Below are positions 1 to 64,000 of a DNA stretch of 64,000 nt, in pieces. How positions within the stretch are numbered: the first letter of the stretch is position 1; every line of letters starts with the position of its first letter. The stretch is from NCBI GenBank assembly GCA_030431095.1, contig JAUIJU010000005.1, positions 1-64,000 on the forward strand, read 5' to 3'. Position numbers and translations under genes: made by a program. Source of the stretch: Gammaproteobacteria bacterium (GTDB taxonomy: Bacteria; Pseudomonadota; Gammaproteobacteria; Xanthomonadales; SZUA-36). The notes under the pieces were generated by a model. It was not told the origin of the DNA and made no database searches. It saw only the letters and a list, made by a program, of their open reading frames with translations.

Positions 1-1587
1 GATGATCTCGCCGGGCTCGGCAATGGCCTTCGCCCCGTCATCGTGGATCTCGGTGGTCACCTCGCCGCCCATGCCCTCGATGATGTCACGGAAGGTGTGT
101 TGCATGTGGCGGCACTGGTTGAGTTCGTGCTCGGACCACTTCCAGTGGAACTTGAGCGTGGGAATCCCCCATTCGTCCACCGCGCCGGAAGGGTCGATCT
201 CGCAGTAGCAGTCCTCGTTGGGAATCATCTCGCCACGACCGCCGAAGCCGATCCCGGTGCCGTAGTGGCGCCGTGCCTCTTCCTTGAACCGTTTGCCCCA
301 GGCGCCCCCGGTCTGTCCACCCAGGCCGGCGAAGGTCCAGGCGCCGGGCATGCCGCGTCCGCCGCCGAACTCGATATGGTAGCCGCGGGCGAAATCCAGC
401 TGCCCCTTCGCCTGTTGCTGGTAGCCCCACCAGGGCATGTACAGGTGCATGCCGCTGGCGCCGTCCTGGTTGTGCGGCGGCAGGTTTTCCAGCGCCGGGA
501 TGCGCCCGCTGACCCAGGTGCCCACGGTGTCCATCAGGTACTTGCCGACCAGCCCGCTGCCGTTGCCGATGCCCTCGGGAAACAGGGTAGATCTGGAATT
601 GAGCATCAGGCGCGCGGTTTCGCAGGCGCTGGCGGCCAGCACCACCGCTTTCGCCGAGACGTGTTCGTCCTTGCCGCTGCGCTTGTCGATGTAGTGCACG
701 CCCGTGGCATGGCCTTTCGCGTCGATGGTGACCTCGCGCACCATCGCGTCGGTGCGGATCTCCAGGTTGCCGGTGGCCAGGGCCGGGGGCAGCAGCACCG
801 TCGTGGACTGGAAGTTGGCCTTGATGGAACAGCCCCGGCCGCAGGGCGTGGCCCAGAAACAGGCGGCACGTTCGCGCATGGACTGGCGGAGCACGCGCTG
901 GGCCAGCGCATTGCCGGGAAACAGCTTTTTCGGCCAGCGTTCGTGGTCCTGCTTTTCGGTCAGGATCGCCAGGTGAGAGGGGATCACCGGGATGTCCAGT
1001 TGCTCGTGGCAGACCTTTTGCGTGAGCAGTTCGTGCACGCGTGGCGCCGGTGGCGGCTGCAGCACGCCGGGGGAAGAGTTGGGCGTGTTCTCCAGGCCCT
1101 CGTTGGAACCGAACACGCCGATCAGCGCCTCGGTTTTGTCATACCACGGCGCCATGTCCTCGTACGTCATGGGCCAGTCGAAGCCCAGGCCGTCGCGTGA
1201 AGAGGGCTTGTAGTCGTAGGGCCCCATGCGCAGGGAGATGCGGCCCCAGTGATTGGTGCGCCCGCCCAGCATGCGCGAGCGCCACCACATGAAATTGACG
1301 TCATCGGCGCTGGCGTAGGGCTCGCCCGGCACGGTCCAGCCACCGTCCACGGTGGCGTCGAAAAAACCGAAAGGCTTGTCGGGCGTGGCGATACCGCGCA
1401 GCGGCGCTTCCGAAGGCAGCTGGAACATCGGGGTCTCGGTGACCGGGTCGTAATCACGCCCGGCTTCGAGCATCAGCACCTTCACCCCGTGCACGGCCAG
1501 CACAAAGGCGGTCATGCCACCGGCCGCGCCGGAGCCGACCACGATCACGTCGTAGTCGTCGGCGGTCTTGCTCCCGGGCGTGTTCAA
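1..1587 (-). CDS. GMC family FAD-dependent oxidoreductase (3' end runs off the window)
   Basis: Reading from a TTG at 1587 on the minus strand gives MNTPGSKTADDYDVIVVGSGAAGGMTAFVLAVHGVKVLMLEAG... with the GxGxxG dinucleotide fold and GMC-type blocks (GGRTNHWGR, CGRGCSIKANFQSTTVLLP). Not in the ORF track, probably because no stop lies inside the window. TTGA overlap with the upstream DUF1080 gene. Confidence 0.88.
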   Translation of the reverse strand, partial: MNTPGSKTADDYDVIVVGSGAAGGMTAFVLAVHGVKVLMLEAGRDYDPVTETPMFQLPSEAPLRGIATPDKPFGFFDATVDGGWTVPGEPYASADDVNFMWWRSRMLGGRTNHWGRISLRMGPYDYKPSSRDGLGFDWPMTYEDMAPWYDKTEALIGVFGSNEGLENTPNSSPGVLQPPPAPRVHELLTQKVCHEQLDIPVIPSHLAILTEKQDHERWPKKLFPGNALAQRVLRQSMRERAACFWATPCGRGCSIKANFQSTTVLLPPALATGNLEIRTDAMVREVTIDAKGHATGVHYIDKRSGKDEHVSAKAVVLAASACETARLMLNSRSTLFPEGIGNGSGLVGKYLMDTVGTWVSGRIPALENLPPHNQDGASGMHLYMPWWGYQQQAKGQLDFARGYHIEFGGGRGMPGAWTFAGLGGQTGGAWGKRFKEEARRHYGTGIGFGGRGEMIPNEDCYCEIDPSGAVDEWGIPTLKFHWKWSEHELNQCRHMQHTFRDIIEGMGGEVTTEIHDDGAKAIAEPGEII

Positions 1588-2273
1588 TCCAGCGCCCGGA
1601 TGCGGAGATTGCGGAACCAGACCGGGTCACCGTGATCCTGCAGGCCGATGTGGCCGGCCCGGGAACGGCCGTAGTGTTGCCAGTCCGCGAACTTGGAGCG
1701 TGCGACCGCGGCCAGCCAGTCCTCGGAACCCAGCTGGTACGTGACGATCTGCTGACCGTTCATCCAGTGCTCGACGTGGTCGCCGTGGAGGATGATGCGT
1801 ACGTGGTTCCACTCGCCGGCAGGCTTCACCACGCCGCGCGGCGCGGGGTACAGGGCATAGGCGCTGCCGGCGGAGGTCAGCGGATCCTGCCCGTCAGGGT
1901 GGCGCGCATCGTCCAGCACCTGCATTTCCGGCGCCGCCCAGTAAATGGCGTCGTGGCCCGGCGTGACCAGGTAGAAGATGCCGCTGTTGCCGCCCTCCAG
2001 CACCTTCCATTCCAACTCGAGTTCAAAATTGGTGTAGCTGGCCTGCGTAACGAGGTCGTTGCCGGAAGCGCTGCCGCCTTCGCCCGGAAAATGCAGGGCG
2101 CCGTCTTCGACCCGCCAGCCCACCGGCGCACCGCCGCCGTAGTCGCGCCAGCCGGCCAGGTCGGCGCCGTTGAACAGGGGCGTCCAGTTATCGTCACCGT
2201 CGGCGTTCGAAGGGGCCGCGGCGACGGCCAGGAAGAAGGCCGCCGACAGCCAGTACAGGATGCGCAGGTTCAT
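1584..2273 (-). CDS. Secreted DUF1080 (3-keto-disaccharide hydrolase-like) protein
   Basis: Signal peptide MNLRILYWLSAAFFLAVAAAPSNA; DUF1080 signatures WTPLFNGADLAGW, FELELEWKVLEGGNSGIFY, WNHVRIILHGDHVEHWMNGQ. Confidence 0.88.
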   Translation of the reverse strand: MNLRILYWLSAAFFLAVAAAPSNADGDDNWTPLFNGADLAGWRDYGGGAPVGWRVEDGALHFPGEGGSASGNDLVTQASYTNFELELEWKVLEGGNSGIFYLVTPGHDAIYWAAPEMQVLDDARHPDGQDPLTSAGSAYALYPAPRGVVKPAGEWNHVRIILHGDHVEHWMNGQQIVTYQLGSEDWLAAVARSKFADWQHYGRSRAGHIGLQDHGDPVWFRNLRIRALD

Positions 2274-2408
2274 GGTGGTGGTCGAGCCTCGGTCGTGTGC
2301 GTCGTTGATTTGTTTGCGCCGAGTATAGACCAGTCCCCGCAGCCCTCGGCCTGGATGTCGCGTGGACTATACTGGCGCTCTTTCGCCTGGCCGACACCCG
2401 ACTCCCCG

Positions 2409-3326
2409 ATGCCGACCCGATCATCTACCGCCCGGCCCCTGCGCATCGGTGGCGTGCCCGAACATTTCAATCTGCCCTGGAAGCTGGCGCTGGAGGACGG
2501 CGCCTTCGCGCGTGCCGGCGTTCCCGTTCGATTCGAAGAATACCCGGGCGGAACGGGCGCCATGGCCGAGGCCCTGGGCGAAAAACGCCTGGACGCAGCC
2601 CTGATGCTCACCGAGGGCGCGGTGCTGGACATATTTCGCGGCGCCGAAAACCGGCTGGTCAAGGTGTTCGTGTCTTCCTCCCTGACCTGGGGCATCCACG
2701 TGGCGGCCGACTCGAACATTCGCCGCGTGGCGCAGATTGAAGGGCGCCGCGTGGCCATCAGCCGCCACGGGTCGGGGTCCCACCTGATCGCGGTTGTGGA
2801 TGCGCTGCAGCGAGGTTTCGACGTACAGGGCATGGCTTTCGAGGTCGTCGGAAACCTCGACGGCGCCCGGGCGGCGCTGGCCGGAGGCCGGGCCGAGGTG
2901 TTCCTCTGGGAGCGCCACATGACGCAGCCGCTGGTCGATGCCGGTGAATTCCGGCGGGTCGGTGAGCGCATCGTACCCTGGCCGGCCTTCGTGGTCAGCG
3001 CACGGCGCTCTGTCATCCGCCAGCGGGGCCACGAGCTGCGTACGGCGCTGGACGTGGCCACCGACTGGGCCCGGCGTTTTCGCCGGCGCCGGTCAGCGGT
3101 CCCGGAGTTGTACCGCCGCTACGGCATCGACGCCGTGGATGCGCGGCGCTGGCTGGGCGAGGTTCGCTGGGCCGGCAGCTGGCGGCGGCCGGCGGCGGCG
3201 CTGCGGCGGGTCGTCTCGGCGTTGCAGGCGCAGGGTGCGCTGCGTGATCCCGACGCTCCGGTGCCTGACCCGTGGTGCGAACTGCCGGCCGCCAGCGCGT
3301 CGCGCGGGGCGCAATCGACATCATGA
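2409..3326 (+). CDS. ABC transporter substrate-binding-like protein (periplasmic binding protein fold, NMT1/ThiY-like)
   Basis: In-frame ATG at 2409 inside the longer ORF; RIGGVPEHFNLPWKLALEDGAFARAGVPVRFEEYPGGTGAMAEALGEKRLDAALMLTEG. No obvious signal peptide. Confidence 0.7.
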   Translation: MPTRSSTARPLRIGGVPEHFNLPWKLALEDGAFARAGVPVRFEEYPGGTGAMAEALGEKRLDAALMLTEGAVLDIFRGAENRLVKVFVSSSLTWGIHVAADSNIRRVAQIEGRRVAISRHGSGSHLIAVVDALQRGFDVQGMAFEVVGNLDGARAALAGGRAEVFLWERHMTQPLVDAGEFRRVGERIVPWPAFVVSARRSVIRQRGHELRTALDVATDWARRFRRRRSAVPELYRRYGIDAVDARRWLGEVRWAGSWRRPAAALRRVVSALQAQGALRDPDAPVPDPWCELPAASASRGAQSTS

Positions 3327-5398
3327 CCCGGAACATCTACATCGCCTCTCCCGAGGGCGCCTCCGGCAAGTCCACCATCGCCCTCGGCGTGACGGCGCTG
3401 CTGGCGCGCACCGTCGGACGCGTGGGCATTTTCCGCCCGGTGGCGCGGGTCGCCGACGGATCGGACTACGTGCTGCGTTTGCTGCTTGGCCAGGACGGAA
3501 CGGAACTCGACTACGAGGTCTGCGTGGGCGTGACCTACGAGCAGGTTCATGACGATGCCGAGGCGGCGCTCGCGACCATTGTCAGCCGCTACCACGAGGT
3601 GGCCGACCGCTGTGATGCCGTGGTCATCGTGGGCACGGACTACACGGACGTGTCGGGCGCCGCGGAGTTCGAGTTCAACGGCCGCATCGCCGCCAATCTC
3701 GGCGCGCCCGTCGTGCTGGTGGTGCACGGGCGCGACCGCAGCCCGGCGGACGTCGCTCACGTGGTGGCCCAGACACGTCAGGAATTGCTCCAGCAACACG
3801 CCCGGCCCGCAGCGGTCATCGTCAACCGGTGCATCCGGGGCCAGGAAGACGATGTCGCACGTGCGCTGGAACGCTTCCATTGCCTGGGCGTCCTGCCGGA
3901 GGAGCCGATCCTGTCCGCGCCGGAACTGGGGCAGCTGGCCGAGGCGGTGGACGGCGTGCTGCTCTCCGGCGACGAGGCCCTGCTCGCCCGTGAAACACGG
4001 GCCCTGATCGTGGGCGCCATGACCGTTCCCAACCTGCTCGAGCGCCTGCAGGACGATGCGGTGATCATCACCCCGGGTGACCGGGCCGATGCCCTGCTGG
4101 CGCTGGTGACGGCGCACGTGTCGGAGGGATTTCCCTCGCTCTCGGGCATCGTCCTGACCGGGGGCATCCGGCCCGAGGACGTGGTTTTACGGTTGCTCGA
4201 GGGCCTGGGCACCGCCCTGCCCATCATCCTGGCTCCCTATGGCACCATCGAGACCGCCACGCGCTGCGCAGCCACGCGTGGCCGGCTGACGGGTGACAAC
4301 CAGCTGAAGGTCGACACGGCGCTGAACCTGTTCGAGCGGCACGTCGACACCGAAGCGCTGGCACGCGTCCTCGACGTGGCCCGAACCGACGTGGTGACGC
4401 CGCTGATGTTCGAGTATGACCTGCTCCAACAGGCGCGGGCGGCCGACCGCCACATCGTGCTGCCGGAAGGCAACGACGACCGCATCCTGCGCGCAGCCTC
4501 CACCCTGCTGACCCGTGGCGTGGTGCGCTTGACCCTGCTGGGTGACGAGGCGGCCATCCGCACCCGCGCGGGAGAATTGGGCGTCGATGTGGCCAGCGCC
4601 CAGGTGATTTCCCCCGGCGACCCCAGGTTTGTCGAACCCTTCGCCAAGCGCTACCTGGAACTGCGCCGCCACAAGGGCGTAACCCCCGATGCGGCCCACG
4701 ACGCGGTGCAGGACGTGAGTTGTTTCGGCACGCTGATGGTGCTCGAAGGAATGGCCGATGGCATGGTCTCGGGCGCCGCCCACACCACCGCTCACACCAT
4801 CACGCCGGCCCTGCAGCTGATCCGCACCGCCCCTGGCGTTTCGCTGGTTTCTTCCGTGTTTTTCATGTGCCTGGCCGACCGGGTGCTGGTGTACGGCGAC
4901 TGCGCGATCAATCCCGATCCCACCGCGGAACAACTCGCGGAGATCGCGATATCCTCCGCCGCAACCGCCCGGCAGTTCAGTATCGAGCCGCGGGTCGCGA
5001 TGCTGTCCTGGTCCACCGGGGCCTCGGGACACGGCCAAGACGTGGAAAAGGTCCGCGAGGCCACGCGGCGGGTGCGCGAACGCTGCCCGGAGCTGGTGGT
5101 CGACGGGCCGATGCAGTACGACGCGGCGGTCGACCCGGGCGTCGGCCGCGCCAAGGCGCCCGGATCGGACGTGGCCGGCCACGCCACCGTGTTGGTGTTT
5201 CCCGACCTCAACACGGGCAACAATACCTACAAGGCGGTGCAGCGATCCGCCAACGCGGTCGCCGTCGGGCCGGTACTGCAGGGCCTGCGCCAACCGGTCA
5301 ACGACCTGTCTCGCGGGGCGACAGTAAAGGACATCGTCAACACGGTGGCCATTACGGCCGTCCAGTCGGCCGCCACATCACCGGAGGCGGGTTTATGA
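3323..5398 (+). CDS. pta: Phosphate acetyltransferase (long form: N-terminal P-loop/DRTGG region plus PTA domain)
   Basis: MTRNIYIASPEGASGKSTIALGV P-loop; C-terminal PTA block VDGPMQYDAAVDPGVGRAKAPGSDVAGHATVLVFPDLNTGNNTYKAVQRSA. ATGA overlap with the upstream gene. Confidence 0.93.
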   Translation: MTRNIYIASPEGASGKSTIALGVTALLARTVGRVGIFRPVARVADGSDYVLRLLLGQDGTELDYEVCVGVTYEQVHDDAEAALATIVSRYHEVADRCDAVVIVGTDYTDVSGAAEFEFNGRIAANLGAPVVLVVHGRDRSPADVAHVVAQTRQELLQQHARPAAVIVNRCIRGQEDDVARALERFHCLGVLPEEPILSAPELGQLAEAVDGVLLSGDEALLARETRALIVGAMTVPNLLERLQDDAVIITPGDRADALLALVTAHVSEGFPSLSGIVLTGGIRPEDVVLRLLEGLGTALPIILAPYGTIETATRCAATRGRLTGDNQLKVDTALNLFERHVDTEALARVLDVARTDVVTPLMFEYDLLQQARAADRHIVLPEGNDDRILRAASTLLTRGVVRLTLLGDEAAIRTRAGELGVDVASAQVISPGDPRFVEPFAKRYLELRRHKGVTPDAAHDAVQDVSCFGTLMVLEGMADGMVSGAAHTTAHTITPALQLIRTAPGVSLVSSVFFMCLADRVLVYGDCAINPDPTAEQLAEIAISSAATARQFSIEPRVAMLSWSTGASGHGQDVEKVREATRRVRERCPELVVDGPMQYDAAVDPGVGRAKAPGSDVAGHATVLVFPDLNTGNNTYKAVQRSANAVAVGPVLQGLRQPVNDLSRGATVKDIVNTVAITAVQSAATSPEAGL

Positions 5399-6354
5399 AA
5401 CACAGGCAAGGGCTGTCCAGCGTCGTTGTGTTTCGCCAGGAGGGCAGGAACCGCCGACTGGGCAACACGCTGAGTTGGATAACCCATGCATATGACTGGT
5501 GCCAGCGTCACGAATTCGGGTTCTGTTTTCCTGCGGCCGGCCGCACCCTGGGACAACTGATCGATGCATCCAGTCCACTGTTCCAGGGGTGCGCGCAGGA
5601 ATTCGGCAAAGGGAATGATGCGCCCGAAACGAGCGGGAATGCGTTGAACCTGGCGCAGCGGGTAATCGACAGCGCGGTCGAGGCCGTGAAAGACGCTTCG
5701 AAGTCCGGCGGCGTCCAGCGCATGGTGTCCGTGTCGCCGGGTGAACTCGGGTTCGTGGGCCAGGAATCGGACCTCACCTGGGACGACCCCGACCTGGCGG
5801 GTTTTGTGCGAAGCCATTCGATCGTCGTCATCGATGAGCCCCTGCAAATACGACGGAAAGCACCCTGTCCGGCGAAAGAGGAACGTGAGTGGCTGTCACC
5901 GGGTCCCGCCGTGACTGCTACCCTTGGCGCCCTGGCGGCGGCGCCTCGTCCGCTGATCGGTGTACACATCCGCCAGACCGACTATCGGCATTGGCGGGGG
6001 GGCGAGCATTTTCGCGACAACGGCTACTACAATGAGCTGGTTGCTGAATTACGCGCGCAGATTGACGGTACCCTGCTGGTGGCCTGTGACGGGGAGTTTG
6101 AATTGTCTTCCGGCAACCGGGGTCCAGACGTCACCCTGACGTCCACCTTGCTGGGAAGCGATGAGGTGATTCGAGACTTCGTCGCGCTCAGCGCATGTGA
6201 TGTATTGGCCGGTCCCATCAGCACTTTTACCCTGCAGTCCAGGCGAATGGCGCGAGTCTGGCATGAACGGACGATTCCCATCGTCCCGATTCGGCCTGGT
6301 GCGTCCCCTGGCCAGACCGCCCGGGATGTACTCGACTCACTGCGAGGAACGTGA
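5395..6354 (+). CDS. Fucosyltransferase-like (HxRxxDY motif) glycosyltransferase family protein
   Basis: IGVHIRQTDYRHWRGGEHFRDNGYYNELVAELRAQ resembles the HxRxxDY motif of fucosyltransferase-fold enzymes. ATGA overlap with pta. Confidence 0.55.
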   Translation: MKHRQGLSSVVVFRQEGRNRRLGNTLSWITHAYDWCQRHEFGFCFPAAGRTLGQLIDASSPLFQGCAQEFGKGNDAPETSGNALNLAQRVIDSAVEAVKDASKSGGVQRMVSVSPGELGFVGQESDLTWDDPDLAGFVRSHSIVVIDEPLQIRRKAPCPAKEEREWLSPGPAVTATLGALAAAPRPLIGVHIRQTDYRHWRGGEHFRDNGYYNELVAELRAQIDGTLLVACDGEFELSSGNRGPDVTLTSTLLGSDEVIRDFVALSACDVLAGPISTFTLQSRRMARVWHERTIPIVPIRPGASPGQTARDVLDSLRGT

Positions 6355-6357
6355 ACG

Positions 6358-6897
6358 ATGTCAATGAAGTTTGACCTGTCAAACTACCTGAACCCGGTTT
6401 TCCTGGAGACAGGAACCTATCACGGAGGCGGCGTCAGGCAGGCGCTCAAGGCCGGTTTTGAGCGCATCGTCACGATCGAAATTCACGAACCGTACATCGA
6501 GGAAAACACGGCAAGGTTTCAGCAGGAAATCCGTGCCGGTCGGGTTTCGATCATCCAGGGGGACACTGCCGAAGTGCTTGCCGATGCATTGCGGGGTCTC
6601 GAGGGGCCGATTACCTTCTGGCTGGATGCGCATACGCAATACTACGAAGGGGGCGTAGGAAAAAAAAAGTGCCCGGTGGTCGAGGAGCTCGAGCAGATCA
6701 GGGCCTTACGGGCTGGACAGCCGGATACCTTGCTGATCGACGATCTGCGCCTGATCGAGGACCGCAACGTGGGTTGGGCGGTGAACCTGGGAGAGCTGTA
6801 CCGCCTGGTCTGGGAAATACGTCCTGACTATCGCATCACACGTATCGAAGGGCATGTTCCCCACGATGTGCTGGCCTGCGTGCCCGGCCGGGAATGA
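6358..6897 (+). CDS. Small class I SAM-dependent methyltransferase-like protein
   Basis: FLETGTYHGGGVRQALKAGFERIVTIEIHEPYIEENTARFQ (motif I/II layout), FWLDAHTQYY. Contains an A9 tract (6660-6668). Confidence 0.6.
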   Translation: MSMKFDLSNYLNPVFLETGTYHGGGVRQALKAGFERIVTIEIHEPYIEENTARFQQEIRAGRVSIIQGDTAEVLADALRGLEGPITFWLDAHTQYYEGGVGKKKCPVVEELEQIRALRAGQPDTLLIDDLRLIEDRNVGWAVNLGELYRLVWEIRPDYRITRIEGHVPHDVLACVPGRE

Positions 6898-6936
6898 CCT
6901 CTCGATTCCGTGGTCGGATGCCGGTCTCCGCGCACT

Positions 6937-7248
6937 TCACGGTTTCTGTGCGACAGGGCGGAAGCGATGGTGGCGGCTTCGTCGCACTTTTTCTGGCGGG
7001 CGAACAACACCACCAGTTCGTTGAACCCGACCTGTTTCACCTTGTCGCACAACAGCCGGGCGAACTCGTCGTCCCGGATCGACGTGGGATCGGCCTCTCC
7101 AAGCTGAATGACGTTGAAGCAGGAATGCGTGACACTGACTCGGCGCCGAACGGTCCTGTGCGGTGGCCGTTGCGCACAACATGTTCATGGCCAGGACCGC
7201 GCCCGGAAACTCGGCCCGGTGTGAACTCGTTGAACGGTGCCGTTTCAT
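6937..7248 (-). pseudogene. Possible frameshifted small secreted protein
   Basis: One minus frame reads MKRHRSTSSHRAEFPGAVLAMNMLCATATAQDRSAPSQCHA (signal-peptide-like). Another frame then continues FNVIQLGEADPTSIRDDEFARLLCDKVKQVGFNELVVLFARQKKCDEAATIASALS with GC-rich third positions. Apparent frame change near 7105-7135. Confidence 0.35.
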
Positions 7249-7442
7249 CAGATTGATCTCTCGTTTCGGGACCAGTTGATCGGGCCAGAAATTCGTTCTC
7301 CCGGGCCTGGCGGCCCTGGCGGAGAAGCGCCCTTACCGGGTCAAGCGCAACCCTTGGCGCAAACCTTTACGCCGGGCACTTAACCCCGTTCCGCACGCCA
7401 GGCCGTTTTCCTGTCTGAACCCATTCACACAGGACGCTTGCC

Positions 7443-9155
7443 ATGCCCGCATTCCGACGCTCTCTGATCGCTTTTTCCATCGCCACCGCCCTGGCTGCGT
7501 GCACCCAGACGGGCGAACCGGAGTCGCGGGAAGGCGCGGCGCCCGAACTCAGCCGGCAGTCGCCCGCTTCGGGCCAGCCCGGCCGCCACCAACCGGCCAC
7601 AGCACGCCCTATGGAAGCGGACGCGATGATGAAGCTGGAAGAACGCGAGGCCGCGAACACCGCTAGGCTGGCCCGGCAAGACCTGGCGTTTGCGGCACCG
7701 GCGCCTCATGCCTGGACCGGTCCCGCATCCGACCGGGAGAGCTACGCGAATTTCGAGGACAACGGCGTGGTGCTGGTCAGCCGGCAACCGGTGTCCACCT
7801 TCAGTATCGATGTCGACACCGGGGCCTACAGCAACGTGCGGCGCTTCCTGAATGGTGGACGACTGCCGCCGCGTGACGCTGTGCGCACCGAGGAGCTGGT
7901 CAACTATTTCAGCTACGACTACGCGCTGGACGATGCGGGCGACGCGCCATTCAGCATCAACACGGAGCTGGGCCGCAGCCCGTGGAACGCAGGCCGCCAC
8001 CTGCTGCAGGTGGGTGTGCGCGCCCTGGAGCCCGGCGGCCCCGACCTGCCCGCCAGCAACCTGGTGTTCCTGGTGGATGTGTCCGGCTCGATGAACAGCC
8101 CGGACAAGCTGGATTTACTCAGGACTTCGCTGAAATTGCTGGCCGGCCAGCTCGACAGCGAAGACCGGATCGCCATCGTGGTCTACGCCGGCGCCTCCGG
8201 CGTGGTGCTGGAGCCCACCGCGGGTGACGACTCCGGGGCCATCGCCCTGGCGCTGGACCGCCTGCAGGCCGGTGGCAGCACCAATGGCGCGGCCGGCATC
8301 GAACTGGCCTACCACCTGGCCCGGCAGTCCTTCATCGAGGGCGGCATCAACCGCATCCTGCTGGCCACCGACGGTGACTTCAATGTGGGCATGACCGACT
8401 TCGACGCCCTGAAGGACCTGGTGGCAGCTGAGCGTGAAAGCGGCATCGGCCTGACCACGCTGGGCTTCGGTACGGGCAACTACAACGACCAGCTGATGGA
8501 GCAGCTGGCTGACGCCGGCAACGGCAATCACGCCTACATCGACACCCTGAACGAGGCGCGCAAGGTGCTGGTGGACGAAATGTCCGCCACGCTGCAGACC
8601 GTGGCCTGGGACGTGAAGATCCAGCTGGAGTTCAACCCCGCGCTGGTCAGCGAATACCGGCTGGTCGGCTATGAGAACCGGGTGCTGGACAACGCGGACT
8701 TCAACAACGATCGCGTCGATGCCGGTGAGATCGGCGCGGGCCACACGGTGACCGCGCTGTACGAACTGATCCTGGTGGACAGCGGTAACCCGGCTGTGGA
8801 TCCCCTGCGCTACGGCGACGGGAAAGCAGCCTCCGGGGCCGGGGATTTCAGCGGCGAGTTGGCGTTTCTCAAGCTGCGCTACAAGGCGCCAGGCGAAGAC
8901 CGCAGCACCCTGGTGAACCGGCCGGTGTTGCGCGACGAGGTGATCGACGACCTGGCGGACAATACGGATGATTTCCGCTTCGCCGTTTCCGTGGCGGGCT
9001 TCTCGCAACTGCTGCGCGACAATGCCCGGGTCGGCGATCTCGACTACGAGCAGGTGCTGGCCCTGGCCACACCGGCGCGGGGCGCCGATCCGTTCGGATA
9101 CCGCGCAGAGTTTCTGAACCTGGTGCGCACCGCGCAGGTGCTGGAGGGGCACTGA
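7443..9155 (+). CDS. von Willebrand factor type A domain lipoprotein (YfbK-like)
   Basis: Lipobox-like ATALAACTQ; MIDAS DVSGSMNS; FSIDVDTGAYSNVRRFLNGGRLPPRDAVRTEELVNYF typical of YfbK-like proteins. Confidence 0.88.
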   Translation: MPAFRRSLIAFSIATALAACTQTGEPESREGAAPELSRQSPASGQPGRHQPATARPMEADAMMKLEEREAANTARLARQDLAFAAPAPHAWTGPASDRESYANFEDNGVVLVSRQPVSTFSIDVDTGAYSNVRRFLNGGRLPPRDAVRTEELVNYFSYDYALDDAGDAPFSINTELGRSPWNAGRHLLQVGVRALEPGGPDLPASNLVFLVDVSGSMNSPDKLDLLRTSLKLLAGQLDSEDRIAIVVYAGASGVVLEPTAGDDSGAIALALDRLQAGGSTNGAAGIELAYHLARQSFIEGGINRILLATDGDFNVGMTDFDALKDLVAAERESGIGLTTLGFGTGNYNDQLMEQLADAGNGNHAYIDTLNEARKVLVDEMSATLQTVAWDVKIQLEFNPALVSEYRLVGYENRVLDNADFNNDRVDAGEIGAGHTVTALYELILVDSGNPAVDPLRYGDGKAASGAGDFSGELAFLKLRYKAPGEDRSTLVNRPVLRDEVIDDLADNTDDFRFAVSVAGFSQLLRDNARVGDLDYEQVLALATPARGADPFGYRAEFLNLVRTAQVLEGH

Positions 9156-9246
9156 AATCTCCGCACTGCGTCGGGCGCCATGACCACTCGCGGTACACTG
9201 TGCCGGTTTTCCCGACGGGGCAGGGGGCGACCGGCCGGCTGGAGTC

Positions 9247-10449
9247 ATGAGCGCATCTTTCGACACCATCGTGCTCGGCGCGGGCGCCGCGGGCCTGATG
9301 TGCGCCATTACCGCGGCGCGGCGCGGCCGCCGGGTGCTGGTGCTGGAGCGCTCCAACCGCATCGGCAAGAAAATCCTCATGTCCGGCGGCGGCCGCTGCA
9401 ACTTCACCAACCTGCACGTGGCGCCGGACCGTTTCCTGTCCGCCAATCCGCATTTCTGCAAGAGCGCGTTGGCGCGATACACGCAGTGGGACTTCATCGA
9501 GCGGGTCGAAGGGCATTCCATCGATTACTTCGAGAAGGAAACCGTCAACGGACTGAGCGGCCAGCTGTTCTGCCGAGAGTCCTCGAAACGGATCGTGGCC
9601 ATGTTGCGCGCCGATGCCGACGCGGCCGGTGTGCAGATCCACACCGGCTGTGAAACGCGGCACGTGGTGCGCAAAGAAGGCTATCACCTGGAGACGTCAG
9701 CGGGCCAGTTCGCCGCGGACTGCCTGGTGGTGGCAACTGGCGCGCTGTCCATTCCCAGCCTGGGGGGCTCCGGTTTCGGTTACGCCCTGGCGGGGCAGTT
9801 CGGCCTGGACCTGCTGCCGCGCCACGCGGGCCTGGTGCCGTTTACTTTCGAGGGGTCGGACAAGGCTTTGTTTTCGCGCCTGTCGGGCGTGTCCTGCGAG
9901 GTCATCGCATCCAATGCCCGCGCGCACTTTCGCGAGGACCTGCTGTTCACCCACCGGGGCCTGAGCGGTCCCGTGGTGCTGCAGCTGTCGAGCTACTGGC
10001 GACCCGGCGAGCCTTTCGCGCTCAACCTGTTGCCGGGTGAGGATGCGCCGGAGCGCTTCATGGCCTGGAAGCGGCAGAACCCGCGCGCGCGGCTGCGCAG
10101 CCCGCTGGCCCAGGTGTTGCCCCGCAAGCTCGTGGGCGAACTCGAAGATCGATTCTGGCCCGAACGCGCCGAACGCCCCCTGGCAGAGTGGTCGGATGAT
10201 GTGCTGGCGACCCTGGGCCGGCAACTGCAGCACTGGTCACTGACGCCGTCGGGTACCGAGGGCTACCGCAAGGCCGAGGTCACGCTGGGCGGCGTGAACA
10301 CCGATGGCCTGTCCTCGAAAACGATGGAGACCACGTCCAACCCGGGCCTGTTTTTCATCGGCGAGGTGGTGGACGTGACGGGACACCTTGGCGGATTCAA
10401 TTTTCAGTGGGCCTGGTCGTCCGGCCACGCGGCGGGGCTGGCGCTCTGA
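9247..10449 (+). CDS. HI0933/YhiN-family NAD(P)/FAD-dependent oxidoreductase
   Basis: DTIVLGAGAAGLMCAITAARRGRRVLVLERSNRIGKKILMSGGGRCNFTN; C-terminal GGVNTDGLSSKTMETTSNPGLFFIGEVVDVTGHLGGFNFQWAWSSG. Confidence 0.93.
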   Translation: MSASFDTIVLGAGAAGLMCAITAARRGRRVLVLERSNRIGKKILMSGGGRCNFTNLHVAPDRFLSANPHFCKSALARYTQWDFIERVEGHSIDYFEKETVNGLSGQLFCRESSKRIVAMLRADADAAGVQIHTGCETRHVVRKEGYHLETSAGQFAADCLVVATGALSIPSLGGSGFGYALAGQFGLDLLPRHAGLVPFTFEGSDKALFSRLSGVSCEVIASNARAHFREDLLFTHRGLSGPVVLQLSSYWRPGEPFALNLLPGEDAPERFMAWKRQNPRARLRSPLAQVLPRKLVGELEDRFWPERAERPLAEWSDDVLATLGRQLQHWSLTPSGTEGYRKAEVTLGGVNTDGLSSKTMETTSNPGLFFIGEVVDVTGHLGGFNFQWAWSSGHAAGLAL

Positions 10450-10494
10450 CCACGCGGACGGCGGCCGACCTGACCGGCGTGTCACCGCCGGGCG

Positions 10495-11886
10495 TCACCC
10501 CCACAGCCACCAGGCCACGTTGACCAGAATCGCGGCGGTAATGCCCAGCAGGCCCGTGGCCACGGTGTGCAGCCTCAGTCCCTGGCCCACGCTCATGTTG
10601 GACAACTGCGTGATGACCCAGAATCCGCTGTCGTTGGCGTGGGAAAACACGGCCGACCCGGCGCCGATGGCGAGCACCACCAGGGCCCGCCCCAACTCCG
10701 TGTCGATGCCCAGGTCACCCAGCAGCGGCGTGACCAGGGCCGCCGTGGTCACGATGGCCACCGTGGCCGAGCCCTGCGCCACGCGAATCGAGGCGGCGAC
10801 GATGAACGGCAGCCACAGACCGGGCGCAACGCCCCCGAGCAGGTCACCGAGCACCTCCGCCAGCCCGGCGCTGCGCAGCACCATGCCGAAAGCGCCGCCA
10901 GCACCGGTGACCACGATGATTACCGCGGCCGTGCGCACCGCTTTGCCGCCGGGGCCGTCCAGGGACAGCATGGCCAGCCCGCCCCTGGCGGGCAGGCGCA
11001 GGGCGCAGGCCAGGCCCAGCAACAGGGCGATCAGCGGTGTGCCGAGAAACGAGACCGCCGCGTGGACCGGGCCGGTGGTGACCAGGCCGGCGTAGTCATT
11101 CAGTGACCTGACCATGATCAGGAACAGGGGCACGAATATCGGCAGCGCCGCGGCCAGGGCGCCGGCGGCCTGTTCTCCGGGTTCAGCGGTCGCTACCTCG
11201 CCCCCGGGTGGCGCCGGGTCGATCCAGATGCGATTACCCATCCACTTTGCCCACAGTACCGGCGGCACCACCGACAGCAGGCCGATCGTCGCCCCCCACC
11301 CGATGACCCGCCCCAGGTCGGCGCCGACCAGTTCGGCGGCGGCGATGGGTCCGGGTGTGGGCGGCACCAGGCAATGACTGGCGGTGAGTCCGGCGGCCAG
11401 CGCGGTGGCGGTCACCGCCAGGGACAGGCCGGCCCGACGGGTCAGGGCGCGGTTCAGCGATTGCAGGATGATGAAGGCGCTGTCGCCGAACACCGGTATG
11501 GAGGTCACGAAACCCGTCAGCGCCATGCCCCAGGTGACCCGCTTCTCGCCGATCCAGCCCAGGACGCGTACGGCCAGGGCCGCCGCGCCTCCGGAGACCT
11601 CCAGCAGGGCGCCGATCATCACCCCCACCACGATCAGCGGCCCCACTGCGCCGAGGGTGTTGCCGAAACCCCGCGTGATGGCGGCCACGACCTCCTCCCC
11701 GGGCATGCCCGCCAGCAGGCCGTAGCCCAGGGCGGCCAGCAACAGCGCCAGGAACGGGTGCAGTTTCAGCCGGACAATGGCGAATACGATGAATACGATC
11801 ACGCCGAGCAGGAGCAGGATGAGCAGCATGGGCTTGTTCCGGGCGGCGATCGGGTCGTCCGCCATTCGTCTTGTTGGTGCGCCCAT
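10495..11886 (-). CDS. GntP family gluconate/organic acid permease
   Basis: Multiple hydrophobic helices; [73 protein letters not shown] typical of GntP. Confidence 0.9.
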
Positions 11887-12003
11887 GATTCTCTCGCCGC
11901 GCTTCCGGCGCAAGTCGGCGACGGTTGTTATGATGATCCGACAACAAAACTGGGCCGGGGCCCGCCACCGGGCGCGCCCCGCGCTTTGCAGCCGGAGACA
12001 TCC

Positions 12004-12537
12004 ATGCAACGAAGGGATCTGCTCAAGGCCATGCTGGCCGGCACCACCGGAATGTCCGTCGCCGGACTGCACCGCGCCCTGCTCGCGGACGCCGATTTCG
12101 ATGCGGCGATCGCGCATCCGTTTCTCGACCCTCACCAGCGGCGCACCATCGCGACGCTGGCGGAACTGATCCTGCCGCGCACGGAAACGCCCGGGGCCAT
12201 CGATGCCGGCGTGCCGGAGTTCGTCGGGCTGATGTTGTCGGACTGGTACACGCCCGCCGAGCGCGAGCCCGTGGTGGCCGGCCTGGCAGCGCTGGACGCG
12301 GCCTGCCGCCGTGACCACGGCGCCGATTTCATCGACTGCGAGCCGGCACGGCAGACCACCGCGCTGGCCGCCACCGAGGGCGGCGAGTTTTTCGGCATGT
12401 TCCGCCGCCTGGTGGTGCTGGGATACACCACGTCCGAAGTCGGTCTCAAGGCGCTGGCCGATTTTCGCCCCATGCCGGGCGCCTACCTGGGTGACGTGTC
12501 GCTGGCCGACCAGCCACGCCCGGTGGTGAACGGATGA
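12004..12537 (+). CDS. Gluconate 2-dehydrogenase subunit 3-like (small subunit of GMC dehydrogenase)
   Basis: [22 protein letters not shown] (Tat-like, RR variant); [47 protein letters not shown] overlap with the next gene. Confidence 0.88.
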
Positions 12538-14225
12538 GCGCCGAGTTCGACGCCATCGTCGTCGGCTCGGGGATCACCGGCGGCTGGGCGGCACGTGAGC
12601 TTACGCGACGCGGGCTCAAGACCCTGGTGCTGGAGCGGGGCCGGCACATCGAACACGTCACCGACTACCAGGGTGAGCACAAGGGGCCCTGGGAATACCC
12701 TTTTCGCGGCCGGGTGCCGCGCAAGGTTGCCGAACGGGACTACTTCATCCAGAGCCAGTTTGGCTGGTTCGACGCCTACGGCCAGCAGTTCTGGAACAAC
12801 GACCGCCTCAATCCGTACGTCTACGACGAGGACAAGCCCTTTCACTGGGTGCACACCGACGTGCTGGCGGGCCGCAGCCTGGTCTGGGGGCGGCAGTGTT
12901 ACCGCTGGAGCGACCTCGATTTCGAGGCCAACCGCCGCGACGGCCACGGCATCGACTGGCCGATCCGCTATGCCGATATCGCGCCCTGGTACGACCACGT
13001 CGAAAAGGTGGTGGGCATCAGCGGCGAAAAGCTCGGCCTGCCGCAGCTGCCCGATGGCCAGTTCCAGAAGCCCATGGACCTGAACGTGGTGGAGAAGCAC
13101 GTGCAGGCCACGCTGCGCGAACGATTTCCTGACCGCCGGCTCACCGTTGGCCGCGTCGCGGTACTGACCGAGGCGATGAACGGCCGGGGCGCCTGTCACT
13201 ACTGCGGCCCCTGCCACCGGGGCTGTTCGGCCAGCGCCTATTTCAGTTCCCTGACGGTGACCCTGCCCGAGGCGCAGGCCACCGGCAACCTCAGCCTGCG
13301 CACCGACGTGGTGGTGGAAGGCCTGGACACCGACCCGGCCGGGCGGCGCGTGACCGGCGTGCGCGTGATCGACACGCGCGATCACAGCCGCACCCGCTAC
13401 CAGGCGAAGCTGGTGTTCCTGTGCGCCTCGACCATCGGCAGCACACAGGTGCTGCTCAACTCGGCCAGCGAACGCCACCCCAACGGCCTGGCCAATGGCA
13501 GCGGCGTGCTGGGCCACTACATGATGGATCACACGTTCGGCACCGGGATTTCCGGCACCATGCCCGGCTTCGATGACCGCACCACCTACGGCTTCCGGCC
13601 CAACGGCATCTACGTGCCGCGCTTCCGCAACCTCGCCGGGCAGGATGCCGACACCGACTTCGTGCGCGGCTACGGCTTCCAGGGCGGCGCCGGGCGCATG
13701 GGGTTCACCCAGTCCGCGGAACGTCTTCCGGGCTTCGGCGCGAACTTCAAAAAGGCCCTGGGCAAACCGGGGCCCTGGCAAATGCGTCTCTACGGTTTCG
13801 GCGAAATCCTGCCGTACCGTGACAACGTCATGCGCCTGGATCCGGTGAAGACAGACCGCTTCGGCATTCCCCAGGTGCGTTTCGACACGCAGTACCGTGA
13901 CAACGAGAAGCGCATGATCGACGACATGCTCGTGCAGGGCGAGGCCATGCTGAAAGCGGCCGGTGCGGTGGACATCAGCAAGCATCCCGGGCGCATGATC
14001 ATGGGCCGCGGGGTGCACGAAATGGGCACTGCGCGCATGGGGCGCGACCCGGCCGAGTCCGTCCTCGATGGCTGGAACCGGGCGCACGAGGTCGACAACC
14101 TGTACGTGACCGACGGCGCCTGCATGACCTCCGGATCCTGCGTGAATCCGTCCATCACCTACATGGCGCTGACCGCGCGGGCCGCCAATCACGCCGCGGA
14201 CCGGCTGGCGGAAGGCTCAGTCTGA
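12534..14225 (+). CDS. GMC family FAD-dependent oxidoreductase
   Basis: [84 protein letters not shown]. Confidence 0.93.
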
Positions 14226-14287
14226 CCTGCCCAGCCCGGGGGCGTGTGGACCGCCCGGCTGTCCGTCATTCGGGCTATGATCGGTTC

Positions 14288-14773
14288 ATGAACGACACCA
14301 CCAGGAGAGGACTCATGCACATCGGCGCCATCATGCAGGACAAGGGTAACGCGGTGCACTCGACCCGGCCCGACGCGAGCCTGCACAGCGTGGTGGAGCA
14401 ACTCCTGTCGCGGCGCATCAGCTGCCTCGTCGTGTTGTCGGAGGACGGCGGGCTGGCAGGGATCATCACTGAAAAGGACATCGTGCGAACCCTGGGCAGG
14501 CATCCCGACAACTGGCAGTCCGTGCGGGTGGAAGAGGTCATGACCCGTGAACTGTACACGGCGGGATTCGAGGCGCCCCTGGACGAAGTCATTACCCAGA
14601 TGCGCGAGCGACACATCCGTCACCTGCCGGTGGTGGAGGGCGGGGTACTGTCGGGCGTGTTGTCGATTCGCGACATGATCAAGGCCTCGATGACCGAGCT
14701 GGAGCGACACAACCAGATGTTGAAGCGCTTTATCGGCAACTGGCCCGAAAAGGAGACGTCCAGCGAGAGTTGA
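14288..14773 (+). CDS. CBS domain protein
   Basis: Two CBS repeats: LLSRRISCLVVLSEDGGLAGIITEKDIVRTL and MRERHIRHLPVVEGGVLSGVLSIRDMIKA. Confidence 0.88.
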   Translation: MNDTTRRGLMHIGAIMQDKGNAVHSTRPDASLHSVVEQLLSRRISCLVVLSEDGGLAGIITEKDIVRTLGRHPDNWQSVRVEEVMTRELYTAGFEAPLDEVITQMRERHIRHLPVVEGGVLSGVLSIRDMIKASMTELERHNQMLKRFIGNWPEKETSSES

Positions 14774-14836
14774 TGGCGCGCGACGGCTTCGTCGACCGCG
14801 ACCGGCCATTCGTGGCCGACGGTCCGTGGCCGCGGT

Positions 14837-15127
14837 TCAGTGAATCGAGAAAGGCTGGTCGTCCTGGTCGAACGTCAGCAGCGCGTTGTCTCGCGCAAAA
14901 CCGGTCAGGAAGCTGTATGTGATGGGGTCGGATTCGCGCAGACGCATGTCAACGCGAATGCAACGCCCCTCGTCCCGCACCCGGATGCTCAGCAGGGGAT
15001 TGAAGCGAATGCGGCCATTGCGGTCATAGCTGGCCACGGCGTAGTAGAGCCGTTCGGTCCAGTCGCTGGGCCGGAACCGGCGCCCGTCCACGGTGGTGCC
15101 GATGATGTAAAAAGCCTGCACGTTCAT
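14837..15127 (-). CDS. DUF3579-like small protein
   Basis: In-frame ATG at 15127: MNVQAFYIIGTTVDGRRFRPSDWTERLYYAVASYDRNGRIRFNPLLSIRVRDEGRCIRVDMRLRESDP; matches my recollection of DUF3579. Confidence 0.75.
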   Translation of the reverse strand: MNVQAFYIIGTTVDGRRFRPSDWTERLYYAVASYDRNGRIRFNPLLSIRVRDEGRCIRVDMRLRESDPITYSFLTGFARDNALLTFDQDDQPFSIH

Positions 15128-15380
15128 CCCGGTCTCCGACGGGTCCTGTTCACTGGTACAAGCAAGAGTTGAACCAACCCGTGAACCAGGAGAAAAATCA
15201 AGGTGTTTGCGATGACTCCGGCGCGCCCATGCACCGGTTTGCACCCGTGTGACGGTCCGGCTCCCCAAAAAGGTGCGGCGGACCGCCCTCAAGATAAGGG
15301 CGGTTTCCGCCGCTTCAAGACCCGGGAGCACGCGGTCGGGAATGGGGGTGGCCGCGTGTCCGGATTGCGGGACCGACGGG

Positions 15381-15722
15381 TCAGTCAGGGCAGACGTACT
15401 GGCCGATCTGGCGCGTTCGCAGAAAGGGATTGCGGTACACGCGCTTCTTCTCGCTTGGGCGGCAATCCGTGTTCTCGGTGGTGGCGTACAGCACGCCTGG
15501 TTCGGGGGTCCCGGTTGGCGCCTGTCCGCTGCTGCCGGCGATGCGCCGCTGGCGCAGGAAGGGGTTGCGGAATGCTGGCTGAATTTCGGCGGTTTGCCTG
15601 TTCGTGGCGGTGGTGCCGCGATCATCGGCGCTGACAACGGTCGCCTCGGCGTCCTCGCGGGCGTTCGCAGACAAGGTGGCGCAGAAGGTCAGCAGGCACA
15701 GCGTGTGGATCATGTGTTTCAT
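15381..15722 (-). CDS. Small secreted hypothetical protein with two RNPFLRxRxI repeats
   Basis: MKHMIHTLCLLTFCATLSANA signal peptide; FRNPFLRQRRI and YRNPFLRTRQI. Confidence 0.6.
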   Translation of the reverse strand: MKHMIHTLCLLTFCATLSANAREDAEATVVSADDRGTTATNRQTAEIQPAFRNPFLRQRRIAGSSGQAPTGTPEPGVLYATTENTDCRPSEKKRVYRNPFLRTRQIGQYVCPD

Positions 15723-15862
15723 GGGTTTTCTCCTTGCAGATGTTTGTACGCGGCGCATTCTGCGGGCGATGCGTTGTATCGGGCGTGGTAACCAGCGTGG
15801 AATTCTCTGCCTGGGGTCGAGGCGCAGACCGTGTGTCGGAAAGCGCTCGATGCCGGTATGAA

Positions 15863-15891
15863 TTGGCATTCGGATGGGCAGGGTCTAGGAT
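15863..15891 (+). promoter_or_regulatory. Putative sigma70-type promoter upstream of the DevB-like operon
   Basis: TTGGCA (15863-15868), 17-nt spacer, TAGGAT (15886-15891); ATG of the first gene at 15959. Confidence 0.45.
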
Positions 15892-15958
15892 GAAGGGATG
15901 GGCGGCCGGTGCTGGACCGGACAACGCCTCGCGACCATCACAAAGGGGAGTTCGTCCG

Positions 15959-16903
15959 ATGCGCCCGCGCCCGGCTTTTTCAGGCTTTCTGACCATTCTG
16001 ATCCTGGGTGCGTCCCCGACGGCTCCCGTTAGCGCACAGGAACCCTCAGCCGATGTGCCCCGTGTCGCCGCCCTTGGCCGGCTGGAGCCGCAAGGTGGCA
16101 TCGTCCGGCTGGCTGCGCCGAGCACGCCCCTGTCACTGGCGGGGTCGGTGATTGCCCGTCTGCTGGTCACTGAAGGCGAGGATGTCGAGCAGGGCCAGTT
16201 GCTTGCCGTGACCGATGCCGAGCCGGCACTCGAGGCGGCATTGCGTGTGGCGCAAGCCGAACTGGTCCTGCAACGGGAGGCCGCCCACGCTTCGCGCAGC
16301 AAGGCCGACGAAGCCTGCGTGATCGCCGACGTCCTGGCCAGGGAATCGCAGCGACGCGACAGCCTGCTCGATCGCGAACTGGCCTCGCGTGAAGAAGCCG
16401 AGCAGAGCCGAGGTGACGCCCAGGCTCAGGCGGCCTCGTGCACCGCTGCGCGGGCCACCGCCAAGGTGGCCGAAGCGGCGATAGAAGTGGCCGGCGCGCG
16501 CTTGTCCCTGCGCCAGGCGGAACTCGACCGGGCGCGCATTCACGCGCCTTTTGCGGGCCGCGTTCTGCGCGTCGTGGCCGAACCGGGAGAGTATGTCGGT
16601 CCGGAGGGTTTTCTCGAACTGGGCCGGGTCGGTGCCATGCTGGCCATTGCAGAAGTGTTCGAAACCGATGTGCGCCAGGTGCGCACCGGCCAGCGTGCAA
16701 CCGTAACCAGCGATGCGCTGGCCGGTCCCAAGCGCGGCCGCGTGGTGTTCATCCGGCCCAAGGTTCAGAAACAGGACGAGATTGGCACCGACCCGGCAGC
16801 ACGCAAGGACGCCCGCATCGTCGAGGTGGGTGTCGCGCTGGATGACCCTGCCGAGGCCAGGGACCTGACCCATCTCCAGGTCGAAGTCGTGATTACGCTT
16901 TGA
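15959..16903 (+). CDS. DevB/HlyD-type ABC exporter membrane fusion protein
   Basis: VAALGRLEPQGGIVRLAAP; coiled-coil hairpin region; ARIHAPFAGRVLRVVAEPGEYVGPEGFLELGRVGAMLAIAEVFETDVRQVRTGQRA typical of DevB. Confidence 0.88.
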   Translation: MRPRPAFSGFLTILILGASPTAPVSAQEPSADVPRVAALGRLEPQGGIVRLAAPSTPLSLAGSVIARLLVTEGEDVEQGQLLAVTDAEPALEAALRVAQAELVLQREAAHASRSKADEACVIADVLARESQRRDSLLDRELASREEAEQSRGDAQAQAASCTAARATAKVAEAAIEVAGARLSLRQAELDRARIHAPFAGRVLRVVAEPGEYVGPEGFLELGRVGAMLAIAEVFETDVRQVRTGQRATVTSDALAGPKRGRVVFIRPKVQKQDEIGTDPAARKDARIVEVGVALDDPAEARDLTHLQVEVVITL

Positions 16904-18060
16904 GCGCACCGCTGGGCTGGCTTCAACTTCGTCACCGGCCCATGCGCCTGCTGGTGGCCGTGGCCGGTATCGGTTTTGCCGTCCTGCTGATCATGATGCA
17001 GCTGGGCTTCCGCTCCGCCCTGTTCGAGAGCGCCGTGCGTTTTCACGAGCGGTTCGACTACGACATCTCGCTGTTTTCCACCGACAGCGTGTTCATCGTC
17101 AGGCCACAGGGTTTTTCCATTCGCCGCCTGTACCAGGCCCGGGGCGATGCGGCGGTGGCCGACGTGACGCCGGTGTACATCTTTCCCGCGGTGTTCAGGA
17201 ACCCCTGGACGCACGAGCGTCGCAGCATCAACACCATTGGCTTTCCACCCGCCGATCCCCTGCTGGATACACCGGGTTTCGCCGAACGGCAGTCTCTGCT
17301 GACCGGCCAGGACGTGGTGATCCTCGACAGCCAGTCGCGGCCCGAGTTCGGGCCGCCGTCGGGGGGACTGGAAACGGCGTTTTCCGGGAATACGGTACTG
17401 CGCACCGAAATCAACGATCGCGAAGTGGAGATCGCCGGCGTATTTCACATGGGCACCTCGTTCGGCATCGACGGAACGGTGGTCACCAGCGTGGACAACT
17501 GGCTACGCCTGTTCCCTGGCCGTGACCGCGACGAGATCCAGCTTGGCCTGTTGCGCCTGGTGGATGGCGCCGATGCGAACACGGTCCGCGATCGTTTGCG
17601 CGAGCGCCTGCCGGCCGACGTTCTGGTCATGACCCGGGCCGATTTCGTCGCGCGGGAAAAAGCCTATTGGAACTCGGCCACGCCGATCGGCTACGTGTTC
17701 GCCTTCGGGGCCATCATGGGGCTGGTGGTCGGCGCCATCGTCGTTTACCAGATCCTGTTCGCGGACGTGACCGAGCACCTGCCCGAATACGCCACCCTCC
17801 GGGCCCTGGGCTATGCCAACCGATTCGTCAGTGGGATCGTGTTGCAGCAGGCGGGAATCCTGGCGCTGCTGGGGTACCTGCCGGGACTGGCTGCGGCAGC
17901 CTGGTTGTACGCCCGGGCCTCCGCGGCCACCAATCTGCCCCTGGCCGTCACCCTGGAGCGGGCGCTGTGGGTGCTCGCGATGACCCTGGCCATGTGCGCG
18001 GTGTCCGCGTTGCTGGCGGTGCGCAAAGTACGCCGCCTGGACCCGGCGGAGGTGTTCTGA
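16900..18060 (+). CDS. DevC-type ABC transporter permease (FtsX-like)
   Basis: LGWLQLRHRPMRLLVAVAGIGFAVLLIMMQLGFRSALFESAVRFHERFDYDISLFS; C-terminal TM segments. Starts TTG at 16900, overlapping the upstream stop. Confidence 0.88.
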   Translation: MSAPLGWLQLRHRPMRLLVAVAGIGFAVLLIMMQLGFRSALFESAVRFHERFDYDISLFSTDSVFIVRPQGFSIRRLYQARGDAAVADVTPVYIFPAVFRNPWTHERRSINTIGFPPADPLLDTPGFAERQSLLTGQDVVILDSQSRPEFGPPSGGLETAFSGNTVLRTEINDREVEIAGVFHMGTSFGIDGTVVTSVDNWLRLFPGRDRDEIQLGLLRLVDGADANTVRDRLRERLPADVLVMTRADFVAREKAYWNSATPIGYVFAFGAIMGLVVGAIVVYQILFADVTEHLPEYATLRALGYANRFVSGIVLQQAGILALLGYLPGLAAAAWLYARASAATNLPLAVTLERALWVLAMTLAMCAVSALLAVRKVRRLDPAEVF

Positions 18061-19397
18061 TGGGTGCGGCGCCGATACGGGTGGAAGGGCTCAATCATGC
18101 CTTCGGCAAGGGGCGCCTGCGCAAACAGATTCTGTTCGACATCAGCACAGAGATTCCCGAGGGCGAAATCGTGATCGTTACCGGTCCTTCGGGGTCGGGC
18201 AAGACCACCCTGCTAACCCTGGTCGGCGCCCTGCGCGCGGCGCAGGAAGGCAGCGTTCGTGTGCTGGGCGAGGAACTGCGCGGAGCGCGTGCCGCCGTGC
18301 TCGAGAACGTTCGGCGCCGGATCGGCTTCATTTTCCAGCAACACAACCTGCTGGGCGCGTTGAGCGCCGTGCAGAACGTCGAGCTGGGCCTGCGGGTAGG
18401 CGGGCGTCCTGGCCCGGCGACGTTGCGTCGCCGGGCCGCGCACATGCTCGAAGCGGTTGGTCTGGGTGAGCGCTGTGATCATCGCCCTGGGCAGCTGTCG
18501 GGTGGACAGCGGCAGCGGGTGGCCATCGCCCGCGCGCTGGTCGGACAGCCCGCAATGCTGTTGGCCGATGAGCCGACGGCTTCGCTCGACAGGTCTTCCG
18601 GACGAGAGGTGGTCGAGCGCATGAAGCACCTCGCGCGCGAGGAGGGCACCACCATCCTGCTGGTGACCCATGACAACCGCATCCTCGACATCGCCGATCG
18701 CATCGTGCACCTCGAGGACGGCCGGTTGTCCACCTTCACTGATGCCGTGGTGGCGAACAACCGGCACATGATGGACCTGCTGGCGCGCTCGCGCGGCAAC
18801 GACGACCTGGCCCGGCGCGTCGACGGCCTCGACGAGACGGGGTTCGCTCAATTGCTGAGGCAACTTACCAACGAGGCGCAGCGATTCATCGATGTGACCG
18901 CGATGGCCAACGACCGGGCCTTCGGCGGCCTGTTGCGGCAGGGTCTGTTCGCGTTCACCCGCAAGCTGGCGCAGCTGCTCGACGCCGATCGGGCATCGCT
19001 GTTCCTGGTTCGGGACGGCATGCTCAGCCTGGCCGTGGCCGAAGACCTGGACTCGCTCGGCCCGGTCACTTTCCCGGTTGGCACCGGGATCGCGGGCGCG
19101 GTGGCCGCGAGTGGCGAGATCGTGCGCATCGACGACGCCTACGCCGACCCGCGCTTCAACCGGGCGGTGGACCGGCAGACCGGTTATCGCACACGGTCCC
19201 TGCTGTGTTTGCCGATCACGAATCGCGACGGCGGGATTTTCGCGGTGGCGCAACTGCTCAACCGGAGGGATGGAATGCCCTTCAGCAGCGACGACGAACA
19301 ACGTTTTACCGGTTTCATTGCCTCCATCGGGGTGATACTCGAATCCCTGGAGGTACTCGACGCGGGCCGCGCCCGCAGCCAGGGAGGAAGGGCATGA
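18060..19397 (+). CDS. DevA-type ABC ATP-binding protein with C-terminal GAF domain
   Basis: Walker A TGPSGSGKTTLL, signature LSGGQRQRVAIARAL, Walker B MLLADEPTASLD; then GAF-like TFPVGTGIAGAVAASGEIVRIDDAYADPRFNRAVDRQTGYRTRSLLCLPI...LLNRRDGMPFSSDDEQRF. Confidence 0.88.
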   Translation: MGAAPIRVEGLNHAFGKGRLRKQILFDISTEIPEGEIVIVTGPSGSGKTTLLTLVGALRAAQEGSVRVLGEELRGARAAVLENVRRRIGFIFQQHNLLGALSAVQNVELGLRVGGRPGPATLRRRAAHMLEAVGLGERCDHRPGQLSGGQRQRVAIARALVGQPAMLLADEPTASLDRSSGREVVERMKHLAREEGTTILLVTHDNRILDIADRIVHLEDGRLSTFTDAVVANNRHMMDLLARSRGNDDLARRVDGLDETGFAQLLRQLTNEAQRFIDVTAMANDRAFGGLLRQGLFAFTRKLAQLLDADRASLFLVRDGMLSLAVAEDLDSLGPVTFPVGTGIAGAVAASGEIVRIDDAYADPRFNRAVDRQTGYRTRSLLCLPITNRDGGIFAVAQLLNRRDGMPFSSDDEQRFTGFIASIGVILESLEVLDAGRARSQGGRA

Positions 19398-21154
19398 CGG
19401 ACACGGAGCGCAGAATCTCGGAGATTGTGCAGCGCTACTTTGGCGAGAGCCTGGACGAGGACATCGGCAGCAGCCTGGAGCGGGTGGACCTGCCCGGTGG
19501 TGAGTGGTTGTTTCGCGAGGGCGACCAGGGTGATGCCCTATATTTCCTGGTGCGTGGACGGCTGCAGGCCTGGTCCGGCAACGAAAAACGCGGCCGACTG
19601 TTGGGCGAAGTGGTACCCGGAGACAGTGTCGGCGAGGCCGGCCTGCTGACCGGGGCGCCGCGCAGTGCGGGCATCCGGGCCATTCGCGACAGCTTGTTGA
19701 TGCGCCTGGGCAAGGCGCGTTTCGAACAGTTGGCGGCCACGCACCCGGCCATGGTGATGCGCCTTGCCAGCCACGTGGCCGAGTTGATGCAGCGCAACCT
19801 GGCTGGCACGGGCCGCACCCAGCGCCGCTACTCGACCTTGTGCCTGGTCCGCCTGCATGACACGCCCCTGGTGCACGACAGCGTGGAATCGCTGGTTGCA
19901 CGCCTGTGTGGCGGCAAACGCGGCCTGGGCCTGGGCCGTCGACGCCTGGAGGCGGCCGGCGCACCGGTGACGCTGGGAAGCGGCGGCGAAATCCCCGAAG
20001 CGCTGCGTGCCTGGCTGGCCGATCGGGAGGACGAGCATGAAGTGCTGGTCTACCTGTGTGACGGCAAGGACCAGCCGTGGACCCGTTTTGCTCTGCGCCA
20101 GTCCGATTTCACCCTGTGGATGGCGGATGCCGCCGAATCGTCGATGCCCACGGTCGATGAGCGTAACCTGGCCGCTTCGGGCCGGCAGGCGCTGGTCCTG
20201 CACCACGCGGCTCGCCGTGAGATTTCAGGTACCGGCGCCTGGCTGGAATCGCGTTCCATGGATTTTCATTTCCACCTGCGCGAGGGTCAGACGGCGGATC
20301 GGGAGCGCCTGATGCGCGTGCTGGGCGGACAGGCGGTGGGGCTGGTACTGGGCTCCGGCGCGGTGCGCGGGCTCGCCGAGTTGGGCGTCTACCGGGCGTT
20401 GGTCGAGCGCGGCGTGCCCGTGGACTGGGTGGGGGGGTCGAGCATCGGCTCCATCGTGGGCGGCGCGATCGCTCGCGGATGGGATCCTGACCATGCCATC
20501 GCCATGGCGCGGGATTCTTTCGTCAAGGGCAAGCCGTTCAGCGACTACACCCTGCCGGTCATTTCGCTGATCCGCGGCAAGCGCATGGTTCGACTGCTGC
20601 GCACCCACCTGGACGTCGACATCGAAGACCTGCCCGTGCCGTACTTCTGTGTTTCCAGCCTGCTGGATCGCGGCGAGGTTCACGTCCACGAACGGGGCAA
20701 CCTGGTGGAGGCGGTGCGCGCCAGCGCGGCCCTGCCCGGCGTGTTGCCACCCGCGGTGGTGGAGCAGGAACTGGTGGTGGATGGGGCCGTGCTCAACAGC
20801 CTGCCGGTGGATGTCATGCTGCAAAAACCCGTTGGGCGGGTGATTGCCGTGGACGTCTCCTATCGCGGCGCGCGCAAGGTCGACTACCCTGAAACGCCCG
20901 GTTCGTGGTCCATACTGCGTCATCGCTGGCTGCCATTCGGGCAGAAGCTCCGGGTGCCCACGCTCGCGACCCTGATTCTTCGCGCCACGGAAATCGGTAC
21001 CCTGCAGCAGTCCCTGCAACGCAGCGCCGCCGCCGACCTCCTGATCAATCCGCCGGTACGGGAATTCGGCATGACCGACGTGAAAGCCTTTGATCGCATC
21101 GTGGAGGTCGGCTACGAGCATGCCCTGGAGCGGCTCGACGACTGGTCCGCGTGA
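19394..21154 (+). CDS. Cyclic nucleotide-binding domain + patatin-like phospholipase (NTE family)
   Basis: CNB fold with GDSVGEAGLLTGAPRSAGIRA; patatin GSGAVRG oxyanion loop, GGSSIGS nucleophile elbow, VDGAVLNSLPVDV (DGA). ATGA overlap with the upstream gene. Confidence 0.9.
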   Translation: MTDTERRISEIVQRYFGESLDEDIGSSLERVDLPGGEWLFREGDQGDALYFLVRGRLQAWSGNEKRGRLLGEVVPGDSVGEAGLLTGAPRSAGIRAIRDSLLMRLGKARFEQLAATHPAMVMRLASHVAELMQRNLAGTGRTQRRYSTLCLVRLHDTPLVHDSVESLVARLCGGKRGLGLGRRRLEAAGAPVTLGSGGEIPEALRAWLADREDEHEVLVYLCDGKDQPWTRFALRQSDFTLWMADAAESSMPTVDERNLAASGRQALVLHHAARREISGTGAWLESRSMDFHFHLREGQTADRERLMRVLGGQAVGLVLGSGAVRGLAELGVYRALVERGVPVDWVGGSSIGSIVGGAIARGWDPDHAIAMARDSFVKGKPFSDYTLPVISLIRGKRMVRLLRTHLDVDIEDLPVPYFCVSSLLDRGEVHVHERGNLVEAVRASAALPGVLPPAVVEQELVVDGAVLNSLPVDVMLQKPVGRVIAVDVSYRGARKVDYPETPGSWSILRHRWLPFGQKLRVPTLATLILRATEIGTLQQSLQRSAAADLLINPPVREFGMTDVKAFDRIVEVGYEHALERLDDWSA

Positions 21155-21165
21155 CACCAACGACA

Positions 21166-21187
21166 AGGGGCTCCTCGCGGAGCCCCT
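21166..21187. terminator. Hairpin between convergent genes (bidirectional terminator candidate)
   Basis: AGGGGCTCC-tcgc-GGAGCCCCT, perfect 9-bp stem, 4-nt loop, just after the patatin stop and before the katG stop; no strong T tract on the plus strand. Confidence 0.65.
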
Positions 21188-21215
21188 GCCGTAGACTGCA
21201 ATTGTTCGCGGAGGA

Positions 21216-23438
21216 TCAGTTCACGTCGAACCGGTCCGCGGTCATGACCTTGGTCCAGGCCGCCACGAAGTCCTCGACGAACTTGTCTTCCGCTTCATTG
21301 GTGGAGTAGAACTCCGAGATGGCGCGCAACTCCGAGTTGGACCCGAAGATCAGGTCCACCGGGGTAGCGGTCCACTTCGTATCACCGCTCTGGCGGTCGG
21401 AACCCACGTAGATTCCTTCCGCTTCGTCCGACTTGCGCCACACGGTGGACATGTCCACCAGATTGACGAAGAAGTCGTTGCTCAGCTGCTGCGGGCTGTC
21501 GGTGAACACGCCGTGCGCGCTGCCGTCGGCATTGGCGCCCAGCACCCGCAGGCCGCCGACCAGGGCGGTCATTTCCGGCACCGTCAGGCCGAGCAGGGCG
21601 GCGCGTTCGACCAGTCCCACCGCCGGCGGGCGAGGATAGTCCGCTGACAGGTAGTTGCGGAAGCCGTCTGCCTTGGGTTCCAGCCAGGCAAAGGAGTCCG
21701 CGTCCGTCATTTCCGCCGTCGCGTCGGTGCGGCCGGCGACGAAAGGCACCTGGATGTCGTGGCCGGCATCGGCGGCGGCTTTCTCGATGGCCGCGGCACC
21801 GCCCAGCACGATCAGGTCCGCCAGTGACACCGGGGTATCGCCGTTGTCGTCGTTGAAGTCCTCCTGAACTTCCTCGAGCGTCGCCAGCACACGGGCCAGT
21901 TCCTCGGGCTGGTTCACGGCCCAGTCTTTCTGCGGGGCCAGTCGGATACGGGCGCCATTGGCGCCGCCGCGCATATCGGTCTGGCGATACGAAGCGGCCG
22001 ATGCCCAGGCCGTGCGGACCAGTTCCGGGATGGTCAGGTCCGTGTCCAGGATGGCTTCCTTGAGTTCCGCCACGTCGTCGTCGTCGATGGGATCATCGTC
22101 GGCTGCGGGAACGGGATCCTGCCAGATGTAGGTCTCGTCGGGCACCCAGTCACCCAGGTAGCGCGAAGCCGGTCCCATGTCGCGGTGGGTCAGCTTGAAC
22201 CAGGCGCGGGCGAAGGCCTTCTCGAACGCCTCGGGGTCCTCCAGCCAGCGCTGGGTGATTTCCCGGTAGACCGGGTCCTCTTTCAGGGCCAGGTCGGTGG
22301 TGAACATCATCGGCGCGTGACGCTTGTTGGGATCGTGCGCGTCCGGCACCATGCCCTCGCCACCCCCGTCCTTTGGCTTCCACTGCTGGGCGCCGGCCGG
22401 ACTGGTGGTCAGTTCGTACTCGAAGCCATACAGGTTTTGCAGGTAGTTGTGCGTCCATTCCGCCGGGCTTACCGTCCAGGCGCCTTCCAGGCCGGAGGTC
22501 ACCGTGTCGGCGCCGGAACCGGAACCGCAGGTGTTGGTCCAGCCCAGGCCCTGGTCTTCCAGCGGGGCGGCTTCGGGGTCGGCGCCCACGCAGTCAGAGG
22601 GCTTGTGCGCGCCGTGCGCCTTGCCGAAGGTGTGGCCACCGGCGATCAGTGCGGCGGTTTCCTCGTCGTTCATGGCCATCCGGCCGAAGGCTTCGCGAAT
22701 GGCCTCCGCCGCCAGCAGGGGGTCGGGATTTTTGTGTGGGCCTTCCGGGTTGACGTAGATCAGGCCCATTTCGGTGGCGCCGAAGGGACGCTCCAGCGTG
22801 CCGTCCTCGTTGCGGCGCTGGGAGGTCAGCCATTCGCCCTCGGAGCCCCAGTTTACTTCCTCGGGTTCCCACTCGTCGGCGCGGCCGAAGGCGAAGCCCA
22901 CGATCGGGAAACCCATGTCTTCCATGCCGATGGTGCCGGCCAGGACGATGAGGTCGGACCAGGACACGGCGTTGCCATATTTCTGCTTGATGGGCAGCAG
23001 CAGGCGACGGGCTTTGTCCAGGCTGGCGTTGTCCGGCCAGGCGTTCAGCGGCGCAAAGCGCTGCATGCCGCCATCAGAGCCACCGCGCCCGTCGATCAGG
23101 CGGTAGGTGCCGGCGGCGTGCCAGGACATGCGGATGAAGAAGGGGCCGTAGTGGCCGTAATCAGCCGGCCACCAGTCCTGGGAATCGGTCATCAGGGCCT
23201 TCATGTCCGCCTTGAGGGCATCGAGATCGAGCGCTTCGAAGGCCTCTGCGTAGTCGAAATCCGGTCCCATGGGGTCCGCGGTGCCGGAAGAGTCTCGCAG
23301 GGGTTCGAGGTTGAGCCGATTCGGCCACCAGTAGCTGTTGTCGCGCATCTCCTGGGCCTGCGCCGCCACCGGGGCGGAGCCGATCACGCAGACCGTGGCG
23401 ACAGTGATCGCCTTGTTAAGCAGTGTGTTCATTCTCAT
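21216..23438 (-). CDS. katG: Catalase-peroxidase with N-terminal signal peptide
   Basis: KatG blocks [78 protein letters not shown]; preceded by [29 protein letters not shown]. Confidence 0.95.
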
Positions 23439-23637
23439 CCTACTCCTCGCAGTTGAGTCAATGGAGGCATTGCGGCGTCCTGTCGGGACACGGATGCTTG
23501 TTGTCGCGCAATGCCGTTGGACGCATTTTCTGTGCGCGCCCCGATGAAGCGCCCCCAGTATAGAAAGCCCGAACGCAATAGCTCCAATTGATATTTATGA
23601 ACGAATCAGTCTGCTTTGCCTATCAAAATCGTGATGG

Positions 23638-25467
23638 TCACCAGCCGCAGCTACGGTCGGCGTTCTGTTCCTCCAGCCAGGTCATCAGGGGCGCGAAATA
23701 GTTCACCATGGCGGTGCCGTCCATTTGGCGTGTACCGGTGAAGGCTTCCAGCGCGTCCGGCCAGGGCTGCGAAGCGCCCATTTCGAGCATGGCGTTGAAG
23801 CGTTCGCCCACCGCGCTCGAGCCGTATACCGAGCAACGGTGCAGCGGTCCTTCCCAGCCGGCCATTTCGCAGGCGGCCTGGTGGAACTGGAACTGCAGGA
23901 TATGGGCGATGAAGTAGCGCGTGTACGAGACATTGTTGGGGATGTGGTACTTGGACCCCGGGTCGAAGTGATCGCCGCTGCGCGCCACCGGCGGCCGGAT
24001 ACCCTGGTACTCGGTGCGCAGCGCCCACCAGCCATCGTTGTATTCGTCGGGCGTCAGTTCACCGGAAAACACCTGCCAGCGCCACTTGTCCATCAACAGG
24101 CCGAAGGGCTGGAAAGCGACCTTGTCCAGGGCGCGGCCCATCAGCAGGCCCAGGTCGGAGGATGCGTCTGGCACCTCGTCCAGCAGCCCGATGGTCTGCA
24201 GGTATTCCGGCGTGATGGACAATGCCACCATGTCGCCGATCGCCTCGTGAAAGCCGCCGTTGGCGCCGGTCTGGAAGATCGGCGACTGGTCCTGGTAGGC
24301 GCGCTGGTAATAGTTGTGCCCCAGCTCGTGGTGAACGGTATTGAAGTCGTCTTCGTTGACCTTGGTGCACATCTTGATGCGGATGTCGTCCTTGCCGTCC
24401 AGGTTCCAGGCCGAAGCGTGGCAGACCACCTCCCGGTCCTCCGGCTTGGTGATCTGTGACCGCTCCCAGAACGACTCGGGCAGGGGATCGAAACCGAGCG
24501 ATGAGAAAAAGGCTTCGCCGGTCTTGACGATTTGCAGCGCGTCGTAATCGTGCTGCTCCAGCAACCCGGTCAGGTCGTAACCGGGATCGGCGGACTCGGG
24601 GCCGACCAGGTCGTAAATGTTGTTCCAGCTCTGCGCCCACATGTTGCCCAGCAGGTCGGCGCGGATCGGCTGATCCAGGGGCACCACGTCATCGCCGTAG
24701 GCTTCGTTGAGCTCCGCGCGCACATGGCACTGCAACTGGTCGTACAGCGGCTTGATCTGGTTCCACAGGCGGTCGGTTTCCGCGGCGAAGTCCGCGGGGG
24801 GCAGGTCGTAGCGTGAGCGCCACATGGTGCCGACGTCGTCGAAGCCCAGCTCCCGGGCGCCCTCGTTGGACAGCTTCACCATGGCAGCGTAGTCGCTCTT
24901 CATGTTGCCGCCGTCCTCGCGTTCGGCCACCGGCACCTCGCGCCACAACGTCCAGATTTCCTGCAGACGGTCGGGATCCCGCAGCGTGCCCATCATTTCC
25001 TCCAGGTCGTTGCGAGCCACCTGTTCACCGTCCAGCTCGATCTTGCCGGTGGCGTAGGCGGAGCGCATCCGGTTGTTGATCTCGGCCAGCTCGCCGGCCG
25101 CGCCGGCACGGGTGGGTGCGGGGAGGTTCAAGCCGAGCTTGACCTTCTCGATCTTGCGACGCATGTCCGGCGGCAGTTCGAGGTCATTGAAGTCCTTGGC
25201 ACGGTTGGCGAACGCCACGCCCTTTTCGGTGGACTCCGTGTTGGCACGGGTGGCCAGCCAGTTGGAATCGAAATTGATGTACGTTGCCTGGATCCAGGCC
25301 ACCCGTGCGGAATATTCACCGTACTCGCGGGACCATTGCTCGACCTCCTCTATGAACGCGGCAGCGTCTTCCACGGTCGGTTGTTGGGCGGAGACGGCCA
25401 GGGGCAGGGCCAGCGCCAGAGACAGGCTCGCGGCGATCAGGGTCGGACGAAACTGGGACAGGTTCAC
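23638..25467 (-). CDS. Peptidase M2 (angiotensin-converting enzyme-like dipeptidyl carboxypeptidase)
   Basis: Signal peptide; zinc site TVHHELGHNYYQRAYQDQSPIFQTGANGGFHEAIGDMVALS (HExxH + downstream E). Confidence 0.93.
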   Translation of the reverse strand: MNLSQFRPTLIAASLSLALALPLAVSAQQPTVEDAAAFIEEVEQWSREYGEYSARVAWIQATYINFDSNWLATRANTESTEKGVAFANRAKDFNDLELPPDMRRKIEKVKLGLNLPAPTRAGAAGELAEINNRMRSAYATGKIELDGEQVARNDLEEMMGTLRDPDRLQEIWTLWREVPVAEREDGGNMKSDYAAMVKLSNEGARELGFDDVGTMWRSRYDLPPADFAAETDRLWNQIKPLYDQLQCHVRAELNEAYGDDVVPLDQPIRADLLGNMWAQSWNNIYDLVGPESADPGYDLTGLLEQHDYDALQIVKTGEAFFSSLGFDPLPESFWERSQITKPEDREVVCHASAWNLDGKDDIRIKMCTKVNEDDFNTVHHELGHNYYQRAYQDQSPIFQTGANGGFHEAIGDMVALSITPEYLQTIGLLDEVPDASSDLGLLMGRALDKVAFQPFGLLMDKWRWQVFSGELTPDEYNDGWWALRTEYQGIRPPVARSGDHFDPGSKYHIPNNVSYTRYFIAHILQFQFHQAACEMAGWEGPLHRCSVYGSSAVGERFNAMLEMGASQPWPDALEAFTGTRQMDGTAMVNYFAPLMTWLEEQNADRSCGW

Positions 25468-25664
25468 GGCGGTTCCTCGCGGTCACGATGCGGAAAATGG
25501 TCCGTACCATAGCCCGAAACCACGCGATTTGCATAAATCGGGCATGAGCCGAAGGGGTGGGCGCATACCGGCGGAGCGCCGCCGGGACAGGAGAGACAAC
25601 GCTGTCAATTGCGCTATAGTTGCCCATCGCGGTTCACCTTCACCAGAAAGGGCTCATAACGACA

Positions 25665-27140
25665 ATGAACGACGAACAGAGACTCTCCGTGACGGAGAAA
25701 ATCGGTTACAGCCTCGGCGATTTCGCGGCCAACCTGGTGTTCCAGACACTGGTCACCTATATCGCGTTTTTCTACACCGACGTGTACCAGCTCGACAACG
25801 TCACCGCCAGCTCGGTCATCTTCTGGTGCGGCATCCTGGGCGGCGTGGTCTTCAGCCCGGTCATGGGCATGATCGCCGACCGCACCCACACCCGCTGGGG
25901 CAAGTACCGGCCGTGGGTGATGTGGACTGCGGTCCCGTTCGGTATCGCCATTTTCCTGTGTTTCACCGTGCCGGGATTCGGCGACACCGGCAAGGTGATT
26001 TACGCTTTCGGCACCTACCTGCTGCTGGTTTCGCTCTACACCGCCAACAACCTGCCGTACGCGGCGCTGAGCGGCGTGCTGACCGGCAACATGGCTGAAC
26101 GCAACAGCCTGTCGGCCTACCGTTTCGCGGCCGTGATGATCGCCCAGTTCATTATCCAGGTGCTGTTGCTGCCGCTGATCCTGATGGCCGGTGACGGCGA
26201 CAAGGCGGCCGGGTTCGAGCTGTTGATGAGCGTGTTCGCAGTGGCCGGCGTGATCTGCTTCTTCATCACCTTTTTCACGACCCGCGAGCGCGTGGTGCCG
26301 CAGCAGGAAGAGCATTCAAAGGTCATGGAAGACCTGGGCGACCTGCTGCGCAACCGCCCCTGGCTGGTCATGCTGGCAGTGGTGGTGCTGATCTTCGTGA
26401 CGCTGGCGCTCAAGGGCGGCATGTACATCTACTACTTCAACAACTACGTCAGCGAACCGGAGCTGGCGTCGTTCCTCGATCGGATCGGATTCGACGGGTT
26501 CATCTCGGCGCTGACCGGCTTCTTCGGCGAGATGGGCGTGACCTTCGAGTGGCCGGACGACGCGGCGGCTTCCGGTTTCGGGCTGTTCAACGGCGGTGGC
26601 ATCATCCTGATGATCGTCGGCATCGCCTTTTCCAAGTCGCTGGCCGACCGTTTCGGCAAACGCAACGTGTTTGGCGTGTTTCTGGCCCTGTCCGCGCTGT
26701 TCGTGCTGGCGTTCTACTGGTTTCCGCCCGATGCGATCGGCCTGATGTTCACTTCGCAGATCCTGCACGGATTTTTCTATGGCATCACCATCCCCTTGCT
26801 GTGGGCCATGATCGCCGACGTGGCGGACTACTCGGAATGGAAGAACCACCGTCGCGCCACCGCCATTATCTTCTCGGCCATGCTGCTGGGCCTGAAAGGC
26901 GGCCTGACCGTGGGCAGCACCATCACCCTGCAGGTGCTGGAGGCTTATGGTTACGATGGAACCCTGGCGGCGCAGTCGGCAAGCGCGCAGTACGGTATCA
27001 AGATGGCGATGAGCGTCATGTCGGCGGGTTTTTTCCTGCTGGCGGCGGTCCTGCTGTTCCTGTATCCCATCGGCAAGCGGATGGAGACCACCATCGAGGC
27101 CGAACTGGCCGCGCGCCACGCGCCGCCGGTCAGCCCCTGA
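25665..27140 (+). CDS. GPH/MelB-type MFS sugar transporter
   Basis: LSVTEKIGYSLGDFAANLVFQTLVTYIAFFYTDVYQL...GMIADRTHTRWGKYRPWVMW typical of glycoside-pentoside-hexuronide symporters. Confidence 0.88.
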   Translation: MNDEQRLSVTEKIGYSLGDFAANLVFQTLVTYIAFFYTDVYQLDNVTASSVIFWCGILGGVVFSPVMGMIADRTHTRWGKYRPWVMWTAVPFGIAIFLCFTVPGFGDTGKVIYAFGTYLLLVSLYTANNLPYAALSGVLTGNMAERNSLSAYRFAAVMIAQFIIQVLLLPLILMAGDGDKAAGFELLMSVFAVAGVICFFITFFTTRERVVPQQEEHSKVMEDLGDLLRNRPWLVMLAVVVLIFVTLALKGGMYIYYFNNYVSEPELASFLDRIGFDGFISALTGFFGEMGVTFEWPDDAAASGFGLFNGGGIILMIVGIAFSKSLADRFGKRNVFGVFLALSALFVLAFYWFPPDAIGLMFTSQILHGFFYGITIPLLWAMIADVADYSEWKNHRRATAIIFSAMLLGLKGGLTVGSTITLQVLEAYGYDGTLAAQSASAQYGIKMAMSVMSAGFFLLAAVLLFLYPIGKRMETTIEAELAARHAPPVSP

Positions 27141-27150
27141 GGAATCGATC

Positions 27151-28170
27151 ATGGCGGAAGGACTGGAATACGACGACCTCGACGCGGTCAAGGACGCGGC
27201 GCTTTCAGAGCCCCTGGTGGCGCACATCTACACGGCCGATCCTTCCGCGCACGTGTTCGAGGGGCGCCTGTGGGTGTACCCCTCGCACGACATCGAGGCA
27301 GGCATTCCCTTCAACGACAACGGCGACCACTTCGGCATGGAGGACTATCACGTGCTGTCCATGGATCGTCCGGGCGCGCCGGTGACCGATCACGGCGTGG
27401 CGCTGCACGTCGACGACGTTCCCTGGGCCGAGCGGCAGATGTGGGCGCCCGATGCGGCCTGCCGTGACGGGCGTTACTACTTCTACTTCCCCGCCAAGCG
27501 CGCCGACGGCATTTTCCAGATCGGTGTGGCCGTGGGCGATTCGCCGGCCGGGCCCTTCGACCCGGAGCCGGAGGCCATCGCCGGCAGCTATTCCATCGAC
27601 CCGGCGGTGTTCGCAGACGATGACGGGGCGTACTACCTGTACTTCGGCGGGTTGTGGGGTGGTCAGTTGCAGCATTACCGTGACAACGTCTACGACCCCG
27701 GCTTCGATCTGCCGGCGGACGGGGAGCCGGCACTGGGGCCGATCGTCGCACGCCTGTCCGACGACATGCGCGCCTTCGCGGAAACACCCCGTGAACTGGC
27801 GATCCTGGACGAGCAGGGAAACCCGCTGCTGTCCGGCGACCATCACCGGCGCTTTTTCGAGGCGGCCTGGATGCACCGCCACGAGGACCGATACTACTTT
27901 TCATGGTCCACCGGCGACACCCATCGTCTGTGCTACGCCGTAGGTGACAGCCCCTATGGCCCTTTTACCTACGGTGGGGTGATCCTGACCCCGGTGGTGG
28001 GCTGGACCACGCACCACTCGATCGTGTGTTTCGAAGGGCAGTGGTGGCTGTTCTACCACGACTCGACCCTGTCCGAGGGTGTGACGCATCTGCGCTGCGT
28101 GAAGATGGCGAAGCTGCGCCACCGCCCCGACGGTGGCATCGAAACCCTGGATCCCTATCCGGGTGGCTGA
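27151..28170 (+). CDS. Glycoside hydrolase family 43 protein (beta-xylosidase/arabinofuranosidase type)
   Basis: Five-bladed propeller signatures: VYPSHDIEAG, MWAPDAACRDGRYYFYFPAK, SIDPAVFADDDGAYYLYFGG, FFEAAWMHRHEDRYYFSWSTGDTH. Confidence 0.88.
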   Translation: MAEGLEYDDLDAVKDAALSEPLVAHIYTADPSAHVFEGRLWVYPSHDIEAGIPFNDNGDHFGMEDYHVLSMDRPGAPVTDHGVALHVDDVPWAERQMWAPDAACRDGRYYFYFPAKRADGIFQIGVAVGDSPAGPFDPEPEAIAGSYSIDPAVFADDDGAYYLYFGGLWGGQLQHYRDNVYDPGFDLPADGEPALGPIVARLSDDMRAFAETPRELAILDEQGNPLLSGDHHRRFFEAAWMHRHEDRYYFSWSTGDTHRLCYAVGDSPYGPFTYGGVILTPVVGWTTHHSIVCFEGQWWLFYHDSTLSEGVTHLRCVKMAKLRHRPDGGIETLDPYPGG

Positions 28171-29065
28171 TCCGAACCTCGCCAGGGTGATCCAGGCGCA
28201 AGCGCGCCTGCAGGCCCTGTATGACCGGTTCGCATGGCTGGATCGTCCCGACAAACTGGATGCAGTGCGGGAGATCCTGTCCCGGGTGGGCGAAGTCGAC
28301 CTGGCCTCCGAGGGACTCGAGTCGGCGGAGAACCAGCGGGATCTCTCCATACGCTTCCACTGGGGGCATGACCACCGCTTCTGCGATGCGTTGCGTGTCG
28401 AGGGGCGCATGGGTGACCGTCACGTTCGGGTGATGGCGGAGTTCATGGCCGCCTACGGCCTGCATGACAATTGGTTCGACGGCAAGGACGTGATCGACGT
28501 GGGTTGCTGGACCGGCGGTACCACGTTCATGCTGAAGGCCCTGGGCGCCAGGCGGGTGCTGGCCCTGGAAGAAGTGCAGAAGTACGCGCGCGCGGCCGAC
28601 GATCTCGTCAATGGGGTGTACGAACTGGACGACGTGCACTGCGAGGGCGGTAATCTGTACGAATTCGAGACGGACACACCGTACGACGTCGCCTACTGCC
28701 CGGGCGTGGTCTATCACCTCTCGGACCCGGTTCTGGGTCTTCGTCGGCTGTTCAATGGCCTGCGGGATGGCGGGGAAATCTTCGTCGAATCCAAGGGTTA
28801 CAATACCGACAACGTCGTCTGCCGCTTCGAGGGTCGTGATGTGCTGCACCCAGGGGGCGGCGAGCGACCCGGTGCGTTCGATCGTGGTGGCTGGAACTGG
28901 TTCGTGCCATCGCCTCCCTGCCTGGCGGCCTGGATGACGGAGGCCGGCTTCACCGGGGTGGATTGCTACTTCAGTCCCGTCAGTGGACGCGTGTTCGGAA
29001 GGGGTCGGCGACGGCAACACGTGCCCATGACGCGCGCCGGCTTCTCGGTCCCTGACATCGAGTAG
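28133..29065 (+). CDS. CmoB-like (DUF1698) class I methyltransferase
   Basis: GLHDNWFDGKDVIDVGCWTGGTTFMLKALGARRVLALEEVQKYARAA; CPGVVYHLSDPVLGLRRLFNGLRDGGEIFVES. A GTG at 28163 overlapping the GH43 stop is a plausible alternative start. Confidence 0.72.
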   Translation: MASKPWIPIRVADPNLARVIQAQARLQALYDRFAWLDRPDKLDAVREILSRVGEVDLASEGLESAENQRDLSIRFHWGHDHRFCDALRVEGRMGDRHVRVMAEFMAAYGLHDNWFDGKDVIDVGCWTGGTTFMLKALGARRVLALEEVQKYARAADDLVNGVYELDDVHCEGGNLYEFETDTPYDVAYCPGVVYHLSDPVLGLRRLFNGLRDGGEIFVESKGYNTDNVVCRFEGRDVLHPGGGERPGAFDRGGWNWFVPSPPCLAAWMTEAGFTGVDCYFSPVSGRVFGRGRRRQHVPMTRAGFSVPDIE

Positions 29066-29108
29066 GGCAGGGCGCCGGGACCGCCTGGACCTGGTCTATA
29101 CTCGCGAC

Positions 29109-30083
29109 ATGTCATTGCAACGTCTCCTGCACGCCATTTTTCTCATCGCGTTGCCGCTGGTGGTGGCCGCCTGGGGGCTGTCGCTGTTCAGCGCCGTCTT
29201 GCTGGTGTTGCTGGGTCTCGCCTGGCGCCAGCTGATCGTGCTGGCCGCGCTGATGAACCCGCCAGGCGGCCCGGAAGTGGTGCTGGAGACCATACAGAAC
29301 AGCCATTTCGCCGAAAAGGGCCGGTGGTGCCTGGACCGGCTTGGTGTGGACTACGTGGAAAAACCCTGGGCCGGCATCCTCGGCGTGTTTTTCAAGGGAC
29401 GCACTGTGCCCATGCTGACGGTGCGTACCGGGCGCACCCATGCCTCAATCTGCGAATCGTCCGAAATCCTGCGGTATCTCTATGGCCGGTACGCGGCCGA
29501 ACGCCCCGACAGGGCGGCTTTTCTCGAGCCGACGCCGGAACGACTGGACTGGGAACGGCGCCTGGACCGGTATGGCGCACACCTGCAGATCTGGGTGTAC
29601 CACCACCTGTTACGTGATCCCGCCGCGTGCAAAAGCGCCTGGGGGGCATACAGTCAACGCGTGCCCACTTGGCAGCGGTGGACCGTGCTCACACTCTACC
29701 CGGTGTTCGAGTGGTTCATCCGCAAGGCCTTCCAGCCTGACGAGGCGCACACGGCGAAGGCGGTCGAACGCATCGAGGCGCTCCTGCGAGACGTCGAGAC
29801 GCAGCTCGGTGATGGGCGCGCCCATTTGCTGGGCGGCGAAGCGCCGGATTTCACCGACATCACCCTCGCCAGCCTGTCGACCCTGTGGGCCTGGCCCGCC
29901 AATTTCGCCGGCGGACGCTACGATGCGGATCGACCGGGGCCGGACGCGTTGCCGGAGGGCCTGCAGGCAGACCGCCTGGAATGGCGGGAGCGGTACCCGT
30001 TGACAAGTGCCCACATCGATCGGCTGTATGCCGAGGAGCGCACTGTCACGGGGACCGACGCCCGCGAACCTGCTGCGGACTGA
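29109..30083 (+). CDS. Glutathione S-transferase family protein with N-terminal membrane segment
   Basis: N-terminal TM stretch, then NSHFAEKGRWCLDRLGVDYVEKPW...PMLTVRTGRTHASICESSEILRYLYGRY (thioredoxin-fold GST N domain). Confidence 0.75.
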   Translation: MSLQRLLHAIFLIALPLVVAAWGLSLFSAVLLVLLGLAWRQLIVLAALMNPPGGPEVVLETIQNSHFAEKGRWCLDRLGVDYVEKPWAGILGVFFKGRTVPMLTVRTGRTHASICESSEILRYLYGRYAAERPDRAAFLEPTPERLDWERRLDRYGAHLQIWVYHHLLRDPAACKSAWGAYSQRVPTWQRWTVLTLYPVFEWFIRKAFQPDEAHTAKAVERIEALLRDVETQLGDGRAHLLGGEAPDFTDITLASLSTLWAWPANFAGGRYDADRPGPDALPEGLQADRLEWRERYPLTSAHIDRLYAEERTVTGTDAREPAAD

Positions 30084-30112
30084 ATTCCCACGGGCAGGGC
30101 GGCGCGTCGCGC

Positions 30113-31783
30113 CTAGGACACCCCTTCCACGGATCCGTCCGGGTTGAGCCGCACCCTCAGCGCCTGCGGGCTTTTCGGCAGACCCGGCATGCGCAATATA
30201 CTGCCGGTCAGTACCACCAGGAAACCGGACCCCGCATTGAGCTGGATGTTGCGCACGGTCACCTGGAAATCACGCGGACGCCCGTGCAGCAGGGGATCAT
30301 CCGACAGGGAACTGGGCGCCTTGGCAATGCACACGGGCAAATGCGCCAGTCCCAGGCCTTCGATCATGTGCAGGTCCTTTTCCGCCTCCTTGCTGAAGGC
30401 CACGTCATCGGCGCCGTACATCTTCCGGCTCACCGACCGTACCTTCTCGTGTAGCGGCATGTCAGCTTCATACAGCGGTTTGAAGGGCCGGTTGCGCGCC
30501 ACCGATGCGATAACTGCCCGGGCCAGATCCGCCGAGCCCCGACCGCCCTCCGCATAGTGGCGTGACTCGGCGAAGGCGACGCCATGCGCCCCGGCACGTT
30601 CGGCGACCAGCGCGATCTCCTCGTCGGTGTCGGCCGCGAATCGGTTCAGGGTGACCACGGGAGACTTGTTGAACAGGCCGACGCTTTCGATGTGTTTGTC
30701 CAGGTTTTCCAACCCGGCGCGCACCGCGTCCCGGTCCGGTTCCTCGAGACGCGACTTGTTCTTGCCGCCGTGCAGTTTCAGGGCGCGGATGGTGGTCACC
30801 AGCACCACCGCATCCGGGTCCAGCCCGGCGCTGCGGCACTTGATGTCGAAAAACTTCTCGGCGCCCAGGTCGAAACCGAAGCCGGCTTCGGTGATGGTCC
30901 AGTCGGCGAACTGCATGGCCATGCGCGTGGCGAACACGCTGTTGCAGCCGTGTGCGATGTTGGCGAACGGGCCGCCGTGCAGGAACACCGGAACACCCTC
31001 GAGGGTCTGGACGAGATTGGGATGTACCGCGTCCCGCAACAGCGCCATCAGCGCACCGGTGATGCCGAGCTGCTTCACGTAAACCGGTTCACCGTCGTAG
31101 GTGAAGCCGATAAAGATGCGTTCCAGCCGGTCGTGCAGGTCGTCCAGGCTGTTGGCCAGGCAAAACACGGCCATGATTTCCGAGGCGGCGGTGATGTCGA
31201 ATCCCCCCTGGCGGGGCACGCCCTGCATCTTGCCGCCGAGGCCCAGCACGATGTTGCGCAGGCTGCGGTCATTCATGTCCATGCAACGGCGCCAGGTGAT
31301 GGTGCGCGGATCCAGGTTCAGCCCGTTGCCCTGGAACAGGGCGTTGTCGACCATGGCGGAGATCAGGTTGTTGGCGCTGGTGATCGCGTGGAAATCGCCG
31401 GTGAAGTGCAGGTTGATCCGGTCCGCCGGGGTGACCTGCGCGTAGCCGCCGCCGGTGGCGCCGCCCTTGATGCCGAACACCGGTCCGAGCGACGGTTCGC
31501 GCAGTGCGCAGCACACCGATTCGCCGATATGCGCCATCCCCTGCGCCAGGCCAATGGAGGTGGTTGTCTTGCCTTCACCCGCAGCGGTGGGCGTGGTGGC
31601 CGACACCAGCACCAGTCGCGGTGGGTCTGGACGTCGGCGTGGGGCGTCCAGTGCGTCGAGGTGCACCTTCATGATGTCGTTGCCGTAGGAAATCCGGTGG
31701 TCCGCCGTGACACCCAGCGTGTCGGCGACATCGGAAATCGGCGCCGACCGGGCCTGGCGGGCGATCTCGTGGTCTGTGAGCAT
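30113..31783 (-). CDS. fhs: Formate--tetrahydrofolate ligase
   Basis: LVLVSATTPTAAGEGKTTTSIGLAQGM; REPSLGPVFGIKGGATGGGYAQVTPADRINLHFTGDFHAITSANNL. Confidence 0.96.
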   Translation of the reverse strand: MLTDHEIARQARSAPISDVADTLGVTADHRISYGNDIMKVHLDALDAPRRRPDPPRLVLVSATTPTAAGEGKTTTSIGLAQGMAHIGESVCCALREPSLGPVFGIKGGATGGGYAQVTPADRINLHFTGDFHAITSANNLISAMVDNALFQGNGLNLDPRTITWRRCMDMNDRSLRNIVLGLGGKMQGVPRQGGFDITAASEIMAVFCLANSLDDLHDRLERIFIGFTYDGEPVYVKQLGITGALMALLRDAVHPNLVQTLEGVPVFLHGGPFANIAHGCNSVFATRMAMQFADWTITEAGFGFDLGAEKFFDIKCRSAGLDPDAVVLVTTIRALKLHGGKNKSRLEEPDRDAVRAGLENLDKHIESVGLFNKSPVVTLNRFAADTDEEIALVAERAGAHGVAFAESRHYAEGGRGSADLARAVIASVARNRPFKPLYEADMPLHEKVRSVSRKMYGADDVAFSKEAEKDLHMIEGLGLAHLPVCIAKAPSSLSDDPLLHGRPRDFQVTVRNIQLNAGSGFLVVLTGSILRMPGLPKSPQALRVRLNPDGSVEGVS

Positions 31784-31819
31784 GGCGTTCTCCCTGGCCG
31801 CCGATGACCGACGGTCGGC

Positions 31820-32113
31820 TCAGTTGTTGTTCGGCTTCGAGGCCTGTTCGTTGCGGAAACCCAGGTCGATGATTTCGGCGTAGAGTCCCACCGTGCGGGT
31901 GAACAGCCATGGATAGGCGGGGTAGATCTGCAGCAGTTCGAGGACTTCGCGGCTTTGCTGGCAGGACCGCTTGAGAAAAGCGATGTTGCTGTCGCTGAGG
32001 CGTTCGCCGCCCTGCACCCGTTCCAGCATCCGGCGTGTGCGGGGAAGGTTCTGGTCCACGTACTGACGCATCAGCACGGCCCAGGTATCCACGTTCAGTT
32101 CATCCGAGGTCAT
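31820..32113 (-). CDS. Small hypothetical protein upstream of fhs
   Basis: 97 aa ORF, 36 nt upstream of the fhs start on the same strand; no family recognised. Confidence 0.55.
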   Translation of the reverse strand: MTSDELNVDTWAVLMRQYVDQNLPRTRRMLERVQGGERLSDSNIAFLKRSCQQSREVLELLQIYPAYPWLFTRTVGLYAEIIDLGFRNEQASKPNNN

Positions 32114-32184
32114 TGAAACAACATAGCACCCCGGGATAAAAGATGTCTTTTACTTGGTCTGGACGTCGTCATGCGGCGCCGTGG

Positions 32185-33846
32185 TCAGAAATTTTCCGGC
32201 AGTATCAGGTCGCCCTCGGTGGCTTCGCCGGACACCCAGCGTTCGAGCGGTGTGCGGGGGCCGCCGGACGAATAGTTCCTGGCCGTTATCCACCAGATGT
32301 TCCAGCTGTCGTCGTCCGGGTTTCTGAGCGGCACCGCGAATTTGAATTCCTTCCACCGATAGGTCCAGGTTGTCTCGGTTCCTGACATCTTCAGGTCGCC
32401 GCCGGCCGTCAGTTCGGCATCGTCGATTTCGATCTCACTGTCTTCGCGTTCCCTTTCCACGATGTCCTTGGTGGTCAACACGATCGGTCCATGCTCACCG
32501 AACGCGTATTGTGGATTCTCAAGGATCGCTCGAGCGATGTCTTCGCGTTCATCGTCACGGGACTTCGGTTCGGGCAGTCGGGAACGCTCCAGGGCCAGGC
32601 TTCGGTTCGCGAGAAACGCCTCGCTGGCTTCTTCCGCCCGGCCCAGCAAGGCCTCAGCCCTCGGATTGTCGCGACCCAGGGCCTGGTCCAGGCTGATGGC
32701 CGAGCGCGCCGTGTCGACGATGCCACCGTAAAATTCCATGGCTTCTTCGCGTTGACCGTCAGCCAGGAACAGGTAGCGCTTGTCCGGTGCGGTGGGATCT
32801 TCCTGCCAGCGCACGTCCAGGCTTCGTTCAGCGGCCGTCATTTGCCGGTCCAGTTCGCCCGACATTTGTTCCACGTGCTCGCCGATGCGCCGCAGAGAGT
32901 CGCCTGCACCCGCCTGCAGGCGCGCAACGTCGTTGGCGTCGTACGGTGCGCCGGTCTGCGGGGTGCCGGGATTGTTGGGCAGCCAGGCCAGCGGCGCAAT
33001 GATCGCCAGCTGCTCAAGGTTGTGTTCCGCCACGGTGCGGGCCTTGCCCGCGGCATCCACCCAGGCCGTGGCCGCGTCGGGCGAGAACGGCGGATTCAGG
33101 GCGTCGGGCACCGGGTAGGTGGCCTGGTTCGCCTCGATCGTCGCCAGGGCTTGCTGTACGTCCCCCAGCTGCGCCAGCTGGTCCCTGGCGCGTTCGAACT
33201 CTGCGGACAGCGCTTCGCGTAAGGCCTCATATTCGGCACGGGCGGCCTGGACGTCAGGGTCATCGAGTTGGGGATAGCGCCCGAGGGCATCGGCAAATTG
33301 CTGCATGGACTTCTGGCGCGCCGCCACGATACCCGGGTCCTGGAGTTCGGAGGGGCCCGAAGTGACGATGCCTGCGCGCAGGCTGGCCATGTCGCGCGCC
33401 AGCTTCTTCACCTGCACGCGCTGGCCCGAGACCAGCGCGGGTGCATCGCCTGGTGCGGACGCCTGTTGTGCGGGCGCCATGGAAGCCGCCGCCGGTGCAG
33501 TCTCCGCCGATTCCGGGGATACGCCCGTCGCATCCTGTCCATCAGTGTCCGGATCGAGCAGCGTCCGCAGTTGCGCGTCGAGCGCCGCATAGGCCTGGTC
33601 GGTTTCTTTCCAGGACGGGTCTTCCCGATGAGACGAGGTTGCCAGCCGTTCGCGGGAGAGATCCATCAGCTTGAGGATCCGGTTGGCGTTGGCCGCGCGA
33701 CCAGGTGTCAGCCCGGCGGCTTGCGCCTGGTATTTCTCCAGGTCAATGCGGGCATTGCGAATCACGTCATCGGCAGGCTCGGCGGCCAGGGCGCCGCCTG
33801 CGAAAACCAGCGATACGATGATGCCCAGTACGGTTGAAAGCCGCAT
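32185..33846 (-). CDS. Large secreted hypothetical protein
   Basis: MRLSTVLGIIVSLVFAGGALAAEP signal peptide; long helical/Ala-rich body ending in a Trp-rich C-terminal segment (TWTYRWKEFKFAVPLRNPDDDSWNIWWITARNYSSGGPRTPLERWVSG). Confidence 0.7.
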   Translation of the reverse strand: MRLSTVLGIIVSLVFAGGALAAEPADDVIRNARIDLEKYQAQAAGLTPGRAANANRILKLMDLSRERLATSSHREDPSWKETDQAYAALDAQLRTLLDPDTDGQDATGVSPESAETAPAAASMAPAQQASAPGDAPALVSGQRVQVKKLARDMASLRAGIVTSGPSELQDPGIVAARQKSMQQFADALGRYPQLDDPDVQAARAEYEALREALSAEFERARDQLAQLGDVQQALATIEANQATYPVPDALNPPFSPDAATAWVDAAGKARTVAEHNLEQLAIIAPLAWLPNNPGTPQTGAPYDANDVARLQAGAGDSLRRIGEHVEQMSGELDRQMTAAERSLDVRWQEDPTAPDKRYLFLADGQREEAMEFYGGIVDTARSAISLDQALGRDNPRAEALLGRAEEASEAFLANRSLALERSRLPEPKSRDDEREDIARAILENPQYAFGEHGPIVLTTKDIVEREREDSEIEIDDAELTAGGDLKMSGTETTWTYRWKEFKFAVPLRNPDDDSWNIWWITARNYSSGGPRTPLERWVSGEATEGDLILPENF

Positions 33847-33853
33847 CGACCGG

Positions 33854-34249
33854 TCAGTACTCGAACTGGTATTCCTGGCCCTCGACCTCGGGGACGCCCT
33901 TCGGCTTGCAGTTATTCGGCGTGCAGTCCGTGGTGAATTTGTAGTTCTCGCAGGTGTCGGTGCACTGCAATGTGCAGATACAGGTGAACTTGTTGCCTTC
34001 CGAGTCGCTGCATTCCATCTCCACGTTGTTGTGCGTCGACGATGCGGTGCTCATGTTCTTCGTGGCGCAGCTTTTGCCCTCGTTCGGTCCGGCAACGTGG
34101 CCTTGCTTCTTGCCCTTGTAGGGCTTGAGTTTCAGCACGATCGGGTCGTTCTTTTTGGTTTTCGATTGGGCGGCGGCGTCGGTTGACGCGAGGCCCAGGG
34201 CCAGCGCCAGGGCGGCCAGGATTGCCAGGGTTGCTCTCATGACCTGCAC
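33854..34249 (-). CDS. Small secreted cysteine-rich hypothetical protein
   Basis: Signal peptide MRATLAILAALALALGLASTDAAA; mature part with eight Cys (KSCAT...MECSDSEGNKFTCICTLQCTDTCENYKFTTDCTPNNCKPKG); 7-nt gap to the next gene. Confidence 0.7.
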   Translation of the reverse strand: MQVMRATLAILAALALALGLASTDAAAQSKTKKNDPIVLKLKPYKGKKQGHVAGPNEGKSCATKNMSTASSTHNNVEMECSDSEGNKFTCICTLQCTDTCENYKFTTDCTPNNCKPKGVPEVEGQEYQFEY

Positions 34250-34276
34250 TCTTCCAGTGAGATGATGGGAGTCACC

Positions 34277-34305
34277 AGTCTATTCCTGTACAAAAAATAC
34301 TGCAA
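34277..34305 (-). promoter_or_regulatory. Putative sigma70-type promoter for the 34249->32185 gene pair
   Basis: On the minus strand TTGCAG-N17-TAGACT in an AT-rich patch. Confidence 0.5.
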
Positions 34306-34334
34306 TTTGCAGGGGGGCGATCACGACCGCGCGT

Positions 34335-35558
34335 TCAGTCGCCGTTCGGCAGCAGTCCGGCGCGCACCCGTGGCTGGCCCGATTCGGCATCGCGCTGGGT
34401 CCAGGTCAACATCAGGCGGCCGTCCACCAGGCTCAGCAGGCGGGGGAAGCCGCTGCCGCGGCCACCGTCCAGGGGGGTGACGTCGTGGCGGTTCAGCAGC
34501 TTGCCATCCGGGGAGAACCGCGCCAGGCGCATGACGCCCGCACCACCGGGTTGCGCCATCCACGACAGGGCGAAACCATCCCGCGTCCACGCCAGGTCCA
34601 CGCGACCCAGGGCCTGGCCCGCGTCCAGGGCGAGGGGTGCGGCGAATTCGCGCCCACCGTTATCGGAAAGGGCCAGGTGAATTTTCGGCACACCCCCGGC
34701 CAGGGTGAACCAGGCCACTACGACCTTCCTGCCTCTCGCGAGCACGGCCGGGCCATTGACCGGGCAACCCTCGATGCGCCAGCCGTCGTGGTGGACGGTG
34801 ACCGGGTCGGACCAGCCGTCCGGCGATTGCCGCACCAGGCTGATATCACGGATTTCCGATTCGTCGCGATCCCGGTAGACCACCACGGCGCCTTCGTCCG
34901 TCAAGGCGGCATCGGTGCCACAACAGTCGCAGACCCGGGCGTCGAGCCGGGATGGCCGTTGAACCCGGCCATCGGAACCAACCACGGCCGTTCGCAGCGT
35001 CATGGCGCCGGCGTGTCCGTGGTGTCCGGACGAGGCGTCCAGGGGGTCGGGCCGCGTATCCCGGCCGTCCAGCCACGCCATGCCGACGAATGCATCACCG
35101 GCCACGAAAGTGCTGACGAAACCGTGTTCGGTCAGGGTGCCGTCGGCGTGCGGGGAAAAGGGCGGGGACCAGCCGGCGACCCCGTCCGTGCTGATGCTGG
35201 CGAAAACATCGTAGGCGTAGGCGCCCTGGCCGCTGCGCTGCAGCCAGTGCGCCAGCCAGGTGCCGTTCGGCAGCACGATCAGCCCGGGCGTGTCCGCCCA
35301 GTTGACGAAAAAGTCCGGGTTTCGGGCGATCTCACGGGCCGGGCCGAAGCGGTCCCCGTCGAACGTGGCGTACAGCAGGCGGTGGGCGTCGCCATCACCC
35401 TCCAGCCAGCTCAGGATCGCCTGGCCGTCGCCGTCGGCCGCCAGCCGCGGCGCGAGGCTCGGCGCGCCGGCCGGCAGCTCGAGCTCGTCCAGGTGATCGG
35501 CTTGCGCCGCTTGTTGGGTCAGCAGGCCACAGAGCAGGCCCAGGGTCAGTTTGCGCAT
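34335..35558 (-). CDS. Secreted BNR/sialidase-like beta-propeller protein
   Basis: MRKLTLGLLCGLLTQQAAQA signal; repeats such as DVFASISTDGVAGWSPPFSPH and KIHLALSDNGGREFAAPLAL (BNR/Asp-box-like). Confidence 0.65.
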   Translation of the reverse strand: MRKLTLGLLCGLLTQQAAQADHLDELELPAGAPSLAPRLAADGDGQAILSWLEGDGDAHRLLYATFDGDRFGPAREIARNPDFFVNWADTPGLIVLPNGTWLAHWLQRSGQGAYAYDVFASISTDGVAGWSPPFSPHADGTLTEHGFVSTFVAGDAFVGMAWLDGRDTRPDPLDASSGHHGHAGAMTLRTAVVGSDGRVQRPSRLDARVCDCCGTDAALTDEGAVVVYRDRDESEIRDISLVRQSPDGWSDPVTVHHDGWRIEGCPVNGPAVLARGRKVVVAWFTLAGGVPKIHLALSDNGGREFAAPLALDAGQALGRVDLAWTRDGFALSWMAQPGGAGVMRLARFSPDGKLLNRHDVTPLDGGRGSGFPRLLSLVDGRLMLTWTQRDAESGQPRVRAGLLPNGD

Positions 35559-35610
35559 TGGGGCATTGTGACGGTGTGGCCGCGACGGTGACAGGCGCCC
35601 TGGTGGCGGT

Positions 35611-36930
35611 CTATGCGCGGGCCTTGCGTTCGATGTCGGCCAGCTTCTCGCGAATGCGGATTTCCAGTCCGCGATCCACCGGGTGGTAGTACCTTGTCGG
35701 CGGCATGCCGTCCGGAAAATAGTTTTCACCATGGGCAACGCCGTCTTCCTCGTCGTGGGCATGGCGATAGCCGTCGCCATGGCCGAGGTCTTTCATCAGC
35801 CGTGTCGGGGCATTGCGCAGGTGCATGGGCACGTCCAGCGAGCCACGTGACCTGGCGTCTTCCATGGCGGCGGCGAAAGCGGTGTAAACGGCATTGCTTT
35901 TCGGCGCGCAGGCCAGGTAGACCACCGCCTGGGCGATGGCCAGTTCACCCTCGGGGCTGCCCAGTCGCCGGAACACGTCCCAGGCGCTCTGCGTCACCTG
36001 CAGGGCGCGGGGGTCGGCGTTGCCGATGTCCTCGGAGGCCACCCTCACCAGCCGACGGGCCACGTACAGCGGGTCGCAGCCGCCGTCCAGCATCCGCGCC
36101 AGCCAGTACAGCGCGGCGTCGGGGTCAGTGCCTCGTATGGATTTGTGCAGCGCTGACACCTGATCGTAGAACGCGTCGCCGCCCTTGTCGAAACGGCGCC
36201 GGGCTCCAGCGGCGACTTCGCGGACGTTTTCATCGCTGATGCGGCCTTCACCGGACAGGTCGGCGGCCAGTGCCAGCAGGTTCAGGGCGCGCCGTGCGTC
36301 GCCGTCGGCGGCCCGGGCGATCTGGCCAAGCGCCTGTTCGCTGATGGCATAGCGGCCCGCCAGGCCGCGTTCCTCATCCGCCAGCGCGCGGCGAAGCACC
36401 GCGGCCAGGTCCTGCTCGTCCAGGGACCTGAGCACGTAAACCCGGGCCCGGGAATGGAGCGCGTTGTTCAGCTCGAACGACGGGTTTTCGGTGGTGGCGC
36501 CGATAAAGACCAGAGTGCCGTCTTCGACCCAGGGGAGAAAGGCGTCCTGTTGCGACTTGTTGAACCGGTGAACCTCGTCCAGGAACAGCACGGTGCCACG
36601 TTGCGAGACCTCGCGGTGGCGTTCCGCATCGGCCACCGCGGCCCGAATGTCCTTGACACCCGCCATGACCGCGGACAGTGCAATGAAGTGCGAGTCGGTG
36701 GTGGTTGCGATCATTCGCGACAGGGTCGTCTTGCCGGTGCCGGGCGGGCCCCAGAAGATCATCGAGTGGGCCCGGCCCTCGGCAATGGCGCGGGGCAGGG
36801 GTTTGCCGTCCGCCAGGAGATGACGCTGGCCGAAGAACTCTTCCAGCGTGGTCGGGCGCATGCGATCCGCCAGGGGCCGGTGTCGGTTTTTCGTCTGGCC
36901 CCCGGATTGGCTGGCGAAGAGGTCGCTCAC
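35611..36930 (-). CDS. rarA: Replication-associated recombination protein A (MgsA/RarA AAA+ ATPase)
   Basis: [96 protein letters not shown]. Confidence 0.95.
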
Positions 36931-37346
36931 TTCGGCTGATCGGCTTCGACGATTGCGTAGCTGGTGGTGAACGTCGCCAGCGCTTTGAGCTGGGCGGAGG
37001 CCGAGCAGTATTTTTCCATCGCCAGGTCGATGGCGCGCGCTACCTTTTTCGGATCCACGCTGACGCCGCGCACCACGAAATGCAGGTCCACCGCAGTGTA
37101 GTAGCGCGGCATTTCATCACGCCGGACCCCGCCGACCTCGACATGGGCATCCATGACGTTCTGCCGGCCCTTTTTCAGAATCATGACCAGGTCGATGGCG
37201 GCACAGCCCGCGGTGCCCAGCAGGAGCATTTCCATGGGCGACATGCCGACCTTTTTGTCGCCGTCCATGACGATCGAATGCCCGCTGCCCGCGGTTCCGA
37301 TGAAGCTGAGGTCTCCCGACCACGTCACGGTGTTGTCTCGTTGCAC
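36927..37346 (-). CDS. OsmC family protein
   Basis: [45 protein letters not shown] typical OsmC Cys region; ATGA overlap with rarA. Confidence 0.88.
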
Positions 37347-37483
37347 GGCGGTTTCCGGGTAAGCGTGAAATCGCGGCCCATGGTACGGGCCGTACGGGGC
37401 CCTGTCACGGCCCGGGTGGGGAATTTCCGACCTTCAGCGCCCGGGATTGTTCGCGCGGCGAAGCACGGGCATAGTGGCGTTTC

Positions 37484-38956
37484 ATGGCCCACCTTCAACG
37501 CAACCTTGGCCTGACCGGCCTGACGGCCACCGGTATTTGCGCGATGCTCGGCGCCTCGATCAACGTGGTGCCATTCATGGTGCATCGGAGCGTCCCCGGA
37601 ATCGGCGCCTGGGTGTTGCCGGCCTTCGCCTTCGCCGCGCTGCCGGCCCTGCTGGCGGCATTCGCCTACGGTGCACTGGCTTCGGCCATGCCCCGCGCGG
37701 GCGGCAGCTACCTGTACGCCAGTCGTGGACTCAGCCCCTACCTGGGATTTATCGCGAGTTTCTCCCAGTGGTTTGGACTGTCCATCGTCATCGGCGTCAT
37801 CGCTTACGTGATCGTTCCTTTTCTGCGGGATATCGCCGCTGCGCTGGGCTGGCTGGAGACGGCCGCCCTGCTGGAAACCGGCTGGATGCGGGTCGGCGTG
37901 GCCCTGGCCCTGATCTGGGTTTTCGTCGCGGTCAACCTGCGCGGACTGCGGGCCTACGCTCGGACCCTGGTGCCGATGATGCTGCTGATGTTCGCGCTGG
38001 GCGCGATCGTGGTGATCGCCGGATTTGTTTTTGACCACGGGGACTTCGCACGGTCGTTGCAGTTGCGGGAGCAGCGGGTGCTGGCGCCACGGCCACCGGC
38101 CGGTTTCGACCTGGTCACGTTCTGTTCAGCCGCCGCGCTGCTGTTTTCCAGCTTCATCGGTTTCGACGCCATCGCCCAGGCCGGGGGCGAGGCGCGTAAC
38201 CCGTCGCGGTCCCTGCCGCTGGCCATCCTGCTGGCGATCGGCTCGGTGGGCGCGTTTTACTTTTTGTTCGCCGGGGCGGTGTACCACGCGGTGCCGTGGT
38301 GGTTCGTGGCGGAAGCGGCCCTGGCGCGCGACATCACCGCGCCGGGCCTGCTCACCTACCTGTTGCCGGCCGGGCTCGGCGTTGCGATCCTGGCCGGCGC
38401 CGCGATCGCGCTGATCAATGACCTGCCGGCGATGCTGCTGTCGGTGTCACGATTGATGTTCGCCTGGGCCGAGGACGGCATTTTTCCGCCCGGCGTGGCG
38501 CGGGTGCACCCGCGGTTTCACACGCCCCATCGGGCGCTGGGGTTGAGTGGCCTGATCGCCAGCATCGGTGTTCTCGGTAGCCATTTCGCCGGAGATTTTT
38601 TTCTCGGTATCGATATCATGGTCACCGCCATGCTGGTCAACTTCCTGCTCATGTGCCTGACCCTCTTGTGCCTGTCGCGGGTCAATCCGTTGCTGGCGAA
38701 GCGAATGACCCTGTTGCGTCGCGACGGGCCGCGCATGACGGTGGGCGTTGCGGGCGTGATCCTGCTGTCCGGGTTTCTCGTCGTGCACGTGGGCAAGGAC
38801 CTGGCCGTCGAGCGCACCGCCTGGTATTTCCACTCCACCTGGGTGTGGTTGCTGGTCATGGGGCTGGGCTCCACCGTCTACCTGTTGCGGTGGCTGGCGT
38901 TGCGACGTTCCGGCGTCGATCTGCAGCGGCGCTTCCAGAGCCTGCCGGAAGACTGA
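37484..38956 (+). CDS. APC superfamily amino acid permease
   Basis: LGLTGLTATGICAMLGASINVVPFMVHRSVPGIGAWVLPAFAFAALPALLAAFAYGALASAMPRAGGSYLYASRGLSPYLGFIASF. Confidence 0.88.
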   Translation: MAHLQRNLGLTGLTATGICAMLGASINVVPFMVHRSVPGIGAWVLPAFAFAALPALLAAFAYGALASAMPRAGGSYLYASRGLSPYLGFIASFSQWFGLSIVIGVIAYVIVPFLRDIAAALGWLETAALLETGWMRVGVALALIWVFVAVNLRGLRAYARTLVPMMLLMFALGAIVVIAGFVFDHGDFARSLQLREQRVLAPRPPAGFDLVTFCSAAALLFSSFIGFDAIAQAGGEARNPSRSLPLAILLAIGSVGAFYFLFAGAVYHAVPWWFVAEAALARDITAPGLLTYLLPAGLGVAILAGAAIALINDLPAMLLSVSRLMFAWAEDGIFPPGVARVHPRFHTPHRALGLSGLIASIGVLGSHFAGDFFLGIDIMVTAMLVNFLLMCLTLLCLSRVNPLLAKRMTLLRRDGPRMTVGVAGVILLSGFLVVHVGKDLAVERTAWYFHSTWVWLLVMGLGSTVYLLRWLALRRSGVDLQRRFQSLPED

Positions 38957-40428
38957 TGGCCGGGGTTCCTACCACCGAACTGGCGCCGGGCCTGGTCATT
39001 TCACGGGTTCTGAACGGCCTGTGGCAGGTTGCGGACCTGGAGCGGGGCCGAGGTCAGCTGGATCCGCGGCAAGCCGCCGGCGACATGGCGCCCTACGTCG
39101 CGGCCGGATTTACCACGTTTGACATGGCCGATCATTATGGCTCCGCCGAACTGATCGCCGGCGCCTTCCACGCCGCGGGCGGTGACGGGTCGCGGGCGCA
39201 GTTCCTGACCAAGTGGGTGCCCGAGCCGGGCGCCATCGATCGTGCGCATGTGCGGAGTGCGGTGGAGCGCGCGCTCAAGCGTCTGCGCACGGAACGTATC
39301 GACCTGCTCCAGTTTCATGCCTGGCACTATCCCGACCCGTCATGGCTGGATGCCCTGTTCTGGCTCGACGACATGCGACGGGAAGGGCTGCTGGGCGCCC
39401 TGGGCGTCACCAACTTCGACGCGGCGCACCTGCGCATCGCCTGTGCCAGCGGCATCCCCGTGGTGAGCAACCAGGTCAGTCACTCACTGATCGACCAGCG
39501 AGCGTCCGGCCCGTTGTCGGCCGTGTGCGAGCGCTACGGCGTGAAGCTCCTGGCCTATGGCACCCTGGCCGGCGGGTTGCTCTCCGAACGCTGGCTCGGT
39601 CGACCCGAGCCCACGGAACCGACCACCTGGTCACAGATGAAGTACCTGCGCTTCATTCGCGCGGCCGGTGGCTGGGACCGCTTCCAGGCGCTGTTGGACG
39701 TGGCCGCACGTGTGGCCGGTAAGCACGGCGTCAGCGTGCCGGTGATCGCTTCCCGACTGATCCTGGATCAGCCTGCCGTGGCCGGGGTGATTCTCGGCGC
39801 ACGCCTGGGCCATACGGGCCACCTGGCCGAGAACATGGCGATATTCGACACGACGCTGGACGCGGAGGATGTCGCCGCGCTCAGCGACGCAATGCAGTCG
39901 CTCGATCCCATTCCCGGTGACTGTGGCGATGAGTACCGCGCGCCGCCATTCCTGACGGCCTCGGGTGACTTGCGCGATCACCTGGACGCGATTCCACCGG
40001 TGTTCGAGGCGGTCACCGACGATAACGGCCGTCGCCGCGTATTCAGCGGCACACCCTGGGAGGACATGGCCGGCTATTGCCGCGCGGTGCGCCACGGCGA
40101 CCAGATCTCGGTTGCCGGCACCACGGCCACCCACGGTGACCGCGTGATCGGGGGTGACGACCCTGCCGCGCAGACCCACTTCGTGATCGATAAGATCCAG
40201 GCGGCGCTCGAGTCGCTTGGCGGAAGCCTGAACGATGTGACGCGCACGCGCATCTTCGTCAACGACATCGCCGACTGGGAAGCGGTGGCCAGGGCGCACG
40301 GTGAACGTTTCGCCGCGATTCGCCCGGCCAACACGCTGGTCGAGGCACGCCTGGTGGGTCAGGGATACCGGGTGGAGATCGAGGCCGACGCGACGAAGCG
40401 TACGGCACCGGGCGATACCGTGGACTAG
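38956..40428 (+). CDS. Aldo/keto reductase fused to C-terminal RidA/YjgF-like domain
   Basis: AKR: GLWQVADLERGRGQ...FTTFDMADHYGSAELIAGAF...IDLLQFHAWHY...GALGVTNFDAAHL; RidA-like: YCRAVRHGDQISVAGTTATHG...ALESLGGSLNDVTRTRIFVNDIADWEAVARAHGERFAAIRPANTLVEARLVGQGYRVEIEADA. Confidence 0.88.
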   Translation: MAGVPTTELAPGLVISRVLNGLWQVADLERGRGQLDPRQAAGDMAPYVAAGFTTFDMADHYGSAELIAGAFHAAGGDGSRAQFLTKWVPEPGAIDRAHVRSAVERALKRLRTERIDLLQFHAWHYPDPSWLDALFWLDDMRREGLLGALGVTNFDAAHLRIACASGIPVVSNQVSHSLIDQRASGPLSAVCERYGVKLLAYGTLAGGLLSERWLGRPEPTEPTTWSQMKYLRFIRAAGGWDRFQALLDVAARVAGKHGVSVPVIASRLILDQPAVAGVILGARLGHTGHLAENMAIFDTTLDAEDVAALSDAMQSLDPIPGDCGDEYRAPPFLTASGDLRDHLDAIPPVFEAVTDDNGRRRVFSGTPWEDMAGYCRAVRHGDQISVAGTTATHGDRVIGGDDPAAQTHFVIDKIQAALESLGGSLNDVTRTRIFVNDIADWEAVARAHGERFAAIRPANTLVEARLVGQGYRVEIEADATKRTAPGDTVD

Positions 40429-40469
40429 TCTGAAACCTGGGAGTAACCCGGGGATATGGAGGATGGCCG

Positions 40470-41402
40470 ATGTTCCGGCCGCTGCTTAGATACGGCAACC
40501 AGGGCGACGGCGTTCAGCTTTTGCAGCAGGCGCTGAACCTGGCGCCGAGCCAGCAACCGCGCTTGTCCGTCGACGGAATTTTCGGTGGCAAGACCCATGG
40601 CCGCGTGACGGAGTTCCAGGGCCAGAACCAACTGGTCGCCGACGGACTGGTGGGCGACAAGACGCATGCCGCCCTGCAGGCGCTGTACGACGAGGTGGCC
40701 AAACTGGCGCTGCCGACGCCGCCCGGCGAACAGGCCGCCCGCGACAGGATCGTCAACCTGGCCCGAACGGCGGCGCAGGTGCTGGGGTGGCCGGAGTCCG
40801 CGCCGCCGCCGCCCGATCCGACCAGTCAGCGCATCGCCTGTCGCATTGGCCTGGGTGTTCCGGTCAATGCCAAGGGGGACCAGGCGCGCCAGGGCGGCGT
40901 GGCCCTCACCGGCATTTACGCCACGGCAGGTCATCCGGAGGCGGCGAAGAGCCTGACCATATCGGAAGAATCCATCAAGTTTTTCAAGGCCAACCCGAAT
41001 GCGCCGCCAAAACTGAAGAATGCACACCTGGCTGACTGGTGCGGTGTGTTTTGCCTGTATATCTACAAAACCGCGGGGCTGAAGATGTCACCCTGGCCAC
41101 TGAAAATACGGGTCAAGGAACCGGAAATGAAGCCGGTGGTGAGGATCAAGGACATCAGGCCGGGGGACCTGTGCATGGTGTCGCCATTCGGCGGCCGCAA
41201 CCATCATTTTCTGATTGCGGACATCAACGGTTTCGAGATGAAGTCGGTGGACGGAAACGCCGGCATCCATTCGAGCATCATCAAGCGGGGTTACAGTTTT
41301 GCTTCCACCACACCGGATAAGTTCGGCGCATTCCAGGTGAGAACGCCCCAGGGCATCGAGCCCGGTGTGTTTGCATCCCCCATCTGGGAGAAAGTGCTGT
41401 AG
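40470..41402 (+). CDS. Peptidoglycan-binding domain protein with CHAP/NlpC-like Cys-His region
   Basis: PG_binding_1-like RYGNQGDGVQLLQQALNLAPSQQPRLSVDGIFGGKTHGRVTEFQGQNQLVADGLVGDKTHAAL; C-terminal ADWCGVFCLYIYKTAG and GRNHHFLIADINGFEMKSVDGN. No signal peptide seen. Confidence 0.7.
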   Translation: MFRPLLRYGNQGDGVQLLQQALNLAPSQQPRLSVDGIFGGKTHGRVTEFQGQNQLVADGLVGDKTHAALQALYDEVAKLALPTPPGEQAARDRIVNLARTAAQVLGWPESAPPPPDPTSQRIACRIGLGVPVNAKGDQARQGGVALTGIYATAGHPEAAKSLTISEESIKFFKANPNAPPKLKNAHLADWCGVFCLYIYKTAGLKMSPWPLKIRVKEPEMKPVVRIKDIRPGDLCMVSPFGGRNHHFLIADINGFEMKSVDGNAGIHSSIIKRGYSFASTTPDKFGAFQVRTPQGIEPGVFASPIWEKVL

Positions 41403-41526
41403 TGCATCAGGTTCGGATCGCGATCCGCCTTGCTGTCCGCGGGGTCTGCAAAGCGTCCAGGTTTGGCCTATAACCCGTAGTGAACGTTGGCCCGGGTCCA
41501 CCGGCCTCACCCACCGTGGAGTTCCC

Positions 41527-43635
41527 ATGTACGAACCTAATGACGAAGTCGAGCGCTCTCGCCTCGCGCCCGGACGATGCCTGGTGGGCGCGACCTTGCT
41601 GCTGGCGACAATCGCTGTCCCGGCCATGGACATCACGCCGTCCGACCAGAAGCCTGGCAGCCATTCCACCGTGGCCACCTCCGACGGCTCGATTCGGGAC
41701 GACGAGCTGATCGACCACATCTGCGATTCGATCAAGGCCCACGGGGGGCAGGTCAAGGACGTGAAACTGATGGTCAACTCCTGCTACGGCGGCGGTCTGC
41801 TCGATGACATGCAACGCGCTTTCGGGCCGGGTGGCGCCTGCGCGGGAATTCCCTGGGTGGCGGGCACGGCATCGAGCGCGGATGAATCGGCCTGGGGCTG
41901 GAGCGACGACGTCGTGGACGCCAATACACCCAACTTTCAGCTCGGTTCGCACTGGACCAACGCGCTGACGCAACCAGCGGGCGCCAACGCCAACAACATG
42001 CCCGGCGTGCTTCGCGGAGGCAGCGCCAGCAACAACGTCCTTGGTGACATGCAAAGGGCGCGCAACCGTGATTTTCGGGGGCCCAACGGGACGCCTCAGC
42101 GCGAGCATCCACAGGTGGCCTCGGGAAACGGCGGCCACGACATCATGTGGACCATGGCGAACGGCAAACACGAGGCCGTCGTTTTCGGCGGCGCACAGAC
42201 CGACAAACGGCACATCAACAATGTCAACAACATGGAAAGGGTCCTCGAGGAGACCTGGCCGGACGGCACCTACAACATTCAGAAACTGGGTCACACGATG
42301 CCTGGCGCCACCCGGCAGGAGTTGCTCAACGCGATCGACACCGCGGCCTCGCGCCTGGACGCGAACACGCAACTGGTGGTTTACATCGACGATCACGGCG
42401 GGTCCAGCTTTGACCTGGTCGAGGCCGGCGCCGCGATCGCCGACGCGCTGATCGAAGAAGACACCCAGCTGCAGGTCGAGATTCCCCGTTCGTGGCTGAC
42501 CAACTGGTACGGCAACTATTTCGCCAGTCGCTCTGAGTACCCCAGTCCGGGTCTGTGGATGGACGTGACGTTTTGCGAGTACTGCGACTACTGGGACTAT
42601 CGCCTGAGCGGCGAGCCCATGGTTTTCCCCATGGGCAGCAGTGACCCCCTGAAATGGATCCCTTTCGACTTTTACCGGGTTCGTCCCGGCATGAACTACG
42701 TGGAGATTTATCCCTCGTTGCCGCCTTCGAGCGTTGCCGCCGGCACACCGCCGGGCAAGCCGGTCCCGCAGGCGGGAGAGGGCGGGTTGCGTTTTTCCTC
42801 CATGGAGCTGTTCAGTGGCCGGGCCAACGAGTTGCAGAGCGATACCACGCTGCAGCCGGGCCAGAGCGGCGCCTGGTACAACGGCCTGCGTGACGGTGAG
42901 GGGCTGTACGTGGAATTGCTCGATGAACATTCCGCGGTGGTTTACATGTTCACCTATGACCCGGACGGCAACCCGGCCTGGATGCTGGGCGTGGCGAAAC
43001 TGGTTGGAGAAGGATTCGTGATCGAAGAACTGCTCAAACCCGAAGGCGCCACGTTCGGTGACGCGTATGACCCGGCTGATGTCAATTACGTGGATTTCGG
43101 CATGCTGGCCATGCACCTGCCCGACTGCGGCGCGCAGAACCCGGCCAGCCTGTTCATCCTGCCGCCCATGGAACTGGCTGACTGGGCCGTGTTCAATGAC
43201 TTCGGTTACGCGCAGCTGACCTCCATGCTCAACTGCTCGGGCGGCGGCGGCCACGTCAACCACCCGTGGTCCGGCTCATGGTACGACCCGGCGCACAATG
43301 GCGAGGGCATCATCCTCCAGGTCCTGCCCGACGGAACCGTGGTCGCAACCTGGTTCACCTACGACAACAACGGCGAGCAGATGTGGGTGACCGGCTCCGG
43401 CATGCTGAACGGCAATTCCGTGGAGATCGACCAGATGGTCGTGGTGCAGGGGCCCACCTGGGGCCCGGCTTACGACCCGGGCGCACGCTCCGTGTCGAAC
43501 TGGGGCTCGGTCAGGATCAGTTTCGATGGCTGTGGCGCGGCGACCCTGGAATACGACTCCACCCTGGGTTTTGGCTCAGGGCGCTGGGACATGCAGCGCC
43601 TGACGGCGCTGTGGGGCATGGCGTGCACGGAATGA
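41527..43635 (+). CDS. Caspase/legumain-like (clan CD-like) secreted protein with two C-terminal WYDP/WFTYD repeats
   Basis: VKLMVNSCYGGGLLDDM...WVAGTASSADESAWGWSDD; LVVYIDDHGGSS; C-terminal repeats SGAWYNGLRDGEGLYVELLDEHSAVVYMFTYDPDGNPAWMLG and SGSWYDPAHNGEGIILQVLPDGTVVATWFTYDNNGEQMWVTG. Confidence 0.65.
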   Translation: MYEPNDEVERSRLAPGRCLVGATLLLATIAVPAMDITPSDQKPGSHSTVATSDGSIRDDELIDHICDSIKAHGGQVKDVKLMVNSCYGGGLLDDMQRAFGPGGACAGIPWVAGTASSADESAWGWSDDVVDANTPNFQLGSHWTNALTQPAGANANNMPGVLRGGSASNNVLGDMQRARNRDFRGPNGTPQREHPQVASGNGGHDIMWTMANGKHEAVVFGGAQTDKRHINNVNNMERVLEETWPDGTYNIQKLGHTMPGATRQELLNAIDTAASRLDANTQLVVYIDDHGGSSFDLVEAGAAIADALIEEDTQLQVEIPRSWLTNWYGNYFASRSEYPSPGLWMDVTFCEYCDYWDYRLSGEPMVFPMGSSDPLKWIPFDFYRVRPGMNYVEIYPSLPPSSVAAGTPPGKPVPQAGEGGLRFSSMELFSGRANELQSDTTLQPGQSGAWYNGLRDGEGLYVELLDEHSAVVYMFTYDPDGNPAWMLGVAKLVGEGFVIEELLKPEGATFGDAYDPADVNYVDFGMLAMHLPDCGAQNPASLFILPPMELADWAVFNDFGYAQLTSMLNCSGGGGHVNHPWSGSWYDPAHNGEGIILQVLPDGTVVATWFTYDNNGEQMWVTGSGMLNGNSVEIDQMVVVQGPTWGPAYDPGARSVSNWGSVRISFDGCGAATLEYDSTLGFGSGRWDMQRLTALWGMACTE

Positions 43636-43692
43636 GCCCCGGGCAGGCCCGGTAGAAAATTTCGGCCGGTCGACGCGCGCGCCGCCCCGCAA

Positions 43693-44454
43693 TCAGAGAC
43701 CGCTGGACAGCCGGGCCGCCACCTGGGATTCAAGCGCGTTGAACGCGTCGAAGTCAGGGTCGCCGGGCGCGAACTCACCCATGCGGCGTGACAGGTCCAG
43801 GGCTTCACGGGCGCTGGGCCAGTCACCCAGTTCGGCGTGCGAGCGGGCGATCCGGTAGTACGGCAGGTAGTCCACGAAGTGCATGCCGTAGGCGCGTTTG
43901 CCGCGCTCGGGTTCCTGCAGGAGGTTGGCGCCCATCAGATAGGCATTCAGCGCTTCGCGCGCCTGGCCGGCCGATTCATGCTCCATGCCCAGCAGGTAGT
44001 GGAAGTACCAGGGGTAGGGCGTGTCTTCCACGTCCGCGATCAGGCGGCAACGTTGCAGCACGCGACCAACCGCCGGGTCTTGGAGGTCCGCCAGGTCAGG
44101 TCCGCCGGTGTCAGCCAGGTGCGCCTGGTAGTGTGCGATCAGTGTTTGCCCATAAGGCACGTTCGCCGCGTCGCCGTAAGCGCGACTCTGCGCGAAGGCG
44201 AGACTGCCGCTGCAGTTTTTTCCCTGCTGAAACTCACTGGCCGCCAGGTAGAGCCATGGCAGGTACGAGGTATCGGCCTCGGGGACAGGCGCCAGACTGA
44301 TCGCCTTTTCGAAGGAAACGGTCGCAGCGCGGTAGTCGCCGGCGTGAAACTGCTCGGTCCCCGCTTCGTATAGGGCGCGTTCGGGGGACTGGGCGAAAAC
44401 GGTGGTGGACGCCGCCAGGAAACTGGCCAGGATAAACATCTTGTGGGCTGGCAT
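43693..44454 (-). CDS. TPR-like secreted protein
   Basis: MFILASFLAASTTVFAQ signal; ALYEAGTEQFHAGDYRAATVSFEKAISLAP and EHESAGQAREALNAYLMGANLLQ repeats. Confidence 0.7.
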   Translation of the reverse strand: MPAHKMFILASFLAASTTVFAQSPERALYEAGTEQFHAGDYRAATVSFEKAISLAPVPEADTSYLPWLYLAASEFQQGKNCSGSLAFAQSRAYGDAANVPYGQTLIAHYQAHLADTGGPDLADLQDPAVGRVLQRCRLIADVEDTPYPWYFHYLLGMEHESAGQAREALNAYLMGANLLQEPERGKRAYGMHFVDYLPYYRIARSHAELGDWPSAREALDLSRRMGEFAPGDPDFDAFNALESQVAARLSSGL

Positions 44455-44621
44455 CGTCTACTCCTTTAGATCGATACACACCAAAGATAGCACATTAACC
44501 TTCAGTACGGAACTCATTGACCGGCGGGCGATTTTGCCCATGTGTCGCGTGTTCGGTCAGTCGGGGCGCCGGCGACTCCCTATAATGGGGTCAGGTCGCG
44601 AACCCGATGTGCCTCGAGTCC

Positions 44622-45041
44622 ATGAGAACCCTGATCATTGCGTTGCTGTTCACGGCGCCCGCCGTCCAGGCTCAGATTTATCACTGTGACACGCCGCAAG
44701 GGCGGGTCTATGCGGACGCGCCGTGTGGCGAAGAGGCCCGCGTGATCGAACTCGCAGCGCAGAGTTCGGGGATCTCCATGGGGCCGCCCCAAGCGGTACG
44801 CGATGACCTGGCGAAAAAGCGCGAGCAGCGCGCCGTGGAGCGCCAGGCGCGTCGCGAGGCGCAGGCGAATCGGCCCGAGGTGGCGCCGCAGCCGGTGGCC
44901 GTGGCCGAGCCGCCGGTGTCCTATCCCGTGGTCTGGCCGCGCCGCCATCGGCCACACAGGCCGCGACCGCCGGATCGACCGTCCCGTCCACCGCCGGAAA
45001 CCGGCTCGAGCGGCAATGTCCTGCGGCCGCGTGGCCAGTAG
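44622..45041 (+). CDS. DUF4124-like secreted protein
   Basis: MRTLIIALLFTAPAVQAQIYHCDTPQGRVYADAPCGEEARVIEL. Confidence 0.72.
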   Translation: MRTLIIALLFTAPAVQAQIYHCDTPQGRVYADAPCGEEARVIELAAQSSGISMGPPQAVRDDLAKKREQRAVERQARREAQANRPEVAPQPVAVAEPPVSYPVVWPRRHRPHRPRPPDRPSRPPPETGSSGNVLRPRGQ

Positions 45042-45062
45042 CCTGGCCCCGCCAGGAGTGAA

Positions 45063-46475
45063 TCAAATGGCCGGCCCCGGCCGGATTTCCGAACCGTCGG
45101 AAAAGCGCGAAAAGCGAAACCGGCGCAGGTCGTACCCCGCGGCTTTACCGGCCACCATCCGCGCCATGATCCGTCCGGCGCCGGGCCCGATACCGAACCC
45201 GTGACCGCTGAACCCGGTCGCCACGAACAGTCCGGAACGGTCCGGAACGGCGTCCATAACCGGCACGACGTCGGGCGTGGCATCGATCATCCCGGCCCAG
45301 GTCTGGGCGAGGGGAACCTCCGCCATTGCCGGCAGCCGGGTTCGTAACAGGTGGCGGATGTCCTCCAACACCCTGGGTGAGGGTGCCGGATTCAGCACCC
45401 GGTGGCGCTCGAACGGGCTGGTGTCGTCCGCGCTCCAACGGCGCCGCAACGCCGGCGCCTGCGTCGGGTCCGCGCCCAGTCGCAGAGTGGTTTCACCGCC
45501 CATGCGGCGAGCCGGCCCGAATGCCCGGTAATAGCGGAAGCTGTTGGCGCCCAGCAGGTGTTCCACGCGCTCGCAGGTAACGGTGTAACCTCCGTCCTGG
45601 CGACGTCTGAGGTAGAGATCGCCGATCCCCGCAGCGCCATCCCAGATGGAGGCGACCGGCGCGGTTCGCGCCACGGTGGCCTTGACTGCAAGTTGCGGCA
45701 GGTCGATGCCCAGGTTTCCCAGGAAGCGGTTGGACCAGGCGCCGGCCGCGCAGACCACGGCGCTGGTTCTGACCGGCCCCGATTCGGTCAGGACGGCGGA
45801 CACCGCGCCGGCCGTAGTCTCCAACGTGCGCACGGCGCAGGCCTCGCGCACCCGCCCGCCGCGTGACTGCAGCCCCCGTGCCACCGTGCGCACGGCAGTG
45901 AACGGCTCGCAGCGGGCGTCGCCGGGGGTCAGCATGCCACCCTTCCACCGTCCGACCGCGCCTTTCACGCTGGCGGCCGCTTCCGCCTTGGAGAGCATCC
46001 GGGTGTCCAGACCATGTTCCCGCGCAATCGGCATCCAGGCCTCGAATTCCGCGAGCGCTTCGTCGGACTCGGCCAGCCCGAGAATGCCGCCACGGTGAAA
46101 ACCGATCCCCGCGCCCAGTTCCACCGACAGGTGTTCCCAGCAGTCGATGCTGTCCCTCGCGATTGGCACTTCGTCGGCGTCGCGCCAGGTGGTGCGCACC
46201 CAACCCCAGTTGCGCGACGACTGTTCTCCGGCAATTCGGCCCTTGTCCAGCACAAGCACCGAAAAGCCGAGTTCACGCAGATACCAGGCAGTGCTGACGC
46301 CGATCACCCCGCCGCCGATCACAACGCAGTCGGCACTGGCAGGCAGCGGGTCGTTGAACTCGATGGGCGATTGGTCGTGAAAGGGAAATTCCACTGGCGG
46401 ATGTCCGGTCGGGCCTTGGCGCAGTGTACCCGAGACCCCGTCGACCGGACCGACTCCCGAGCCGGGCGAATGCAC
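45063..46475 (-). CDS. FAD-dependent oxidoreductase, DAO (D-amino acid oxidase/glycine oxidase) family
   Basis: ADCVVIGGGVIGVSTAWYLRELGFSVLVLDKGRIAGEQSSRNWGWVRT; ATGFSGHGFGIGPGAGRIMARMVAG. Start uncertain (a later in-frame start near 46400 is possible). Confidence 0.9.
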   Translation of the reverse strand: MHSPGSGVGPVDGVSGTLRQGPTGHPPVEFPFHDQSPIEFNDPLPASADCVVIGGGVIGVSTAWYLRELGFSVLVLDKGRIAGEQSSRNWGWVRTTWRDADEVPIARDSIDCWEHLSVELGAGIGFHRGGILGLAESDEALAEFEAWMPIAREHGLDTRMLSKAEAAASVKGAVGRWKGGMLTPGDARCEPFTAVRTVARGLQSRGGRVREACAVRTLETTAGAVSAVLTESGPVRTSAVVCAAGAWSNRFLGNLGIDLPQLAVKATVARTAPVASIWDGAAGIGDLYLRRRQDGGYTVTCERVEHLLGANSFRYYRAFGPARRMGGETTLRLGADPTQAPALRRRWSADDTSPFERHRVLNPAPSPRVLEDIRHLLRTRLPAMAEVPLAQTWAGMIDATPDVVPVMDAVPDRSGLFVATGFSGHGFGIGPGAGRIMARMVAGKAAGYDLRRFRFSRFSDGSEIRPGPAI

Positions 46476-46683
46476 TGGGCCGACGCCCGCCGGGACCGAC
46501 GGTGCGGGCCGCCTGGAGGGGTTTCAACTGCCGTCCGATTGTCCATTCATTACAGCGCATGCGGAATTGGGGTATTTTTAGGCGGAAGGAAAACGGACCG
46601 GCGACGGCACCATCGCGCTGGTCAATTCACGTCCCAACCTGTCGGCTCAGCTGCTCGACGGGTTCGCACAAGGGGAGCCATGA

Positions 46684-47331
46684 ATGAACGCGTCCACCCG
46701 CCGACCCGTCGTCGCCGGCATCACGGCAGGCCTGCTGGCGTTGTCCCTGGCAGCGTGCGAGCCCGCGAACGAACCGGCCACAATTCCGTCGGAATGCGCC
46801 GGGAGTGAGAACCTGCTACAGAATCCAGGTTTCTCCGATGGTGCGAATCCGGCCTTGCCACCCTGGAAAACCGCGCAGCATGCCGGGCCGGCTTCGTTCA
46901 ACACCCGGGTGGAGGATGGCGTGGTCACCATCGAGCGCCACGGCGGGGAACCGTGGTACACCATCAGCCAGTTGCCGCCCGTGGAGGGCATCCAGGGCCA
47001 TGACCTGTGGTTCCAGGTCGACCTGAAACTCAACCTGCACGGCAGCGACTGGGCGTATCCCTCGATGCCGCCCGGCGGTGGGCTGATCGTGGCCATCTGG
47101 GGCCCGACCATTCCCGTGGTCGGAGGCAGCCGGCAGGTCTTTTCCAGTGTCATCGAGAACGAACCGAGCCTGGGCCAGGTGGACTGGTTCACCGCGTCGC
47201 TGCGGTTGCGTGTTCCGGACGACGCCTCGCGGCTTTCGGTGGGTGTCATGCAGCGCGCCGCGGGCAGCCTGTCGTTACGCGACCCCTTGTTGCTCGATTG
47301 CGGCCCGTCAGCCGTCGACGAGGCGCCTTGA
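46684..47331 (+). CDS. Lipoprotein with carbohydrate-binding-like fold
   Basis: GLLALSLAACEPANEP lipobox; NLLQNPGFSDGANPALPPWKT typical of CBM-like domains. Confidence 0.6.
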   Translation: MNASTRRPVVAGITAGLLALSLAACEPANEPATIPSECAGSENLLQNPGFSDGANPALPPWKTAQHAGPASFNTRVEDGVVTIERHGGEPWYTISQLPPVEGIQGHDLWFQVDLKLNLHGSDWAYPSMPPGGGLIVAIWGPTIPVVGGSRQVFSSVIENEPSLGQVDWFTASLRLRVPDDASRLSVGVMQRAAGSLSLRDPLLLDCGPSAVDEAP

Positions 47332-47368
47332 GCGGTCGCGCGCTCCCGCGCCCCGGGAAGACGCCGCG

Positions 47369-48655
47369 GTGAGTGAACTGAACCCCTACGACGAGCTGCC
47401 CTACGCGGCGATGCCGATCGCCTGGACGGCGCCGGAGTCGCTGGCGACCACCAGCCTCCTGCATGGCGGACCGCGCATCGATGCCACGCGTTGCCGCGTG
47501 CTGGAACTGGGTTGCGCCAATGGCGCCAACCTGCTGCCCATGGCCTGGTACCGGCCGGGCTGCCACTTTACCGGCGTCGATTATTCCGCGGTGCAGGTAC
47601 GGCAGGCCCACCAGTACCGGGACCAGCTGGGTTTGGAAAATCTCGAGTTCATGCAGGCGGATTTCAAACAGGCTCGCCGCTCACTGGCCGAAAAATACGA
47701 CATCATCATGGCCCATGGCGTGCTGTCCTGGGTGAATGACACGGCCAGGGACGATCTGCTGGCCGCCTGCGAGGAACTCCTGTCGCCCGGCGGGCTGATC
47801 TACCTCAACTACAACGCCCTGCCAGGATGGAAAGTTCGCGGCATGGTGCGGGATTTCCTGATGCAGCAGACCGCGGGCATCGATGACCTGTTGTTGCGCT
47901 CACAGCGGTGCCGCGAGTTGTCCGCGTCAATGGTCGAACCGCTGGGATCGGGGGAACATCCGTACACCCAACTGCTGGAGCGCGAATTCCGCTTGGTCAC
48001 CAACTGTGCGCCGGCCTATATCGCGCACGAGTACCTGTCTCCGGAAAACCGTCCCTACTGGCGCAGCGAATTTTCCCGGCTGGTGGCGGGTTTCGGCCTG
48101 GAGGTGCTGGCTGAGGCGGAGTCCAACGGCCTGGCCGAGCGCATCATCGAGGAACTGAGCGAGTCGCTGCGCGCGCACCCCCTGTTGCAGGACGCGCCGG
48201 GCGACGCGGCTGATCTGTTGTGCTACAGCCAGATGCACTGTCCAGTGCTGGCACGGGCCCCGGTCGAGCGCCGCCCTTGCGACGACGGGGAGTTCGCCGG
48301 CCTCTGGGCCAGCGCCGACGTGCACTGCGTGGCCACGGGGGGTCGGGATATGACGTTTCGACACGCCGACGGGCGGGAGATCCAGACGCAGGATCCACGC
48401 GTCGCCGACCTGTTGCAGCGACTGGCGGCGCGGTGGCCGCACGCCGAACCGCTGTCTGCCTGCATCGAGGACGTGGCGGCCGTTCGCGAAGACCTGGAAA
48501 TGCTTTACCGACAGGAATTGCTGGTGTTGCGATGCGCCGAGCCGATCGCCCGGCCCGCCGACGCGCTGCATCGGCTGGAGCGCGGCCTGTACGGCGCGGT
48601 TACGTCACCCTGGCATACGCTGTCGGAGGCGAAGGCGACGGACCCGCCGGCCTAG
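47369..48655 (+). CDS. SAM-dependent methyltransferase with methyltransferase regulatory-like domain
   Basis: NPYDELPYAAMPIAWTAPESLATTSLLHG...RVLELGCANGANLLPMAWYRPGCHFTGVDYSAVQVRQA; YLNYNALPGWKVRGMVRDFLM. GTG start at 47369. Confidence 0.8.
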   Translation: MSELNPYDELPYAAMPIAWTAPESLATTSLLHGGPRIDATRCRVLELGCANGANLLPMAWYRPGCHFTGVDYSAVQVRQAHQYRDQLGLENLEFMQADFKQARRSLAEKYDIIMAHGVLSWVNDTARDDLLAACEELLSPGGLIYLNYNALPGWKVRGMVRDFLMQQTAGIDDLLLRSQRCRELSASMVEPLGSGEHPYTQLLEREFRLVTNCAPAYIAHEYLSPENRPYWRSEFSRLVAGFGLEVLAEAESNGLAERIIEELSESLRAHPLLQDAPGDAADLLCYSQMHCPVLARAPVERRPCDDGEFAGLWASADVHCVATGGRDMTFRHADGREIQTQDPRVADLLQRLAARWPHAEPLSACIEDVAAVREDLEMLYRQELLVLRCAEPIARPADALHRLERGLYGAVTSPWHTLSEAKATDPPA

Positions 48656-50670
48656 GGGCAGGGCGAGTCCATGAACTCGGTCAGCCGGTCGAGCGACTGG
48701 TTTACGTCAGCGAAGCCGTTGCCGCCGCCGGAAAACCCGGCGAGCCTGGGAGACGAGCAACCGAGGCTGAACAGCAGTGAGCCATTCGCCAGTCGCTCCA
48801 CCAGCGCGGGGTCGAAGGCGACGCCGAAATTGCCGCCCACCGGGCGCAGCATGCCCAGGTCGATGCCATCTTCCAGGTTGGCGCCGGGCAGCTGCGCGAC
48901 CATCCAGGCCGGCGCGCCCTGGTCGTCGTAGGTAAACCAGTAGACCACCACCGTGCCGCCGGGAAGCACCTCCACCACGAAGCCTTCACCGTTGTGCGCC
49001 GGGTCGTACCAGAGGCCATTGCGCCAGTCGCCGGCATTGGCGGGATCATCCATCGCGTAGGGTTGCGTGATGCGTTGCAACTCCATGGCGCCGGATGCGC
49101 CATCGACCAGGTAGTCGGCTTTACCGCTGTCGTCGTCGTAAAAGTTCAGCACCAGGGCGCCCACGGTGCGCACCTCGACGTCGTCGGGGTCGAAGTCCGG
49201 CCCGAAGCGGCCGCCGCGTGTGGCAAGCAGGTCACGTACGACCAGGCGATGCCCTTCCATCTGGCCGACCCCGAAGTACCAGCGCTGTTGCCCCTGGGCG
49301 TCGTAGGTGAACCAGTACACGACCGCGGAATCCGGCCCGTTGGCCTGGATAATGAATCCCTCTCCATCATGGGTGGGGTCGTACCAGGAACCGCTGTGGC
49401 GTGGTCCCATGTCCGCCGGTGCGGGCCGTAGCCACTGTGGAAAGAGATCGTGCACCGGCCAGGCGCCAACGGAATTTCGCGCCTGGGCCATGAACTGATC
49501 GATGCCGGCGGCGTAGTCGGTATTGAAGCTTTCGTCCCGGCGGTTGAACGCCACGGCGTAGTTCCAGCCATCACGAATGCGCACCACGTAGGACGATGTG
49601 CTGGGCAGGCTGCCGGCATGCCAGGTGTTGTATCCGGTGTTGCCGTAGCTGCGCACGGCCCAGCCGCTGCCGTAGTAGTACTCTCCCGTGGTGTAGGGTC
49701 CTTGCCAGTTTTCCGGCAGGCCGAACATTTCGGCCAGCGAGGCGCCATCCAGTGGCGCGTCTTCGGCTTGCGGGTCGTCCAGCAGGGACAGCCAGCGTAC
49801 CGCTTCGATCATGGACAGGGACCAGCCGCCGGCAGCGGCCACATTCTCGTAGTTGAGCGCTCCATACTCCAGCGGCGCAGGCACGAAGGCGTTGCTCATG
49901 ACGGTATTGGCAGTGAACCCGGACTCATACAGCGGGTCCCCGGCAAAGGCCCGGTGCTTCTGGGTCCTCGACAGGCGCGCGTCATAGATGCCCATCGCGT
50001 TGAACACGGTGTCGGCGTAGGCCCCGTAGGGAAGGCCACTGGCGGCTTCCAGCACACGGCCGGCGAGCATGTAGCCATAGTTGGAGTAGGCATAGGTGGT
50101 GCCCGGTTCGAACAACAGGCTGCGGCCGCTCATGAAGCGCTGGATGTCGGGTTTGCGGATCGGCAGGTCGATGTCCAGCGAATCGGCAATGGTGCGGTCA
50201 TGGAACATGGGGTCGAAACCGATGTCCTGCGGCGCACCGAAGCCGGCCAGGTGTTCCAGCAATTGCCGAACGGTGACGCTGCCCAGTCGCGCGTCAGGCA
50301 GCTGGCCGGGGGGCGGTGTGAAGTCGAGAAAGTCCGCCGCCGGCTGCGCGATGGAGAAGTCCGAGTTCTGCTGCAGGTGATGCAGCAGCGTCGAAGTGAT
50401 CGGCTTGCTCACGCTGGCCACGCGAAACCGCGAGCGGTTGTTCACTGGCTGTCCGGAATCGTTGCTGTAGGCGCGGGCCAGAACCAGGCGACCCTGCCAG
50501 GTCATCGCCAGCTGGCCGTCGGGAATGTCGTTGTCCACCATGAACGTCATCATGGCCTGGTCAAAGGCCGCCAGTCCGGGCACTTCCTGCCCATCGGTGA
50601 CTTCGGCGCCCACGGCCCAAACCGGAAGCAGCAACAGGAGCAGTGACAGACGGCGATGCAGTGATTTCAT
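48652..50670 (-). CDS. Class C beta-lactamase-like serine hydrolase with two C-terminal WYDP/WFTYD repeats
   Basis: SxxK in ASVSKPITS, YxN in YAYSNYGYMLAGRVLEAASG; C-terminal SGSWYDPTHDGEGFIIQANGPDSAVVYWFTYDAQGQQRWYFG and NGLWYDPAHNGEGFVVEVLPGGTVVVYWFTYDDQGAPAWMV. Confidence 0.88.
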   Translation of the reverse strand: MKSLHRRLSLLLLLLPVWAVGAEVTDGQEVPGLAAFDQAMMTFMVDNDIPDGQLAMTWQGRLVLARAYSNDSGQPVNNRSRFRVASVSKPITSTLLHHLQQNSDFSIAQPAADFLDFTPPPGQLPDARLGSVTVRQLLEHLAGFGAPQDIGFDPMFHDRTIADSLDIDLPIRKPDIQRFMSGRSLLFEPGTTYAYSNYGYMLAGRVLEAASGLPYGAYADTVFNAMGIYDARLSRTQKHRAFAGDPLYESGFTANTVMSNAFVPAPLEYGALNYENVAAAGGWSLSMIEAVRWLSLLDDPQAEDAPLDGASLAEMFGLPENWQGPYTTGEYYYGSGWAVRSYGNTGYNTWHAGSLPSTSSYVVRIRDGWNYAVAFNRRDESFNTDYAAGIDQFMAQARNSVGAWPVHDLFPQWLRPAPADMGPRHSGSWYDPTHDGEGFIIQANGPDSAVVYWFTYDAQGQQRWYFGVGQMEGHRLVVRDLLATRGGRFGPDFDPDDVEVRTVGALVLNFYDDDSGKADYLVDGASGAMELQRITQPYAMDDPANAGDWRNGLWYDPAHNGEGFVVEVLPGGTVVVYWFTYDDQGAPAWMVAQLPGANLEDGIDLGMLRPVGGNFGVAFDPALVERLANGSLLFSLGCSSPRLAGFSGGGNGFADVNQSLDRLTEFMDSPCP

Positions 50671-50853
50671 GTCTTTCCCGGCAGTGAGTGATCGATGCCG
50701 GCAATAGTAGCGCAGGCAAGCGCAGAACCCTGCCGCTGGACGTCGAGCGGGGCGAAATGTCGGAGGATGTCACCTGAAGTCACCCAGGTTTCGGTCGGTG
50801 GCGTCCCCGGCCTGTGGCATGATGCCGTCCTGGAGCGACTCATCGGACCCGCC

Positions 50854-51519
50854 ATGCCGTCCAGCCACCCCGACCGCGAGACCGCGGGCCCGCCTTCGGT
50901 TCGGGGCCGCCTGTCGCACTGGCTGGGAGCGTTCGCCGCGGCCGTTCCCTGCATTTACCTTTCCTGGGCCCTCTTCAGCACCTGGGCCGACCCGATGGCG
51001 CGTGACGGCGGCAGTTGGGTCCGGTTCGGTGTCGGCCTGATGGTGCTGGAGTTCGTCCTGCTGCATTCAGGCGCCTTCATGGCGATGGTGCTGAAACTGG
51101 ACGCCAATCCCGTCAAGCGTTCGTTGATGCTGCTGGGCATGGCCCTGCTCTACGGGCTGATGGCCTGGGCGTTTTCCGCGGCGACGGACAGCCCCGCCCT
51201 GTTGTGGATTTTTGGCGGCGTGGTGGCCGGACGGCTGCTGACCGGAATCATCGACCGGGAGGCCGGGTTCCAGGCCTTGATGGCGCGTTCCGGGTTCGGT
51301 GTTGGGCTGTACCTGCTGGTCACCATGCTGACCATCTTCGTTCCCGTCCCCGAATGGGGGATCACGTCGTCCGTGGTTAACGAGGTGTATCCGGATCGCG
51401 GCTCCGGGCTGTGGGAAAAGGATCCGGAGCGGGCGGTCGCGGGTGCGGCGGTGTATTTCGGCCTGATGGGGCTGCTGGAAGTATTTGTCCTCGGCCGCAT
51501 GGGAAATCCGGCGACCTGA
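50854..51519 (+). CDS. Polytopic membrane protein of unknown function
   Basis: In-frame ATG at 50854; several hydrophobic segments (WLGAFAAAVPCIYLSWALFSTW, GLMVLEFVLLHSGAFMAMVL, GVGLYLLVTMLTIFVPVPEWG). Confidence 0.65.
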   Translation: MPSSHPDRETAGPPSVRGRLSHWLGAFAAAVPCIYLSWALFSTWADPMARDGGSWVRFGVGLMVLEFVLLHSGAFMAMVLKLDANPVKRSLMLLGMALLYGLMAWAFSAATDSPALLWIFGGVVAGRLLTGIIDREAGFQALMARSGFGVGLYLLVTMLTIFVPVPEWGITSSVVNEVYPDRGSGLWEKDPERAVAGAAVYFGLMGLLEVFVLGRMGNPAT

Positions 51520-51531
51520 CCCCGTTTACCC

Positions 51532-52530
51532 TCAATGGCCGCCGAAGGCATTGCGCATGGCGGACAGGACCTGGCCGGCGTAGTCGCCTTCCTCGCGTGA
51601 AGCGAAGCGGTCAAACACCGCGGCGCTGATCACGTGCAGGGGGACGCCGGCGCGGATCGCGGTTTCCACCGTCCAGCGGCCCTCACCGGAGTCGGCCACG
51701 CGGGTGTCGTGGCCCTCGAGGCCCGGATTGCCGCGAAGTGACTGCGCCGTCAGGTCGAGCAGCCACGACCCGATCACGCTGCCCCGGCGCCACAGTTCGG
51801 CAATTCGATCGACTTCCAGGTCGTACTGAAAATGCTCCGGGTGGTCCAGGGGCGCGGTCTCGGCGTTCTTCTCACGACCCTGGTGCCCGATGTCGGCATG
51901 ACGCAGCAGGTTGAAGCCTTCGGCGTACGCCGCCATCACGCCGTACTCGATGCCGTTGTGCACCATCTTGACGAAATGACCGGCACCGGGCGGGCCGCAG
52001 TGCAACCAGCCCCGCTCCTCCGGGGTGCTGTCACCTTCGCGGCCCGGCGTTCGCGGCGCTGCCGCCACACCGGGGGCCAGCGCCTCCAATGCGGGGGAGA
52101 GCCGGCCGATGGCGTCGGCTGTGCCCCCGGCCATCAGGCAATAGCCCCGTTGCGCACCCCAGACGCCGCCGGATACGCCGCAGTCCACGTAGTCGATTCC
52201 GCGACCGGTGAGTGACGCGGCCCGCCGAATGTCGTCGTGGTAGTGCGAGTTGCCGCCGTCCACCAGCAGGTCGCCGGACGCCAGCAGCGGCGCCAGTTCA
52301 TCGATCACGCCATCGACCAGGGCCGCGGGCACCATCAGCCACAGGGCACGTGGCGGCTCCAGCGCCTCCACCAGTGCCGCCGGGCTGCGCGCACCCGTCG
52401 CGCCGGCCGACTCCAGCGAGGCGACCGCCTCGTGATCGATGTCGTAGGCGACCACGTCGTGGCCAGCGTCCATCAGGCGGCCGGCCATGCTGGCGCCCAT
52501 GCGCCCCAGGCCAATCATTCCCAATTGCAT
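51532..52530 (-). CDS. 6-phosphogluconate dehydrogenase (decarboxylating), short GndA/YqeC-type
   Basis: MQLGMIGLGRMGASMAGRLMDAGHDVVAYD; DLLVDGGNSHYHDDIRRA; GIDYVDCGVSGGVWGAQRGYCLMAGG; GPPGAGHFVKMVHNGIEYGVMAAYAEG. Confidence 0.92.
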   Translation of the reverse strand: MQLGMIGLGRMGASMAGRLMDAGHDVVAYDIDHEAVASLESAGATGARSPAALVEALEPPRALWLMVPAALVDGVIDELAPLLASGDLLVDGGNSHYHDDIRRAASLTGRGIDYVDCGVSGGVWGAQRGYCLMAGGTADAIGRLSPALEALAPGVAAAPRTPGREGDSTPEERGWLHCGPPGAGHFVKMVHNGIEYGVMAAYAEGFNLLRHADIGHQGREKNAETAPLDHPEHFQYDLEVDRIAELWRRGSVIGSWLLDLTAQSLRGNPGLEGHDTRVADSGEGRWTVETAIRAGVPLHVISAAVFDRFASREEGDYAGQVLSAMRNAFGGH

Positions 52531-52587
52531 CGTTCTTCCTCCTCGATCGCGTCAATCCAACCGCATGCCACGGTCCACCAGCATGCG

Positions 52588-54621
52588 TCATGTCGAACCC
52601 GGGTCCAAGGCCGGGCGTTCGAGTTCACACACCAGGAATGGCCCGATCGGCGAGCACCCGGCCATGTCGGCGGTATGGCGCGGGTCGACCGGCTGGCGTG
52701 GCTGTGTCGACCAGAACACAAGGTGGGTGACGCCGAAATGCGTCGACAACTCAAGCAGTCGATGGACTCGTGCGTCGCCCAGGCGCCGGCGTTTCAGCAA
52801 GGCGTGGATCTCGTCCAGCCTCGCTTCCTCGGGTGTGCCGTCCAGCCCTGGGACCAGGCTGTAGTAGTAGTGGCGCAGCAGCAACTGTCGCGGCGCTTCA
52901 GGAAAGTAATTCACCTGCCTGGCCACATCTTCGGGCGCCAGCACCAACGGTGGCGTACCCGGTTGCGTGGCGCGCATCTCGGCGAAGTAACGGGCCAGGG
53001 GCTCAGCCCAGGCTTCGACCTTGCGCAGGTGCAGGTGTTCGCCCTCCGCGAGCCTCGACAGGTCTTTCGCGGCACGGGACAAGGGCAAGGTGGCAAGTAT
53101 CACGGCGGCCAGCGTGGTGGTGAATGCCAGCCGCCAGCGGGGGTCGCGAATGCGCGCGCGGACGTCGGCCGATTCCTCGAAGGCCATGGCCGCCGCGGCG
53201 GTCAGCAGGACGCCCACCGGGAACATCCAATAGTATCTCCAGTACAGGTAGGGCAGGCCCACCAGGTCCTCGAGCCAGGCGGGCAGCCAGGGGTTGAGCC
53301 CCAGCACCAGCATGACCAGGCCGAACCGCGCCAGGACGTTCTGCCCCCGGTACAGGCCCAGCAGGCATACGGCGAATGCCGCGGCGTGATACAACCCCAT
53401 GCGAATCCGGCCGGACAGTGCCCAGCCGAACTGCTCCAGCACCGTGACCGTGCGCCGCGGGAGGTCGGGATCCAGCATGTCAACGCTGTCCGACCGCACA
53501 TGGAACGCCAGCACCACCACCAGGCTGGGCAGGGTCGCCAGGCCGAGCCAGGCCAGGGTCCGCCCCAGGGCAGCGAACTGCCAGGGCGTGAAGGCCAGCA
53601 GGGCCATGCCGGCGACCATGGGACCCATGTAGAGGCCATTCACCGAGGCGCCCGCGGTGGCGACCAGGCACAGGGACAGCAGTGCTGCCGACCGGGCGTT
53701 CCGGGCGCTGGCGTGCAGCAGGCTGGCGGAGATCAGCAATGGAAATCCCACCAGCATCATGGCCGCCTTGCCCTGGTACAGGCGCAGGCGCAGAAAACTG
53801 CCCGCCAGGGCGTCGCTGTAGACCACCTGAAGAATGAGAACGAGGGCGATCAGCAGCCCGGCAGCGGCCCAGCGCAGGCCGCACAGCCTGCTGAACAGGG
53901 TCCAGCTGGCCGGTACCAGCAGCGCCAGGCCGGCAGGCAGCAGCGCGTGGTAGACCAGCAACAGGTCCAGGCCTGTCAGCCGGCTGACATAGCCGGCCAG
54001 GGCGTCCCAGGACTGTCCGAGGTTGAGGGCGTACACGGGATTGGGGCGTGTCGCGACCTGGAACAGCGTGTCGGTGGCGAACAGTGAAAGATCCGCTTCG
54101 ACCAGGAAAGCGGCCGCGGCATCGAGAAAGTGCGTGTCGTCTCCGTTGCTGACCGCGACCAGGCCGTGCAAGCCCCAGATCAGGGTGGCCGCGAGCGCCA
54201 GTATCGGCCAGTTGGCCGAGGTCGCAGGCACGGGCCGGCCAGGTCCGTCGCCAACCTGGCCGATGTCACCGAGGACCGGCACCAGGGCGCACAGTGTCAT
54301 GGCCCAGAGTAGCCACTGGGGTCCACCGCCCAACCAGGCGACGATGGCCAGGAGAAAGCACACGGCGCAACCCACGTAGCAGGGCAGGCAGGGTGGAATC
54401 ACGCCCGTAACCCCGGGTCCGGAGGCCGGGAGCGCGTCCAGGGTTCGCCGCGACAGCGCGGCCGCCAGGATTCCACACAGCAGGGTCGTCAGAAGGATGG
54501 CTGGAGACGCCGCAACCAGTGTATTCGGCGTCCAGCCCAACGCCATGGCAACCCAGACCCACAGCGTCCAGCCTGCGTAGGCGCCCGCTGTACCGAAACA
54601 GACGGACAGCAGTTTCTTCAC
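52588..54621 (-). CDS. Large polytopic membrane protein of unknown function
   Basis: 677 aa, many TM-like segments followed by a soluble C-terminal region; no confident family. Confidence 0.7.
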   Translation of the reverse strand: MKKLLSVCFGTAGAYAGWTLWVWVAMALGWTPNTLVAASPAILLTTLLCGILAAALSRRTLDALPASGPGVTGVIPPCLPCYVGCAVCFLLAIVAWLGGGPQWLLWAMTLCALVPVLGDIGQVGDGPGRPVPATSANWPILALAATLIWGLHGLVAVSNGDDTHFLDAAAAFLVEADLSLFATDTLFQVATRPNPVYALNLGQSWDALAGYVSRLTGLDLLLVYHALLPAGLALLVPASWTLFSRLCGLRWAAAGLLIALVLILQVVYSDALAGSFLRLRLYQGKAAMMLVGFPLLISASLLHASARNARSAALLSLCLVATAGASVNGLYMGPMVAGMALLAFTPWQFAALGRTLAWLGLATLPSLVVVLAFHVRSDSVDMLDPDLPRRTVTVLEQFGWALSGRIRMGLYHAAAFAVCLLGLYRGQNVLARFGLVMLVLGLNPWLPAWLEDLVGLPYLYWRYYWMFPVGVLLTAAAAMAFEESADVRARIRDPRWRLAFTTTLAAVILATLPLSRAAKDLSRLAEGEHLHLRKVEAWAEPLARYFAEMRATQPGTPPLVLAPEDVARQVNYFPEAPRQLLLRHYYYSLVPGLDGTPEEARLDEIHALLKRRRLGDARVHRLLELSTHFGVTHLVFWSTQPRQPVDPRHTADMAGCSPIGPFLVCELERPALDPGST

Positions 54622-54649
54622 GGCGATCGCCGAAAGCGGGACCGGGGCT

Positions 54650-55222
54650 TCAGCCGGCCTCGTCCAGGCCTTGCGTCAGCGCGTCGGATGTCGTGTCGCG
54701 TCCGGTCGGGGCGCCGTGGTTTACCTCCGCCTCCGCCGTGGTGACCGTGTCACAACGGCCGAGGCTGATGCCGGGCGGATTGGTGGAAAAGGTGAACGGC
54801 GCGACGCGGCTCAGTGCGCGCATACCGAGAATGGGTCGGGTGCCCGTGCCGAACACCGCCACTTCCACATCGCGCAGGTGACAGCTTCCAAGGCGAATTT
54901 CGGGAACCCGGTAAACGGGCACCACGCGTCGCGAGCCGTCCGCCATGATGCCCTCGAGCTTTTTGACGAACTCGGCGTTTCCCGCTCGCTGCAGCGCTTC
55001 GAGCATGCCGGTGTCGATGGCTGTGTAGCCCGAACCGGTATCGACGAGGAATTTTACGGCGCCGAAGCCATGCACACTGGCCTCGACGTAGAATGTTCCG
55101 GCGGCGATGCCGTGCATGGGAACGTGGATATCGTCCGCCAGCGCCGAGCCCGAGGCCAGGGCGCACAGGATCGCCATCCGTCTGAGCCATCGTTTCGTCG
55201 AGCGGTGCGTCGTCTGTGCCAT
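54650..55222 (-). CDS. Secreted retropepsin-like aspartic protease
   Basis: Signal peptide ...RRMAILCALASGSALA; FYVEASVHGFGAVKFLVDTGSGYTAI (single D-T-G-S motif) and ILGMRALSRV (ILG..). Confidence 0.75.
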   Translation of the reverse strand: MAQTTHRSTKRWLRRMAILCALASGSALADDIHVPMHGIAAGTFYVEASVHGFGAVKFLVDTGSGYTAIDTGMLEALQRAGNAEFVKKLEGIMADGSRRVVPVYRVPEIRLGSCHLRDVEVAVFGTGTRPILGMRALSRVAPFTFSTNPPGISLGRCDTVTTAEAEVNHGAPTGRDTTSDALTQGLDEAG

Positions 55223-55364
55223 CGCGTTTTGTGGCCCCCTGGCGGCCCCCGGTCCCCTGAGTCCACCAAGGTAGCGGATTGCCCCCAACCTGCCAAGCGC
55301 CGGGGCCGCGTGCGCCGACTTGCAGCGGCGCCTGGAGGCGACGGGTTTTGATCATGCAAGACGA

Positions 55365-55394
55365 CGAACGGCCGGCGCAAAGGCCGGCCGTTCG
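55365..55394 (-). terminator. Strong hairpin downstream of the EF-hand gene
   Basis: CGAACGGCCGGC-gcaaag-GCCGGCCGTTCG, perfect 12-bp stem, 80 nt past the stop of the 55474-55806 gene. Confidence 0.6.
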
Positions 55395-55473
55395 AATGGG
55401 CAGCGAGTCTCACCGCCCGGAGCCTTTCCAGCTCTGGTGACTCGGGCCAATCAGCGATCAGCCCGTGGGACGG

Positions 55474-55806
55474 TCAGTAGTCCTCGGGATCTTCCATCCC
55501 GTGATCTTTCTCCGATGGCGTTACGGGCTCGAAGCGCGCAAATTCCGCCTGGTCCAGAGATCCGTCCTGGTTGGTGTCGAGTTCAGACCATTTCTCGGTC
55601 AGCGTCTCGCTTACCAGGCGATCGTCGGCACTCTGGATTTCGGTTTTGCTCACGGCGCCGTCATTGTTGGCGTCGAGCTGGTAGAAGGACGGCGTCTTCA
55701 GTTCTGCCGCCATCGTGTCCTTGTGCTTGTCGCCGCCGGCGAAAACAGCGCCGCTCAGGGCGGTCGCGGCAACAGCGATAGCGATGTGATTCAAGGTGCG
55801 TTTCAT
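55474..55806 (-). CDS. Small secreted EF-hand protein
   Basis: Signal peptide; DANNDGAVSKTE and DTNQDGSLDQAEF calcium-binding loops. Confidence 0.88.
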   Translation of the reverse strand: MKRTLNHIAIAVAATALSGAVFAGGDKHKDTMAAELKTPSFYQLDANNDGAVSKTEIQSADDRLVSETLTEKWSELDTNQDGSLDQAEFARFEPVTPSEKDHGMEDPEDY

Positions 55807-56083
55807 GACAGTTCCTCCTGTTGGCTGTCGTTCATAGGACCCCCGACCGGCGCGAGGCCTGTTGTCGGCGGGTGCAGGAAGTAAGGTCCAAGGTTCGTGC
55901 CAGTTCCCCGAGGACCCCGTGCCGGATGCCCGGTAGATGTCGCTGCCAGGGCGTTCTCCGCGGTTCTGGAGAAACTCCGGGACGGGAAGTCAGAGGCCAG
56001 GTGTCGAGACCCGGTGGCCATGAACAGGCAATTCCTACCGGACGCCATGCAAACTTTTCAAACCGGATCGGGCGGAACGAAAG

Positions 56084-56926
56084 TCAGGTGCTTCTGACCG
56101 GATTGACCAGGGTGCCGATGCCGTCGATGGTGATTTCCACCTGGTCGCCGTCCGTCAGCGCCACCTCGTCTTCCGGCACGATCCCCGTGCCGGTCATCAG
56201 GAGACTGCCCGCGGGATGGGTGTTGTCACGGTACAGGAATTCCACCAGCTCCTCCGGGGTGCGCTTCATGTTGCCGAGTCGGGTCTCACCACGGAACAGG
56301 GTTTGGCCGTGCCGTTGGATCCGCAGGTGAATCGCGGTGTCCGGGCCGGGCAGATCGGGTGCGATGCGCAGGCCCGGCCCCAGCGCCGCGCAGCGATCGA
56401 AGGTCTTGGCCTGCGGAAGGTAGAGCGGGTTTTCCCCTTCGAGATCACGGCAGCTCAGGTCGTTGCCGATCGTGCAGCCGAGGATGACTCCGCCGCGGGT
56501 CACGCTCAGCACCAGTTCAGGCTCGGGCACCATCCAGCGTGAATCACTGCGCAGGTGCAGGCCCTGGCCGGGGCCCACCACGCGGTGGGGCGTGGCCTTC
56601 AGGAACAGTTCCGGCCGGTCGGCATCGTAGACGCGGTCGTAGAAATTGCCGCCGCCGGCCTCGGCGGATTCCTCCATGCGCGCCTCGCGGCTGCGGCGGT
56701 ACGTGACGCCGGCCGCCCACAACTCCTGTCGATGCAACGGGGCGAGTAACGTCACCGATGCCAGGTCGATCGACGACTCCGGGGCGGCGTCCCTGACACG
56801 CGCACGCAGGTGCCGAAACAGGTCGTCGTCATTGACCAGGGTGTCCCAGTCCGAGTCCAGGCGCCACAGCGCGTCGTCATGGCCGAGCAACGGGCCTTCG
56901 GGTGTGCGGTACAACATCAACGCCAT
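56084..56926 (-). CDS. Fumarylacetoacetate hydrolase-fold protein (sugar-acid dehydratase type)
   Basis: [100 protein letters not shown]. Confidence 0.88.
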
Positions 56927-56978
56927 GGCGTTCGCTCCGGCTGCGTGTCATCACGTACACTGCGGGAGCCCCGGTAAC

Positions 56979-58934
56979 GTGGTCAAGCCCACTGGCGTGT
57001 TCGACGACGATCCCGACATCTATCACGTGCAAACCTCCGCACCCGGTCCGGACGGCGCCCTGCCGTTCACCGACGCCATGCTGCGTGAAAAGCCCAGTGG
57101 CGACCTCTTCGGCTGGACACAGGATGCCGCCATGGGCTGGAATCCCGCGCAACTGGGGAGGGACGAGTACCTGATTCTCAGCACCCAGGGTGGGCTGCGC
57201 GCCCCGGACGGGAGCCCGGTCGCGCTGGGCTACCACACGGGACATTGGGAAATTGGGCTGCTGGTGGAGGCGGCGGCGCACGCATTGCGCCGCCTGGGCG
57301 GTATCCCCTTCGCCGGGTATTGTTCCGACCCTTGTGATGGACGCACCCAGGGCACCGCCGGCATGTACGACAGCCTGCCCTGGCGCAATGACGCCGCGAC
57401 GGTCCTGCGTCGCCTGATTCGATCGCTGCCCACGCGGCGCGCGGTGCTGGGTATTGCCACCTGCGACAAGGGCCATCCAGCCATGATGATGGCGCTGGCC
57501 GCGCAACGGGAACTTCCCGTGGTGCTGGTGCCGGGCGGCGTCACCCTGCCGCCCGCCAGGGGCGAGGACGCGGGCACCATCCAGACCATTGGAGCCCGTT
57601 ACGCGCACGGCATGATCGGCCTGCAGGAGGCGGCCGACCTGGGCTGCCGGGCGTGCGCCACACCCGGCGGAGGTTGCCAGTTCCTGGGCACCGCCGCGAC
57701 CGCCCAGGTCGTCGGTGAAGCGCTGGGTCTTTCCCTGCCACATTCGGCGCTGGCGCCTTCCGGCCAGCCCATCTGGACCGCCCTGGCGAGACAGTCAGCG
57801 CGCGCCTTGCATCACCAGGCCAAGCGGGGACTCACGGCAAGGAACATCCTGACCCAGGGCGCCGTGCGCAACGCGATGACCGTGCACGCGGCCTTCGGCG
57901 GGTCGACCAATCTGTTGCTTCACCTTCCGGCGGTGGCGCACGCGGCGGGACTCCCGCGTCCCGGCGTGGAGGACTGGATTGCGGTGAATCGCGCAACGCC
58001 CAGGCTGGTCAGCGTGCTGCCCAACGGGCCGGTTCACCACCCCACGGTGCGGGTGTTCCTGGCCGGCGGCGTGCCGGAGGTGATGCTGCACCTGCGCGAC
58101 CTGGGGCTGCTGGACACCTCGGTGCTGACCGCCACCGGGGAAGCGCTGGACCGGGTGCTCGACGACTGGGCCGGGTCCACGCGCCGTCGCGCCCTGCGTG
58201 AGCGCCTGGTCGAAGCCGACGGGGTCGACCCGGATCGCGTCATCCTGTCGCCCGAACAGGCCCGTGAGGCAGGACTGAGCGGCACACTCGCCTTTCCCAC
58301 CGGCAACCTGGCGCCCGATGGCTCGGTGGTCAAGGCCACCTCGATCGAGCCGTCCCGCCTCGTGGGTGGACGCTTCGAGCATGCAGGCCCGGTGCGCCTG
58401 TTCACCGACGAACGCTCGGCCATGGCGGCGCTCAAGTCCACCAGCGAGCACCGTGTCCAGGCGGGCGACGTACTTGTTCTGGCCGGTTGCGGCCCCATGG
58501 GCACCGGCATGGAGGAAACCTACCAATTGACCTCTGCGCTCAAACATCTGCCATGGGGGAAGGACGTCACGCTGCTCACCGATGCCCGCTTTTCAGGCGT
58601 GTCCACCGGCGCCTGTATCGGCCACGTCGGGCCGGAAGCGCTGGCCGGGGGACCGTTGGGACGCCTGCGTGACGGAGATCGGGTCCGTGTGATGCTGGAT
58701 CTTGCCGCGATGACCGGCTCGGTGGACCTGGTCGGTGACGCCGGTCGGACGCACGGTCAGTCCTGGGGCGACCGCGTGCTCGCGGAGCGAGCGCCGCATC
58801 CGGACCTGGCGCCGGCCGATGACCTGCCGGCCGATACCCGGTTGTGGGCGGCATTGCAGGCGGTCAGCGGCGGTACCTGGGGTGGCTGCGTCCACGATGC
58901 CGACGCGGTCCTTGCACAACTGGACAAAGACTGA
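56979..58934 (+). CDS. YjhG/YagF-family dehydratase (IlvD/Edd superfamily, xylonate dehydratase type)
   Basis: [113 protein letters not shown] start at 56979. Confidence 0.92.
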
Positions 58935-58998
58935 TTCGTAACGCTACGGAGGCTGCCTGCTATGCTCAGGGCAATCCCAAAGATCTCCGGAGTCGTTC

Positions 58999-59745
58999 AT
59001 GATGCGTTCCCTGGCGATGTTCCTGGCCGGCCTGTTGGTACTGGGCGGTTGCGCCGAACCCCTGACCGAAGCGCAGCGGCCCTACGCCGGGTTGTGGAAA
59101 AGTGAAAAAACCACATTGCTCATCACGCCCACGGGACGGCTCGAATACGAAACCGCGCGGGACAACGCCAGCATGAGCGTGTCCGGCCCCATCCAGCATC
59201 TGTCGGCGGAGCGCATCGAGGCCGGCATCCTGTTCATCACCGCTGAGTTCGTGCTGGACGGGCCGCCGGTACAGCGCGACGGCGCCTGGGTGCTGGTGGT
59301 GGACGGCGAGCCCCTGTATCGCGCCGACCAGACCGGCCGATTGGCGGCGGCCAGCCAGGTGCCGTCGCTGAACGAACTGCGTCCGCTGGTGGCGGACAAC
59401 CTCGATGCATTGGGTCAGGCCATCGTCTCGCGGGACTTCTCCGCGTTCATGGCGCGCTCGTCCATGGCCCTGCAGAGCCAGTACTCGGCCGAGGAGATGA
59501 TGCAGAGTTTCGCGAGCTTCGCCGACCAGAACATCGACCTGCGGCAGTACATGGTCGGCGATTTCGTGCTCACGGCGGAGCCCTTCATCGATGAGAATGG
59601 GGCCCTTCGCGTGCAGGGCGTGTACGACGAGGGGCCCGGTGTGCTCACGTTTCAACTGGGCTACCTGTACGCGCCGCCGGCATGGAAACCGGTCGGGGTC
59701 AACGTCAACGTCGAACCGCACGCTGCGCCCGCACCCTCGGGCTGA
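58999..59745 (+). CDS. Hypothetical lipoprotein
   Basis: MFLAGLLVLGGCAEPL lipobox; no family assigned. Confidence 0.68.
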   Translation: MMRSLAMFLAGLLVLGGCAEPLTEAQRPYAGLWKSEKTTLLITPTGRLEYETARDNASMSVSGPIQHLSAERIEAGILFITAEFVLDGPPVQRDGAWVLVVDGEPLYRADQTGRLAAASQVPSLNELRPLVADNLDALGQAIVSRDFSAFMARSSMALQSQYSAEEMMQSFASFADQNIDLRQYMVGDFVLTAEPFIDENGALRVQGVYDEGPGVLTFQLGYLYAPPAWKPVGVNVNVEPHAAPAPSG

Positions 59746-59753
59746 GGCTGCCC

Positions 59754-61049
59754 TCAGCGCAGCAGGAAGACCAGCGGTCCCAGGGCGATTGCGAGCCGTA
59801 TCACGCAGCTGACCCAGGGAATCGGTTTCCCCCTTCGCCGCCCGAGCAGGGCCCAGGCTACCGAGGCCAGCAGGGGGCTGCCCACCAGCGCCAGGCTGAG
59901 TGACCAGCCGGGTTGATCCGCGCCGCGCAGTATGACGCCGTAGGCGAGAAAGGCCGCCGTCGACATGACCATCATGGGCAGGCAGCCGCCTTTGCCGAAG
60001 TCGATCATGCGATCTTTCGCCTCCGCCTCCAGGGTCTCGTGGTCGAGTTCGAGGGGGGTATCGTCGATGGCCTGTGAAGGGCCGATCGGCAGTTCCGTCA
60101 CCGGCGCCAGCATCTGGCCGAGCTGTCCGCGCAGGTTCTCGGCCTGCTCGAACAGGTCGGCGGCCTTGCGCAGGGGTGGCTCGAAGGTGTTCTTCGCCCC
60201 CTGCAGCAGGATCACCAGTCGATGGCCTTCGAAGGCCGCGATCACCTGGTCAGCGTCCAGCCGGACCGCCATGCGGGCCAGGATCGCGGGTAGTGAATCG
60301 GGCAGCGGCTGGGCGTCGGCCGCGTCGCCGGCGACCCAGGCCTCGAAGTTGTCGTGCCCGGCATCGATGGCGGTCCAGCCAAGCTGCTCGGCGCGCCGGG
60401 CCAGATGACGGTTCTTCACGGCCACCAGGGTCAGCGTGTCGACCGGCTCGGGCAGGGTGTACTCGGCCAGCAGGCCCTTGAACAGGCGGTTGCGTGAACT
60501 GCCGCTGCCGCTTGTGTTGCTGCCCGTGCCGGCGCCGACACGGCGCTCGACCAGTTCGATCTCCGCAAACCATACCGGCACCCCGCGAAAGCGCCCGGTC
60601 ACCGTGTCGCCGACCTGTATCTCGTCCCAGCCCGGCAGAATCTGCCAGTCGGCGATGTGGTCCAGGGACACATCGTCCTCACCGTCGGAGCGAAAACGGA
60701 ACGGGCCGAACCAGGCGACCAGCAGCGGCGTGACCCGCGCCTTGGTGATGTCGGCGTGGTCCAGGGCCGGGTATGCCACCCAGACGCCCAGCACCAGCAG
60801 CAATGCAAGCATGAAGCCGAACGACAGCCAGGAAGAAAACTCGCTGTAGGGTTCGAACAGGGTGAACAGTCCGGCGGCCAGCACCAGCAACAGCGCCAGG
60901 GAAATGGCCAGACGTTGCAGCAGCGTGCGCCACGCCTCGCTGCGGCCGGCTTCCTGGTCGGCTTCCAGCGACGCCAGGTGGCGTGCGTGGTAGGCCTGGA
61001 ATTCCGGGTTGTCCCTCAGTGGTTTGTCGGCGAATCGGTCCATCGTCAA
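59754..61049 (-). CDS. DUF3137-like membrane protein
   Basis: Two N-terminal TM helices; GDTVTGRFRGVPVWFAEIELVERR...LFKGLLAEYTLPEP layout resembles DUF3137. Confidence 0.6.
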   Translation of the reverse strand: MTMDRFADKPLRDNPEFQAYHARHLASLEADQEAGRSEAWRTLLQRLAISLALLLVLAAGLFTLFEPYSEFSSWLSFGFMLALLLVLGVWVAYPALDHADITKARVTPLLVAWFGPFRFRSDGEDDVSLDHIADWQILPGWDEIQVGDTVTGRFRGVPVWFAEIELVERRVGAGTGSNTSGSGSSRNRLFKGLLAEYTLPEPVDTLTLVAVKNRHLARRAEQLGWTAIDAGHDNFEAWVAGDAADAQPLPDSLPAILARMAVRLDADQVIAAFEGHRLVILLQGAKNTFEPPLRKAADLFEQAENLRGQLGQMLAPVTELPIGPSQAIDDTPLELDHETLEAEAKDRMIDFGKGGCLPMMVMSTAAFLAYGVILRGADQPGWSLSLALVGSPLLASVAWALLGRRRGKPIPWVSCVIRLAIALGPLVFLLR

Positions 61050-61155
61050 GCCCCTTGCCGTCGGTCTGCGAGAATGAAGTTGAACGGCACCATGCGGAGA
61101 CCGTTCGGCCTGTCACTACGATAGCAGCCGGGCAAGGCCGCGGCGGCGGCGTGGC

Positions 61156-61881
61156 TCACCCAGGCCGGGTCTGGGGCGCAACGCCGTCCCTGCGGCGAAA
61201 CAGTCGATAGATCATGTGCCCCTGCAACAGGTCTATCAGCACGTGGGCCAGCATGGGCAGCCAGAGCGAACCGGTGAACACGTAGAAGCCGCCCAACACC
61301 AGTCCGACGCCGGCAACCCGCAACATGCCACCTGCGCCCTGGTACGCGTGCGCCAGACCGAATGCGATCGAGGCAACCACGACCACCAGCCAGGTCGGCA
61401 TCCAGTGCGCGAGGTACCAGAAGACGAATCCCCGGTAGATCAGCTCCTCGCACACGCCCGCAGTCAGTGAGAGGGCCGAAAAGTGCCGGTAGTCCCGATG
61501 TGACTGGGGCAGAAAGTGTTGCAGGTCGCCCAGGGATTCGATCACGTGCTCGCGCTCTTCGGCCGGGGCGTCGACAAGCCGGCGCCCGGAAAGCCACAGG
61601 CCGAAGGCCAGTGCCGCCAGCAGCAACCAACCCCAGTTGAAGCCGAGGCCTGTCGGGGGGGCGAGACCGAGAGATTCGAGTGACCGGCCCTGCAACAGCC
61701 ACCAGGCCATCAATACGATCACGGCGGACCACTCCAGCACATGGGTCTGGATGTAGAGGGCCGGGCGGTTTGGCGCCCGACCGGCGCGCACCCCGTCGAG
61801 GAAACGGCGCCAGGACCAGGCCCCGTACAACGGCTGGATAACGAACAGAATGAGGATCAGCACGTGGTCGACAAGGCGCAT
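61156..61881 (-). CDS. CPBP family intramembrane glutamic endopeptidase
   Basis: CEELIYRGFVFWYLAHWMPTWLVVVVASIAFGLAHAYQGAGGMLRVAGVGLVLGGFYVFTGSLWLPMLAHVLIDLLQG (EExxxR, H, H motifs). Confidence 0.9.
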   Translation of the reverse strand: MRLVDHVLILILFVIQPLYGAWSWRRFLDGVRAGRAPNRPALYIQTHVLEWSAVIVLMAWWLLQGRSLESLGLAPPTGLGFNWGWLLLAALAFGLWLSGRRLVDAPAEEREHVIESLGDLQHFLPQSHRDYRHFSALSLTAGVCEELIYRGFVFWYLAHWMPTWLVVVVASIAFGLAHAYQGAGGMLRVAGVGLVLGGFYVFTGSLWLPMLAHVLIDLLQGHMIYRLFRRRDGVAPQTRPG

Positions 61882-61901
61882 GGTCGGGGTTATCCTGAAT
61901 G

Positions 61902-61941
61902 TTCACGGTGTTGTGAATAATAATATTCACATAATTGTGAA
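61902..61941. promoter_or_regulatory. Tandem operator-like inverted repeats TTCAC-N6-GTGAA
   Basis: TTCAC ggtgtt GTGAA (61902-61917), 8-nt spacer, TTCAC ataatt GTGAA (61926-61941), in the divergent intergenic region. Confidence 0.7.
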
Positions 61942-61985
61942 TAATCAAGTTTGACGACGAATCACGAGGAAGAGACTGCAATCAG

Positions 61986-62522
61986 ATGCTCGATACCCTG
62001 CGCATCAAGGACCTGGAACAGGTTCGCCTGCTGGCTGACCCGCTCAAGCTGAAACTGATCCAGGCATTTGCCGACGGACCGCGGACCACGGGGGACGTGG
62101 CGAAGGAACTCGGCGAAAACCTTACCCGGCTGTACCGTCACGTCGACGCGCTGCAGCAGGCCGGACTGATCGAAGTGGTGAAAGAGAAACGCAAGCGCGG
62201 TGCGGTGGAGCGCACTTTCCAGGCCGTGGCCAGACGCTTCGAAGTGGACCGGCGTCTGTTTGTCGGCGAGGAGGAACTTGGCGAGGCCGCGCGTGAGCTG
62301 GTGCGCGCCGGCGAGGAGGAACTGCTGGAAGCCCTGGGTCGTGAAGCGGCCGAATCGATGTTTCTCCGCCTGCGCATCCGCGCCACGCCGGAACGCCTGG
62401 CGCAGCTGCGCAGGGCGTTGGAGGGCTGGCTGGAAGACGCGCAATCCATGGACGAGCCGGAGGCCGGTGAGACCACCGAGGAGGCGGTGGCGCTGGTCTC
62501 GTTCTATCATGTGCGCGACTGA
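61986..62522 (+). CDS. ArsR-type winged helix-turn-helix transcriptional regulator
   Basis: EQVRLLADPLKLKLIQAFADGPRTTGDVAKELGENLTRLYRHVDALQQAGLIEVVKEKRKRGAVERTFQA. Confidence 0.88.
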   Translation: MLDTLRIKDLEQVRLLADPLKLKLIQAFADGPRTTGDVAKELGENLTRLYRHVDALQQAGLIEVVKEKRKRGAVERTFQAVARRFEVDRRLFVGEEELGEAARELVRAGEEELLEALGREAAESMFLRLRIRATPERLAQLRRALEGWLEDAQSMDEPEAGETTEEAVALVSFYHVRD

Positions 62523-62541
62523 GTGAACAGGCAGGGTGACG

Positions 62542-63156
62542 ATGGGACAGTGGATCAGGAACAACCTCGTGCTGGTCGCGGGAATCCTGCTGCCGGTGCT
62601 GCTGGTGGTGGGGTTCGGGTTGTTGCAGACCCTGCCGCGTGCGATTACGGTACCGCCGCAGCACGATTTCCTGGTGGTGGGCTATTCCTACCCGTCCGGT
62701 GACGCCGACCCGTCGGCCATTCAGTTCGATGTGCGTGATGGGCGATTGCGAGCCCGCTTACTGCCGCAGGGCGAGGCGCCCGACCGGCGGTACCGGCAAC
62801 GGGCCCGACTCTATCGATACCGGGTCGGGGACGGCGTGTTCGACGAGATTCCCTTCGATCCTCCATCACTGGAGGACCCGCCCGACGAAGCCGTAACCTT
62901 TCCCATAACGGGTGTGCAGGCGCTGTCCCTGTCCGCCGACGCCCGCTCCCCGGACGGCTACGTGTTCGAGTATGCCGGGCACCGCAGCGGGGGGCTGTTG
63001 GGCGAAATGTTTGGCATGGGCCGTCGTGGCAGCCCCTGGGTGCTGCGACGTGACAGCGCCCGGCACGAATTGCCCCGTCCGCCCGCGGAGCCGTTTCATT
63101 ACGGGAATGATGTCGAGTTCCTGGCTTGGGTGCTGACAGACCCGGTGATGCGGTGA
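62542..63156 (+). CDS. Membrane-anchored hypothetical protein
   Basis: N-terminal TM NNLVLVAGILLPVLLVVGFGLLQ; ATG at 62542 inside ORF 62536-63156. Confidence 0.6.
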   Translation: MGQWIRNNLVLVAGILLPVLLVVGFGLLQTLPRAITVPPQHDFLVVGYSYPSGDADPSAIQFDVRDGRLRARLLPQGEAPDRRYRQRARLYRYRVGDGVFDEIPFDPPSLEDPPDEAVTFPITGVQALSLSADARSPDGYVFEYAGHRSGGLLGEMFGMGRRGSPWVLRRDSARHELPRPPAEPFHYGNDVEFLAWVLTDPVMR

Positions 63157-64000
63157 GCCCTGTTTCCCCACCGGCCGGAATTCGCGAAGAGGCCTTGGCG
63201 GAAATTGTCCGCCTGGTGCGGGCCCACGGCCTGGGCGCGGACGAGATCAACCGGGCGCTCGAATCCGTGAACGCGGCGCACGCGCCCGCCCGGCAGGCCA
63301 GCTCGGTGTTGGCGCGGGTCCTGGCCTATCTCGGTGGCATCCTGGTGTTGGCGGGCCTTTCGCTGTTCATTGGCTTGCAGTGGGAAGCGTTCACGCCGGC
63401 CACCCGGGTGCTGGTGACGCTCGGCGCCGGTTTCGCCGTGTACCTGTTCGCCGTGGCGGCCACCACCGACCCGCGGTTCGAGCGCGTGGTGACTCCCCTG
63501 ATGCTGGTCGCGGCCCTGCTGCAACCCGTTGGGATCCTGGTGCTGCTGGACGAGATCGCCGCCGGCGGTGAGCCGGAACACGGGCTGTTGTTCATGTGCG
63601 GCGTGATGTTCACTCAGCAGTTCCTGACCTTCCTGTCGAAGCGCCGAACCGTGCTGCTGTTCGTCTCCCTGTTCTTTGGGGCCGCGGGGTTCGGCACGGC
63701 CTGTGACCTGATGGGGGCGAAACCGGACATCATCATGCTGTCGCTCGGTGCCGGGCTGGTGCTAATGACCATGGCGCTGGAACGCACGCCCCATCGCGCG
63801 ATCACGCCGTTCTGGTACCTGGCCGGCTCGGTGCTGTTCCTGTCCGGCGCGTTCTCGCTGCTGGAACGGACCCGCCTGGAGATCGTGTTCTTCGGCCTGG
63901 CGGCGGGCGTGATGTATCTGGGTGCAGTGCTGGGCAGCCGCGTGATGCTGTTCGTCAGCGTTCTGGCCCTGACCGGTTTCACCGGATACTACTTCCAGGA
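63153..64000 (+). CDS. DUF2157-like polytopic membrane protein (partial, runs off the window)
   Basis: GTG at 63153 overlapping the upstream stop; VSPVSPPAGIREEALAEIVRLVRAHGLGADEINRALES...VLARVLAYLGGILVLAGLSLFIGLQWEAFTPATRVLVTLGAGFAVYLFAV; not in the ORF track because it has no stop in the window. Confidence 0.68.
   Translation, partial: MSPVSPPAGIREEALAEIVRLVRAHGLGADEINRALESVNAAHAPARQASSVLARVLAYLGGILVLAGLSLFIGLQWEAFTPATRVLVTLGAGFAVYLFAVAATTDPRFERVVTPLMLVAALLQPVGILVLLDEIAAGGEPEHGLLFMCGVMFTQQFLTFLSKRRTVLLFVSLFFGAAGFGTACDLMGAKPDIIMLSLGAGLVLMTMALERTPHRAITPFWYLAGSVLFLSGAFSLLERTRLEIVFFGLAAGVMYLGAVLGSRVMLFVSVLALTGFTGYYFQ

Follow-up and report, generated by a model that had tools for sequence, protein, structure and literature searches.

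A probable natural circular permutant of the caspase/legumain-type peptidase domain, broken between its catalytic His and Cys

In peptidases of clan CD the catalytic histidine usually comes before the catalytic cysteine. Rearranged caspase relatives have been described, both natural and engineered, and they leave His before Cys. In the Type III metacaspases of algae the p10 domain precedes p20 (PMC5756287), a natural change of module order in which p10 moves ahead of a p20 that is left whole and carries both catalytic residues, with His still first. Engineered circularly permuted caspases such as cpCasp2 stay active (PMC7760212), indicating that the fold tolerates permutation, but these are artificial constructs in which the small subunit was put before the large one and His again precedes Cys. 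The Cys-before-His order that we describe here is real, and the permutation that it very probably reflects differs from both, the domain being broken between the His and Cys blocks themselves rather than ahead of an intact p20. In the published open-access papers searched, no natural permutant with a break at this place is described.

Among families in canonical order, the closest in sequence are peptidase family C13 (legumain, GPI transamidase and bacterial C13-like proteins), the C14B metacaspases and the EACC1-associated caspases. With C13, which gave the best profile alignment among those tried, the protein shares the His-Gly and Cys blocks, a PQ..G end motif as in bacterial members and, in some permuted members, an Arg-His start of helix 1, but its halves are reversed and even after swapping it reaches 21.4 bits against PF01650, below the cut-off of 22.8. 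Metacaspase-4 (PDB 6w8s) is the best sequence match among solved structures, His on His and Cys on Cys, although metacaspases are in canonical order and neither their p10 domain nor their calcium sites are seen in our protein. The EACC1-associated caspases (NF047832) match half by half, with E-values down to 9.5e-5, but in reversed order and with at most 22.7 bits against an NCBIfam cut-off of 140.

The gene lies in the window, that is, the whole stretch of 64,000 nucleotides of gammaproteobacterial DNA that was analysed, and is laid out as follows.

41527 to 43635, plus strand: whole open reading frame, 702 amino acids, with a signal-like N-terminus, a putatively permuted clan CD-type peptidase domain, a beta-rich region and two C-terminal repeats
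41575 to 41631 (approximate), plus strand: signal-peptide-like hydrophobic segment CLVGATLLLATIAVPAMD, read from the sequence without a predictor
41662 to 41760, plus strand: start of the peptidase domain, from His46; hairpin and helix, canonically downstream of the His-Gly loop
41761 to 41793, plus strand: strand (canonical beta4) and loop of the predicted catalytic Cys, VKLMVNSCYGG; the Cys86 codon, 41782-41784, aligns with the canonical Cys
41854 to 42135, plus strand: canonical C-terminal half downstream of the Cys, WVAGTAS...SDD...GSHWTNAL...PQVASGNGG, with the C13-type PQ..G motif at its end
42136 to 42168, plus strand: fusion linker from canonical C-terminus to canonical N-terminus; peak of the rotation scan
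42169 to 42369, plus strand: canonical N-terminal half, with beta1 (HEAVVFGG), the RH that starts helix 1 (42208-42213), beta2 and helix 2
42370 to 42408, plus strand: beta3 and predicted catalytic His loop QLVVYIDDHGGSS; His290 codon 42394-42396, its HG invariant in 20 of 20 aligned members
42409 to 42834, plus strand: beta-rich region downstream of the peptidase domain, modelled with low confidence
42835 to 43632, plus strand: two copies of the GAWYNGLRDGEG / GSWYDPAHNGEG repeat, common to many proteins of the genome

The first-pass annotation had ended the frame at 43400, which is too early: it stays open to the stop at 43635. It had placed Cys86 in VKLMVNSCYGGGLLDDM and His290 in LVVYIDDHGGSS, about 200 residues apart with the Cys block first, and both positions hold, the measured distance being 204 residues. 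The same annotation argued that too little sequence precedes the Cys to hide a canonical His block. The reading frame closes shortly 5' of the first upstream start codon at 41365, so that only about 54-62 extra residues are possible before the ATG, into which a canonical beta1-beta3 block and a signal would not fit.

That a legumain/caspase-type domain has been circularly permuted is well supported at the level of sequence. The clan CD segments beta1-beta2-beta3(His-Gly) and beta4(Cys) are homologous in both halves by profile alignment and HMM matches, yet Cys86 precedes His290, the reverse of the usual chain order. Unmodified members match the C13, C14 and EACC1-caspase models only as out-of-order halves: positions 23-82 of NF047832 fall on residues 191-249 of the relative L011 and positions 110-193 on residues 26-124 of L032; Pfam C14 positions 26-86 fall on the C-terminal part; and in L028 Pfam C13 positions 154-193 fall on the N-terminal part. 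In native order the window protein exceeds no Pfam cut-off and has no C13 match. When the halves are swapped in silico, a C13 match spans the join in the window protein (E=2e-4), in L028 (E=4.4e-4) and in L032 (E=1.4e-3), and L011 rises above the Pfam C14 cut-off. Standard HMMs presume His-then-Cys order and permuted proteins therefore escape them, the matches here being of half length and below threshold.

Comparison of profiles gives the same picture. With 11 canonical gammaproteobacterial C13 proteins as the hhalign reference (E-values are for single comparisons), the native order aligns as two stretches, its columns 19-149 with 106-211 of the reference (E 5.9e-8) and its columns 167-249 with 6-88 (E 1.6e-5), whereas the swapped order yields one match, 16-248 with 6-211 (E 6.7e-13), in which His aligns to His and Cys to Cys; a single match of ~200 columns also results when the native order is compared with two copies of the canonical profile in tandem. 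Searched against the PDB, the swapped profile finds metacaspase-4 in one stretch (E 1.1e-6 and 2.9e-9 in two comparisons), the native profile finds it in two reversed stretches, and the swapped single sequence L014 finds no match. Matches to PDB 'Pizza' entries, which reflect repeats of a DHG-like string, were disregarded. The cut point of the swap had been picked with the hypothesis in mind, but an unguided scan, in which the alignment was rotated in 12-column steps against a null of 40 column-shuffles, lands at the same place: the score has its maximum at the linker (88.6 at column 192, 88.3 at column 204), compared with 57.3 unrotated and a shuffled maximum of 19.4. The peak falls after PQVASGNGG and before KHEAVVFGG, and the canonical PQI..G end motif is kept as PQVASGNGG just upstream of beta1 HEAVVFGG, which locates the fusion there. 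Taken separately, all three sub-lineages gain from rotation (38.7 to 62.4, 49.9 to 83.6 and 31.6 to 39.2), but sub-lineage scores are nearly flat over a span of rotations that includes the linker, so the cut point depends on the full set. After rotation His and Cys are 45 residues apart, against 42-43 in canonical C13. The reversed HMM halves, their contiguity after the swap, the peak at the linker and an order kept across two phyla support the circular permutation that the first-pass annotation had proposed. Affinity to C13 rather than to C14B is less certain than its label 'legumain-like' implies.

The predicted structure is consistent with a rotated caspase fold, whose sheet order is 2-1-3-4-5-6 (PMC4357240). 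AlphaFold2 with seven sequences gave a pTM of 0.59 for a long construct and, for the core, a pTM of 0.78 and a mean pLDDT of 71. The core runs as a hairpin, a helix, the strand to the Cys, a helix, a strand, helices and the HEAVVF strand, followed by a helix, a strand, a helix and the strand to His-Gly. In the model these elements are the caspase set, rotated to beta4(Cys), beta5, beta1, beta2, beta3(His). Foldseek with two models of moderate confidence returned no significant clan CD match, but it aligns in chain order, which makes this null result uninformative about permutation.

The arrangement is shared by 21 relatives, five in the bacterial family of the window and 16 in the Phycisphaerales, giving 22 proteins with the window protein. 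A single-protein query of the named genome collection retrieved no relatives. A search of the order and family of the window yielded the five (3 genomes; 36-56% domain identity among those met first), an alignment query then reached the Phycisphaeraceae protein L020, and successive searches brought the 16 Phycisphaerales proteins, from 14 of 399 genomes of that order; a plasmid search gave no match. The Cys precedes His-Gly in every member that has the Cys, in both of the bacterial phyla represented. Across the 20 aligned sequences (L087 and L089 were judged by eye, outside the alignment) the HG histidine is invariant, the Cys86 position is Cys in 19, and the two lie 156-220 residues apart. 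The exception is L012/L019, one locus in which Pro replaces this Cys, a permuted member that is likely inactive. Homologues lacking Cys86 or His290 had been named beforehand as evidence that would speak against the proposal; this check turned up only L012/L019 for the Cys and no aligned member for the histidine. Remaining alignment matches in a sample of the gammaproteobacterial class are all to the His half only; the readable ones, like most readable planctomycete matches outside the permuted set, belong to ordinary caspase-like proteins in which His stands 39-62 residues ahead of Cys. L012 (1492-2292)/L019 also carries ~245 extra N-terminal residues of LamG-like appearance. Several Phycisphaerales proteins end in PEP-CTERM-like anchors (read by eye), and L081, L089 and L031 have a long extra C-terminal region after the HG motif, around YFSVD.. 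and SxDIWVxDP.

It is conceivable that the order is canonical after all, with His46 (HSTVAT) as the catalytic residue and the later DHGG incidental. The first six relatives all have His46, it stands 40 residues before the Cys, close to the canonical 42-43, and some Phycisphaerales members also have His there, once as THG. Yet only 10 of the 20 aligned members have His here, the others S, R, K, T, N, L or V, beta1-beta2-beta3 is absent upstream of it, and profile alignment puts its segment after the canonical HG loop. Because half of the alignment lacks His46 and every sequence in it keeps the later HG, we rejected His46 as the catalytic His and consider a hidden canonical order very improbable. 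That two short motifs of an unrelated secreted protein resemble those of clan CD by chance would fit the native-order Pfam matches, all of which are below cut-off, but profile scores far exceed the shuffled nulls, separately in three sub-lineages, and the chance of this being so is negligible.

Circular permutants usually arise by duplication followed by loss at both ends. Such a route also fits the origin of two half-domains from a tandem duplication, copy 1 without its His half and copy 2 without its Cys half, which would be completed between chains in a domain-swapped dimer. Against this, the two halves add up to exactly one domain, joined by a short linker, with nothing left over, and the single-chain AlphaFold model is one continuous set of elements, so that we consider the dimer quite improbable. 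A permuted domain that is catalytically dead and used for binding is unlikely too: the Cys is lost in L012/L019 and inactive clan CD homologues have a precedent in the pseudo-orthocaspases (PMC6426788), but Cys and HG persist in 19 and 20 of the 20 members despite high sequence divergence, and the window protein has both. The reading that we prefer is a secreted cysteine peptidase with the caspase/haemoglobinase fold, its catalytic domain being very probably a natural circular permutant.

Sequence analysis shows the order, conservation, homology and cut point of this domain, and from these we infer how its fold might close and what catalysis, specificity, gating and role might follow. In this reading the chain opens with helix 3, beta4 carrying the Cys, beta5 and the PQ..G end, which make up the canonical C-terminal half. 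A short linker then leads to the canonical N-terminal half (beta1, beta2, beta3 and His-Gly), placing the new termini in the loop right after the His-Gly motif, between both catalytic residues. Folding should pair Cys86 with His290 as in canonical enzymes, and the protein is most likely a secreted Cys/His-dyad peptidase that would cleave peptide bonds in the usual way. An Arg-His pair opens helix 1 at residues 228-229 in the window protein and in some relatives and is absent in others. The S1 pocket residues Arg44/His45 of legumain are also on helix 1 (PMC4357240), and this analogy weakly suggests Asn or Asp at P1, as in legumain, for members with the pair, the suggestion being weak because several members are without it. 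The mature N-terminus of such a permutant would sit next to the active site, so that activity may be gated by removal of the signal peptide or by trimming of the N-terminus. L012/L019, in which about 245 residues precede the domain, is an exception to gating by signal-peptide removal, which we offer as a hypothesis. The biological role would probably be extracellular protein processing.

If the family is active, caspase-type catalysis would tolerate a chain break in the very centre of the active site, the engineered permuted caspases would have a natural counterpart, and there would be a case for rotated-profile searches of other clan CD families. In the tree, 16 of the 20 permuted members cluster, with weak support, and L032-L034 and L080 lie elsewhere with poor support; a single origin of the permutation is not rejected (p-AU 0.074). 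L029, from the Phycisphaerales, clusters with the gammaproteobacterial members (98/96), a placement that hints at gene transfer between phyla. It is tempting to propose, at somewhat less than even chances, a whole natural clan CD family that starts between the catalytic His and Cys, is perhaps of single origin, has spread between Phycisphaerales and Gammaproteobacteria, and is activated in step with export as the mature N-terminus adjoins the active site.

Among neighbour genes at seven loci none is conserved beyond the gene itself and overlapping frames. PADLOC gave weak single-member matches only, including 'caspase' at 0.0026 in one member, with no pointer to a defence system. A peptidoglycan-binding-domain protein is encoded upstream of the permuted-protease gene, and an open reading frame at 38653-40428 looks, by eye, like a fusion of an aldo/keto reductase with a RidA-like part at its C-terminus. 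Residues ~436-700 of the window protein are the two repeat copies. This GSWYDPxHxGEG...WFTYDxxGxQMW repeat (42835-43632) has sub-threshold Pfam matches only (CBM_56, MORN) and occurs at 27 places in genome G000. The same C-terminal repeats are carried by the product of 48652-50670 on the minus strand, a secreted serine hydrolase of the beta-lactamase fold (PF00144, E 4.4e-35).
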